DNA of 46,119 bases from the NCBI GenBank assembly GCA_022827885.1, contig JAJEIP010000080.1, positions 1 through 46,119 on the forward strand, written 5' to 3'. Positions 1 to 46,119 of the stretch are shown here, in pieces (the first letter of the stretch is position 1; each line of letters begins with the position of its first letter). The position numbers were made by a program, and so were the translations under genes. The notes beneath the pieces were generated by a model. It was given only the letters and a program-made list of their open reading frames with translations. It had not been told where the DNA came from and ran no database searches. The DNA comes from Candidatus Poribacteria bacterium. GTDB taxonomy: Bacteria > Poribacteria > WGA-4E > WGA-3G.

Positions 1-335
1 CTCCCACATATTGGGAACCAGTTAGTTTCATAAGTTTCAGCACTCCAGCGGAGTGCTATGTCTATAGAAAACGATATGTTCAAATTCTTGCACTCCAGCG
101 GAGTGCTATGTGTAATAGCCACATACCGCACCTATGGAGCGGGCGGAGTATAGGAATTTAGAGGAGCACTATACGATATAGCATGGCTCCCACATATTGG
201 GAACCAGTTAGTTTCATAAGTTTCAGCACTCCAGCGGAGTGCTATGTCTATAGAAAACGGTATGTTCAAATTCTTGCACTCCAGCGGAGTGCTATGTGTA
301 ATAGCCACATACCGCACTATGGAGCGGGCGGAGTA
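1..335. repeat. Tandem 186-bp palindromic repeat (two copies)
   Basis: The unit at 1-150 recurs at 187-335 with a 186-bp period. It differs by a g/a substitution near 74/260 and a one-base deletion near the end of copy 2. Each copy carries two hairpins with the sequence GCACTCCAGCGGAGTGC (40-56, 90-106, 226-242, 276-292). Those at 40 and 226 are followed by the tail ATGTCTATAGAAA. No open reading frame with a ribosome site is visible. The same hairpin and tail occur inside the elements at 20860 and 39222, so this is probably a relative or fragment array of the same mobile repeat. Confidence 0.9.
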
Positions 336-347
336 AATGATTGATTG

Positions 348-375
348 CTATAGACATATTGCTCCTATCGAGCAA
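348..375 (+). repeat. CTATAGACAT-hairpin repeat, variant stem
   Basis: CTATAGACAT is followed by the stem TTGCTC-ctatc-GAGCAA. In the opposite orientation this is the tail seen after the GCACTCC hairpins at 40 and 226, so it belongs to the same dispersed family with a different stem sequence. It lies upstream of the Gfo/Idh/MocA gene. Confidence 0.55.
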
Positions 376-490
376 AGGTATTTTATATTTTTCAGCATTG
401 AGTTGGATTTAAGGTGTGTTCAACCTACATACATGATGGTGTTTAGGAGCCGTTTTATATCGAACTCACGAAAATAATAAGGAGAATTAC

Positions 491-1489
491 ATGATTAAAG
501 TCGCAAAGATTAGTATGGCGCATGTCCACGCCGGTGGTTATGCCCGAAAAATTAACGAAAACCCTGAAACCGAACTCGTTGCCGTCTGGGACGAGGAAGA
601 ATACGGTGGAAGGGAAGCAGCAGAACAATACAACGTTCCATTCTATACGGATCTCGATGAAGTTCTCAGCCGCGACGATGTAGATGCGGTCGCCGTAGAC
701 GCAATCACGTCCGACCACCCGCGGGTAATGATCGCTGCCGCTGAAGCCGGGAAACATATCTTTACAGAGAAAGCACTCGCAATTACTGTTGCAGAATGCG
801 ATCCAATTATTGAGGCTGTCGAGAAGGCGGGTGTAAAGTTCATGATTTCGCTGCCTTCCCGGGCGAACTCTGAGATCCTGTTTGCGAAAAAGGCGATTGA
901 CGATGGACTTCTCGGGGACATCACCTTCGGTAGAGGACGGATTGCGCATTCCGCCGCACTGGATAGTTGGTTCAGTGGAACAAGTGCGTGGTTCGCAGAC
1001 CCAGTACGCGCCGGTGGCGGTGCCCTCTTCGATTTAGGGTGTCACCGTGTCGATGTTATCCGGTGGTTGATGGGTGAGCCGAAGAGTGCTATCGCTAAGA
1101 TTAACAACTTCACCGGCAACTTCCCGATCGATGACAACAGTGTTTCCGTTGTTGAGTTTGCGAACAAGGCACTCGGGGTGATTGACGTTGCATGGACGCA
1201 CCGCTCCGGTCCAAATATGCTTGAAATCTACGGCACGGAAGGCTCGTTCGCCGCGGGACATGATGGTGAAATGCATTTTGAAACCCGCAAACTCTCTGAT
1301 GAGGAGAAAGCGGAATACATCGCTAATGCCCCCGCAGCACCCCCTGAACCGATACAACAGTGGATTAACGCTATTCTTCGCGATGAACCGATGACGATTA
1401 CCATCCAAGATGGACGGAACCTCACTGAACTCATGCAAGCGTTCTATATGTCCTCTGAGCAGGGCAAATCAATTGATTTTCCTCTATAG
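491..1489 (+). CDS. Gfo/Idh/MocA family oxidoreductase
   Basis: This 332-residue protein has the layout of the Gfo/Idh/MocA family: an N-terminal NAD(P)-binding Rossmann domain (about 1-120) and a C-terminal alpha/beta substrate domain. The family lysine motif appears as TEKAL near residue 94, in place of the usual EKP. GGGALFDLGCHRVDVIRWL near 175-193 is the typical substrate and cofactor helix, with the conserved Asp and His. These enzymes oxidise or reduce sugars, inositols and related polyols; the substrate cannot be read here. The start is supported by AAGGAG ten bases upstream. It is the first gene of a + strand operon with a PHP-type hydrolase and an MDR dehydrogenase, which suggests a small sugar or polyol catabolic pathway. 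The TAG stop lies inside a dispersed CTATAGACAT repeat. Confidence 0.9.
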   Translation: MIKVAKISMAHVHAGGYARKINENPETELVAVWDEEEYGGREAAEQYNVPFYTDLDEVLSRDDVDAVAVDAITSDHPRVMIAAAEAGKHIFTEKALAITVAECDPIIEAVEKAGVKFMISLPSRANSEILFAKKAIDDGLLGDITFGRGRIAHSAALDSWFSGTSAWFADPVRAGGGALFDLGCHRVDVIRWLMGEPKSAIAKINNFTGNFPIDDNSVSVVEFANKALGVIDVAWTHRSGPNMLEIYGTEGSFAAGHDGEMHFETRKLSDEEKAEYIANAPAAPPEPIQQWINAILRDEPMTITIQDGRNLTELMQAFYMSSEQGKSIDFPL

Positions 1490-1509
1490 ACATGTCGCCC
1501 CGCTGGGGC
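1484..1509 (+). repeat. CTATAGACAT-hairpin repeat overlapping a stop codon
   Basis: CTATAGACAT is followed by GCCCC-gct-GGGGC. It resembles the hairpin-plus-tail repeats at 40-70 and 348-375. The TAG stop of the preceding gene is part of the repeat, so insertion or decay of a repeat may have defined the gene end. Confidence 0.5.
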
Positions 1510-1531
1510 TTTAAAAGGAAGATTAGAAAAC

Positions 1532-4027
1532 ATGAGAGACTACCAATCTATTTCACTTTCCGCTGTGTGCAATGTCGGCACAGAGATTCTCGGCGAGAAC
1601 GCAACGCCCACCCTCGGAGCACAGACGTTCCACGGACTTCCTTTCGACATCGCTGAAGGCACAACCTGTTTCTTGGGTTTCGGTGAGGACGTTAACACTG
1701 ACGCCATCCAAGTTCCTGTCGGTGCAAGTCCGAAGCGAGTGATCTTCGTACATCGGCTGCTTGAGTCACGCATCCCTGAAGGCGAACCGATCGGCAGACT
1801 GATTGCTAATTACGTTTTCCATTACACTGATGGTGAATCGGTGAGTGTGCCGATTCGTGAACGCTTTGAGATCGGCAGTGTGCCACAGGGATGGGGACAA
1901 CAGACGTTTCTTGCTATACCTGACCGACAGGAAAGTTTATCGCCACGGCACGAGGGACCTTGGGGATCCGCCGGCAACCGGCAGACCGAAGTCAGCCAAG
2001 GGACACCGCGCGACTACTATTTATGGATATGGAAGAATCCCAGAGATGGCGTTGAAGTTGCGTCAATTGAAATACAACCGCAGGACCGGCGTTTTATCGT
2101 TGCAGCGGTCACGCTCGGTTATCTTGACGAAGACCCGATCCCACGTCGTCCCCGTCGCGAGGTCAAAATCACGCTGCCGCAATCTGAGGATGCCGACAAA
2201 CCCTTTGATATGGAAGTCACTGTTGACCGTGGCGTTGCGACCTACCCTTACCCATTACCCGAAAACACGCCCGATGCCTTTATCGACGACGATTTCAAAG
2301 GCTGGGGGGAATCCCAAAACAACAAAAGCAGTCCTGCTTACGTTGAAGTATCCGCCACGCCGTCCGCAAGCGTTGAAGTCAAAAATCAAGGTGAGACACT
2401 TGGCACTGTCAAGTGGGGGGAAGTCGAAGAAAAGGGGATGGTTCAACCCAATGAACGGGTTAAGGTAGAGGTCATCGATTCTGGCAGGAACTGGGTGCAT
2501 ACCACCGTCATTGACGAGGATACAAACAAACCGGTTCCTTGTCGCATCCATTTCCGTTCCCCACACGGAGTGCCGTATGCCCCACACGGACACCATGCCC
2601 ACGTCAATTCGAATATGGGGACATGGCATGTAGATGTCGGGGGTGATGTCCGGTTAGGACAGATCAGTTATGCCTATATTGACGGGACATGTCAGGGATG
2701 GCTCCCGCGTGGAGACGTTATCGTTGATGTTGCCCGCGGCTTTGAATACACCCCCTTGCGAACTACCGTCAACATAAAACCTGGACAACGCGAGTTAACG
2801 CTTCGGTTAAAACGGTGGTGTGATATGAACGCCGAACGTTATTTCAGCGGCGATACGCACGTCCATTTCCTGTCTACGCAGGGGGCGCATACCGAAGCAC
2901 AAGGCGAAGATTTGGGGGTTGTCAACCTTCTCCTTTCGCAGTGGGGACATCTCTTTACGAATACAGAGGAATTCATCGGGAGACCCACAACCTCTGCCGA
3001 TGGACGGAGCATTGTCTATGCGACGCAGGAAAATCGCCAGCATCTCCTCGGTCATCTCACGCTCCTCGGTTTGAAGGAACAGGTCGCACCGTGGTGTTCA
3101 GACGGTCCTGGGGAAGCAGAACTCGGTGGAAATATGGAGGTCACGCTTTCGCACTGGGCGGATGCGTGCCATGCGCAGGGCGGCACTGTTGTTTTGCCAC
3201 ATATCCCAAATCCGAATTGTGAACCCGCGACACTCATCGCCACCGGACGTGTTGACGCCGTCGAGTACCTCACCAACGCGATGTATGGACACCTTGAATA
3301 CTACCGTTATCTCAACTGTGGCTATAAATTGCCGCTCGTTGGTGGAACAGATAAGATGAGTAGCGATGTCCCCGTAGGCGTTTACCGCACCTATGTCCAT
3401 ATCCCTGATAACGAGGAATTCAATTACGATAACTGGTGCAAATACATGAGTGCCGGAAATACATTCCTCAGCGGGGGTCCGATGATCCGTCTAACCGTCG
3501 ATGGGCAACCGATCGGTAGCACGATTAACCTGCCCGGGAACGGCGGCACGGTTGAGGTCGAAGCCTCCGCGGATTCCATCTTCCCGATCCATACCTTGCA
3601 GATTCTTCAGGCGGGACGCGTCGTCGCTTCGACTGAGGACAAGGACGGCAAAGCGCATCTACACCTGAAGGCGAATCTGAAAGTGGACAAACACTCTTGG
3701 ATCGCGGCGAGATGCGGTGGACCGAACTACGCACAAGCCGTTCCACACCACGACGGATGGGGACGCGGCATCATCGCTCACACCTCCCCCGTCTACATCG
3801 CGGTCGGCGGTGAGTGGTGGATGTTTGACCCAGAAACCGCGAACTATATGCTGACTTTGATTGAGGGTGGGTTGTCCTATATTCAAGAGACAGCGCGCCA
3901 CCATGAACCCGGCACTGTGACACACCATCACGGCGAGGATGACCATTTGGAATTTCTCTCTCGTCCGTTCCAAGAAGCACGAGAAGCGATTCACCGTCGG
4001 ATGCATCAATTGGGTATCCCACACTAA
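1532..4027 (+). CDS. CehA/McbA-like PHP-domain metallohydrolase with N-terminal beta-rich region
   Basis: This is an 831-residue protein. The first ~430 residues are beta-rich, with no clear enzyme motif, and include a carboxypeptidase-regulatory-like stretch around 330-430. From about residue 437 the motif SGDTHVHF marks the metal-binding start of a PHP/CehA-type hydrolase. Further likely metal ligands are the His in VVLPHIPNPN and the GGTDKMSSD segment. The family hydrolyses phosphoester or carbamate bonds; the substrate is unknown. No signal peptide is obvious. AAGGA lies upstream of the ATG and the gap from the previous gene is 42 bp, so the two are probably co-transcribed. The C-terminal ~80 residues are His-rich (HHEPGTVTHHHGEDDH), possibly an extra metal-binding tail. 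Confidence 0.75.
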   Translation: MRDYQSISLSAVCNVGTEILGENATPTLGAQTFHGLPFDIAEGTTCFLGFGEDVNTDAIQVPVGASPKRVIFVHRLLESRIPEGEPIGRLIANYVFHYTDGESVSVPIRERFEIGSVPQGWGQQTFLAIPDRQESLSPRHEGPWGSAGNRQTEVSQGTPRDYYLWIWKNPRDGVEVASIEIQPQDRRFIVAAVTLGYLDEDPIPRRPRREVKITLPQSEDADKPFDMEVTVDRGVATYPYPLPENTPDAFIDDDFKGWGESQNNKSSPAYVEVSATPSASVEVKNQGETLGTVKWGEVEEKGMVQPNERVKVEVIDSGRNWVHTTVIDEDTNKPVPCRIHFRSPHGVPYAPHGHHAHVNSNMGTWHVDVGGDVRLGQISYAYIDGTCQGWLPRGDVIVDVARGFEYTPLRTTVNIKPGQRELTLRLKRWCDMNAERYFSGDTHVHFLSTQGAHTEAQGEDLGVVNLLLSQWGHLFTNTEEFIGRPTTSADGRSIVYATQENRQHLLGHLTLLGLKEQVAPWCSDGPGEAELGGNMEVTLSHWADACHAQGGTVVLPHIPNPNCEPATLIATGRVDAVEYLTNAMYGHLEYYRYLNCGYKLPLVGGTDKMSSDVPVGVYRTYVHIPDNEEFNYDNWCKYMSAGNTFLSGGPMIRLTVDGQPIGSTINLPGNGGTVEVEASADSIFPIHTLQILQAGRVVASTEDKDGKAHLHLKANLKVDKHSWIAARCGGPNYAQAVPHHDGWGRGIIAHTSPVYIAVGGEWWMFDPETANYMLTLIEGGLSYIQETARHHEPGTVTHHHGEDDHLEFLSRPFQEAREAIHRRMHQLGIPH

Positions 4028-4034
4028 GGTAGTA

Positions 4035-4051
4035 GGCACACGCCGTGTGCC
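4035..4051. repeat. REP-like hairpin GGCACACGCCGTGTGCC
   Basis: This is a perfect 7-bp stem with a GCC loop, preceded by GTAGTA. A near copy lies at 8721-8738. It sits between two genes of one operon and does not look like a terminator, because no T tract follows. Confidence 0.6.
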
Positions 4052-4075
4052 GTTAAACACTTGAGGGAGACAAAC

Positions 4076-5050
4076 ATGCCAAAAGAATTAGTAGCAGTTG
4101 CCCCGCGGCAACCCGTTTTAAGAGAATATGAGGACGGTCCCGTCCCCGCAGACAGCGTCAGGGTTCAAGTCGAATTCGGGGCACCCAAACGCGGCACTGA
4201 ACTCACAGCCTACTACGGATACAACAACCCAAGTTTTCCACTGAGACTTGGGAATATGTGTGTTGGAAAAATCGTTGAGATCGGGGACGACGTTGAAGGT
4301 TTCGAGATTGGAGAACGCGTCACGAACCACGGACACCTCAAGGAGACACACACATGGCGTGCAGACAGTGTCCTCAAGATGCCCGACCGAATGACGTGGA
4401 AAGAGGCGGTCTGCTACGATCCAGCGCATTTCGCTATGTCCGCGATTCGTGATGGAAAAGTGCGTGTCGGCGAACGGGTCGCTGTCTTTGGACTGGGTGC
4501 GATTGGGTTGATGACGGTGCAGATGGCGCGGATCGCGGGGGCTGACTTCGTGGCTGCCGTGGACCCGATTGAAAGACGGCGGAAGGTCGCTGAAAAGACG
4601 GGGGCGGAACTTGTCATTGACCCGACTGCCAGCAATGTCGGTGAGGTGCTCAAAGAAGCGACCGATGGACTTGGTGTTGATGTGGCTGTGGAAACCAGCG
4701 CAATCTATGAGGCACTTGATGATGCCCTCCGCAGCGTCACTTTTGAGGGAACAATCGTCTATGCCGGGCGTGCAAAAGCGTGCACAGGTGGACTTGACCT
4801 CGGTGCTGTCGCGCACGTCAATATCCCGAACATCATCTTCGCACGCGCCAACAGTGACCCGAACCGCGATCATCCGCGTTGGAATTTTAAGCGGATTATT
4901 GATACCTGTTGGAAGTGGCTTGCTGCAGGACGATTTGACTGTGAAGGGGTCGTTGACCCTGTGGTGCCGTTTGAGGATTCAGTCGAAGCCTACATAGAGA
5001 TGGACAATCATCCGGAACGAAGCGTCAAATTGGGGGTCTCCTTCGGTTGA
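4076..5050 (+). CDS. Medium-chain (MDR) alcohol dehydrogenase-like oxidoreductase
   Basis: The protein has about 324 residues from the ATG at 4076. GAGGGAGA ends 5 bases before this ATG, so it is preferred over the in-frame TTG at 4061. An N-terminal GroES-like domain (GERVTNHGH near 80-90) precedes a Rossmann domain with the motif VFGLGAIGLMTVQMA near residue 138. The usual catalytic GHE and the structural four-Cys zinc motif are not present. It may therefore be a zinc-free or atypical MDR enzyme acting on a sugar or polyol. It is last in the 491-5050 operon and uses TGA as its stop, which matters for the UGA recoding argument elsewhere in this window. Confidence 0.85.
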   Translation: MPKELVAVAPRQPVLREYEDGPVPADSVRVQVEFGAPKRGTELTAYYGYNNPSFPLRLGNMCVGKIVEIGDDVEGFEIGERVTNHGHLKETHTWRADSVLKMPDRMTWKEAVCYDPAHFAMSAIRDGKVRVGERVAVFGLGAIGLMTVQMARIAGADFVAAVDPIERRRKVAEKTGAELVIDPTASNVGEVLKEATDGLGVDVAVETSAIYEALDDALRSVTFEGTIVYAGRAKACTGGLDLGAVAHVNIPNIIFARANSDPNRDHPRWNFKRIIDTCWKWLAAGRFDCEGVVDPVVPFEDSVEAYIEMDNHPERSVKLGVSFG

Positions 5051-5103
5051 GGTTTTTAATTATTAACATGAGTTTGATAGTTAAAAATGCGAATAATATT
5101 CGC

Positions 5104-5246
5104 GTAGGTTGGGTTGAGCGGTAAAGACCAAGACCACTCTGTTTATAGTAGAAATCTTGCTTTTCCATGAATCGGTGATTGATAGAGATAGAGCGAAACC
5201 CAACAGATAAGGCACGTTGGAAAGAGAAAAGCGTTGGGTTTCACGC
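5104..5246. repeat. Imperfect inverted GTTGGGTT repeat region
   Basis: GTAGGTTGGGTTGAGCG (5104-5120), GAGCGAAACCCAAC (5191-5204) and GCGTTGGGTTTCACGC (5231-5246) form alternating inverted copies between two convergent genes. No gene is visible in 5051-5308. This could be a decayed short mobile element. Confidence 0.35.
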
Positions 5247-5308
5247 ATCCATTGGTAGGTTCAAGTTTCTGAACTTCGAGTCGCGTTATACACCACCGCA
5301 AGGTATGA

Positions 5309-6199
5309 TTAAAAATTAGCAATTAGAAAAATGCCGAATATCATCATGGCAGCTGCGATCAAACGACGTTTTGTATAGGTTTCTTTCAAGGCATACCCAC
5401 CGAGCAGGACGACGAAAATGACAGAACACTGCCGGACCGCAGTCACGTAGCTGACTTTCTCTGTCATTAAGACGTAGAGGATGAGTGAATAAGAAATCAG
5501 CGAAAGACTAACAACAGCAAGGCTCCGCTTCCATTCCGTGCGTCCAATCTCAAGAATCTGCTGGCGCGGAAACCGAACGAGGCAGGACAACCCATAGAAA
5601 ACTTGCGAGATACTGTTCTCCATTAAGTAATAGGTCACAGCGCGCCACAAAGGAGCCTCTGTTGAGTAGCGATGAAATTCAAACATCCCTTGTTTGTCTA
5701 TGAGTGAGTACCCAATGACGCTGGCGAGGGTGGCGTAAGCCCAGAGGGCATCATGTTGGCGTAGGAAGCGAAAGAACGCTTTGAACTGTATACGTGCTTC
5801 GCGTTGTTGGTAGAGCAGTATGGAAGCCATTACACAGAGAATGCCTATCAAACCTGGCACGGAAATTCGTTCCTTTAGAAAAAGAAAGGCGAAGAGCGGT
5901 AGGAAAGCTGGGGCAGCACGCGCAATCGGATAGACGAATGAGATCTCACCAACGGTATACGCGTGCGTCAAAAACAGCTTATATAACAAATGCACAAAGG
6001 CGGAGGCAACAATATAGCCCCATACCGGTTTCGGGACTATCGGTTGCTTAATGCCAAAGGCAATAAAAGCTATGACTATGGTGTAAAATCCACACCAGAA
6101 AAAGAGGAGTCGTGTATCTCTGCTGGATTTGCCGTAGAAATTCCATAAGGCATGGCAAAATGCTGACAGTAGAATTAGAGCAATTGAAGTAAAGGCCAT
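5309..6199 (-). CDS. EamA/DMT family membrane transporter
   Basis: This 296-residue hydrophobic protein has about ten transmembrane segments arranged as two EamA repeats. It begins with an N-terminal helix holding the ALWNFYGKSS element and ends with a C-terminal half holding GGYALKETYTKRRLIAAAMMIFG. The family exports or imports small metabolites across the inner membrane; the substrate is unknown. The start codon is only 11 bp from the start of the divergent cyclase gene. The AGGAGG in that gap serves the other strand, and no ribosome site is visible for this start, so its translation signal is unclear. The start is still reasonable because the first TM helix begins right after it. Confidence 0.85.
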   Translation of the reverse strand: MAFTSIALILLSAFCHALWNFYGKSSRDTRLLFFWCGFYTIVIAFIAFGIKQPIVPKPVWGYIVASAFVHLLYKLFLTHAYTVGEISFVYPIARAAPAFLPLFAFLFLKERISVPGLIGILCVMASILLYQQREARIQFKAFFRFLRQHDALWAYATLASVIGYSLIDKQGMFEFHRYSTEAPLWRAVTYYLMENSISQVFYGLSCLVRFPRQQILEIGRTEWKRSLAVVSLSLISYSLILYVLMTEKVSYVTAVRQCSVIFVVLLGGYALKETYTKRRLIAAAMMIFGIFLIANF

Positions 6200-6210
6200 A
6201 GGAGGTAATT

Positions 6211-7167
6211 ATGTTCAAAAAACCGAAAAAACACAAGATTTTTATTCTATTTGGGCTTATTTTCGGTATACTTGCCCTCACAGCAACCGTTACCCTCACA
6301 CAAGAATCGTGGTTTCCTTCCGAATGGGGTGCCGATGATCGTCGCGGTGCCGTGAATCGCCTAACGCCAGAGAAAGTGTTGGAAGCCGCAAATTTGATTA
6401 AAACGGGTGAAGTCTATCAACTCGGCAGGGTCTACGAAAGCGGTATCCCTGTCTTCGGGACGCGCCATTATAGCCTGCGGATTCCAGCGATGTCGGGTCC
6501 CCTCGGTGAGAACAAAACCACGTGGTTTGAGGAAATTTTTAGCGGCGAGATCGGTCAGGTCGGCACACAATTCGACGGACTCGGGCACATCGGCATCGGT
6601 GATCTCTACTACAACGGATTGCACCAGCGCGATTTCGCCAAAGCCGAAGGTCTCACAGAGCTCGGCGTTGAGAATGTAGGACCCATCGTGACGCGCGGTG
6701 TCCTCATTGATGTTGCCGGTTATAAAGGCGTTGAGTGCCTGGGCGACAGTTATGAAATTACGCGCGCCGATCTGGAGGGTGCCTTGGAAAAGCAAGGCAT
6801 TCAGATTACCCCCGGCGATGTCGTTATTATCCACACAGGTTGGGGGAAGTTCTGGATGACGGATAACGATCGCTACGGCGCCACAGAGCCCGGTATCGGA
6901 CTGGAGGCGGGGCAATACCTCGTCGATCAGAAGATTGTGATGTTGTGTGCCGATAATTGGGGAATCGAAGTCGTCCCGAATCCTGATGAAACCCTCGCCT
7001 TTCCAGTGCATCAGCTGTTTATCGTCAAACACGGTATTTACAACCTTGAGAACATTATCACGGAGGAGTTGGCAGCGGCGAAGGTTTATGAATTCGCCTT
7101 CAGCTTCGCACCGCTACGTCTCAAAGGTGCCACGGGTTCCCCCGGCAATCCGATCGCTATCCGATAA
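6211..7167 (+). CDS. Cyclase-family (kynurenine formamidase-like) metal-dependent hydrolase, membrane-anchored or secreted
   Basis: The protein has 318 residues, with a basic N terminus and one hydrophobic segment (about 10-28) that may be a signal peptide or anchor. The remainder matches the cyclase/formamidase-like family: VGTQFDGLGHIGIG near residue 111 corresponds to the family's metal-binding HxGTHxDxxxH motif, with Gln in place of the second His. GDVVIIHTGWGKFW near 206 is the second conserved block, and ALAFPVHQ-like sequence follows near 265. The substrate cannot be predicted. The start has a strong ribosome site (AGGAGG, spacing 6). It is divergent from the DMT transporter with an 11-bp gap, so the promoters must overlap coding sequence. 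A hairpin terminator follows the stop. Confidence 0.82.
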   Translation: MFKKPKKHKIFILFGLIFGILALTATVTLTQESWFPSEWGADDRRGAVNRLTPEKVLEAANLIKTGEVYQLGRVYESGIPVFGTRHYSLRIPAMSGPLGENKTTWFEEIFSGEIGQVGTQFDGLGHIGIGDLYYNGLHQRDFAKAEGLTELGVENVGPIVTRGVLIDVAGYKGVECLGDSYEITRADLEGALEKQGIQITPGDVVIIHTGWGKFWMTDNDRYGATEPGIGLEAGQYLVDQKIVMLCADNWGIEVVPNPDETLAFPVHQLFIVKHGIYNLENIITEELAAAKVYEFAFSFAPLRLKGATGSPGNPIAIR

Positions 7168-7176
7168 TTGCTAATG

Positions 7177-7215
7177 ATGGGACAGCCCCTGCTGTCCCAT
7201 ACTTCTTCTTTTTTC
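7177..7215 (+). terminator. Rho-independent terminator
   Basis: The 9-bp stem ATGGGACAG/CTGTCCCAT (7177-7185 with 7192-7200) is followed by ACTTCTTCTTTTTT. It lies 10 bp after the stop of the cyclase-family gene. Confidence 0.8.
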
Positions 7216-7387
7216 CTATCCCCGTATCTGCACAAATCCGTGCAGGTATCTCTCTGTTTGCCCCGTTTCGTGCAGCAAGCACACACGCCAAACCCACTAA
7301 ATCCGTAATATTTCCTGTTTTTTCACTGTTGTCAGTTGGCATAGAAATTGCTATTTACTTGACAAGATTAAGGAGGGGGTGTTCATT

Positions 7388-7894
7388 GTGGTGAGCCAAA
7401 TTTTCCAGCAGACTTTTTTGAAAATGAACAGATTTGCGCTCCCTTTATACGTAGCGTTTATCGCAAGTATTTTAGTGGCAGGATGTACAGCACCGGCACA
7501 TTTAAGGGATAGACCACATGCCTCTACCTTGGAACGCTCGTCGGAGGAGAAAATGCAGCAAACTATAGGTAGATGGAGAGGCATACACATCTCAAAGGCT
7601 ATTCAGAAATGGGGAGCACCGAAGGAAGTCAACGATAACGGAACAGGTTGGCGAACTTATATCTGGCAAATTCCTGTCCCTGGTTTCTTACCCAGGCAAG
7701 CAAGCCGTATGTTGGGACCCCAACTCCGACAAGGCCATCCAACCCACTTCGGTGGTATGCGGAAAGTAAGTGGAACATACATAGCCACCGGTTATACCTA
7801 TCAACTCACATTTTATACACGTCCAAACGGTATAATCTCCAAAACCGACGTAAAAAAGAATCATGGCCCCGCAAGTGAATTTAAGTGGAAGTAG
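7388..7894 (+). CDS. Small lipoprotein of unknown function
   Basis: The protein has about 168 residues from GTG at 7388, eight bases after AGGAGGGGG; an upstream GTG at 7379 is too close to that site. The hydrophobic stretch after MNRFALPLY ends with the lipobox LVAGC, so it is predicted to be a lipoprotein anchored by that Cys. If translation instead began at the ATG at 7424 the signal peptide would be shorter and more typical, but that ATG has no ribosome site. The mature part holds one compact region (GRWRGIHISKAIQKWGAP) that recalls BamE/SmpA-type small lipoproteins, but the match is weak. I assign no function. Confidence 0.7.
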   Translation: MVSQIFQQTFLKMNRFALPLYVAFIASILVAGCTAPAHLRDRPHASTLERSSEEKMQQTIGRWRGIHISKAIQKWGAPKEVNDNGTGWRTYIWQIPVPGFLPRQASRMLGPQLRQGHPTHFGGMRKVSGTYIATGYTYQLTFYTRPNGIISKTDVKKNHGPASEFKWK

Positions 7895-7936
7895 AGACGA
7901 GTCTCTCAAGAAAAATAAGGCTTCAGAAAATAAACG

Positions 7937-8713
7937 ATGAAACTACCCACAATTTCTATCGCATCACATCGTATCACACGACTCATCATTGGTGGTAACC
8001 CCTATAGCGGCATTTCGCACCACTCCCCAGCGGCATCGAAAGCCATGGAGGATTACTATACGACACTCCAAATTATGGCAGACCTCCGGCAAGCAGAAGA
8101 GAACGGAATTAACACCGTCCTCGCTCGCGCCGATAGGCACATCATGCGGACACTCAACGAATACTGGAACACCGGTGGCACGATTCAGTGGATCGCGCAG
8201 ACACCGAAAGATACAGAATACGCTAACCTCGACGACTACCTACAGATTATTGCACGCTATAGACCGATTGCTATCTACCATCACGGCGGCACAACCGATA
8301 AATTGTATTCAGAAGGACGACTCGGTTCCTTACGCGACGGACTCAAACGTATTCGCGACCTCGGTTATGCAGCCGGACTCGGCACGCACGATCCACAGGT
8401 CCTCAAATACTGCTATACTGAAGGGTATGATGTTGATTTTTATGTCTGCGCGTTGTATAATCATACGAGACATAGGGAGCTCTATCTGCCAGACGATCGA
8501 TATGCAGCATTCGCCGCGATACAGGCAATACCTATGCCGATCATCGCCATAAAAGTATTAGCCGCGGGTAGGAACGAGCCACATGAGGCACTTGAAGTCG
8601 CGCTTGAGAATATCAAGCCAACGGACGCGATGGCGGTCGGTATGTACACGCAATTTCAACCCGATCAAATTCGTCAAAACGCGAGAACTGTTGCAAAATT
8701 AGTGTCTGAGTAA
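7937..8713 (+). CDS. TIM-barrel protein, distantly aldo/keto reductase-like
   Basis: This 258-residue soluble protein has no signal peptide. The opening ITRLIIGGNPYSG and the late IIAIKVLAAGRNEP segments resemble the first and sixth strands of aldo/keto reductase barrels. The N-terminal half has an NGINTVLAR strand-helix unit and a YHHGGTTD segment. The canonical Asp-Tyr-Lys-His tetrad cannot be placed with confidence. It may be a divergent AKR or another TIM-barrel enzyme, acting in the cytoplasm on an unknown substrate. The ribosome site is weak. It follows the lipoprotein gene by 42 bp. Confidence 0.6.
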   Translation: MKLPTISIASHRITRLIIGGNPYSGISHHSPAASKAMEDYYTTLQIMADLRQAEENGINTVLARADRHIMRTLNEYWNTGGTIQWIAQTPKDTEYANLDDYLQIIARYRPIAIYHHGGTTDKLYSEGRLGSLRDGLKRIRDLGYAAGLGTHDPQVLKYCYTEGYDVDFYVCALYNHTRHRELYLPDDRYAAFAAIQAIPMPIIAIKVLAAGRNEPHEALEVALENIKPTDAMAVGMYTQFQPDQIRQNARTVAKLVSE

Positions 8714-8720
8714 AGTAGTA

Positions 8721-8803
8721 GGCACACGCCGTTGTGCCGTAACAAAGGATTTGAAAAAGTCTGACGAATAGAATCTGGTTCGTAGTAGGGCAATTCATTG
8801 CCC
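8721..8803. repeat. Two REP-like hairpins (GGCACACG and GGGCAATTC types)
   Basis: At 8721-8738 there is a one-base variant of the hairpin found at 4035. At 8788-8803 the palindrome GGGCAATTCATTGCCC recurs exactly at 34470-34485. Both types are preceded by GTAGTA. The 148-bp gap contains nothing else recognisable. Confidence 0.65.
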
Positions 8804-8861
8804 GTCGCAAGGCACAATAAATTACGCGACTCCAAATACATCTCCAGAAAGACACAACAAA

Positions 8862-9515
8862 ATGAAACGAATTGTAGAACCAGAAGTCATGGATACAGCG
8901 GAAGCCGCCGAAGCCTACGATGCGATGGAGCACGGTGAGGTTGACCAGGCTTTCGTAGATCGCGTTGTCGCGCTCGGTGCGAGCACTGGACATTTTCTCG
9001 ATGTCGGCACCGGTCCCGCACAGATTCCGATCCTCCTCGCGCAACACTGTCCCGATATCCACATCACCGCCATTGACCTCTCCGAAGAGATGCTAAAGAT
9101 AGCGAAGCGTCACGTCGCAGATGCCGGTCTCACCGATCGGATAACCCTTGAGTGCGTCGATGCTAAAACCCTACCCTACCCTGATAACACCTTTGACGGA
9201 CTCATCTCCAACAGCATTGTCCATCACATCCACGATGCGATGTCGGCACTCAAAGAGATGGGCAGAGTTGCCCGTCCGCAAGGAACAGTTCTCATCCGCG
9301 ATCTCATCCGTCCTAAAACACCCGCGGATGCGCAAGCCTTTGTAGATCTGTATGCCGCTGGCGATACCCCTTACCAACAGAAACTCTACTACGACTCCTT
9401 TCTCGCCGCGTTCACCCTTACCGAAGTCAACGAGATGCTGACACAGATGGACATGCCGGGTGCCGTTGTCGTCCAAAGCACAGATCGGCATTGGTCCATT
9501 GAGCGTGCGATTTAA
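8862..9515 (+). CDS. Class I SAM-dependent methyltransferase
   Basis: The protein has 217 residues. Motif I, FLDVGTGPAQIP near residue 46, and motif II, ITAIDLSEEML near 68, form the SAM-binding site. LPYPDNTFDGLISNSIVHHI near 105-124 is motif IV, and ARPQGTVLIRDL near 139 is the post-IV block. This is the Methyltransf_11/UbiE-like architecture. No substrate domain is present, so the acceptor is unknown. No strong ribosome site is visible upstream (gaaagacacaacaaaATG). Confidence 0.85.
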   Translation: MKRIVEPEVMDTAEAAEAYDAMEHGEVDQAFVDRVVALGASTGHFLDVGTGPAQIPILLAQHCPDIHITAIDLSEEMLKIAKRHVADAGLTDRITLECVDAKTLPYPDNTFDGLISNSIVHHIHDAMSALKEMGRVARPQGTVLIRDLIRPKTPADAQAFVDLYAAGDTPYQQKLYYDSFLAAFTLTEVNEMLTQMDMPGAVVVQSTDRHWSIERAI

Positions 9516-9523
9516 TATCCCAT

Positions 9524-9535
9524 AGGACTTACGCA
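9524..9535 (+). repeat. Solo copy of AGGACTTACGCA terminal repeat
   Basis: AGGACTTACGCA is the exact reverse complement of the right terminal repeat of the element at 22021-22104. No matching second end is visible nearby, so this may be a decayed element. It is followed by AACCTGTTAGGTT, a small hairpin. Confidence 0.4.
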
Positions 9536-9609
9536 GAGGGCTCTTTTGTAGCATAACCTGTTAGGTTGTGCAATGGGACCAGCTGCGTTTTTTCAGGATT
9601 CCGAATGGC

Positions 9610-9661
9610 TTGATATTCGCTGTGGAATATGCTAATGTATGATTGTTAAACCTTGTTTAAC
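9610..9661 (+). promoter_or_regulatory. Putative sigma70 promoter and operator-like dyad
   Basis: TTGATA (9610-9615) and TAATGT (9633-9638) are separated by 17 bp. Just downstream lies the perfect dyad GTTAAAC-ctt-GTTTAAC (9645-9661), which overlaps the expected transcription start and could bind a repressor of the large secreted-protein gene at 9702. Confidence 0.45.
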
Positions 9662-9701
9662 GAAACTACAGTCAAATTCAACATCTCTATAGGAAAACAA
9701 T

Positions 9702-12700
9702 ATGCGCCTTTTCGTCATAGCAATTCTAATTGGGATAGTCTGTATGCTCCACGCTGAACCCGCCGAGCCTGCCGAAATCACCATCCTTGATAACATTGTC
9801 CTCGTCAAAACCGACGCGTATGAAGTCCAATTTGAAAACGGCGTTATTACCCATCTCCATAACAAACTCACAGAAGAAACTTACACCTTACCTTTCAATG
9901 TTGATGGTATGCCCACGGGTATTCGCGGACGGAGTGGATTACTCAGGAGACAGGGAGGACATGTCTGGACGGACGAAATTTCGCTAACATCCGTTCGAAA
10001 AGTTGCACCATTCAAAGCAGAACTGATATTTCAGCACGGACAAAACGAAGTTCGCCTCTTCATAGCCGTCGATGAGAATACGAATGATTTACTGATTGAA
10101 CAGACAGGCATGTCCGACACAGCAGGTGTCTATGGGATTCAGTGGGGATGTGGAAATCTGGATGTCAAGGATGTAAACCTCATTCTTCCGACAGAAGGCG
10201 GACAAATTATTGATGCTACCACTCCGATCACTGCCAAAGGTTTTCAGTATCCCGGGAGTTGGGAGGTCCAACTCGCAATTCTTCAAGGGGAACAAGGCGG
10301 ATTTTTCGTTCGCAGCGCAGATGCGACCTTTCAGTTTAAAACACTCCATTATCAAAAAGATTTGGGAGAGAGTTTTGCACTCGGTTTTGAAACCCAAAAC
10401 CAGGCACCTTTCGACGCACTTACCTCCGCGAAATCTGTTGTATGGAGATTGAATACATACACTGGTGACTGGCGTGTGCCTGCGAGACAGTATCGGGATT
10501 GGATGGAACAGACCTTCGAACCGTGGCGATTGGATGAGATGCCAGCATGGGTTGGAGAGATCGGTCTGGTCGTTATCTATGTCAACCCTGGTTTGGATGT
10601 TGGCATATTAGATAAGTTAGCGGATCAGGTTGATCCCGCAAAAACCTTGCTGTATTTGAATGAGTGGCGAAAGGATGATTACGATGTTAATTATCCGGAC
10701 TATACAGCAAAGGCAAATTTTGGGGATTTCGTCAAAGCTGTACATCGGCACGGGTTTCGAGTGATGCTTCACACAAATCTGGTTGGCGTCTCGACTTATC
10801 ATCCCCTCTACGCGGAATTACAGAAATTCCAATTTCAAGATCCATGGACTGAAACCCGGCGCGGATGGTGGTGGGAACGAACAAATGCTCCCCAACGTCA
10901 CGCTTTCATAAATCTCGCGAGTTCTGCATTTAGAAAAGTCCTCGTCCAACAACTGAAAAATGTCTGGGAAAAATATGAGGTGGATGCCTTCCATTTAGAC
11001 GTTAGTCACTTTGTAGCCAATGATGCAAATGGATTGATTGAGGGATTAAACGCTGGTCAAGGGAACGTCCTAATGCACGAGGAATTGGTGAAGGCGATGC
11101 CGGGTGTTGTTTTTAGCGGTGAGCATCTGCATGAAGTCACTTTCTTCCGTGAGAGTTTCGCGCAGCGTTGGTCACTCCCACCACTATGGGATCCCACGCC
11201 ACGGGGAACCCCACACCCAATTAGTGCGTTTCTATTTTTCCCTTATACATTGCCTTACGGCTATTTGGCATTGCCTAACCCTGATGGCGGTCTACAACTT
11301 TACCAAGAATTTCTGGAATCATACGAGAAATGGGGGGTTTTACCAACGCTTACCATCTGGTCAGAGCAGGACTTGGACCCTGAACGGGTTGAAACACAAA
11401 AATTACTATCAATTGCAAGAACTTGGCAAGAATTTAGCCTGAAGTCTGACTTTGAAAAGGACTGGGAGACTGATACACTCTTCCAGTATATAGGCAAGGA
11501 TGGTGAAATCGCAACGCTCAAAGCCACAGATGGAGGGGCTACTTTTGACTTACCGCTTGGCGAGGTCGGATATGAAAGAGTCTTTGGCGTGACAGAGGTA
11601 AAAACAGATCGGAGTTTACCACATTGGCATGCTTATAACGAAACGAAGATATTTGGATTGGATCCGAGGGAATCTTATCTTTTGAGCGAAACCCCACGCG
11701 ATTTTTCTCAAGTACATATTAACACTTTACCAGAAGGTGTTTCTCTAATAGAGTCGCGTGTGACAGAAAATGCCGCTCTTTTCCGACTGGAAAAGACGGA
11801 TGTCCGTCAGGAAATTGATTTATTGGCACCGTTTCATCTTGTAAGAACAGGCATTGTCGTGAATGGACAAGAATTACCGCAGCAGAAAGGAGCTACCTTC
11901 CGACGAATTGAGGCATCCGTTTCTGGTATACGTAAACCAGCGATTGAGGCACATCCACCTTGGCAAGGTCTTATTGGTAATACATTCGGAGAATGGGAAC
12001 TCTCGTTGCCAGAGAGTCCACGCCTTCGTTTGGAATACGATATCGGGCTGCAGGATGGCTCTGAAAACTCCGACGGTGTAACCTTCATTGTTTCAGTGCA
12101 AGGCAATGAGATTTTTCGTCAACATCACAACGCGCAGAGATGGAAACATATCAATATAGATATGACTCCCTATCGTGGTCAACGTGTTAAACTGCGTTTT
12201 ACTATCACGCCAGGTCCCAAAGGAAATACAGGATGGGATTGGGCGAGGTGGGGGCAACCTAAAATCGTCTCTGAACTATCAGACACGCCTATAAAGGTAG
12301 GATTCTATCTTCCCACTGAACCGATAAGAAACGTCCCTGATACAGTGGAGAATAAAGGAAACGGACAATATTCGCTTGAAACCGAACTACTGGTACAGAT
12401 TCTTTTTTTCTTTCAGTCTGGTGCTGAAGTGGTTGCCCCATATAATTTGAGGGACACTGATTTCGTTACTGGATTGCAGTTTGAGGGTATATTCCGACTT
12501 GGGAGTGTTTGGAATTCAGGTGAACCTACTATTGCAACTATCGGTGGAGTGCAAAAGCTGAGCATCTTTGCCCATCCGCCTCCGGACGGACAAACTGTTC
12601 TCCAATTTTTACTTTCTTTGCCCAAAGCGCATGAGTTAATGTTTTCCTTTTCAATGGGCTTGCAAGATGAAAGTTGTAGTGATGGTTTATCTTTTAAGGT

Positions 12701-13223
12701 GCTGCTAAATGGACGACAGCAATTTGAACACTTTACAGATATACCCGGTTGGGTAGATGCCCATATCTCTCTTTCTGAGTTTGCGGGTGAAACTGTATTG
12801 CTGGAATTGGTAACAGACGCTGAGGAAAACCCAAATTGTGACTGGGCACATTGGGCAGATCTACTGATTACCGCTGAAGGTGCAGGGTTGGAAGCACCGA
12901 ACCGAACGGCAGAAGCGAATCAGAGTGTTAGAGAAACGAAGTTTCTCCCAAATTACCCTAACCCTTTCAATCCTGAAACATGGATTCCGTATCAGTTGGC
13001 AGAAGCCGCGGATGTAAGTGTGAACATCTACGATGTAAGTGGGCGTTTGGTCCGAACGATTTCTGTCGGATTCAAACCTATGGGATACTACCTGACACGA
13101 GAACGTGCAGCCTATTGGGATGGACGGAATGCGATAGGCGAACCTGTGTCAAGTGGGGTCTATTTTTTACAATTCATAGCGGGAGACTTCTCTGCGACCC
13201 AACGGATCGTGGTATTGAAGTAA
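9702..13223 (+). CDS. Large secreted glycoside-hydrolase-like protein with T9SS-type C-terminal module
   Basis: This 1173-residue protein has an N-terminal signal peptide (hydrophobic 3-17). The N-terminal ~270 residues form a beta-rich domain. A TIM-barrel glycosidase-like domain follows (about 285-560), with DAFHLDVSHF near 428-437 and FSGEHLHE near 471 as probable catalytic strands. This resembles DUF6259/GH101-type barrels. Two similar beta-sandwich modules lie near 770-865 and 975-1065; both contain a GLQDxxxxDG[VL][TS]F and a W[DA]WA[RH]W or DWAHWA element, so they are internal duplicates, probably carbohydrate-binding. From about residue 1084, NYPNPFNPETWIPY starts a FlgD-like/T9SS type A C-terminal module shared with the WD40 proteins at 42387 and 44407. 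It probably degrades an extracellular glycan. I am sure of secretion and the C-terminal module, less sure of the enzyme class. Confidence 0.8.
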   Translation: MRLFVIAILIGIVCMLHAEPAEPAEITILDNIVLVKTDAYEVQFENGVITHLHNKLTEETYTLPFNVDGMPTGIRGRSGLLRRQGGHVWTDEISLTSVRKVAPFKAELIFQHGQNEVRLFIAVDENTNDLLIEQTGMSDTAGVYGIQWGCGNLDVKDVNLILPTEGGQIIDATTPITAKGFQYPGSWEVQLAILQGEQGGFFVRSADATFQFKTLHYQKDLGESFALGFETQNQAPFDALTSAKSVVWRLNTYTGDWRVPARQYRDWMEQTFEPWRLDEMPAWVGEIGLVVIYVNPGLDVGILDKLADQVDPAKTLLYLNEWRKDDYDVNYPDYTAKANFGDFVKAVHRHGFRVMLHTNLVGVSTYHPLYAELQKFQFQDPWTETRRGWWWERTNAPQRHAFINLASSAFRKVLVQQLKNVWEKYEVDAFHLDVSHFVANDANGLIEGLNAGQGNVLMHEELVKAMPGVVFSGEHLHEVTFFRESFAQRWSLPPLWDPTPRGTPHPISAFLFFPYTLPYGYLALPNPDGGLQLYQEFLESYEKWGVLPTLTIWSEQDLDPERVETQKLLSIARTWQEFSLKSDFEKDWETDTLFQYIGKDGEIATLKATDGGATFDLPLGEVGYERVFGVTEVKTDRSLPHWHAYNETKIFGLDPRESYLLSETPRDFSQVHINTLPEGVSLIESRVTENAALFRLEKTDVRQEIDLLAPFHLVRTGIVVNGQELPQQKGATFRRIEASVSGIRKPAIEAHPPWQGLIGNTFGEWELSLPESPRLRLEYDIGLQDGSENSDGVTFIVSVQGNEIFRQHHNAQRWKHINIDMTPYRGQRVKLRFTITPGPKGNTGWDWARWGQPKIVSELSDTPIKVGFYLPTEPIRNVPDTVENKGNGQYSLETELLVQILFFFQSGAEVVAPYNLRDTDFVTGLQFEGIFRLGSVWNSGEPTIATIGGVQKLSIFAHPPPDGQTVLQFLLSLPKAHELMFSFSMGLQDESCSDGLSFKVLLNGRQQFEHFTDIPGWVDAHISLSEFAGETVLLELVTDAEENPNCDWAHWADLLITAEGAGLEAPNRTAEANQSVRETKFLPNYPNPFNPETWIPYQLAEAADVSVNIYDVSGRLVRTISVGFKPMGYYLTRERAAYWDGRNAIGEPVSSGVYFLQFIAGDFSATQRIVVLK

Positions 13224-13505
13224 GAATTATTTATAAGCTCCTCTGAATCTCCGACCATGCGAATTTTAAGACGAAACACTTTCTCTTATCCGCGAAATCC
13301 GTGATAATCCGTGATTCAGACAATTAACACATTTTCCTATCCTGCCCAGCTTAAAATCTTGTCCCCTTGATAAAGCGGATTGAGGGGTTTATCCTGATTC
13401 AGAGAATATTTTTTCTACACTTCCTTTTCACAAATATGTTATAATATCTATAAGTTCCCCAGGATACAAATCCAGAATTTTCGCTTTTGCATAGGAGAAA
13501 TCGCA

Positions 13506-14258
13506 ATGCCTAAAGTTACCTGTGTATTGTCGCTCTGTTTGCTTTTAATGATTGCCAACTTTAGTGTCGCCAACGTAGCAGAAGATGGACTCGTCGCTTA
13601 CTGGCCCTTTGATGAAGGCAAAGGTAAAGAAGCCATAGATGTCACAGGCAACGGACACGACGGCGAGTTTAACGGTAAGCCGAAATGGGTTGAGGGAAAA
13701 TTCGGCACCGCCCTCGAATTTAACGGGGTCGACGACCATGTCATCGTCGCAGACGATCCTGCCTTCGCAATCGAAGAAAATATCACCCTCATGGCGTGGT
13801 TCAGCCCAAACGATTCACTCACCGGTCACCGCTTAATGAGTAAAAACAACTCCATCTTCGTCATTTTCGACTTCGGCAACGCAGACAGCATCGACTTTCT
13901 CGTCAAACCCAACAATACCTTCGCGCAATCCACAACAACCGATTGGAAAGTCGGTGAATGGTATCACTTCGCAGGAACGTTCGATGGAAAGACGATGAAG
14001 GTCTACATAAACGGCGAACTCGAAGGCGACGCTGCGAATGATGTGCCAATCGCTCCCTCCGGCTTAGAACTCTGGATTGGCGGCGATGACCTCGGCAACG
14101 CCACCGACCACTTCCCGGGTAGAATTGATGAAGTGCGGCTTTATGAGAAAACATTAAGTGAAGCCGACATCCAAAAGGTCATGGAAACCCCGCAAGATGT
14201 GGAAGCGCGTGGTAAACTCGCCACAACGTGGAGTCAACTCAAGGGTGGGCTAAGATAG
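13506..14258 (+). CDS. Secreted LamG (concanavalin A-like) protein 1
   Basis: This 250-residue protein has a signal peptide (about 1-22). One LamG/laminin-G-3 fold fills the rest: VAYWPFDEGKGKEAIDVTGN near 30-50, GTALEFNGVDDHV near 68-80, WYHFAGTFDGKTMKVYINGE near 157-176 and GRIDEVRLYEKTLSEADI near 206-223. LamG domains bind glycans or proteins. The protein ends with GKLATTWSQLK plus four residues, a tail shared by all five LamG proteins here. The start has TAGGAGAAATCGCA in front. It is convergent with the membrane gene at 14266, only 7 bp away. Confidence 0.88.
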   Translation: MPKVTCVLSLCLLLMIANFSVANVAEDGLVAYWPFDEGKGKEAIDVTGNGHDGEFNGKPKWVEGKFGTALEFNGVDDHVIVADDPAFAIEENITLMAWFSPNDSLTGHRLMSKNNSIFVIFDFGNADSIDFLVKPNNTFAQSTTTDWKVGEWYHFAGTFDGKTMKVYINGELEGDAANDVPIAPSGLELWIGGDDLGNATDHFPGRIDEVRLYEKTLSEADIQKVMETPQDVEARGKLATTWSQLKGGLR

Positions 14259-14265
14259 CAACCCC

Positions 14266-15078
14266 TCAATTTCTACTGGACAGTTTCCAGATGCCCAATG
14301 TCGCAAGCAACGATAAGTTCGGAAATAGCAGTGGGGCAAACAGAGGGGCTCCATAAAGGAAGCCATCTATTTGCCCTGCTACTGAGGCTTGCAAATCCGC
14401 CGTAAGATGAAAGAAAAATCCAGCAATCCCTACGATAAAGTTGGTCCCCAACACAATCACACAGAATTTGAGCAAAAGGGGTTGGTATGGGACCAGGACG
14501 GCTGTCACTAAACTTCCAACCGCAATCGCGCTTGTGAAGACAGGTAACCACTCAAGTGGGTTGAAAAACCCGTTCTGTGCATGGTCAAAGACCGATAGGA
14601 TAAAATTTCCAAACCATCCGAATCCGGCTAAGAACACGACCCATTGTGCCCATTCTAAATCCGTATCGTGGATCATACCGTTCATGAGTAAAAGCAGGCC
14701 TATCCCTGTAAAAGCGAGTGGAGCCACAAAAGGAGCCGTGTAAACGAGGTTTTTAAGGGTCAGCTCGGAGAAAAAATGGCTGTTGAGATGAAAAAGCATG
14801 CCCGCAATGCCGATACAGATGGCACTCCAGCCAATCCCGAGGCGGCACCCGTGGGTCCATGACTTTTCTCTTCCAAGCAGGGTTAAAACGAGAAGGACGG
14901 GGGCACCCAGCGAGAAATAGAAGGGTATCCATTCCGCCCAATGCGCGAACCCATTCACTGCGTGGGCGATAAACACATCCAGTGCCAGGAACGCAAGGTT
15001 CGCGATGATGAAAATGTCAAGGAGTCTGGCAGCAAATCCGTTACGGGTTTCCAGCGTTTTCTCTAAGTTCTCCAGCAA
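14266..15078 (-). CDS. Polytopic membrane protein with internal duplication, partner of octaheme cytochrome
   Basis: This 270-residue protein has about seven or eight TM helices and two related halves. Half one has NGFAHWAEWIPFYFS, then GIAGMLFHLNSHF, then YTAPFVAPL. Half two has NGFFNPLEWLPVFTS, then GIAGFFFHLTADL, then YGAPLFAPL. The repeated FHL histidines in TM regions could ligate b-type heme; this is inference. The start is TTG at 15078, preceded by GGAG in the cytochrome coding sequence, and the two genes overlap by 38 bp. Tight coupling suggests that it serves as the membrane quinone-linked partner of the HAO-like cytochrome, a role filled by NapC/NrfH-type proteins in some other bacteria. 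I do not recognise the family. Confidence 0.75.
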   Translation of the reverse strand: MLENLEKTLETRNGFAARLLDIFIIANLAFLALDVFIAHAVNGFAHWAEWIPFYFSLGAPVLLVLTLLGREKSWTHGCRLGIGWSAICIGIAGMLFHLNSHFFSELTLKNLVYTAPFVAPLAFTGIGLLLLMNGMIHDTDLEWAQWVVFLAGFGWFGNFILSVFDHAQNGFFNPLEWLPVFTSAIAVGSLVTAVLVPYQPLLLKFCVIVLGTNFIVGIAGFFFHLTADLQASVAGQIDGFLYGAPLFAPLLFPNLSLLATLGIWKLSSRN

Positions 15079-16276
15079 TTTTTTTCAACTCCGTCATCTT
15101 TAACAAAAGTTCGTAATTCCCGTGCCATTGAACAAAATCGGCACCACCCATGAATGCACCGTGTTTGGCGGTTCGACCATAGTAGTGCCACAGATCAAAG
15201 TAGAGGAATTCGATGGGTTCATCAAAAGAGGTTTCGGTTAGTAATCCTTCTTCACGAAGGGATTTCATCAACGCTGTGGCTTCTCTAATTTTTTCGTTGG
15301 TATCAGCGACAACACCTTCAGCTTCCTGATAAAATTTTTCGACTTGCGACCGCGCGTGGCACTTTAAGCAGGTCTCCTGCATTGTATCTTGTCCCTGTTG
15401 ATAGGTCGGACGTTTGTCGGAGACAGCTGCAAATAGCCAATATGAAAGTCTTTCGGTTGTATCGTGTGTTACATTCAATCCGTCTAAGCCGCTTAAGTGG
15501 CATGTCACACATGTTGGGACCGACATATCCGCTGTGGTGAGTATTTTCGGAGGTGCTTTGAGATTCATGTCTGCTTTTTGTGCGTTATAAAGCACTCCAT
15601 GCTTAGATTCGTGATAGATTTCAATTTGTGAGTGGTCTGGTCCCATGTGGCATTGTCCGCAAGTTTCCGGTTCCCGTGCCAAAGCGATAGAGGTGGAGTG
15701 GCGAGCATGGCATGCTGTACAACTGCCGATAGAGCCATCAGCGTTTGGTTTACCTATATCATGGCATCCCAAACATCCGACGTTAATGGCACTTTCGCCT
15801 TCCGTAACTGCCAATTGATTTGCAGGACGATTTACGGCGCCTTTATGGTATTTCTCAGCGAAGGCGATCTGTTCTGCAGTGAAGTCTCTCGCGCCTGACA
15901 CCGCTGCCCAAGCCGGTGCCGCGTGCCGACTTCGGAGGAATTGCGTATACTCCGTTGCGTGGCATTCACTGCAATTCTTCGCTGTCAGATGCTTGGCGAT
16001 AGTAAACCCTTTGTGTGCTTGTGTTTCTTGATTTTCGACGGCTCTGTGACAATCTAAGCAGGTGACACCCTCTTTTGCGTGCTCACTGCGTTCAAATTGG
16101 TGAATAATTGCCGCTGTCTCGCGGCGGTGGCACGCCGCACACTTTCCTGTCGCTCGCACAAAATCGGCACTGGGTTGACTTGTTTCCGTAATTGGACGTT
16201 TCGCATTGAAAATCAGGGCGACGACAATCAGGGATGTCCCCAAAAAAACAGAAATGAAGATAGATTTGAATGACAT
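15041..16276 (-). CDS. Octaheme c-type cytochrome, hydroxylamine oxidoreductase (HAO)-like
   Basis: This 411-residue protein has an N-terminal signal or anchor helix (about 5-23) and exactly eight CxxCH heme motifs, starting at residues 46, 73, 102, 168, 186, 206, 256 and 303. The C-terminal helical region with HGAFMGGADFVQWHGNYE near residue 385 is characteristic of the HAO family, in which this part carries the crosslinking Tyr in oxidative enzymes. The protein acts in the periplasm on nitrogen compounds (hydroxylamine oxidation, or nitrite or hydroxylamine reduction). Whether it is the oxidative or reductive type cannot be settled without alignment. GAGGA lies ahead of the ATG. It is followed by the overlapping membrane protein gene. 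Confidence 0.85.
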   Translation of the reverse strand: MSFKSIFISVFLGTSLIVVALIFNAKRPITETSQPSADFVRATGKCAACHRRETAAIIHQFERSEHAKEGVTCLDCHRAVENQETQAHKGFTIAKHLTAKNCSECHATEYTQFLRSRHAAPAWAAVSGARDFTAEQIAFAEKYHKGAVNRPANQLAVTEGESAINVGCLGCHDIGKPNADGSIGSCTACHARHSTSIALAREPETCGQCHMGPDHSQIEIYHESKHGVLYNAQKADMNLKAPPKILTTADMSVPTCVTCHLSGLDGLNVTHDTTERLSYWLFAAVSDKRPTYQQGQDTMQETCLKCHARSQVEKFYQEAEGVVADTNEKIREATALMKSLREEGLLTETSFDEPIEFLYFDLWHYYGRTAKHGAFMGGADFVQWHGNYELLLKMTELKKIAGELRENAGNP

Positions 16277-16340
16277 CTTGATTTTTCCTCAAAAATTTGT
16301 TAAAATAATTTGACAAAAAGGTAGATTTACGGAGACACGC

Positions 16341-16481
16341 ATGTCAACACTTACCGCACAAACACATCTGAGTCCTTTGAACATCTTGAAGATATGCTAC
16401 CACTTGCTTCAATTGAATGCACGTTGTCTTTGCGTGCCATCTACAGACGCGTCATGTTCAACGCCTCATAAAATAGTATAG
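16341..16481 (+). CDS. Small Cys-containing ORF (46 aa), paralogue of the ORF at 19623
   Basis: An ATG preceded by GGAG at spacing 6 opens a 46-residue ORF. The shared 15-nt leader GAGACACGCATGTCA and the C-terminal pattern C-x3-L-L/F-Q-x5-C-x-C plus TDAS are found again in the ORF at 19623. It lies 50 bp upstream of gpmI and is divergent from the cytochrome gene. It could be a real small protein, a translated leader, or a repeat that happens to be open. Function unknown. Confidence 0.4.
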   Translation: MSTLTAQTHLSPLNILKICYHLLQLNARCLCVPSTDASCSTPHKIV

Positions 16482-16531
16482 CATGATTAAAACGGAATTT
16501 CACATACATCGGCAATTAAGAAGGAATTTAC

Positions 16532-18154
16532 ATGACATCCCAGCAGAAACGCCCCGTCGTTCTCATCATTCGAGACGGCTGGGGCAATAATCCGTATCCC
16601 GAATTCCAGCACGCGAACGCCGTTCATCTCGCACAGACACCCGTAGATGACTGGCTTCGACAGAACTATCCAAACGTCCAAATCCATACCTCCGGCGAAG
16701 ATGTCGGTTTACCCCCGGGGGTCATCGGCAACAGTGAAGTCGGGCATCAGAACATCGGGGCAGGGCGCATCGTGAATCAGGAACTCCTCCGTATCAGCAC
16801 TATGATCCGTTCCGGCGAGTTTGCTCAGAATCAAGTGCTTTTGGACGCAATCGCGCATGCCAAAAAGCACGGAACACATCTCCACCTCATGGGGTTGGCA
16901 AGCGACGCGGGTGTTCACAGTTCACTTGAACATCTATATGGGCTCCTCACACTCGCTAAGGCGAACGGACTCAAATCTGACCAAGTTCTAATTCACAATT
17001 TCAGCGATGGACGCGACTGCCAGCCAGACCTCGGTATCCAATTCTGTGAGCAGATTGAAGCAAAGTTGAAAGAGATAGGCATTGGACAGATAGCCTCCGT
17101 TGTCGGGCGCTATTACGCAATGGATCGGGATGACCGATGGGAACGCGTCGAAGTGGCGTATCGTCTCCTAACCGAGGGAACCGACAACCATGTTGCCGCC
17201 GCTGCAGATGCCTATCGGGACTATTACGACACCCCTGATGACACCAATCGTAAGGGCGATGAATTCGTTCGTCCGTCCGTAGTCGTTGGACGCGATGGCA
17301 AGCCACTCCCGCGTATTACTGACGGAGATGCCGTCATTTTCTATAACTTCCGCGGGGATCGACCCAGAGAACTCACGAAAGCCTTTTGTCTTGATGAATT
17401 CCCGTTTCAAGCAGAAGGGAAAGACGGGGTCACGCGACAGATGGGCTTTAAACGGAATTGCAAACCTGACGTTAAATTTGTCACAATGACCGAGTACGAA
17501 CGCGGGATGCCTGTCGAAGCCGCTGTCAAAAAACCACCCAAGATGCGGAATACACTCGGTGCTTATGTGAGCGAGATGGGACTGACGCAGTTCCGATGCG
17601 CGGAGACTGAGAAATTCCCACACGTTACCTTCTTTTTCAACGACTACCGAGATGAACCCTACAGAGGCGAGGATCGTCAAATTATCGCCTCGCCACGTGA
17701 CGTGACGACCTACGACCAGAAACCCGAGATGTCCGCACCGGGTGTGACGGCGGAGATGTTGCGTCGTATCGCTTCCGACACATACGACTTGATGGTGCTC
17801 AACTATGCCAACGGCGACATGGTGGGGCATACCGGTTCGCTCTCAGCCGCTATCAAGGCAGTTGAGGCAGTTGATGTAGGGGTCGGAAAAATCGTTGATG
17901 CTGTGCTTAAAAAGGACGGTGCGCTTATCGTCACCGCAGACCACGGGAACTGTGAGCAGATGGTTGATCCAGAGACCGGTGGTATTCATACCGCACATAC
18001 CACATACGATGTAGATCTCATCGTTGTTGATAATCAACGCAAAGGACAGCAACTCCGTGCGGGCGGACGGCTTGCCGACATTGCACCAACAACGCTCCAC
18101 CTTCTCGGTTTGGCACAACCTTCTGAAATGACAGGTGAATCCTTAGTGCCATAA
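16532..18154 (+). CDS. gpmI: 2,3-bisphosphoglycerate-independent phosphoglycerate mutase
   Basis: This 540-residue protein belongs to the alkaline-phosphatase superfamily; it interconverts 3- and 2-phosphoglycerate in glycolysis using two Mn ions. Conserved blocks are all present: IIRDGWG near 12-18, GNSEVGH with the nucleophile Ser68, HNFSDGRD near 150, GRYYAMDRDDRWERV near 190, YNFRGDRPREL near 270, NGDMVGHTG near 430 and TADHGNCEQM near 470. It is slightly longer than the usual ~510 residues. AAGGAA precedes the ATG. It probably heads a transcription unit with the small TM gene and prs. Confidence 0.95.
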   Translation: MTSQQKRPVVLIIRDGWGNNPYPEFQHANAVHLAQTPVDDWLRQNYPNVQIHTSGEDVGLPPGVIGNSEVGHQNIGAGRIVNQELLRISTMIRSGEFAQNQVLLDAIAHAKKHGTHLHLMGLASDAGVHSSLEHLYGLLTLAKANGLKSDQVLIHNFSDGRDCQPDLGIQFCEQIEAKLKEIGIGQIASVVGRYYAMDRDDRWERVEVAYRLLTEGTDNHVAAAADAYRDYYDTPDDTNRKGDEFVRPSVVVGRDGKPLPRITDGDAVIFYNFRGDRPRELTKAFCLDEFPFQAEGKDGVTRQMGFKRNCKPDVKFVTMTEYERGMPVEAAVKKPPKMRNTLGAYVSEMGLTQFRCAETEKFPHVTFFFNDYRDEPYRGEDRQIIASPRDVTTYDQKPEMSAPGVTAEMLRRIASDTYDLMVLNYANGDMVGHTGSLSAAIKAVEAVDVGVGKIVDAVLKKDGALIVTADHGNCEQMVDPETGGIHTAHTTYDVDLIVVDNQRKGQQLRAGGRLADIAPTTLHLLGLAQPSEMTGESLVP

Positions 18155-18187
18155 TAGCATTTACACAGTTTAGGGAGGAATCTCTGA

Positions 18188-18511
18188 ATGAATGACCAAC
18201 AACTACAACCCACCACAGCACAAGCCTATCTAACGGCTGAACGAGACGCAGAATCCGATGCCAAAAAGGTAACATGGTTTTTCATCGGTTTTTTGGGGAA
18301 TATACTCGGTATTATTATCGCATCTATCTATGAGCCCACCCCGTCTGCCTCACGGCTCCTTGGGGAATCACCTGAATACGCGGCTTTGTATACGGATAGT
18401 TACAAAGCGAAGAGTCGAAAAATTCAAATACGGCAGTCTATAATCGGTTGTGTTGTTCCGGTTGGCTTCATGATCTTTATATGGATCTTGATGGGTACAT
18501 TCTTTCCATAG
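18188..18511 (+). CDS. Small two-TM membrane protein of unknown function
   Basis: This 107-residue protein has a soluble N terminus (about 1-27), TM1 near 29-46 (FFIGFLGNILGIIIASIY) and TM2 near 83-104. AGGGAGGAA precedes the ATG, making the start secure. It sits 33 bp after gpmI. I recognise no family. Confidence 0.7.
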   Translation: MNDQQLQPTTAQAYLTAERDAESDAKKVTWFFIGFLGNILGIIIASIYEPTPSASRLLGESPEYAALYTDSYKAKSRKIQIRQSIIGCVVPVGFMIFIWILMGTFFP

Positions 18512-18609
18512 GATACACATAACCTGACAAAATGTAGAGGATTTACGGTTTATGCTTGAGCGGAGCAATATGTGAGAACTAAAATAATTGGGTATAAGGA
18601 GGTTTTGGC

Positions 18610-19605
18610 ATGTCCCCACTGATTGATCAGCAAGTTAACGACGATTTCAGGCTATTCGCTGGCAGTGCCAACCCGGCGTTGGCAAAAGATATCGCTGCGA
18701 TTTTAGGTGTTGAACTCGGTAAAATTACAATTGAGCCGTTTCCTAACCTGGAGACTCGCGTTCAGATTGAGGAAAGTATCCGAGGGACCGATATTTATGT
18801 TGTGCAGCCAACGAGTCAACCTGCCAACGAAAATCTGATGGAACTGCTCATCACGATTGACGCCATGAAGCGCGCATCAGCCCGACAGATTACCGCGATT
18901 ATTCCATACTTTGGATACTCACGCCAAGATCACAAAACAACAGGGCGCGAACCGATCAGTGCGAAACTCGTGGCGAATCTCTTGACGACCGCTGGGGCGA
19001 GTCGCGTCATGGCTATTGATCTACACGTGCCACAGATACAAGGTTTCTTTGATATTCCTATGGATCACTTGACCGCCCTAACGACCTTGACGAATTATTT
19101 TCGCGAGAAACAGGTCGAAAATGGTGTAATTGTTGCCCCTGATGCAGGTCGCGCTAAATTAGCAGAAAAATACGCAGATATTCTTGGACTGCCGTTAGCC
19201 ATCATGCACAAGCGGCGAACCGGGGTTGATGGACAGGGCGTTAAGTTCGTCGAGCTTGTTGGAGATGTTGAAGGCAAAACCCCAATTATTACCGACGATG
19301 AAATACAAACAGGGGGGACGATTCGCCAACAAGCCATAGCCTTGGCAGAGGCGGGGGCAGAACCCGCTTATGTGTGTATCGCACACCCTATATTGGTGGG
19401 GCCAGCATTGGAACGGCTCAGTCATCCAGCAATTCGCGAAGTGGTCACTACCAATACGATCCCCGTTCCTGCTGAAAAGCAACTCGATGGAAAAGTTAAG
19501 GTCCTTTCTATCGCGCCACTCCTCTCTCAAGCCATATTGAGAGTCCATCAACACCGATCGGTCAGTCAAGTTTTCCGGGATCAGCAGCTTGATTTTCCTG
19601 TGTAA
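18610..19605 (+). CDS. prs: Ribose-phosphate pyrophosphokinase
   Basis: The 331-residue PRPP synthetase transfers pyrophosphate from ATP to ribose 5-phosphate, giving the precursor of nucleotides, His and Trp. Signature blocks are present: YFGYSRQDHKTTGREPISAK near 100-119 (ATP flexible loop), DLHVPQIQGFFDIP near 137-150, VAPDAGRAKLAEKYA near 175-189 and the PRPP loop DDEIQTGGT near 229-237. The usual Asp of the loop start is kept. AAGGAGG lies 9 bases before the ATG. The stop is 17 bp from the next small ORF. Confidence 0.95.
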   Translation: MSPLIDQQVNDDFRLFAGSANPALAKDIAAILGVELGKITIEPFPNLETRVQIEESIRGTDIYVVQPTSQPANENLMELLITIDAMKRASARQITAIIPYFGYSRQDHKTTGREPISAKLVANLLTTAGASRVMAIDLHVPQIQGFFDIPMDHLTALTTLTNYFREKQVENGVIVAPDAGRAKLAEKYADILGLPLAIMHKRRTGVDGQGVKFVELVGDVEGKTPIITDDEIQTGGTIRQQAIALAEAGAEPAYVCIAHPILVGPALERLSHPAIREVVTTNTIPVPAEKQLDGKVKVLSIAPLLSQAILRVHQHRSVSQVFRDQQLDFPV

Positions 19606-19622
19606 GGTTTATGGAGACACGC

Positions 19623-19742
19623 ATGTCATCTGTCGCAGTTCAAAAGACGATACGGTGTCGCTTGTTTCAATTCCTTGTGAACTGTCCTTGCGCCATATTT
19701 ACAGACGCATCAGATTTGACGTGTGAATCCTTGGAAAGATGA
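19623..19742 (+). CDS. Small Cys-containing ORF (39 aa), coupled to the glycosyltransferase
   Basis: ATG is preceded by GGAG at spacing 6, in the same GAGACACGCATGTCA context as the ORF at 16341. The protein has the motif C-R-L-F-Q-F then NCPCAIFTDAS. Its TGA stop overlaps the ATG of the glycosyltransferase as ATGA, so translational coupling is likely. The glycosyltransferase start itself has only GGAAAG close by, consistent with coupling. Function unknown. Confidence 0.45.
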   Translation: MSSVAVQKTIRCRLFQFLVNCPCAIFTDASDLTCESLER

Positions 19743-20833
19743 TTCCAATACTTTATCTCAGCCACTGTGGGTCGAGCATTGGTGGCGGTGAAAAGCAACT
19801 CGCTTATCTGGTCGAGAATATTGACCGGACGCGCTATCGTCCACTTGTTGTCTGTCCTGATGACGGTGTTTTTGTGGAACACTTGAGACGTGCCAATATT
19901 CCTACGGTGATTCTTGATCTGCCGCCGTGGCGTAAGACGAAATCGTTAATAACGAGATACAGTGCCGCCAGAAAATTAGTTTCACTTGCCAAGGCGCATG
20001 ACGCTCACCTCGCCCATACCTCGGATTCGTGGTTTAACCCGTATCTATGGTCGGTTAGAAAACATCTGAAAATTCCTGTCGTTTCGCACGTCCGGAATCT
20101 CCTTACGCCTGCACAGGTCCGAAAATACAGATTCGACCGGATGGACAGTATCATCGCTATCTCCGAACAGAGCAGTCTTCCGCTGATTCAAGCAGGGATC
20201 AATGCCCCAAAAATTGAGGTCGTCCATAATTGTGTTGATTTATCCGTTTTTCAACCGGTTTCTGGACCCGTCTACTCGGCGAAATATGTCGTCGGTATTG
20301 TCGGTAGGATTGAACCCTTCAAACGTCAGAAAATGTTTGTTGAGATCGCCGCCAAGGTTGTTACACACTGCAAGGAGATTAGGTTTCACGTCATCGGTGC
20401 CGCATTGGATACGGCAGAACACCGCACTTACGAACATGAAGTCCGCCAGTTGGTAGCCAAATATGGGATGCAGGCGTTCGTTCGTTTCACAGGCCACTGC
20501 ACCGATATGCCCAAGGCGATGCAGGAACTCGATCTACTCGTCACCCTTTCAGCGGGTAGTGTCATCGCGGAGGCGATGGCGGTAGGCAAACCTGTCATTG
20601 GCACCCCAGTTGGCAGCACGACTGAAATGATTGTTCATGGCGAAACGGGATACGTTGTGCCATTAGATCCCATAGAGGAAATTGCGGATAAGATTATTGA
20701 GCTGGCTAAAGATCCAGACCGAAGCGGACGTATGGGGCAACGCGCAAGAAAATACGCTGAAGAAGCGTTCAGCATTGAAATGCACGTCCAGAAGGTACAA
20801 GAAGTTTATGAGAGAGTATTAGGTAAGGGTTGA
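19739..20833 (+). CDS. GT4-family glycosyltransferase
   Basis: This 364-residue GT-B protein has an N-terminal acceptor domain opening with LYLSHCGSSIGGGEKQL, the Gly-rich loop and GG-E-Q pattern typical of GT4 enzymes. The C-terminal donor domain has VGIVGRIEPFKRQKMF near 183-198 and E-A-M-A-V-G-K-P-V-I-G-T near 278-289, including the conserved Glu for sugar-nucleotide binding. It probably builds a cell-surface polysaccharide or glycolipid. It overlaps the small upstream ORF by 4 bp and follows prs. It uses TGA as a stop codon. Confidence 0.9.
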   Translation: MIPILYLSHCGSSIGGGEKQLAYLVENIDRTRYRPLVVCPDDGVFVEHLRRANIPTVILDLPPWRKTKSLITRYSAARKLVSLAKAHDAHLAHTSDSWFNPYLWSVRKHLKIPVVSHVRNLLTPAQVRKYRFDRMDSIIAISEQSSLPLIQAGINAPKIEVVHNCVDLSVFQPVSGPVYSAKYVVGIVGRIEPFKRQKMFVEIAAKVVTHCKEIRFHVIGAALDTAEHRTYEHEVRQLVAKYGMQAFVRFTGHCTDMPKAMQELDLLVTLSAGSVIAEAMAVGKPVIGTPVGSTTEMIVHGETGYVVPLDPIEEIADKIIELAKDPDRSGRMGQRARKYAEEAFSIEMHVQKVQEVYERVLGKG

Positions 20834-20859
20834 AATTTTTAACGTTTTGACGTATAATA

Positions 20860-21045
20860 ACCCAAGTTGCTACTAATGAATTCTACCCGTTTGAAAAAGT
20901 TTTTCGGTATGTTTCTTCACCCCCGGTGAATGCCATAAGGCATTCATACCGTTGATTCCGGGGTGATATGTCTATAGAAAACAGCGTGTTCAGATTCTTG
21001 CACTCCAGCGGAGTGCTATGTCTATAAATAACTGGCAACTTGGGT
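20860..21045. mobile_element. 186-bp MITE-like element, copy 1
   Basis: Terminal inverted repeats ACCCAAGTTGC (20860-20870) and GCAACTTGGGT (21035-21045) are flanked by TA on both sides, as for IS630/Tc1-mariner-type insertions. Inside are a CACCCCCGG...CCGGGGTG hairpin followed by ATATGTCTATAGAAA, and the GCACTCCAGCGGAGTGC hairpin (21000-21016). It has no coding capacity. A copy of exactly the same length is at 39222-39407. Confidence 0.85.
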
Positions 21046-21083
21046 TATAATAGCAACATCACTTCCTTAGGAGGGGCAGAAAA

Positions 21084-21947
21084 ATGCTCACACATGAACA
21101 ACGTGATTTTTATGACGAGAAGGGTTACCTGGGTGTTGAAGCAGTGTTAACAGCGGAAGAGGTCGCGGATCTCCAACGCGTCACCGATGAATTCGTCGAA
21201 AAATCGAGAGAGGTTACCGAACATACCGACATTTTCGACCTGGAACCCGGACATACGCCGGCGAACCCGCGCGTACGGCGTATCAAAAATCCGGGGCTAC
21301 ACCACGTCGTTTACGATTACGCCTTACGGCACCCCAAGATTTTGGATATTGTGGAGCAACTCATCGGACCGGGGGTGCGGTATAATGGACATAAATTGAA
21401 CATGAAGTATCCGGAGTTTGGAAGTCCGGTTGAATGGCATCAGGATTGGGCGTTCTACCCACACACCAACGACGATCTGCTCGCAGTCGGGGTCGTGATT
21501 GACGATATGACTGTAGAGAACGGCGCATTGATGATACTTCCCGGCTCCCACAAGGGACCGACGTTAGACCATCACCAGGACGGTGCTTTTATTGGAGCAG
21601 TAACGGATCCAGATTTCACCCCAGAAGGTGCTGAACCTGTTGAGTTGAGGGCGGGTGGCATTACAATCCATCACGTTCGGGCACTACACGGCTCTGCCCC
21701 GAATACTTCAGATAAACCGCGTCGCTTGATGCTTGCCCAATACTGTGCTGTGGATGCGTGGCCCCTGAAGGGCATTCCGGATTGGGAGACTTTCAACGAC
21801 ACGATTATCCGTGGCGAGCCAACGAATCAGCCACGTATGGTCGCTGCACCTGTGCGTATGCCGGAACCCTACGCAGAATTGAAAGGCTCCATCTACGAGG
21901 TGCAGTCCCTGCTTGATGATCCGCTTTATGCGAACAAGGGACGGTAG
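21084..21947 (+). CDS. Phytanoyl-CoA dioxygenase (PhyH) family protein 1
   Basis: This is a 287-residue Fe(II)/2-oxoglutarate dioxygenase of the PhyH family. The HxD pair is in VEWHQDWAFYP near 117-127, the distal His in IHHVRALHGSAPN near 194-206, and the 2-oxoglutarate Arg in KPRRLM nearby. GALMILPGSHKGP near 147-159 is the family's conserved strand. It hydroxylates an unknown small organic substrate in the cytoplasm. AGGAGG lies 9 bases before the ATG. The gene starts 38 bp after a MITE-like element, whose edge gives the sequence TATAAT (21046-21051), a possible -10 box without a good -35. Confidence 0.9.
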   Translation: MLTHEQRDFYDEKGYLGVEAVLTAEEVADLQRVTDEFVEKSREVTEHTDIFDLEPGHTPANPRVRRIKNPGLHHVVYDYALRHPKILDIVEQLIGPGVRYNGHKLNMKYPEFGSPVEWHQDWAFYPHTNDDLLAVGVVIDDMTVENGALMILPGSHKGPTLDHHQDGAFIGAVTDPDFTPEGAEPVELRAGGITIHHVRALHGSAPNTSDKPRRLMLAQYCAVDAWPLKGIPDWETFNDTIIRGEPTNQPRMVAAPVRMPEPYAELKGSIYEVQSLLDDPLYANKGR

Positions 21948-21981
21948 CTGAGATATCGGATAATTTCTGGACAAAATAGAA

Positions 21982-22007
21982 AATGCGAGGTTATTACGCC
22001 TCGCATT
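21982..22007. terminator. Hairpin after the PhyH gene
   Basis: The 9-bp stem AATGCGAGG/CCTCGCATT has an 8-base loop. A-rich sequence follows on the + strand and TTCTATTTTG follows on the minus strand, so it would work better for minus-strand transcripts. It may be bidirectional. Confidence 0.5.
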
Positions 22008-22020
22008 GCAAAATAATAAA

Positions 22021-22104
22021 ACTTACGCACTTCCCCGGTAGATGCGGTTTCCCAACTGCACCGATTGCGCTATCAGCGATCGAATTCTGTAGTTTTGCGT
22101 AAGT
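22021..22104. mobile_element. 84-bp TIR element (ACTTACGCA ends)
   Basis: ACTTACGCA (22021-22029) and TGCGTAAGT (22096-22104) are perfect inverted repeats. The interior has the GGTAGATGCGGTTTC segment that recurs as GGTAGGTGCGGTTTC in the element at 32410. No coding capacity. A solo end is at 9524. Confidence 0.55.
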
Positions 22105-22319
22105 CCTGTATAATTTACTTGTCTCTGACAAAGTTTTTGAGCGAGATGCCTCCGACTACGCTCCATTCTGAGCAGGTTTCCGTTGTAGCAGCGAGTTTTA
22201 CCAAAGCCGCAGCCCGTAGCGGAGTGGAGGGGTTTTTGCTTGGGCGTTTCCTCTAGATATACGGGAAGGCGATTCTGATATCCAAATCCACCTGACCGAA
22301 CCGCAAGGAAAAATTAAAA
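22105..22319. other. Non-coding stretch, possible decayed insertion sequence end
   Basis: This stretch contains no gene with a ribosome site. GC-rich inverted segments around 22140-22250 (CCTCCGACTACGCTCC, GCCCGTAGCGGAGTGG) look structured. They could be the tail of an IS605/TnpB-type element, but I could not confirm this. Confidence 0.2.
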
Positions 22320-22664
22320 TTAGTTAGCGACTTGCGCACTGAAACCTACATCTGTAACCGCTTTCACGAGCGCGTCTTTCTCAACCTTGTCCTTCTCAAT
22401 TTTCACCACAGCCTTATTTTCTTCCATAGAAACACTGACCACCTCAGTTACACCGGTAAGTTTTGTGAGTGCATCCTGCACCTTGCTGGTACACGCGCCT
22501 CACGTCATGCCGGTCACAGCCAGTGTAACTTCCTCAACGGTTGCCTCTGCCGTTTGAGTGGGTGCTGCTTCTTCTGCCTCTTTCTTTGCGGTGTCTGCAC
22601 ACGCCACCACAAACAGCACTGCTGCGAAGCAAACAAATAGCATGCTCACATTTAACTGACGCAT
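22320..22664 (-). CDS. HMA-domain lipoprotein, candidate selenoprotein (Sec55)
   Basis: Read through one in-frame TGA (22500-22502), this gene gives a 114-residue protein. It has a signal peptide ending in the lipobox VVAC (Cys22), an acidic linker, and a full heavy-metal-associated domain (about 44-114). The HMA metal motif GMTCxxC appears as GMT-U-GAC, with TGA at the first Cys and the second Cys kept (C58). After the TGA the frame continues as TSKVQDALTKLTGV, the usual helix 1, and ends in DVGFSAQV, the usual last strand, before a TAA. The start is the ATG at 22664, with AAGGGGA upstream; the longer upstream extension lacks signal-peptide character. It lies 160 bp after its paralogue. It probably binds soft metals such as Hg, Cu or Ag at the cell envelope. 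A frameshift or pseudogene would not place stops at the same Cys in both paralogues. Confidence 0.8.
22469..22502 (-). promoter_or_regulatory. Candidate bacterial SECIS element (HMA gene 1)
   Basis: Downstream of the TGA on the minus strand, 18 nt lead to the stem GTGCA/TGCAC with loop GGA. The loop begins 23 nt after the TGA and starts with GG. This position and loop match what is known for SelB-binding SECIS hairpins inside the coding region. Confidence 0.6.
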
Positions 22665-22782
22665 AAGTTTAATCCCCTTATGTGTACGGACGATCTCTCG
22701 ATCGCGCCTCTTCAACTTCAACGCTGACGGTTGAAACCTTATTCGATTGAGGCTGCAAAAAAATAGAGTTCGCAACCTACTC

Positions 22783-22813
22783 CTATAAAGAAAGGGCGGG
22801 TAACCCCACCCTT
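22783..22813 (-). terminator. Rho-independent terminator after HMA gene 2
   Basis: On the minus strand AAGGGTGGG and CCCGCCCTT pair (with one G-T) around a GTTA loop, followed by TCTTTAT. It lies 12 bp after the stop of the gene at 22825. Confidence 0.7.
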
Positions 22814-22824
22814 CCGATTCGACC

Positions 22825-23211
22825 TTATTGAGAGACTTCGGCACTGAAGCCGGCGCCTTGAACGGCAGAAGTGAGATCGGCAGACGTAACTTTGCCTTTC
22901 TTAACCTTCACAACAGCCGTGTTATCCGTTGAAGAAACGCTCACCACTTCAGAAACACCGGTGACTTTACTGAGTGCATCCTGCACCTTGCTGGTACACG
23001 CGCCTCACGTCATCCCTGTAACGTTCAGTGTAACTTCTTCAACGGCGGCTTCCATCATGTCGCCATCCGTCTTCATGTCGGATTCCATTTCAGTGCTTTC
23101 CATAGCAGTTGTAGTGGTTTCAGGCATCTCTGCTTTCTTGCTAATCAGACCACAGCCTACCATGAATACAAAAGCAATAAGACAAATAAGCGATAATCTT
23201 GCGATATGCAT
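22825..23211 (-). CDS. HMA-domain lipoprotein, candidate selenoprotein (Sec69)
   Basis: With the in-frame TGA at 23005-23007 read as Sec, the product is 128 residues. It has a signal peptide with lipobox MVGC (Cys20), a long Met/Thr/Asp/Glu-rich linker (about 21-58) and an HMA domain (about 58-128) with the motif GMT-U-GAC. The ~40 nt around the TGA are identical to the paralogue, while the flanking domain has diverged (LSKVTGVSEV against LTKLTGVTEV). The Met-rich linker could help bind copper or silver. AAGGAGG precedes the ATG, so translation starts efficiently. It has its own terminator. Confidence 0.8.
22974..23007 (-). promoter_or_regulatory. Candidate bacterial SECIS element (HMA gene 2)
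   Basis: The hairpin and spacing are identical to those of the paralogue: TGA, 18 nt, GTGCA-gga-TGCAC. The identity is greater than needed to keep the protein sequence, as expected if the RNA is also selected. Recent duplication is an alternative. Confidence 0.6.
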
Positions 23212-23282
23212 GGTTAACCTCCTTGAATTACTTAAATGTTATTTTAACACATATCAATTTTTTAGGCAAGATTTTTTTCGAA

Positions 23283-23369
23283 TTAATGCAGATCCGTCCA
23301 AATTGCACACCAAATGCCCCAATATTTATCGTCAACGATAACCCACTTTTGGGGTTTTTCTGTCGCCAT
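23283..23369 (-). CDS. 28-residue Trp-rich small ORF
   Basis: ATG at 23369 is preceded by GGAGGT at spacing 7. That ribosome site contains the TAA stop of the UvrC-like gene. The peptide has four Trp in 28 residues (KWVIVDDKYWGIWCAIW segment) and ends in TAA. It is too short for family assignment. It is likely translated with the upstream nuclease gene. Confidence 0.5.
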   Translation of the reverse strand: MATEKPQKWVIVDDKYWGIWCAIWTDLH

Positions 23370-23373
23370 TGGA

Positions 23374-24114
23374 TTACCTCCGGTGGACATCTAAAAACGT
23401 AAAGACCTTCTGAATCCGTTGCAACTGCTTCTGAAACGCAGCAGCCCGCTCAAATTCCAGTGTTTCCGATGCGCTATCCCGTTTTGCAACCAGACGCGTT
23501 TGCACTTTTTCATACGCCCCATCCAGCAAATCAACGATGTCTGTAATCATCTCTCCGTAGCGTTCACGCGTAATAAGTGCTGCGCAGGGGGCATCGCACC
23601 GTTTCAGGTCGTACTGAAAACAGGCGCGAAACCCTGGAATTGGTGTAATCTCACCTTCGCATGTCCGCACTGGGAATATCCGCTGTAAAACGTCAATCGC
23701 TTCGTCTGTCCATCGCCGACTCGACAACGGACCAAAATATCGCGCGCCATCCGGTTGGGTATCGGAGACTCTTTCAAGGCGCGGAAAAGCCTCGCCGACA
23801 TCTATCCGAATATACCAAGAGGCACGTCCGAATTTCATAGCCGTATTATAGGAAGGTTGGTATTCTTGGATGAGGCGCGATTCTAAGAAGAGTGCTTCCT
23901 GTTCCGACCGACAAATCTGATACCGAACGTCTGTCGTCCACCGGATGAGCCGTTTGATTTTGTTTGGGCGTCTTTTGACCTTATGGAGATAGGAACGGAC
24001 ACGCTTCCGTAGACATTTCGCTTTGCCGATGTAAAGGATTTTCCCCGAAGCCCCACGAAAAAAATAAACACCTGGATCCGAAGGGACATCGGCTACCATT
24101 TCTTGCGTTAGCAT
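23374..24114 (-). CDS. GIY-YIG nuclease, UvrC N-terminal/Cho-like
   Basis: This 246-residue protein matches only the N-terminal part of UvrC. The GIY-YIG nuclease has GVYFFRGASGKILYIGKA near 15-32, the catalytic Arg in LRKRVRSYL, and the Glu in ESRLIQEYQPSYN near 77-89. A Cys-rich segment (C149, C161, C169, C173) follows, then a C-terminal UVR-like helix (LEFERAAAFQKQLQ near 220-233). The endonuclease V-like and HhH domains of full UvrC (~600 residues) are absent. The size and domain set resemble Cho, which makes 3' incisions in nucleotide excision repair, though Cho normally lacks a UVR motif. It could be either a Cho variant or a truncated UvrC paralogue. The start has a weak ribosome site. 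Confidence 0.85.
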   Translation of the reverse strand: MLTQEMVADVPSDPGVYFFRGASGKILYIGKAKCLRKRVRSYLHKVKRRPNKIKRLIRWTTDVRYQICRSEQEALFLESRLIQEYQPSYNTAMKFGRASWYIRIDVGEAFPRLERVSDTQPDGARYFGPLSSRRWTDEAIDVLQRIFPVRTCEGEITPIPGFRACFQYDLKRCDAPCAALITRERYGEMITDIVDLLDGAYEKVQTRLVAKRDSASETLEFERAAAFQKQLQRIQKVFTFLDVHRR

Positions 24115-24196
24115 CGTTCAATTCACAGCGTAAGATTTGCTATTATACGCTATCATATTTACTAAAATTGTTCAAGAGAAAGACGTATGCAGATCC

Positions 24197-24225
24197 TTGA
24201 CACATTTCTTGTTCTATGCTAAACT
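24197..24225 (+). promoter_or_regulatory. Sigma70-type promoter for LamG protein 2
   Basis: A perfect TTGACA (24197-24202), 17-bp spacer and TAAACT (24220-24225) lie just before the ATG at 24248. This rules out the longer in-frame start at 24137. Confidence 0.75.
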
Positions 24226-24247
24226 CGTGTATCAGGGGGAAAGAATA

Positions 24248-24991
24248 ATGAAACACATATTTTGGTTTGTTATTATTGGGAATTTGTGTATAGCAACAAG
24301 TCCACTTTCGGCAGAACTGCTGGACGATGCAGTCGGCATCTGGCTTTTTGATGAAGGCAAAGGGGGTGTCGCAGCGGATACATCAGGCAACGGGAACGAT
24401 GGTGCGATTACCGGCGCGAAGTGGGCAGAGGGCAAATTCGGCGGTGCATTGGAATTTGAACCACCGCAGGTTGTAACCGTTGAAGCCTCCGATAGCATCA
24501 ATTTCAAGGACCAGATGACCATCGCAACCTGGGTCTATATGAATAAAGGCGTCTCGGATACCGCTATCCGGAGGAACGGTTCTTATCTATTGGAAGTTCA
24601 GTCCGGAGGTGAAAGGGTACCAGGGGGTTATGTCTTCGGCATCTGGTCGGGCGGTGGGTTTACTGGCGGTGTTTGGGGAAAAACCGTCGTTGAACCCGAA
24701 AAATGGTATCACATCGTTGGGCTCTACGACGGCAGTGAAATGAAGCTTTATGTAAATGGCACGCTTGAATCTGCCGTTAAACAGGGCGGTGATGTAGACC
24801 AGGCAGGTGAACTGCTATTTGGCACCTTCGGCGGTGAAAAGTTTATCGGCAGATTGGACGAGGTCATCTTCTTTAACCGCGGTATCACGGAAGCTGAGAT
24901 TGCCGAGTTGATGACAGGTGTAGAAGCCGTCCTACCTGTCTCTCCAAACGGTCTGTTGACAACCACGTGGGGACGGCTCAAGGATCGCTAA
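24248..24991 (+). CDS. Secreted LamG protein 2
   Basis: The protein has 247 residues from the ATG at 24248, which is supported by GGGGAAAG and the promoter at 24197. A signal peptide (about 1-21) is followed by a LamG fold: VGIWLFDEGKGGVAADTSGN near 30-49, WYHIVGLYDGSEMKLYVNGT near 154-173 and GRLDEVIFFNRGITEAEIAE near 203-222. The tail is LLTTTWGRLKDR, a variant of the GKLATTW...LK tail. It probably binds glycans outside the cell. Confidence 0.88.
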   Translation: MKHIFWFVIIGNLCIATSPLSAELLDDAVGIWLFDEGKGGVAADTSGNGNDGAITGAKWAEGKFGGALEFEPPQVVTVEASDSINFKDQMTIATWVYMNKGVSDTAIRRNGSYLLEVQSGGERVPGGYVFGIWSGGGFTGGVWGKTVVEPEKWYHIVGLYDGSEMKLYVNGTLESAVKQGGDVDQAGELLFGTFGGEKFIGRLDEVIFFNRGITEAEIAELMTGVEAVLPVSPNGLLTTTWGRLKDR

Positions 24992-25097
24992 GATCGTTGA
25001 CAGACGCGCCTGCAAGTGTTATCATATGTGAAATGGAAAATTATAGAGGGGCATCTCAAACACATCCGCCCCTTACAATCGGAAAGTGAACATTCCA

Positions 25098-25955
25098 ATG
25101 AAGCAATGGCAACCAACACCTGCAGAAAAAACGCAATATGAGACCGAAGGCTACTTTATCCTTCGTAATGTTATCTCGGAAGACTTGGCAGCACAGCTCC
25201 GCGGGGTCATTCGTAACGTCCTGATGCTACCCAACGCCGGTGAGTTCGCTGATTACGATCCCATGGATCCGATGGAGGACTCACCGCAAGGACGTATCGC
25301 TCGCTTTCGGAAACTCGCTAACTTCTGTATCGAATCTCCGCTGATATGGCACAACATCCACGCCGGTCCGGCAGTGCTCAACATCGCACGCTATTTTCTC
25401 GGCGACGATATCATCATGAAGTACAATAGTTGCTTCCTCAAACCCGCGCGCACGGGTGCCGCAACCCCGTGGCACCAAGACAACGGACTCTGGCGGGACG
25501 GTGAAACGAAGCCTTTCAACTTCTGGATACCCCTTGAGCCCGCAACCCGGGAAAATGGATGCATGCAGTTTATCCCCGGTAGCCACAAAACCGAGATCGT
25601 CGAACACGTCTTGTATCCCGATAGCATACACGGTGAACTCCCACGCGAAGCCGTTCAGGAGATGATCGAAAAGCACGGTATACATCATATTGAATTGGAT
25701 ACCGGAGATGCCGTCATTTGGCACAGCAGTATGTGGCACTATAGTCCGCCGAACAAGAGCGAAAAGAGCCGTATTGCTGTCGCAGGGGTCTATACAAATC
25801 CAGAAATCGCCAAGGCGCGCAAACGCTCCTGGCATAACTACCGATGGGTGATGAAGAACGGTGAAGTCTGCACCCAATTCCCGCCGGAAATTGTCCCGAC
25901 GGAAAATGAACCCTTTGAACAACCGAAACCGTTCCGACCTGCTAAGGACGACTAA
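25098..25955 (+). CDS. Phytanoyl-CoA dioxygenase (PhyH) family protein 2
   Basis: The protein has 285 residues from the ATG at 25098. GGAAAG is better placed for that ATG than for the in-frame GTG at 25086. PhyH features are the HxD pair in TPWHQDNGLWRDG near 132-144, GCMQFIPGSHKTE near 162-174, and the distal His in AVIWHSSMWHYSPPN near 208-222, with Arg in KSRIAVAG as the 2-oxoglutarate ligand. The gap to the sulfatase is 3 bp, so the genes are co-transcribed. Together they suggest breakdown of a sulfated, hydroxylatable compound. Confidence 0.9.
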   Translation: MKQWQPTPAEKTQYETEGYFILRNVISEDLAAQLRGVIRNVLMLPNAGEFADYDPMDPMEDSPQGRIARFRKLANFCIESPLIWHNIHAGPAVLNIARYFLGDDIIMKYNSCFLKPARTGAATPWHQDNGLWRDGETKPFNFWIPLEPATRENGCMQFIPGSHKTEIVEHVLYPDSIHGELPREAVQEMIEKHGIHHIELDTGDAVIWHSSMWHYSPPNKSEKSRIAVAGVYTNPEIAKARKRSWHNYRWVMKNGEVCTQFPPEIVPTENEPFEQPKPFRPAKDD

Positions 25956-25958
25956 CCT

Positions 25959-27290
25959 ATGGCATCAAAGAAACCGAATATTGTCGTCTACCTGTCCGAT
26001 GATCACGGCTGGGAATACCTCGGTTGTTACGGAAACGCCCAAATCCAAACCCCACATTTGGATAGTCTCGCCGAGGACGGAGTCCGTTTTACAAACGCGT
26101 TCACACCGACACCGACATGTGCGCCGTCTCGTTCCACCCTTTATACAGGATTGTATCCAGCACGACACGGGGCAATGGGCAATCATACGGAGTGCCACAC
26201 CCATCTTGCAGCCTTGCCGCAGACCCTACGAAGACTTGGGTATCGCGTGGCGATTGCCGGCAAAACGCATGTGAAACCGGACACCCTCTTCGATTTTGAG
26301 TATATCGGCGGTTTTCTGCCAAAGCGTCCCGAGCATAATCGGAAATATCGGGCAGAAGGACTTGATACCGCTCCAGTTGAACGTTTTCTTTCCAGCCATC
26401 GACAGGAGAATCCCGATCAACCCTTATGTCTCATTCTCGGTGATAGCAATCCGCACGTCACGTGGGAACCGAACAAAATTTATGATCCCGACACCTTGTC
26501 GCTGCCGCCCTATATCGCCGATACACCCATCGCCCGAAATGCGCTTGCGAACTACTATCAGGACATCACTACGATGGACACCCGTATCGGCGAAGTCGAT
26601 AAAATATTAGAGACACACGGGTATGCCGACAATACGCTCTTCATCTACACAACCGACCACGGTGCTGAGTGGCCCCATTGTAAGTGGACGCTGTATGACA
26701 CCGGTATCCGTTTGCCGTTTCTCGCGAAATGGCGCGGCGAGATTCCTGCTAACACTGTCTCCGATGCGATGATTTCGCATGTTGACTTCTTCCCGACGCT
26801 CATAGACCTCGCTGGCGGTGAACCCCTGGACGGTTTGGACGGGAGAAGTTTTAAAGAAGTCCTGCTCGGACGGCAAGCAACGTTCCGCGATAAAATCTAC
26901 GGCACGCATACCCGCGACGGAAACATGAATGTATTCCCACAGCGGTGTGTCCGCAATAACCGCTATAAATACATCTTGAACCTGATGCCTGACAATAGAT
27001 GGACAACCCACTTCACTGAGGTTGAAGGCATTCCAGAAAGCCACGCTGAGGTGTGGAACAGTTGGGTCCAAAAAGCCAAGACCGATCCGCAGACGGCACA
27101 ACTCGTTTATCTCACGCAACATCACCCTGTAGAGGAATTATATGATGTGACGACGGATCCGTCCGAGTTCAACAACTTGGCTTTCAAGACGGAAATGCGC
27201 CCAATTCTTGAAGAAATGCGTGCCGATGTCCGACACTGGATGCATGCACAAGACGATCAAGGGAGACGCGAAACATGGAATCTAAACTGA
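25959..27290 (+). CDS. Sulfatase (arylsulfatase family)
   Basis: This 443-residue protein is a type I sulfatase. The signature C-A-P-S-R at 54-58 supplies the Cys that is turned into formylglycine. The N-terminal metal site is in YLSDDHG near 11-17, and the second in TTDHGAEWPH near 230-239. There is no signal peptide, so it should act in the cytoplasm unless exported with a partner. It removes sulfate from a sugar or small molecule. The gene lies between PhyH and the candidate selenoprotein peroxiredoxin, overlapping the latter by 16 bp. It uses a TGA stop. Confidence 0.93.
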   Translation: MASKKPNIVVYLSDDHGWEYLGCYGNAQIQTPHLDSLAEDGVRFTNAFTPTPTCAPSRSTLYTGLYPARHGAMGNHTECHTHLAALPQTLRRLGYRVAIAGKTHVKPDTLFDFEYIGGFLPKRPEHNRKYRAEGLDTAPVERFLSSHRQENPDQPLCLILGDSNPHVTWEPNKIYDPDTLSLPPYIADTPIARNALANYYQDITTMDTRIGEVDKILETHGYADNTLFIYTTDHGAEWPHCKWTLYDTGIRLPFLAKWRGEIPANTVSDAMISHVDFFPTLIDLAGGEPLDGLDGRSFKEVLLGRQATFRDKIYGTHTRDGNMNVFPQRCVRNNRYKYILNLMPDNRWTTHFTEVEGIPESHAEVWNSWVQKAKTDPQTAQLVYLTQHHPVEELYDVTTDPSEFNNLAFKTEMRPILEEMRADVRHWMHAQDDQGRRETWNLN

Positions 27291-27904
27291 TGGACAATAG
27301 CGTACCGTTTACGCAAAAGGCTGATTTAGTGCTTTTTTCCGCGCTGTGTGCTGTGATTATTTGCTGCTGCCTTGCTTGTGGCGATGCAGAACGAACGACC
27401 CACATTACAACAGCACCGGAGGATGCCGCTGAAAAACTCCCTATGGGCGAAGGACTGGACCTCGGAGCACTCGCTCCCGAGTTCTCACTTCCAGATGGGG
27501 ATGGCGAATTTCACAGTCTTTCGGAATATCGCGGGCAGAAACTGGTTATTGTTTTTTATCGCACGGGGACATGAGGCGACTGTCGAACGCAACTCGGTGA
27601 GTTGCAGAAGGGGTATGAAGACATTCAAGCCGAGGGGGCCGAACTCGTTGCTGTCAGTGCCGATCCGATAACGACGGTTAACTCAACGCAGCAGACGCTT
27701 CAAATTACCTATCTGTTGCTTTCGGATGAAAAAACGAAGACAATAGAGGCGTATAATGTCGTTGACCCGAGTGAAATCGAGGTAGCACGTCCAGCGGTCT
27801 ATATTGTTAATCAAGATGGGAACATCGCGTGGAAATACCTTGATGCGAAGAGTGGTAAACGTATCGGGACTGAACCCATACTTGCACAACTAAAGAAATT
27901 TTAG
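27275..27904 (+). CDS. Peroxiredoxin-like (AhpC/TSA) lipoprotein, candidate selenoprotein (Sec100)
   Basis: Read through TGA at 27572-27574, the product is 209 residues. A hydrophobic N-terminal segment (about 19-34) ends in the lipobox-like CLAC (Cys35). The thioredoxin fold follows: APEFSLPDGDGEFHSLSEYR near 71-90, VIVFYRTGT-U-GDCRTQL near 91-107, ELVAVSAD near 121-128, and PAVYIVNQDGNIAWKY near 173-188. In the family, FYRGxWCPxC has the peroxidatic Cys where TGA stands here; the resolving-type Cys103 is kept (U-x-x-C). The two halves are in the same frame and neither is a complete domain alone. The start overlaps the sulfatase end, with GGGAG upstream. It probably reduces peroxides at the envelope. 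If TGA were a true stop, the 99-residue product would lack the whole active site. Confidence 0.82.
27572..27605 (+). promoter_or_regulatory. Candidate bacterial SECIS element (peroxiredoxin gene)
   Basis: A perfect 7-bp stem, GCAACTC/GAGTTGC (27589-27595 with 27599-27605), carries the loop GGT. The loop starts 21 nt after the TGA. E. coli fdhF has a GGU-containing loop 18 nt after its UGA, so both distance and loop are alike. Confidence 0.65.
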
Positions 27905-27919
27905 GAGGCGTTTTTTGAA

Positions 27920-28732
27920 ATGATTGATGTTTGCTATTTTGCTGATGAGGTTTCTAAAACCGATTTTGAGGAAGCCATTAAACTCGGTGTTGAAGCCGGG
28001 GCAAATACCGTCGAAATCCGCGGCGGTGTTTGGGGAAAACACGTGACCGAGATTGACGAGGACGATGTCAAACGTGTTCAGGATGTACTCAGCAATTATG
28101 ATGTCCGTGTTGCGAGTGTTGGGTCACCCTTCGGTAAATGCTCGATTGACGATCCACAGGAGTACGAACAGCATCGGCAACACTTTGACCGGATGGTGAC
28201 GTTGGCACACGCATTTGATACCCAAGTCATTCGAGGATTTACATTTTGGAATCCCAATCGTGGGACCAAAGGCGCGCCGCGCCCGGATATTAACGACTAT
28301 ATGGAACGTATCGTTGAGAAACTTTCGCTCGTTGTTCCGGTTGCAGAGAGCGCCGACGTTACGCTCTGTTTTGAAAACGAAAGTGCGTGTCTCGCCGGGA
28401 CTTGTGAAGAGACGCGTGCCGTCATCAATGCCCTCGGAAATAGTTCCGCCCTCACCTCCTGCTGGGATGTCAATAATGGACTACACTGTGGAGAGAATCC
28501 ATTACCGGATGGGTACGCACATATTAAAGGATTGGTGCGGCATCTCCATGTGAAACCGAACAGTGAGAAAAACCTTGATCCGATTGGCGACACAGGATTG
28601 CGCTATAAACAGGTGTTGGAGACGCTCATCGCTGACGGATTCACTGGCGCAGCAAGCATTGAACATTGGGGGCAACCAGAAGATATGTTGAAGGGCGTGC
28701 GGCAACTGCGTGCCTTAGTTGATACTATGTAA
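27920..28732 (+). CDS. Sugar phosphate isomerase/epimerase (AP endonuclease 2-type TIM barrel)
   Basis: This 270-residue TIM-barrel protein of the xylose-isomerase-like/AP2 family has the opening strand with VEIRGGVWG near 32-40 and metal-ligand strands CFENE near 148-152, SCWDVNN near 179-185, HLHVK near 207-211 and SIEHWG near 249-254, giving the Glu-Asp-His-Glu set. It interconverts keto and aldo sugars or epimers. AGGAGG lies ahead of the ATG, 15 bp after the peroxiredoxin gene, so it is part of the PhyH-sulfatase operon. Confidence 0.88.
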   Translation: MIDVCYFADEVSKTDFEEAIKLGVEAGANTVEIRGGVWGKHVTEIDEDDVKRVQDVLSNYDVRVASVGSPFGKCSIDDPQEYEQHRQHFDRMVTLAHAFDTQVIRGFTFWNPNRGTKGAPRPDINDYMERIVEKLSLVVPVAESADVTLCFENESACLAGTCEETRAVINALGNSSALTSCWDVNNGLHCGENPLPDGYAHIKGLVRHLHVKPNSEKNLDPIGDTGLRYKQVLETLIADGFTGAASIEHWGQPEDMLKGVRQLRALVDTM

Positions 28733-28755
28733 TTGTTTATCACAAGGGGAACACA

Positions 28756-29742
28756 ATGCAATTGAAGCCGGATACGCCGCAGTTAACTTGGCAGGGGGCT
28801 GTCTCCCTACAAAAAACCGAAAATTGGGTGATGCCGTGGCGCACACCGCACCCGATGCATGTCCTATTTCCAGAGCCGTTATTGGAACGCTCGGCAATGC
28901 CCGCAGGCGTTCGTATCAGTTTTCGGAGCAATACGACGCAGGTTTCGGGCAATATCGTGCCACAGAACGAAAGCGGGATACTCGATCTCTGTTGTGATGG
29001 TGAAGTCGTCGCCTCGCTTGACTTGACCCAAAAAGACAACTTCGCTTTTGAAGGGTTGTCCGGTGAGGAAAAATTGATTGAATTGTGGCTACCGCAATTC
29101 GGACAGTTTCAACTCCGCAACTTGGCGATAGAGGATGGCGCAACGCTGCGTCCCTTCGCCGACACTCGACCCCGATGGGTGACGTATGGGAGTTCTATCA
29201 CGCAATGCCGGACAGCGGCATCGGCGACACAGACGTGGCCCGCGATTGTTGCACGTCAGCATGGGCTAAATTTAACCTGTCTCGGCTACGGTGGACAGTG
29301 CCATCTCGATGCCATGGTGGCACGGATGATCCGAGATATGCCTGCCGATTATATCTCAATGTGTCTCGGTATTAATATCCAAGGAGCATCCAGTTTGGGA
29401 CCGCGGGCGTTTCGTCCCGCAATTATCGGGGCAGTCCAGATTGTCCGTGAAAAACATCCAGATGTCCCACTCGTGCTGATGTCCCCTATCTATTCCCCGC
29501 CGAGGGAAGAGACGCCAAACACCGTAGGGTTTCATCTCAAGGGGATGCGTGAAGAGGTGCAAGCCGCTGCTGAGGCGCTACAATCACAGGGCGATCGCAA
29601 TATCCATTACGTTGACGGGTTGCGTGTGTTTGGAGCAGATTACGAACATCTACTCCCTGATGCGCTACATCCAGATGCCGAGGGCTACCAAGTTATGGGC
29701 AAGAATTTCAGAACTGAAGTTGCTGAGAAATTTTTTGTATAA
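28756..29742 (+). CDS. SGNH/GDSL hydrolase with N-terminal beta-sandwich
   Basis: This 328-residue protein has two parts. The N-terminal ~135 residues are a beta-sandwich (LDLCCDGEVVASLDL, LIELWLPQFGQFQLRNL). The C-terminal part is an SGNH hydrolase with the Ser block TYGSSIT near 139-145, the Gly block GYGGQCHLD near 174, the Asn block GINIQG near 203, and the Asp-His block LPDALHPDAEGY near 302-313. This layout resembles SsfX3-type esterases or acyl hydrolases. It probably removes acetyl or acyl groups from a sugar, fitting the sulfatase and isomerase nearby. It ends the + strand operon and has no signal peptide. Confidence 0.87.
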   Translation: MQLKPDTPQLTWQGAVSLQKTENWVMPWRTPHPMHVLFPEPLLERSAMPAGVRISFRSNTTQVSGNIVPQNESGILDLCCDGEVVASLDLTQKDNFAFEGLSGEEKLIELWLPQFGQFQLRNLAIEDGATLRPFADTRPRWVTYGSSITQCRTAASATQTWPAIVARQHGLNLTCLGYGGQCHLDAMVARMIRDMPADYISMCLGINIQGASSLGPRAFRPAIIGAVQIVREKHPDVPLVLMSPIYSPPREETPNTVGFHLKGMREEVQAAAEALQSQGDRNIHYVDGLRVFGADYEHLLPDALHPDAEGYQVMGKNFRTEVAEKFFV

Positions 29743-29751
29743 ATAAAGAAG

Positions 29752-29771
29752 GGCGGGAAATTGTTCCCGCC
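29752..29771. terminator. Bidirectional hairpin between convergent genes
   Basis: The 8-bp stem GGCGGGAA/TTCCCGCC has the loop ATTG. On the minus strand it is followed by CTTCTTTATTTAT, so it is a good terminator for the Hfq-like gene. On the + strand the T tract is missing. Confidence 0.65.
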
Positions 29772-29841
29772 ACATCCTCAAGGTGTTCATCAACAACGCA
29801 ATTCACAGACTTTTGAAAAGCGATGACGTTCCCCAGTTTTG

Positions 29842-30321
29842 CTAATTGGATGACGGCGTTCTGTAATTCTTCAATTCGTGGATGCCGTGCTTATAGATCA
29901 GTACAGATGTCCCGTTGACGTTCAACAGAATATTGTATCGCGAAAACCATTTACAGAACCCTATGATCACGTCGCCAGTCCGCAGGACAATCCTGACTGG
30001 ATCCCCAACAGCAACGACCATGTTAACGATTCTACGTTCGCTGATTTTTTTGATCGGCTTCTGGTTGAGTGCTTTCACCTGATCATCAATGAGGTGATCC
30101 GACTTTATAAGCGTCTGTGCATCCGTAGCGTAAGCCATAACAACCTCTAATTTGGGGATCGGCAGCTCGTCTTGGATCAGGAGATTATAGTGGGTCACCT
30201 TACGAATCCTGACATAGCGTTTGCCAGCGTAGGTGACCAGGACCACAAGGCTCCGATTCTCTTGGAACGCTGTCGTCAGGAGATGGCTTTCAGAGAGTTG
30301 AGGACTGGGATTGGTCTGCAT
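29842..30321 (-). CDS. Protein with two Sm/Hfq-like domains
   Basis: This 159-residue protein has no signal peptide. The C-terminal half (about 108-152) follows the Hfq pattern: VRIVLRTGDVIIGFCKWFSR resembles Sm1 and TSVLIYKHGIHEL resembles Sm2, where Hfq has YKHAIS. The N-terminal half (about 13-70) also looks Sm-like (LVVLVTYAGKRYVRIRKVTHYN), joined by a charged linker (76-97). Hfq is normally a single ~80-residue domain forming a hexamer; a covalent double could form a trimer of pairs. An RNA-binding role is inferred. It may be a homologue seen in few phyla. Confidence 0.7.
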   Translation of the reverse strand: MQTNPSPQLSESHLLTTAFQENRSLVVLVTYAGKRYVRIRKVTHYNLLIQDELPIPKLEVVMAYATDAQTLIKSDHLIDDQVKALNQKPIKKISERRIVNMVVAVGDPVRIVLRTGDVIIGFCKWFSRYNILLNVNGTSVLIYKHGIHELKNYRTPSSN

Positions 30322-30362
30322 TTTGCGCTATTCCTATCTTTATTCTTAAAAGGGACTGCCAT

Positions 30363-31121
30363 CTATCGGGCTTTCAGCGTCGCCCAAGTCGTCGCTAACT
30401 TGCCTTTTGCAGAGACATCCAACGCAGTCTCCCAGCCTTCCTTGGCAAGCAGTTGAATGTCCTCCTCTTCTAACGCTACGCCTTTTTTCGTGATAAAGAC
30501 CTCATCCAATCCACCAATGAGATTTTCGCTGCCCCAGCCCCCGAACTTCAGAATAGCCGGATTATCCATGTTCGCCCCAACGTTCCGTTCTGTCTCCTTT
30601 TTGCCGTTCACATACAAAGAAATAACCCCGTTCTTGCGAACAGCCACGGTGTGATGCCAACCGTTTCCGACAATGTCGGTTTTACCATCGTCGATGTGGT
30701 TTCCGCCACCTTCAAAAATGAAGAAACCCGTATCTCTATCGATACTTGAACTCATCGCCCAGAATCCGGCACCGCCGTTCCGTTTGATGACGACGTATGC
30801 ATCTTTATTTTCCGAGTTCATCCAACACCCGACGGTAAAATCATCATCTTCAAAGTTGAAGAGGTCGTTATGCGCAATAACAACATATTTCGGGCTACCA
30901 TCAAATTCCAGTGCTTTGCCGAACTTTCCATTTATCCATTTAGGTCCGTCAAATTCCCCATCGTTCCCGTTCTCGGTGAAATCTTTAGCAACTGATCCTT
31001 TGCCTTCATCAAAGAGCCAGATGCCAGCAAAGTCGTCTATGTTAATCTCGGCATGACCAAGCGAGATAGCGATGAGACTCAGGCAGATACTACACAATAT
31101 TGTGAATCCACGGAATTTCAT
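30363..31121 (-). CDS. Secreted LamG protein 3
   Basis: This 252-residue protein has a signal peptide (about 1-24, ending SLGHA). The LamG fold has AGIWLFDEGKGSVAKDFTEN near 31-50, GKALEFDGSPKYVVIAH near 66-82, and WHHTVAVRKNGVISLYVNGK near 152-171, then GGLDEVFITKKGVALEEEDI near 204-223. The tail is GKLATTWATLKAR. AGGAG lies at spacing 6 from the ATG, within the end of the upstream oxidoreductase gene; only one base separates that stop from this start, so the two are an operon. Confidence 0.88.
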   Translation of the reverse strand: MKFRGFTILCSICLSLIAISLGHAEINIDDFAGIWLFDEGKGSVAKDFTENGNDGEFDGPKWINGKFGKALEFDGSPKYVVIAHNDLFNFEDDDFTVGCWMNSENKDAYVVIKRNGGAGFWAMSSSIDRDTGFFIFEGGGNHIDDGKTDIVGNGWHHTVAVRKNGVISLYVNGKKETERNVGANMDNPAILKFGGWGSENLIGGLDEVFITKKGVALEEEDIQLLAKEGWETALDVSAKGKLATTWATLKAR

Positions 31122-31122
31122 G

Positions 31123-32181
31123 TTATTCTCCTATCTCCACAGCCTTTCCTGTTGCTGCGGAAGTATAAATTGCATCGGTTATCTTCTGAACAACAAGTGC
31201 TTTTTCCAAACTCGTCGAGGGCTGCCGGTTCTCTCGGATAGCGGCAGCGAAATCAGACAAAGGTGTGCTGTGTTCCGTTTCAGGTGTTTCATCTGTTTCT
31301 ACGAGGGATGTAGACACCACACCCCCTTCTGTTGTCGTTCGATTGTGGATGACACTATCCGGTTTTTCATCCTGCATATTCAGTTTAAGGGAGCCTTCTG
31401 TGCCGATAATTTCCCAATCTGCATGCGAATGCATCGTCATAAACTCACCACGCTCCACGCTCAGCACAATACCGTCTTCACAACGGATAATTGCGGTATA
31501 ATGCGTTTCCGCATCGGAACCGGGGGCAATATGCGATGTGAACACCTGCGGCACCGTCCATGTTTGCGCAAATACAGTTTGCGGTTTGAGCTGCCAACCA
31601 GTAATGCCGAGTAGATAATCGAGATCGTAGCATCCCCAGTTCACAAGGATACCGCCACCGTTGAGTGCCTTAATCAACCGCCAGGCGGGACGGGGTGTGT
31701 CAGGTTGTTTTCCTGCGCCTATAATAGCGCGACAGTGGACGGTCCGGAGTTCTCCCAAACCCCCACTTGTGATAAGTTGCGTCGCAAGCCGAGCGGAGGC
31801 AGTGAAACGCTTTCGCGAGGAACAGCACCCTGAGATTAAGTCTCCCCGTGCAGCGATGAGTCGTTCAACCTCAGCGGCGTTCATCGCGATCGGTTTCTCA
31901 ATCAGGACGTGCTTCCCTCTTTCATAAGCGCGCAGCGCTACAGCGGTCCGGTATTGCGTCGGGAATGCAAGAACAACCGCTTCAATTTCATCGTCGTCGA
32001 GCAAGTCAACGTCATTGCTATACATTTTAGGTGGGTTAAAACGTTCAACTGCATGTGTTCTGTTTGCTTCGATGAGGTCCGCTGCAGCAACTAACTCAAT
32101 ATGGGGTGACTCTGATGCGATACTCAGGTGCCTGCTTCCGATCACACCGCACCCAATTACACCTACTTTTACAGGTTTCAT
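31123..32181 (-). CDS. Gfo/Idh/MocA family oxidoreductase 2
   Basis: This 352-residue protein has the Rossmann motif VGVIGCGVIGSRH near 5-17, the family lysine motif IEKPIAMN near 93-100, and a C-terminal substrate domain with GGGILVNWGCYDLDYLLG near 173-190. The typical Asp and His of the substrate helix are partly replaced by YDLD. Its substrate is a sugar or polyol that I cannot name. It differs clearly from the 491-1489 enzyme, so the two are separate subfamilies. The promoter is probably at 32311-32339. Confidence 0.9.
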   Translation of the reverse strand: MKPVKVGVIGCGVIGSRHLSIASESPHIELVAAADLIEANRTHAVERFNPPKMYSNDVDLLDDDEIEAVVLAFPTQYRTAVALRAYERGKHVLIEKPIAMNAAEVERLIAARGDLISGCCSSRKRFTASARLATQLITSGGLGELRTVHCRAIIGAGKQPDTPRPAWRLIKALNGGGILVNWGCYDLDYLLGITGWQLKPQTVFAQTWTVPQVFTSHIAPGSDAETHYTAIIRCEDGIVLSVERGEFMTMHSHADWEIIGTEGSLKLNMQDEKPDSVIHNRTTTEGGVVSTSLVETDETPETEHSTPLSDFAAAIRENRQPSTSLEKALVVQKITDAIYTSAATGKAVEIGE

Positions 32182-32310
32182 AATTTTGGTGGCAAATTTT
32201 CGGCTGACAAACTATGCCGAATGGCTCCTTTCTGAAAATGAAGGCTAAGCGATAGGCACAAATTCCTGATCCCTATATACGCTTGAAATTAAGCCCAAAC
32301 TTATGTGTTT

Positions 32311-32339
32311 AGTGTGGCATAGAAGCGAATTGATGTCAA
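32311..32339 (-). promoter_or_regulatory. Putative sigma70 promoter for the Gfo/Idh/MocA-LamG operon
   Basis: On the minus strand TTGACA is followed by a 17-bp spacer and CACACT. The spacer ends in TTCTATGC, as does that of the promoter at 24197 before another LamG gene, giving possible shared promoter architecture. Confidence 0.45.
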
Positions 32340-32409
32340 GGAAATTCAAATATAGCGGGATTTGCAGGATACGCTTACTGTAGGTTTGGTTTTTCTTTGA
32401 AATGGAAAC

Positions 32410-32512
32410 TATGGTAAATCCAAAAAATAAATAGACATTTACCCCGGCCCGGTAGGTGCGGTTTCTAACCGCACCGATTCTGAATGTCTAAGTAATTCTA
32501 AAATCTACCATA
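32410..32512. mobile_element. 103-bp TIR element with GGTGCGGTT hairpin
   Basis: The two ends start TATGGTA and reach TAGACATT after ~22 further bases in both orientations, giving imperfect inverted repeats of about 30 bp. The centre is GGTAGGTGCGGTTTCTAACC followed by GCACC, a hairpin also seen in degraded form inside the element at 22021. No coding capacity. Apart from this element and the putative promoter at 32311, the 32182-32541 gap holds nothing clear. Confidence 0.5.
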
Positions 32513-32541
32513 AAAAACACTCGTTTTGCCATCCGTTCTCC

Positions 32542-32955
32542 TTATTTCAAAATGCGGGGAATCGTGATGAAAATCAAGATTAGAAGGGTGATTAAGATTG
32601 GGCCATAGAATCCTAAAATTGTTCGGGAAAAACAGACAGATCGCCAACTACCAATTTCTTTCTCGATCGAAGATGTATCCATTTCAAAATTTATATCCTG
32701 TTCATCTAATTCTCTGACCTTATCGTATAATGCTCGAAAAAGCTGTTCCTGTCTCAGATAGTAACCATCTAAACCCCAAAAAGCAAATATAGGAAAGAGT
32801 ACCAACGGAATGTAATTGGGATCAGATTCCTTGATAGCAAAACCTAACACCGCAGCGATAAAAATCACAGTCCACCCCTTGAGTGAAAAGGAGTTATTTG
32901 CCAATCGAGTAATGATATTCTGAATCATTTCTAAATGCTTTGTTTTCTTTTCCAC
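32542..32955 (-). CDS. Three-TM membrane protein, candidate effector partner
   Basis: This 137-residue protein starts at GTG and has TM1 near 28-41, TM2 near 48-66, a long charged helix (YYLRQEQLFRALYDKVREL near 65-83) and TM3 near 112-134. The NNSFSLKGWTV opening and the YYLRQE-LFR-LYDKVR segment resemble a family of small membrane proteins that I recall next to TIR or nucleotide-processing genes, similar in layout to SLATT-type pore proteins of conflict systems. It follows the nucleoside deoxyribosyltransferase-like gene by 49 bp. A weak AGG lies before the GTG. Role inferred only. Confidence 0.65.
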   Translation of the reverse strand: MEKKTKHLEMIQNIITRLANNSFSLKGWTVIFIAAVLGFAIKESDPNYIPLVLFPIFAFWGLDGYYLRQEQLFRALYDKVRELDEQDINFEMDTSSIEKEIGSWRSVCFSRTILGFYGPILITLLILIFITIPRILK

Positions 32956-33004
32956 TGTTTTTACCTATTTTGGATTGTTATGCCCAATCCACATTTCCCC
33001 GTTG

Positions 33005-33487
33005 TCAAGCGGTTTTCAATTGCGTGCGTGTTATCTGGTTAAACTTATGGTCCTGTACTTGCTCAGCAAGAGCCTCCAGCGAATAAACAATTTTTACTTC
33101 CGGGCGAACCAATGAGGTCTGAATTTCAACATCGATGCGCCGCGCGTATTGCGGGTGTACGCCGACATACAAGGGTTTTTCTGTCATTGACCATGCTCCT
33201 AATTCATAGAGAACAATTGGACAGAGCGTTTCGCATGGAAACCAACACAGAATTACGCTGGCATCTCGAAGAGCGTGGTGTTCCCACGTTATTTGCTCGC
33301 GGGACGCGTTTGGATCCGAAATGGGGAAACACTTTCGACGGGGATTTAGCAGTGTATAGTCTGTATGGTGCAGCAAGTGAACCATCTGTTGCTGCCAATC
33401 GGGGCAATTCGTAATGCCACCAGCGAGGAAGATACTTTTATGCAAGACGTTTTGAGAATAGGAGGACGGGGCTTCTATGTATTGCAT
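33005..33487 (-). CDS. Nucleoside 2-deoxyribosyltransferase-like protein
   Basis: This 160-residue protein has the fold-defining opening SIFLAGGITNCPDWQ near 18-32, LLNPRR near 46-51, the helix with TWEHHALRDASVILCWFP near 67-84, and the catalytic-type Glu in IVLYELGAWS near 90-99. This is the Nuc_deoxyrib_tr2 pattern. Such enzymes cleave or transfer deoxyribose from nucleosides or nucleotides; related proteins (DRHyd superfamily) are proposed nucleotide sensors or degraders in bacterial immunity. AGAGG precedes the ATG. With the membrane protein downstream it forms an isolated two-gene unit between unrelated genes. Confidence 0.82.
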   Translation of the reverse strand: MQYIEAPSSYSQNVLHKSIFLAGGITNCPDWQQQMVHLLHHTDYTLLNPRRKCFPISDPNASREQITWEHHALRDASVILCWFPCETLCPIVLYELGAWSMTEKPLYVGVHPQYARRIDVEIQTSLVRPEVKIVYSLEALAEQVQDHKFNQITRTQLKTA

Positions 33488-33601
33488 GACTAATACCTCT
33501 TATTTTCGGGGGGAAGGGCAAACACGTAATCTGCTCCTATACCATGAGAGAAAACAATTGTAAGATCCACGAGATTATAACTGCGACTCCAGGGAAGACA
33601 C

Positions 33602-34390
33602 TTACCAAGCCATTTTGATTTGCGCCCAACGGGTCGCAAGTTTACCTCGAGGTTCTACCGGAAGACCCTCCGCTTCAAAGATTTGTTCAACTTCATCTGC
33701 TGAAAGGGCTTTGCTGTAAATCATGACTTCGTCGATGATGCCTACAAAGCCGCCATCGCCTGCTTTACCAATCTCGGTTTCTGAACCGCCGGTGGTCATA
33801 GGTCCATTGTAATTTTGTTCTTTCTCTAATTCACCATCAACATAGAGTTCCATCTTCTTCTGGTTAACAATCCCCACCATGTGGTGCCATTCGCCTTTGT
33901 TGAAAGCTGCCGCGCCGAATCCGCCATCGCCTTGCCATCCGGGCGTTACAATGAATTCCATCTCTTGTCCGGCGTTTCTACCATCAAAACGCAATGCCCA
34001 ACCGTTGATGTCGCGCTGTGCTACAATCGTTCCGCAACACCCAGCAACAACGCCTTTCACTGGGCTGTCGCTATCAGCATTCACCCAAGCAACGACGCTC
34101 ATCTCTTCTGCACCGGCGAATTCTAATGAAGCAGTGCCTGGAATATGGACGAAATTCTCGCCATTAAATTCAAGTGCCTTTCCGACTTTGCCGGGAACAG
34201 GTTTCGGATTCCCCTCAAGTTCGCCTTCGTTATCGCCTAAAACGTCTTCAACCTTGCCACCCGCGACAGTGCCTTCATCAAAAGACCAGTAACTGACGAC
34301 CCCGTCTAATGGAAGTTGCGCATGCGTTAAAGTAGTAACCGCAAAGAGGCACGCAATGGATAGGATTAACACTGATATTCTTAGGAACAT
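33602..34390 (-). CDS. Secreted LamG protein 4
   Basis: This 262-residue protein has a signal peptide (about 1-24, ending TLTHA). LamG features are VVSYWSFDEGTVAGGKVEDV near 31-50, GKALEFNGENFVHIPGTASL near 67-86, WHHMVGIVNQKKMELYVDGE near 168-187, and GIIDEVMIYSKALSADEV near 219-236. A Cys pair (GCCGTIV near 117-123) is unusual among the five. The tail is GKLATRWAQIKMAW. AAGGAG lies upstream of the ATG. Confidence 0.88.
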   Translation of the reverse strand: MFLRISVLILSIACLFAVTTLTHAQLPLDGVVSYWSFDEGTVAGGKVEDVLGDNEGELEGNPKPVPGKVGKALEFNGENFVHIPGTASLEFAGAEEMSVVAWVNADSDSPVKGVVAGCCGTIVAQRDINGWALRFDGRNAGQEMEFIVTPGWQGDGGFGAAAFNKGEWHHMVGIVNQKKMELYVDGELEKEQNYNGPMTTGGSETEIGKAGDGGFVGIIDEVMIYSKALSADEVEQIFEAEGLPVEPRGKLATRWAQIKMAW

Positions 34391-34469
34391 TTAATTTTAT
34401 CTCCTTATATTTGTAGTGGCGCTTAGAAGTAAGTGGACATCTATTTTTTAACAACACCCGTTCGTAGTA

Positions 34470-34485
34470 GGGCAATTCATTGCCC
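34470..34485. repeat. REP-like hairpin GGGCAATTCATTGCCC
   Basis: This is an exact copy of the palindrome at 8788-8803, again preceded by GTTCGTAGTA. Confidence 0.65.
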
Positions 34486-34538
34486 GTCGTATTAAAGAGT
34501 GCCCAACTATTTTTCGACCTTACTATAAATTGAAAAGA

Positions 34539-34567
34539 GGCGAGCAAGGCAAGCATCACCCGCCTGT
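34539..34567 (-). terminator. Probable terminator after LamG protein 5
   Basis: On the minus strand AGGCGGG and CTCGCCT pair at six of seven positions, followed by CTTTTC. It lies ~10 bp after the stop of the gene at 34576. Confidence 0.45.
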
Positions 34568-34575
34568 TGGTTCGA

Positions 34576-35379
34576 TTAATACTGCTGTTTAACGCTTGCC
34601 CAAGTCGTTGAGAGTTTGCCCTCGGGTTCAACAGGCGTCAGTAGCAACGCCGAAAGCCCTTTGTCCATCATCAATGTGATTTCAGCGGCACTCAGTGCGA
34701 CGTTGAAAATGGCGACTTCATCAATGATCGCATCGCCGAATCTACCGTCACAACAGGTATCCCGCCCGATATAGAGTTCACCATCATCAGCATCAAGTGG
34801 ATTGGTATCGATTTCCATCGTGCTTTCTGCTACACCGTCAATATAGATGTTCCACTCACCCGTCGCACTGTCGAAAGTGGTGGTGTAGAGATGCCATTCA
34901 GTGATGTCATCCGGTCCGACTTCTCCATCGCGCCAGCCACCGGGTTTATTCCAGCAGCCCCCGTTACAAATCGGCCAAGAGACGTTTTTGGTATCCGCGT
35001 TGGGATGAATAATATACGCATCCCGTTTTTCAACCATCCAACCATGCTGATTCCAGTTGTCTGTCATACTTTTAACCCAGATCGAAACAGTGATAGCATC
35101 CGTCGGGTTCACGTGTGCGGGAACTTCAACGTAGGCATCTGAGCCATTGAGCTCTAATCCTGAACCGAATACACCACTAACCCACGTCGGGTTACCGACC
35201 ACGGCGGCATCCAGCGCGCTACTTGAAGAATCGGCAGCAACGTCGCCGCTCCCTTCATCGAACAACCAGAGGCCTGTCAAGTTGTTCATCCCAAGTTGCG
35301 CGGAGGCAGGGGAGGTCAGTAGACAAACGCTCAATATTAAGCCGAGTCCTACAAAGCTGAATCGCGTCATGAATTTCAT
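34576..35379 (-). CDS. Secreted LamG protein 5
   Basis: This 267-residue protein has a signal peptide ending SPASA (about residue 27). LamG features are TGLWLFDEGSGDVAADSSSS near 35-54, GSGLELNGSDAYVEVPAHVN near 70-89, WHLYTTTFDSATGEWNIYID near 158-177, and AIIDEVAIFNVALSAAEI near 220-237. The pair DTCCDGR near 208-214 may form a disulfide or metal site. The tail is GKLSTTWASVKQQY. AGGAGA precedes the ATG and a good promoter lies at 35472-35500. Confidence 0.88.
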   Translation of the reverse strand: MKFMTRFSFVGLGLILSVCLLTSPASAQLGMNNLTGLWLFDEGSGDVAADSSSSALDAAVVGNPTWVSGVFGSGLELNGSDAYVEVPAHVNPTDAITVSIWVKSMTDNWNQHGWMVEKRDAYIIHPNADTKNVSWPICNGGCWNKPGGWRDGEVGPDDITEWHLYTTTFDSATGEWNIYIDGVAESTMEIDTNPLDADDGELYIGRDTCCDGRFGDAIIDEVAIFNVALSAAEITLMMDKGLSALLLTPVEPEGKLSTTWASVKQQY

Positions 35380-35471
35380 GAAAATCTCCTAATCTATTTA
35401 GATGTTTACGTCTGCACAAACCGAATTGGACAAGTTTGTGAGAACTTTTTGGCTTTACATGCGTCTAAATT

Positions 35472-35500
35472 ATTATGGCACGGAATCGAAGGCGTGTCAA
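35472..35500 (-). promoter_or_regulatory. Sigma70-type promoter for LamG protein 5
   Basis: On the minus strand TTGACA (35495-35500), a 17-bp spacer and CATAAT (35472-35477) lie ~95 bp before the ATG. Confidence 0.7.
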
Positions 35501-35592
35501 TCCAAATTTTCTAAAGCGTAAGGTCACGCGCCACATTGCTGCTTCTATACATAAGGTCAGCAGGCTGGAAACCAATCCCCTATACTTTTCAA

Positions 35593-35622
35593 TTGACATG
35601 AATTACTGTGTCGTGATATTAT
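35593..35622 (+). promoter_or_regulatory. Sigma70-type promoter for the Ycf48-like gene
   Basis: TTGACA (35593-35598), an 18-bp spacer and TATTAT (35617-35622) give a near-consensus promoter. It is ~165 bp before the ATG, leaving a long leader. Confidence 0.7.
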
Positions 35623-35736
35623 AATAGACATAGAACCAAGCGCGTAGGCTTCAGTTCACAGTTCTTGAATAGGACAAGGCACTATCTAAAACGAGGGGCG
35701 TTGTTTACAAGCCCATCTTAAGAAGTAAGGAGGTTG

Positions 35737-35770
35737 GCGTTCACTCCACACCTAAAGGCGTGGGTTCCGA
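35737..35770. other. IS200/IS605-like end hairpin remnant in the leader
   Basis: CCACACC-taaa-GGCGTGG with one mismatch, next to TTCACT, is of the type found at the ends of IS200/IS605 elements. No transposase is near, so it would be a relic. It lies between promoter and start codon and could affect translation. AAGGAGG at 35727-35733 upstream is too far from the ATG at 35785. Confidence 0.3.
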
Positions 35771-35784
35771 CGCTATGAAATCTG

Positions 35785-37671
35785 ATGAAATCGAGAAAAC
35801 GAATATTTTCTGTTTTGGTGGCACTGCTCTTGCTTGGCACCCTGCAGCTCGCGTTTGCACAAAAATCGTGGGTGAAAGTGAGCGAATCCGAGTGGCAGGC
35901 AGGCTTTTCGGATGTCTTTTTTGTAGACGCACAGCATGGCTGGATCGTTGGTAGCAATTCAACAATTCTGCATACCACGGACGGAGGAGTAACGTGGAAC
36001 AGACAACCCAGTCAACCCCTGCCATTTGACATCATGTTGAAGAAAGTCCGATTTATCGACCCACAAACCGGGTGGGTTGTTGGAGACAATGGCACAGTCT
36101 TGAAAACCACGGATGGTGGCACGACGTGGATGAAAAAGAATACAGGCACCCGCACCGCGCTTTTGGCGGTCTCCTTCGCTGATGCCAAACATGGATGGGC
36201 AAGTGGAGATGGTGGACTTATTATTAGCACGAAAAATGGCGGCACAACGTGGGAGAAGCAGGAAATCGGTACGAATAATACCATTGAAGGTATCGACTTT
36301 GTAAGTGCTACCGTCGGTTGGGCAGCCGGAGGGGGTGGCACCCTCCTTCACACTAAAGATGGCGGGCAGACGTGGGACTTCCAGACCAGTGCCACAGTCA
36401 ACACACTCGACGCTATTTCCATGTTGAGTGACAAAGCAGGTTGGGCAGTCGGTGCCGGAGGTGCTGTCGTCGCAACAGTTGACGGTGCCGAGTGGGTCGT
36501 GCAAGAGAGTAAAGTCCCGCATTCTAACGGTATGCCCGAGCCGGTTTGGGATGTCCATTTCGCTGATAAAAACGTCGGTATTGCTGCCGCCGAATTCGGC
36601 GTAATTCTTCGGACAACGGATGGGGGTGTCACTTGGGAACCGCTTGAGCCGAGACCCGTTGCGGCTCGCCTTGAAGGTATCCACATGCTGAGTCCAACTG
36701 AAGCATGGATAGTGGGCAAAGATGCGACTATCCTGCATACAACCGATGGTGGAGACACTTGGGATGTCGTTTCCAGCACGAGCGAACTTCGTGCAGCCTA
36801 TTTTCACGACGATAAACTCGGTTGGGCGGTCGGCTTGTCGGGGAGCGTTTTGCACACCAACGATGGCGGCGAAACATGGAGACCTCAAAGTAGTGGCGAT
36901 GTCTTTGAACTCTTCGGGGTCGGATTTGTGGATGAGAATAGGGGGTATATCGTCGGGAGCAACGCCGCTTTAGTTGAAACACTTGATGGTGGAAAGACGT
37001 GGCATGGCGTTAGCGATCCAGGCGATGAAGGCCACGGCACTGCGCAGCGTATCCAGTTTGAAGGCATAATGAGTTGGCGGAGTGCTATGGGATCTTACGG
37101 TCTGAGTTTTGGCACACCAACACACGCGTGGGCAGTCGGGGAAACCGGAAGAGTTATGTACACGCCCGATGCAGGACAAACATGGATCGGACAAGATATG
37201 GATCCCATGATGACAGGCGCAGGCTTTAACAACCTCTATGGCGTCCACTTCATAAATGAAAGTATCGGTTGGATCGTCGGGGATGCCGGAACCATCGCAA
37301 AGACGATGGATGGTGGTGTCACGTGGGCATCTATCTTGCAAGGACCGAAATTGAATGATGTCTATGCCATCAACGAACAAACCGCTTGGATCGCCGGTGA
37401 ACAAGGGGCAATCATGGCAACCACGGATGGGGGCGCAACATGGGTCGATCAGACTGTCCCAACGGATGCTAATCTGAATGCGATTCTGTTCCGGGATGCC
37501 AATGAGGGATGGGCAGCCGGAGACGGTGGAACAATTCTTTACACAACTGACGGGGGCATTACGTGGTTGATGCAGGAATCACCGACGACAAGCCATCTCT
37601 GGGATCTCGTCCAAACACCAAGTGGTCAGGTCTGGGCAGTTGGCGATTCAACAACGATTGTCCGTTATTAA
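35785..37671 (+). CDS. Secreted Ycf48-like/BNR beta-propeller protein
   Basis: This 628-residue protein has a signal peptide (about 1-25, ending QLAFA). The rest is a series of repeats with the core G-W-[AVI]-V/A-G-x-x-G-x-[IVL]-L-x-T-x-D-G-G-x-T-W, at least eleven blades or parts, for example HGWIVGSNSTILHTTDGGVT and TGWVVGDNGTVLKTTDGGTT. This is the Ycf48/BNR-type propeller; plant and cyanobacterial Ycf48 helps assemble photosystem II. In non-photosynthetic bacteria the role is unknown and may be protein or glycan binding. With eleven or more repeats it may form two propellers. There is no sorting module. A terminator follows. Confidence 0.87.
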   Translation: MKSRKRIFSVLVALLLLGTLQLAFAQKSWVKVSESEWQAGFSDVFFVDAQHGWIVGSNSTILHTTDGGVTWNRQPSQPLPFDIMLKKVRFIDPQTGWVVGDNGTVLKTTDGGTTWMKKNTGTRTALLAVSFADAKHGWASGDGGLIISTKNGGTTWEKQEIGTNNTIEGIDFVSATVGWAAGGGGTLLHTKDGGQTWDFQTSATVNTLDAISMLSDKAGWAVGAGGAVVATVDGAEWVVQESKVPHSNGMPEPVWDVHFADKNVGIAAAEFGVILRTTDGGVTWEPLEPRPVAARLEGIHMLSPTEAWIVGKDATILHTTDGGDTWDVVSSTSELRAAYFHDDKLGWAVGLSGSVLHTNDGGETWRPQSSGDVFELFGVGFVDENRGYIVGSNAALVETLDGGKTWHGVSDPGDEGHGTAQRIQFEGIMSWRSAMGSYGLSFGTPTHAWAVGETGRVMYTPDAGQTWIGQDMDPMMTGAGFNNLYGVHFINESIGWIVGDAGTIAKTMDGGVTWASILQGPKLNDVYAINEQTAWIAGEQGAIMATTDGGATWVDQTVPTDANLNAILFRDANEGWAAGDGGTILYTTDGGITWLMQESPTTSHLWDLVQTPSGQVWAVGDSTTIVRY

Positions 37672-37689
37672 AGGCTGTTTGTATAACAT

Positions 37690-37720
37690 GTGGGTGGGTT
37701 CCCGTTGCCCATCCACTTTT
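37690..37720 (+). terminator. Rho-independent terminator
   Basis: The stem GTGGGTGGG/CCCATCCAC (with one G-T) is followed by TTTTATT. It lies 19 bp after the stop of the propeller gene. Confidence 0.7.
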
Positions 37721-37728
37721 ATTAATCG

Positions 37729-37753
37729 TAGGGGCTGGGTCACCCAGCTCCTA
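37729..37753. repeat. REP-like palindrome
   Basis: TAGGGGCTGGGT and ACCCAGCTCCTA pair around a single C-centred loop. CTATAGAGAT follows at 37751-37760, recalling the CTATAGACAT tail of other repeats. Confidence 0.5.
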
Positions 37754-37797
37754 TAGAGATGTGTTTTCGTAAATGTTCGTTGGAGGATGCAACCGCG

Positions 37798-39198
37798 ATG
37801 AATACAGTACGGTTCTGCCGCTTCGTGTGTGTTGGAACCTTTCTCTTCCTTTTCTTTAATCTCTCCGTTGTAGCGCAAGAACCACAGGTTTTGACATTAG
37901 AGGACAGCATTGAACTTGCCAAACAGAGCAATCTGACCCTTCAGACTGCTGAGCAAAACCTTAAGGCTGCCGAGGCAGAAGTTCGCGCCGCACGCGCAGG
38001 ACTCTTGCCAAAAGTCACAGCCAGTGGAAATTACACCTATTTTAAAGATATACAAAAATCCGTAATTCAAGCCGAGGGTGGGTTTGGATTTCCGACGCCT
38101 GGTGGAGAAATGGACGGTCCAGAACCGCCCAGCGCAGATAACGAATCCGACTTGATTGAGTTGGAATTCGGTGCCCATCACAACGCGCAAGGCACTGTCA
38201 GTTTAACACAACCTATTTTCGCATGGGGACGCTATTATTATGGGTATCAAGCCGCGCAGCTCAACTATCAGGCAGTCCAACGCGATGTTGATGCCGCTTC
38301 TAACCAACTCCGCTTAGATGTCTCTGAGGCATTCTATGGCGCATTGGTCGCCCAAGAGTTTGTAAGAGTCGCCCAACAAAGTGTTTCTTTGGTTGAAGAA
38401 CAACTCACAATCGCAGAGGCATCGCTGAATGCGGGTGCCGCGACCAATTTTGATGTCCTGCGTGCCAAAGTCCAACTCGCAAATGCCAAATCACAACTCA
38501 TCCGCGCCCAAAATGGTGTTCAAACCGCTAAAAATGCCTATAAAACCGTTCTTAATATACCTCTCTCTGGGAATGTATCGGTGAAAGGTACACTTGAAAT
38601 CCCAGAAAGCCAAAAAATACCAGCGTTAAACCTTGAGACCCTCATCCATCAGGCACTTGAAAATCGTCCCGAAGTGCATCGCACACAATTTGCTGAGGAT
38701 GCTGTCCGTAAACGGATTGACGTTGCCAAAACACGAAGCCGTCCGGATCTCGGATTCTTCACGAACTATCAAATTTCACAGAATGAACGACTGACCGAAA
38801 TGAATAGGATTTGGAGCCTCGGCTTTCAAATCAATATCCCAATTTTTGATGGATTTGCGGCGCGCGCAGCTGTGCAACAAACCGAGACCGCTCTAAAACA
38901 GGTCCAGTTGGGCGGAACCCAAATGAAAGTCGGGGTTGAATTTGAAGTGCGGACTGCGTATCTCAATCTTCGTGGGGCAGAAACGATTATTGACGTCCAG
39001 CGTGAGGCTGTTGCCCAAGCGCAGGAGAGTGTACGCATCGCGAATCTCCAATTTCAGAACGGGATTATTACCACAGTCGCACTGACGGATACGCAGCTTG
39101 CCCTGGCACAGGCAGAAGTTAACCGCCTCCAGGCACATCACGATTACATTGTCGGTTTAGCGAGGCTCGAAAAAGCGATAGGACAAAAATTACAATAA
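37798..39198 (+). CDS. TolC family outer membrane efflux protein
   Basis: The protein has 466 residues from the ATG at 37798, with GGAGG upstream; the in-frame ATG at 37759 would add a non-signal extension. A signal peptide (about 1-24) is followed by two outer membrane efflux protein repeats (about 27-230 and 240-466) with long helices such as SIELAKQSNLTLQTAEQNLK and LIHQALENRPEVHR. LSLTQPIF-like strands (VSLTQPIFAWGRYYYG near 131) enter the barrel. It forms the outer channel of tripartite efflux or type I secretion. No inner membrane or adaptor gene is next to it, so the partner is elsewhere. Confidence 0.92.
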   Translation: MNTVRFCRFVCVGTFLFLFFNLSVVAQEPQVLTLEDSIELAKQSNLTLQTAEQNLKAAEAEVRAARAGLLPKVTASGNYTYFKDIQKSVIQAEGGFGFPTPGGEMDGPEPPSADNESDLIELEFGAHHNAQGTVSLTQPIFAWGRYYYGYQAAQLNYQAVQRDVDAASNQLRLDVSEAFYGALVAQEFVRVAQQSVSLVEEQLTIAEASLNAGAATNFDVLRAKVQLANAKSQLIRAQNGVQTAKNAYKTVLNIPLSGNVSVKGTLEIPESQKIPALNLETLIHQALENRPEVHRTQFAEDAVRKRIDVAKTRSRPDLGFFTNYQISQNERLTEMNRIWSLGFQINIPIFDGFAARAAVQQTETALKQVQLGGTQMKVGVEFEVRTAYLNLRGAETIIDVQREAVAQAQESVRIANLQFQNGIITTVALTDTQLALAQAEVNRLQAHHDYIVGLARLEKAIGQKLQ

Positions 39199-39221
39199 AC
39201 AGAAAATACTTTACGATGTTA

Positions 39222-39407
39222 ACCCAAGTTGCTACTAACCAGTTTTGAAGGTTCAAGGAGGTTTTTCACGCACTTTCCTCACCCCCGGGGAATGCCATAA
39301 GGTATTCATACCGTTGATTCCGGGGTGATATGTCTATAGAAAGGGGGTATTTAAGCGACTTGCACTCCAGCGGAGTGCTATGTCTATAAATAACTGGCAA
39401 CTTGGGT
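39222..39407. mobile_element. 186-bp MITE-like element, copy 2
   Basis: It has the same TIRs as copy 1 (ACCCAAGTTGC at 39222-39232, GCAACTTGGGT at 39397-39407) and the same TA flanks. The terminal repeats extend to 17 bp if the flanks are counted. Interiors share the two hairpins and ATATGTCTATAGA, but the middle 30 or so bases differ (AAGGGGGTATTTAAGCG here). It separates tolC from the sigma-factor fusion. Confidence 0.85.
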
Positions 39408-39481
39408 TAACATAAGAAAAAATCATTGAACGTTTCAGTCAAAACCAACGTAGCCAAATCTGTTCATGAGGAGGGAACTCT

Positions 39482-42217
39482 GTGGAGAAAAAAGACGATG
39501 TTCAGTTGATTCATACCGTTTTGTCAGGCGATGACACAGCATTCGACATTTTGGTTGAAAAATACCAAAAGAGTGTGCATGCCCTCGTGTGGCGGAAAAT
39601 CGGTGATTTTCACTATGCGGAAGAAATTACGCAGGATACCTTCCTCCGCGCCTATCAAAACCTTTCAACACTGAGGAATCCAAACCAGTTTCTTGGCTGG
39701 CTGTATGTCATTGCGAATCGGTTGTGTCTGAATTGGCTGCGCGAACAGAAACCTGAAAGACACTTGCAATCGTTGGAGGACACATCTATGGAAGAAGTGG
39801 CGAAATCTGCTTACACCCGTTACGTATTGGAACGACGCGAGACAGAAGCAACCGAGCATCGTTTTGAGATCGTCAAGAAACTTTTGGCAAAACTGCCAGA
39901 GAGTGAACGGACAGTGATGACGCTCTATTATCTCGGCGAAATGACGACGAAGGAGATTGGCAGATTCTTGGGGGTGTCAGTAGAGACGATACGGACTCGG
40001 CTCCATCGTGCCCGAAAGCGGTTACGAGAAGAGGAGGAACTCTTGATTCAAGAAGTTCTCGGTGGCGTGCAGATACCGTCGAGTATAAAACAGAACATCA
40101 TGCGGGAAGTTGCTAACATGCAACCGACCCCTTCTCCGAAAATGGAACCGTTCTTACCGTGGGTGGCTTTTGGAACCGCTGTGGTTGTAGCAACGCTATT
40201 GATACTCAGTGCAAGCAACCGATACCTCACCCGTTTTCAGAGACCTTATAGTTTTGAAGCAGAATCTGAACCGACTATTGAAATCATTGACGCACCTATT
40301 GTCTTAAGGACCAACAGGAAACCGGCATTACGAAGTCAAATTGGACGTGCTGCTGTTGCCATCGAAACCCGCGGTGCCGGCTTACGAACATCTCAGAGGG
40401 ATTCAATGTCGAATGCCTCGGCAGATTCACTCAGACTTTCTGAGACACACTGGATGCCGGATGTGAACCTACGCGAGGCTATTCGTCAGAAACTTGAAAT
40501 AGATACCGATACACCCTTGACGAAAGCGGATATGCTCCAATTGACTTCGTTAGATGTATTGAAACTTCAGGTGGCCGAAAAAATCAGCGATCTCACAGGT
40601 TTGGAACATGCGATAAACCTTGAACTTCTTATTGTTGCAAAAAATCGTATCCGGGACATCCGTCCGCTTGCGAATTTGACGAACCTCACATTCTTGGATT
40701 TGGGAGGCAACGCCATTTCGGATATTTCGCCGCTCGCAGGACTTGTCCCTCTTGAGGTGCTCGGGTTGTGGAGCAACCAAATTGTCGATGTTTCGCCGCT
40801 TGCAGGGCTGGTGAACCTAAAAGACCTTGCGCTTCAAGACAATCAGATCGCAGGTATTTCACCGCTTATCGGCTTGACACGTTTGACGGAATTAAATGTC
40901 CGCAACAATGGGATTGCTGACCTTTCATCACTCACAGAACTCACCAGTATAGCGGTCCTGCATTCTGAAGGTAATCCAGGGAGTGTTACCCCAGAATGTG
41001 AATTGCCCAGACCCGCTATTATGCCTCGGATTGAGGATCGTGAATATCCATCCGTCTTCGGATCATGGTCTATCGTCCGAAACCGCGCACCTATATTGCC
41101 GAGACTTTCTTGGTTACCAGCGGATGAACCTATCGCCTATTTTGATCTCTATTTTTCTCATCCTGCGGGGTATTTTGGTCTCAATCTCAAATATACAAAT
41201 GCTGGTGTTGCCTTAGTCGGTGATTTCCAGAGAGCCAAAGAGCGTCGAGATGCACTTTTGGCGTTTAATCCGAATGCAATGTTCCTTGTTCCGGTCATAT
41301 ATTACAGTGGTCTACCGGCGAGTCGGTATCCTGAAGATGGCGTTTTACAAGACCTTTGGCTTCGGGATGAAAATGGCAACCGGGTTGTAGATAATTCGGA
41401 AGAGGCACTGTTAGATTTCACATTACCTGAAACGCAACAGTGGGCGATCGACCAAGCGAAGGCTATCGCAGCGTGCGGATTGTTTGACGGTATCTTTCTT
41501 GATCATTGGGATGGGGGTTTGCGGCTGGGCGGGAAGGCTACCTTAGAAGAGGAGCATCTTGCGCGCGACATCATCATACAGAACATTCGTGCCATCGTCG
41601 GCGACGATGTGTTGATAATGGTGAACGCTGGTGAAAACAGGATTCCAAGATGGGCGGAGTATATCAACGGGAGTCTCGTGCAAACACAGCCTACCCTAAA
41701 AATACCGTGGGCGGAAATGACAGATGTGGAGAAACAATATCATTCTCTCGGCTATAGTCGAGAGGATCTTCATAAGATCGAAAAGACCTTAATTTGGTCA
41801 GAAAACCATTTCCAAGCACCACGTATCAATGGCTTGCTCGGATTTGGAATTGATGCAGAGCCACCAGATTCTCCACGAAATCAGCAATGGATGCGTGTCT
41901 TTACAACAATGAGTTTAACGCTTTCGGATGGCTATGTGGAATATAAATTTTTATTCGACACCTTTGATGGACCAAGCGTTTATTGGTATCCCTTTTGGGA
42001 TGCAGATCTCGGTACCCCTATAGGCAAGAAAGCACAACGCTATCGCAACCGTGAGGGACTCTACATCCGCGAGTATACCAACGGCTGGGCGGTCTACAAC
42101 CGCAGTGGAAAGGCACAGCGGATCGAGTTGCCGGAAAGCGCAGCAGGGGTTTCAAGTGGTATCAAAGGTGGTTCTCATACCCTCGCAAATTTGGACGGTG
42201 AAATTTACCTGAAATAG
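39482..42217 (+). CDS. Membrane-tethered ECF sigma factor fused to LRR and glycosidase-like domains
   Basis: This 911-residue fusion starts at GTG, with GAGGAGGGAA upstream. Residues ~1-90 are sigma70 region 2 (AFDILVEKYQKSVHALV, AEEITQDTFLRAY); ~135-190 are region 4, with an HTH (TTKEIGRFLGVSVETIRTRL). One TM helix lies near 222-243. Residues 363-500 are internalin-type leucine-rich repeats (NLTNLTFLDLGGNAISDISP). Residues ~520-911 form a TIM-barrel glycosidase-like domain with FDGIFLDHWDGG near 668-679 as the likely acid strand. The sigma part would be cytoplasmic and the rest periplasmic, so the protein may read an extracellular glycan and control transcription after proteolysis. No separate anti-sigma gene is adjacent. 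The reading frame is unbroken across all parts. Confidence 0.85.
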   Translation: MEKKDDVQLIHTVLSGDDTAFDILVEKYQKSVHALVWRKIGDFHYAEEITQDTFLRAYQNLSTLRNPNQFLGWLYVIANRLCLNWLREQKPERHLQSLEDTSMEEVAKSAYTRYVLERRETEATEHRFEIVKKLLAKLPESERTVMTLYYLGEMTTKEIGRFLGVSVETIRTRLHRARKRLREEEELLIQEVLGGVQIPSSIKQNIMREVANMQPTPSPKMEPFLPWVAFGTAVVVATLLILSASNRYLTRFQRPYSFEAESEPTIEIIDAPIVLRTNRKPALRSQIGRAAVAIETRGAGLRTSQRDSMSNASADSLRLSETHWMPDVNLREAIRQKLEIDTDTPLTKADMLQLTSLDVLKLQVAEKISDLTGLEHAINLELLIVAKNRIRDIRPLANLTNLTFLDLGGNAISDISPLAGLVPLEVLGLWSNQIVDVSPLAGLVNLKDLALQDNQIAGISPLIGLTRLTELNVRNNGIADLSSLTELTSIAVLHSEGNPGSVTPECELPRPAIMPRIEDREYPSVFGSWSIVRNRAPILPRLSWLPADEPIAYFDLYFSHPAGYFGLNLKYTNAGVALVGDFQRAKERRDALLAFNPNAMFLVPVIYYSGLPASRYPEDGVLQDLWLRDENGNRVVDNSEEALLDFTLPETQQWAIDQAKAIAACGLFDGIFLDHWDGGLRLGGKATLEEEHLARDIIIQNIRAIVGDDVLIMVNAGENRIPRWAEYINGSLVQTQPTLKIPWAEMTDVEKQYHSLGYSREDLHKIEKTLIWSENHFQAPRINGLLGFGIDAEPPDSPRNQQWMRVFTTMSLTLSDGYVEYKFLFDTFDGPSVYWYPFWDADLGTPIGKKAQRYRNREGLYIREYTNGWAVYNRSGKAQRIELPESAAGVSSGIKGGSHTLANLDGEIYLK

Positions 42218-42386
42218 TAGGCGCATATTGGGCATTAAAATTCTGTCGTTAGCAAGAGGGGTTTCTAATAAACTAAAGAGTATATTTCGATTTCGACAAC
42301 TGAGCGGAGATATGGATAGGATCCGTTGTTTCTGACATTGACCACCTTTATCTAAAGTCAGTGCCTCAATAGTAAAAGGAGTATTT

Positions 42387-44390
42387 ATGAGAGCTACGTT
42401 TTTTTTTAAATTAACTGTTATCTGTGTGATGACCCTGTTTTTCTCTTACAACATCTTTGCCCAAGACTTACCACAACTGCTCCTGCCTGAGGGTGTCAAA
42501 GTCCGCTTGGGTGAAAGTCAAATAACTGGTAAGATTGCATATGCCCCGGATGGCAAACGGCTGGCGGTAGCTACTATTCTCGGTATTTGGATCTATGATA
42601 CCCTGACGGGTAAAGCACTCGATCTGCTCATAGGGCATGCGGATTCGGTCTTGGGCGTATCTTTCAGTCCCGATGGCAACACACTCGCCAGTGGGGGTTT
42701 GGACAGAACGATTCGGTTATGGGATGCTAACACAGGCGAACCGCTCCGCACGCTTGAAGGGCATACGTCTTGGATTGATAGCGTATCCTTCAGTCCTGAT
42801 AGCAACATGCTCGCCAGTGGGAGTGAGGACAGGACCATTCGGTTATGGGATGTTGACACAGGCGAACCGCTCCGCACGCTTGAAGGGCATACGGATGCGG
42901 TCTTTAGTGTATCCTTCAGTCCCGATGGTCACACACTCGCCAGTGGGAGTTTTGATAGGACCATTCGGTTATGGGATGTTGACACAGGCGAACCACGCCA
43001 CACGCTTGAGGAGCATACGGGTGAGGTCAGGAGCGTATCCTTTAGTCCTGATGGCCGCACGCTCGCCAGTGCGAGTTTGGACGGAACGATTCGGTTATGG
43101 GATGTTGACACAGGCGAACCGTTCCGCACGCTTGAAGGGCATACGGGTGAGGTCAGGAGCGTATCCTTCAGTCCTGATAGCCACACACTCGCCAGTGGGA
43201 GTTTGGACAGAACCGTCCGGTTATGGAATGCTAATACAGGTGAACTTCTCCACACCCTTGAAGGGCATATGGATGCGGTCGATAACGTAGCGTTCAGCCC
43301 TGATGGCACGACACTCGCCAGTGGGAGTGAAGGCATCACGGTATTCTTGTGGGAGGTTCCCCTGTTTGCTACCACCAACGCCACAGTCAGCCTTTCACCC
43401 GCCAGTGTGCAGACACCCGCAGTCGGACAACAACTCACACTTTCCCTGAAAATCACAGAGGGCGAAAACATCGCAGGCTATCAGGCAACTCTCGGACTTG
43501 ATACAACAGCGCTCCGTTTTGTAGAGAGTTCAAACGGAGATTATCTGCCCGCAGGCGCATTTTTTATCTCACCAGTCGTACAAGGCAATACCGTGAAAAT
43601 CGCTGGCACATCTTTGGCAGGTGAAAACCGTGGAGATGGGACGCTCGCAACGATCACATTTGAGGTTGTTGACATCAAAGCCTCCACCGTGAAGTTATTG
43701 GACGTGCTACTGACAAACAAAACAGGGGTTAGCTCAGTCCCGAAAATAGCATTTGCGAGGATAACCGAACTCGCAACGCTTCATGAGGATGTCAATAAAG
43801 ACGGTGTTGTGAACGTTATTGACCTGACTTTGGTGGCATCCAATTTCGGCAAACAGGGAGTCAGTGCTGCGGATGTCAATGCGGATGGGGTCGTTAATAT
43901 TATTGATTTGACGTTGGTTGCGGGGGCGTTTGGAAATACAGCGACTGCACCGGAGGTCTGGTATCAGTTGGATAGTGTGCTGACACGGACAGCAGTAAAA
44001 ACATGGCTTCGTGAGGCATCACAGTTGAATCTGATGGATGCCGATTTTCAACATGGGCTGCTGGTCTTAGAACAACTTCTCGCTGCACTAACACCCAAGG
44101 AGACGCTCCTTTTACCCAACTATCCGAACCCATTCAATCCAGAGACATGGATACCGTATCATTTAGCAAATCCCAGTGAGGTGCGGATTACCATCTATGA
44201 CACACGCGGCGTTTTAGTACGTCATTTGGATCTCGGATATCAGCGTGAAGGCTACTACACGAGTCAGAGTCGTGCGGCGTATTGGGATGGCAGAAACACT
44301 GTCGGTGAACGCGTTGCCAGTGGTGTCTATATCTATCAACTGCAGGCGGATCATCTGTCGCTCCTACGCAGAATGCTCATCTTGAAATAG
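42387..44390 (+). CDS. Secreted WD40-cohesin-dockerin protein with T9SS-type C-terminal module
   Basis: This 667-residue protein has a signal peptide (about 1-26, ending NIFAQ). Seven WD40 repeats (about 45-330) form one propeller, with near-identical VSFSPDGxTLASGS-D-TIRLWD units. A cohesin-like beta-sandwich (about 335-450, GYQATLGLDTTALRFVESS) follows, then a type I dockerin pair (about 466-516, DVNKDGVVNVIDLTLVASNFG and DVNADGVVNIIDLTLVAGAFG) with Ca-binding Asp positions. The C terminus from 577 is the NYPNPFNPETWIPY FlgD-like/T9SS-type module ending RRMLILK. Cohesin and dockerin in one chain would allow self-assembly into multi-protein scaffolds. AAGGAG lies upstream. It is followed 16 bp later by a paralogue. 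Confidence 0.9.
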   Translation: MRATFFFKLTVICVMTLFFSYNIFAQDLPQLLLPEGVKVRLGESQITGKIAYAPDGKRLAVATILGIWIYDTLTGKALDLLIGHADSVLGVSFSPDGNTLASGGLDRTIRLWDANTGEPLRTLEGHTSWIDSVSFSPDSNMLASGSEDRTIRLWDVDTGEPLRTLEGHTDAVFSVSFSPDGHTLASGSFDRTIRLWDVDTGEPRHTLEEHTGEVRSVSFSPDGRTLASASLDGTIRLWDVDTGEPFRTLEGHTGEVRSVSFSPDSHTLASGSLDRTVRLWNANTGELLHTLEGHMDAVDNVAFSPDGTTLASGSEGITVFLWEVPLFATTNATVSLSPASVQTPAVGQQLTLSLKITEGENIAGYQATLGLDTTALRFVESSNGDYLPAGAFFISPVVQGNTVKIAGTSLAGENRGDGTLATITFEVVDIKASTVKLLDVLLTNKTGVSSVPKIAFARITELATLHEDVNKDGVVNVIDLTLVASNFGKQGVSAADVNADGVVNIIDLTLVAGAFGNTATAPEVWYQLDSVLTRTAVKTWLREASQLNLMDADFQHGLLVLEQLLAALTPKETLLLPNYPNPFNPETWIPYHLANPSEVRITIYDTRGVLVRHLDLGYQREGYYTSQSRAAYWDGRNTVGERVASGVYIYQLQADHLSLLRRMLILK

Positions 44391-44406
44391 AAGGAGGGAT
44401 TTTTTC

Positions 44407-46119
44407 ATGAGAAACACATTTTTCCCGACTATGCTAATTTGGTTTGTGCTGTTTGCTTTTGCCCCAAATACCTTCAGTCAAGATGTGCTACAAGAGGATT
44501 TGCCCGAAGATGCTATAGCACGCCTTGGTATAGGAAAGGGCACGATTAACCAAATACAGTTTTCACCCGATGGCACACATTTAGCAGTTGCCAGTTCCAT
44601 TGGCATTTGGCTCTATGATGCCAAAACGGGTCAAGATATTGCGCTGCTGAAGGGACATACAGATGTTGTCTGGAGCGTATCCTTTAGTCCCGATGGTGAG
44701 ACGTTGGCGAGTGGGAGTTGGGACGATACAGTGCGTCTGTGGGATGTCGGGACGGCCGCGCCTCTTCGGACACTCACCGGGCATACGGATGATGTCTTGA
44801 GTGTCGTGTTTAGTCCCGATGGCGAGACGTTGGCGAGTGGTGGTCTGGACGACACAGTGCGTCTATGGGATGTGGGGAGTGGCAGACATATTCGGACACT
44901 GATGGGACATACAGATTTGGTCAGTAGTGTCGTGTTTAGTCCCGATGGTCGCACCTTGGCGAGCGGGAGTAATGACGCTACGGTTCGTCTCTGGGATGTG
45001 AGGACAGGCAGGCATTTGCACACACTCACTGGGCATACGGATAATGTTAGAAGTGTCGTGTTTAGTCCTGATGGTCGCACCTTGGCGAGCGGGAGTAATG
45101 ACGCTACCGTTCGTCTGTGGGGTGTGGGGAATGGTCGTCATGTTCGGACGCTGAGTGGGCATACGGATTTAGTCAGTAGCGTCGTGTTTAGTCCCGATGG
45201 TTTAACGTTAGCGAGTGGAAGTTGGGACACTACAGTGCGTCTGTGGGATGTCGGGACGGGTCAGCCTCTGCAGACGCTGAGTGGGCATGAAAGCTCGGTC
45301 TTGAGTGTCGTGTTTAGTCCCGATGGTTTAACGTTGGTGAGTGGAAGTCGGGACACTACAGTGCGTCTGTGGGATGTCGGGACGGGTCAGCCTCTGCAGA
45401 CGCTGAGTGGGCATACAAGTACAGTCTTGAGTGTCGTGTTTAGTCCCGATGGTCGGTTGGTTGCGAGTAGCGGTTTCGACGGCACAGTGCTTTTGTGGGA
45501 ACCCACCACTACACGACCAGAATCGAAACACATCGCTGAGGATGTCAATAAGGACGGTATCGTCAACGTCATTGATCTGACGTTGGTTGCGTCGAACTTC
45601 GGTAAAACAGGTCAGACCACCGCGGATGTCAATGGCGATGGCGTTGTGAATATCATAGATTTGACGCTTGTCGCAGGCGCGTTTGGCAATACCGTCGGTG
45701 CACCGTCAATGTGGGATCTTGATCTGGAAATCGTACCTACCAGAGACCGAATCGAACAGTGGTTGCATGAGGCACGACAAATGAATCTCACAGATCCTGC
45801 GTTTCAACGCGGACTTCTCATCTTAGAACACCTCCTGACGTCCCTCACTCCCAAAGAGACAACACTACTTCTGAACTATCCCAACCCATTCAATCCAGAG
45901 ACGTGGATACCCTATCACTTGGTGAACCCCAGTGATGTGCGGATTACCATCTATGACGCACGCGGCACCGTCATCCGACATTTGGATCTCGGACATCAAC
46001 GTGAAGGCTACTACACGAGTCGGAGTCGTGCGGCGTATTGGGACGGCAGAAATACTGTCGGTGAGCGTGTTGCGAGTGGTGTTTATTTCTATACACTCAC
46101 AGTCTCCGGGGATTTCTCT
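44407..46119 (+). CDS. Secreted WD40-dockerin protein, C terminus cut by the window end
   Basis: The open frame runs from ATG 44407 (AAGGAGG upstream) to the last base, 571 codons with no stop. It has a signal peptide (about 1-25, ending NTFSQ). Eight WD40 repeats (about 47-370) follow, several almost identical in DNA. A dockerin pair (about 378-427) follows directly, with no cohesin, unlike the gene before. The C-terminal module starts with LNYPNPFNPETWIPYHL near 489. Only about ten residues, including the stop, should be missing. It is a tandem duplicate of the 42387 gene that lost or never had the cohesin domain. Confidence 0.88.
   Translation, partial: MRNTFFPTMLIWFVLFAFAPNTFSQDVLQEDLPEDAIARLGIGKGTINQIQFSPDGTHLAVASSIGIWLYDAKTGQDIALLKGHTDVVWSVSFSPDGETLASGSWDDTVRLWDVGTAAPLRTLTGHTDDVLSVVFSPDGETLASGGLDDTVRLWDVGSGRHIRTLMGHTDLVSSVVFSPDGRTLASGSNDATVRLWDVRTGRHLHTLTGHTDNVRSVVFSPDGRTLASGSNDATVRLWGVGNGRHVRTLSGHTDLVSSVVFSPDGLTLASGSWDTTVRLWDVGTGQPLQTLSGHESSVLSVVFSPDGLTLVSGSRDTTVRLWDVGTGQPLQTLSGHTSTVLSVVFSPDGRLVASSGFDGTVLLWEPTTTRPESKHIAEDVNKDGIVNVIDLTLVASNFGKTGQTTADVNGDGVVNIIDLTLVAGAFGNTVGAPSMWDLDLEIVPTRDRIEQWLHEARQMNLTDPAFQRGLLILEHLLTSLTPKETTLLLNYPNPFNPETWIPYHLVNPSDVRITIYDARGTVIRHLDLGHQREGYYTSRSRAAYWDGRNTVGERVASGVYFYTLTVSGDFS
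45181..45432 (+). repeat. Near-identical 126-bp WD40 DNA repeats
   Basis: The unit starting GTCGTGTTTAGTCCCGATGG at 45181 recurs at 45307 with few changes, such as TTAGCG/TTGGTG and TTGGGA/TCGGGA. Earlier units at 44800-45180 are also similar. Such conservation points to recent duplication or gene conversion of whole blades. Confidence 0.8.

Follow-up and report, generated by a model that had tools for sequence, protein, structure and literature searches.

Predicted selenocysteine at the metal-binding motif of tandem HMA-domain lipoproteins in sponge-associated Poribacteria

Several selenoproteins with a metal-binding domain of the HMA type are on record. A 2026 review (PMC13188914) lists the family NF041115, with a UxxU motif, together with a cation-transporting ATPase E1-E2 selenoprotein with a UxxC motif, and gives two to three selenocysteines (Sec) per protein, reached in a small subset of families, as the upper range. 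The 2008 GOS marine survey (PMC2398784) contains a MerP selenoprotein entry. In a sponge microbiome study (PMC5649159), SelA and SelB were found to be enriched in symbiont bins, for which no explanation was given, and our limited literature search retrieved no paper linking Poribacteria with 'selenoprotein'. Here, we followed up a prediction made from DNA sequence alone, which proposed two Sec-containing HMA lipoproteins and mentioned earlier HMA-type predictions from metagenomes; NF041115, the UxxC P-type ATPases and the marine MerP entry are such cases. HMA-type selenoproteins as such are already known, and the novelty of the present locus lies in the variant forms found in this order.

The window, a stretch of 46,119 nucleotides, is one entire contig (C111) of a sponge-associated Candidatus Poribacteria MAG (5.13 Mb, 97% complete). 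The two genes are arranged head to tail and comprise the following features:

Gene A, 22825..23211, minus strand: HMA-domain lipoprotein of 128 aa, predicted Sec at residue 69 (GMT-U-GAC), PF00403 at 40.7 bits with Cys substituted for Sec
Ribosome-binding site of gene A, 23217..23224, minus strand: AAGGAGGT, containing AAGGAGG, from sequence
In-frame UGA (predicted Sec codon) of gene A, 23005..23007, minus strand: residue 69, from sequence
Predicted bSECIS hairpin of gene A, 22974..22986, minus strand: GTGCA-GGA-TGCAC, 18 nt 3' of the UGA
Gene B, 22320..22664, minus strand: HMA-domain lipoprotein of 114 aa, predicted Sec at residue 55 (GMT-U-GAC), PF00403 at 43.6 bits, HMA fold by AlphaFold, best solved match MerP
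Ribosome-binding site of gene B, 22673..22679, minus strand: AAGGGGA, from sequence
In-frame UGA (predicted Sec codon) of gene B, 22500..22502, minus strand: residue 55, from sequence
Predicted bSECIS hairpin of gene B, 22469..22481, minus strand: GTGCA-GGA-TGCAC, 18 nt 3' of the UGA

Both genes share one layout, in which a ribosome site is followed by a hydrophobic leader that runs to a lipobox-like Cys. A linker of low complexity then leads to the HMA domain with the common stretch ...GMT-U-GAC-TSKVQDAL..., and both genes are terminated by TAA. The original prediction thus held in its essentials, namely a TGA at the first Cys of GMTCxxC, an HMA frame continuing to a normal stop, and lipoboxes with good ribosome sites in both genes; it had named no strand, and both genes are encoded on the minus one. 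The lipoboxes (FMVGC and FVVAC), read by eye from the sequence, are conserved as ...GC or ...AC after the hydrophobic stretch, and signal helix and lipobox Cys together mark the products as predicted bacterial lipoproteins with a putative lipid anchor. Their PF00403 scores lie above the gathering cut-off of 24.8 bits. Standard gene callers truncate such genes at the UGA; the ORFs that a caller would list here, 22332-22640 on the plus strand and 22500-22844 on the minus strand, are shadows and not genes, and a plus-strand reading of 22320-23211 was rejected as no HMA protein is encoded there. The pair is surrounded by genes with housekeeping or metabolic functions, none of which points to a metal. 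When the neighbourhood was compared across 18 loci, this context proved fixed, yet housekeeping and uninformative.

Each TGA had been predicted to be followed after 18 nt by the hairpin GTGCA-GGA-TGCAC, and exactly this distance was found at both genes. A scan of the 5.1 Mb genome for TGA-N12..22-GTGCAGGNTGCAC gave three matches, each at an HMA TGA site, and none for the reversed-pattern control; taken as a whole, the observation is far beyond chance. Of 117 distinct TGA sites, 111 have the hairpin intact (five stem pairs, G first in the loop), versus none of 17 Cys-codon matches (Fisher p ~7e-17, to be taken as indicative since the sites are related and not independent; the 17 include one false match to a lipobox). 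The remaining six TGA sites have lost the loop-closing pair alone, and the first loop base is G at all 117. Third codon positions within the stem (V, Q/R, A) have zero entropy over 100 sites; for the majority of third positions around them, the value is ~1 to 2 bits. Compensatory changes occur at two pairs, e.g. GTGCG-GTC-CGCAC and GTACA-GTC-TGTAC, with a covariation score reached by none of 500 shuffles, and RNAalifold returned this hairpin alone. With a GGA loop, a stem of 5-6 bp and the loop 23 nt after the UGA, the hairpin falls within the geometry of the bSECIS model (stem of 4-16 bp, loop of 3-9 nt with a G among its first two bases, distance of 16-37 nt between UGA and loop). Two observations were counted against it. 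The isolated hairpin of the window genes is marginal, at -6.2 to -7.0 kcal/mol versus the quoted bSECIS threshold of -7.5, and the unconstrained 56-nt folds of genes A and B reach -18.2 and -21.6 kcal/mol, but in a different, non-conserved structure, the 5' part of which a ribosome translating at the UGA would be expected to melt. A scan of the window with Rfam at the gathering threshold gave no match, as expected for an unlisted bSECIS. Because the hairpin is intact at TGA sites and not at Cys sites, with frozen third positions and compensatory changes, we read it as a predicted bacterial SECIS.

To follow the domain beyond the window, a profile built from these proteins was run over 85 genomes of the phylum. 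At least one HMA match with an in-frame TGA was present in 73 of 73 genomes of the order, spanning four families (profile search; manual count 68 + 5), and in most members of the window genome's genus the tandem pair recurs with the same genes around it. The TGA position alternates solely with Cys codons in paralogues; it corresponds to Cys in homologues and is flanked by conserved coding sequence, the pattern by which selenoproteins are recognised. Sequencing error, i.e. TGT or TGC misread as TGA, had been raised as an objection and is excluded because the TGA recurs at ~100 distinct orthologous sites in independent MAGs, including single-contig genomes. A further objection, that selB, selD and selC might be missing, fell as well: the window genome encodes tRNA-Sec (75.4 bits, above its cut-off), selB (350 bits), selA (601 bits) and selD (360 bits), the latter with an in-frame TGA of its own. 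The tRNA-Sec gene follows directly behind selB at a distance of 38 nt (L017:8372-10444, contig C136), with selA and selD on other contigs. Throughout the phylum, selB lies above its cut-off in 76 of 85 genomes and in 55 of the 56 good ones, and the one class-level relative of good completeness without selB (G004) shows no TGA-bearing HMA match.

Two individual loci deviate from the general picture. The second gene of the pair at L082 (G062) carries an in-frame deletion of ~10 residues that removes exactly the TGMTUGACTS motif together with the UGA, which is either a loss or an assembly artefact. In another class-level relative (G008), a divergent lipoprotein HMA with GMR-U-TGC is encoded on the minus strand near position 1588 of L136, with a strong hairpin (-19.6 kcal/mol) of quite another kind, which suggests that Sec use in HMA domains is older or arose independently.

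TGA does terminate other genes of the window, as predicted for 5048, 20831 and 27288, the last of which ends a sulfatase gene and overlaps the next ATG. Might the UGAs in genes A and B then be genuine stops as well, leaving pseudogenes or short truncated lipoproteins? We consider this highly improbable, given that across 73 genomes the HMA domain past the UGA has been kept both in sequence and in predicted fold, that the UGA is fixed at one codon, that the RNA hairpin is under selection and that the Sec machinery is present. Decoding of the UGA as some other residue, by reassignment or near-cognate suppression, is just as hard to believe, as the same stops are at odds with it, Trp is encoded by TGG, the codon exchanges only with Cys codons in paralogues and the Sec machinery is complete. 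Taking sequence, machinery, conservation and RNA constraint together, genes A and B are almost certainly selenoprotein genes.

The same signature was found in larger proteins. Poly-HMA proteins of relatives contain four or five HMA repeats in mixed composition:

L044: poly-HMA protein, three Sec and two Cys repeats
L084:1456-2673 (G076): poly-HMA protein, four Sec and one Cys repeats
L085, L086, L087: poly-HMA proteins, three Sec and one Cys repeats each

Here, the hairpin is present at every TGA repeat and lost at every Cys (TGT) repeat, often via a single synonymous change such as GTG to GTT in a Cys repeat of L044. Assignment of the poly-HMA proteins to HMA families was rejected, since several cut-offs were passed only because the repeats add up. 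The window genome itself holds a third HMA selenoprotein candidate (L025:85-1689, contig C121), in which a PSCyt1 cytochrome and a WD40 propeller precede a C-terminal HMA domain; TGA and the same hairpin are found in this genome and several relatives, while the counterparts in another family (L088, L089, L090) have TGC or TGT and no hairpin. Sec is not simply the lineage's version of every HMA protein, because the window genome also encodes ordinary Cys HMA domains, carried by an ATPase-like frame of 762 aa and a protein of 103 aa.

AlphaFold returned a confident HMA fold (beta-alpha-beta-beta-alpha-beta), in which the Sec residue would sit in the loop leading into helix 1. The best solved structural match is MerP (39% identity, 1.1 A), ATP7B and CopZ, also metal carriers, are among the best structural matches as well, and ATP7B and MerP were also matched by sequence profiles. 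From this we infer that the proteins are MerP-like binders of soft metals outside the cytoplasm. The main rival accepts genuine selenoproteins and sees in UxxC a redox centre at the cell envelope, engaged in selenenylsulfide/dithiol exchange or peroxide reduction, and not primarily a metal ligand. UxxC is indeed a classic redox motif, a redox function is regarded as probable for most selenoproteins that await characterisation (PMC13188914), and a Sec peroxiredoxin-like lipoprotein is encoded ~4 kb away:

AhpC/TSA-like lipoprotein, 27290..27904, plus strand: TGA at 27572-27574 (TGT-U-GDC), hairpin GCAACTC-GGT-GAGTTGC downstream

The original prediction had pointed to a third site, which is this TGA (UGDC); it has its own hairpin, the TGA is conserved in six relatives, and a Prx-like UxxC selenoprotein family has already been catalogued. 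For genes A and B, however, a redox role appears unlikely: the fold is HMA and not thioredoxin, the position of the motif, its GMT context and the best structural matches (MerP, ATP7B, CopZ) point to metal carriers, and up to five tandem domains fit binding capacity better than catalysis.

Soft-metal capture is favoured because of the extracytoplasmic location, the position within the metal site and the repetition of the domain, and the best joint explanation, which we hold to be probable, is that SelB and the hairpin direct Sec to the UxxC site of HMA domains in exported lipoproteins that capture a soft metal. SelB and Sec-tRNA-Sec would bind the hairpin 18 nt past each UGA, so that selenocysteine would be inserted at the first ligand position of the UxxC site; the proteins would then be exported, lipid-anchored and display their MerP-like domain outside the cytoplasm, where the selenolate/thiolate pair would most likely capture a very soft metal ion as buffer or relay. 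Candidate metals are Hg(II) or organomercury, Cu(I), Ag(I) and Cd(II). A search for a mer system yielded no curated MerA, with the matches below the cut-off; of these, one is a dihydrolipoyl dehydrogenase and the other an unassigned FAD-containing oxidoreductase. The search for MerT is uninformative as it gave no match anywhere, controls included. On a larger scale, the lipoprotein pairs might join with the poly-HMA proteins, which have up to four Sec domains, and with the cytochrome-linked Sec-HMA protein to form an envelope-wide, seleno-metallothionein-like metal sink of sponge-associated Poribacteria for mercury or another soft metal, the need for which would help to explain the SelA/SelB enrichment in sponge symbionts; we put this forward tentatively, as a rather doubtful extension.

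Sec is normally seen as a redox residue, and here a whole order keeps it at a predicted metal-ligand position, whether as single copies, in tandem or in multi-repeat proteins. The natural Cys controls within the same proteins offer a clean system to study what Sec adds at a soft-metal site, and candidate clients can now be named for the Sec machinery enriched in sponge symbionts (PMC5649159). The forms that are new are the order-wide UxxC lipoprotein pair, the cytochrome/WD40/HMA selenoprotein and the poly-HMA proteins that combine three or four Sec repeats with Cys ones; within the limited literature searched, four Sec per protein seem to lie above the two to three catalogued so far.

How does the pair compare with its closest described counterparts? 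NF041115, the UxxU metal-binding (seleno)protein of the putative mercuric reductase type, is likewise an HMA-like predicted selenoprotein with Sec in the metal motif, but it carries two Sec, whereas genes A and B encode UxxC lipoproteins that stay below its cut-off of 95 bits (50.5 and 63.2 bits) and are not members. The cation-transporting ATPase E1-E2 selenoprotein has the same UxxC spacing, located in its HMA domain, but is an integral-membrane P-type ATPase and not a small lipoprotein. NF045683, the MerT/CopZ fusion-like heavy metal transport selenoprotein, also combines an HMA/CopZ domain with Sec; genes A and B lack its MerT membrane part and, at 35-45 bits, fall short of its cut-off of 375. 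Closest in fold is MerP (TIGR02052, and also the GOS selenoprotein entry), an extracytoplasmic mercury-binding HMA domain and the best solved match of these proteins; genes A and B remain below the TIGR02052 cut-off of 92.55 bits (45.4 and 47.6 bits), are not members and, unlike MerP, have a lipobox and a linker and no adjacent mer genes.
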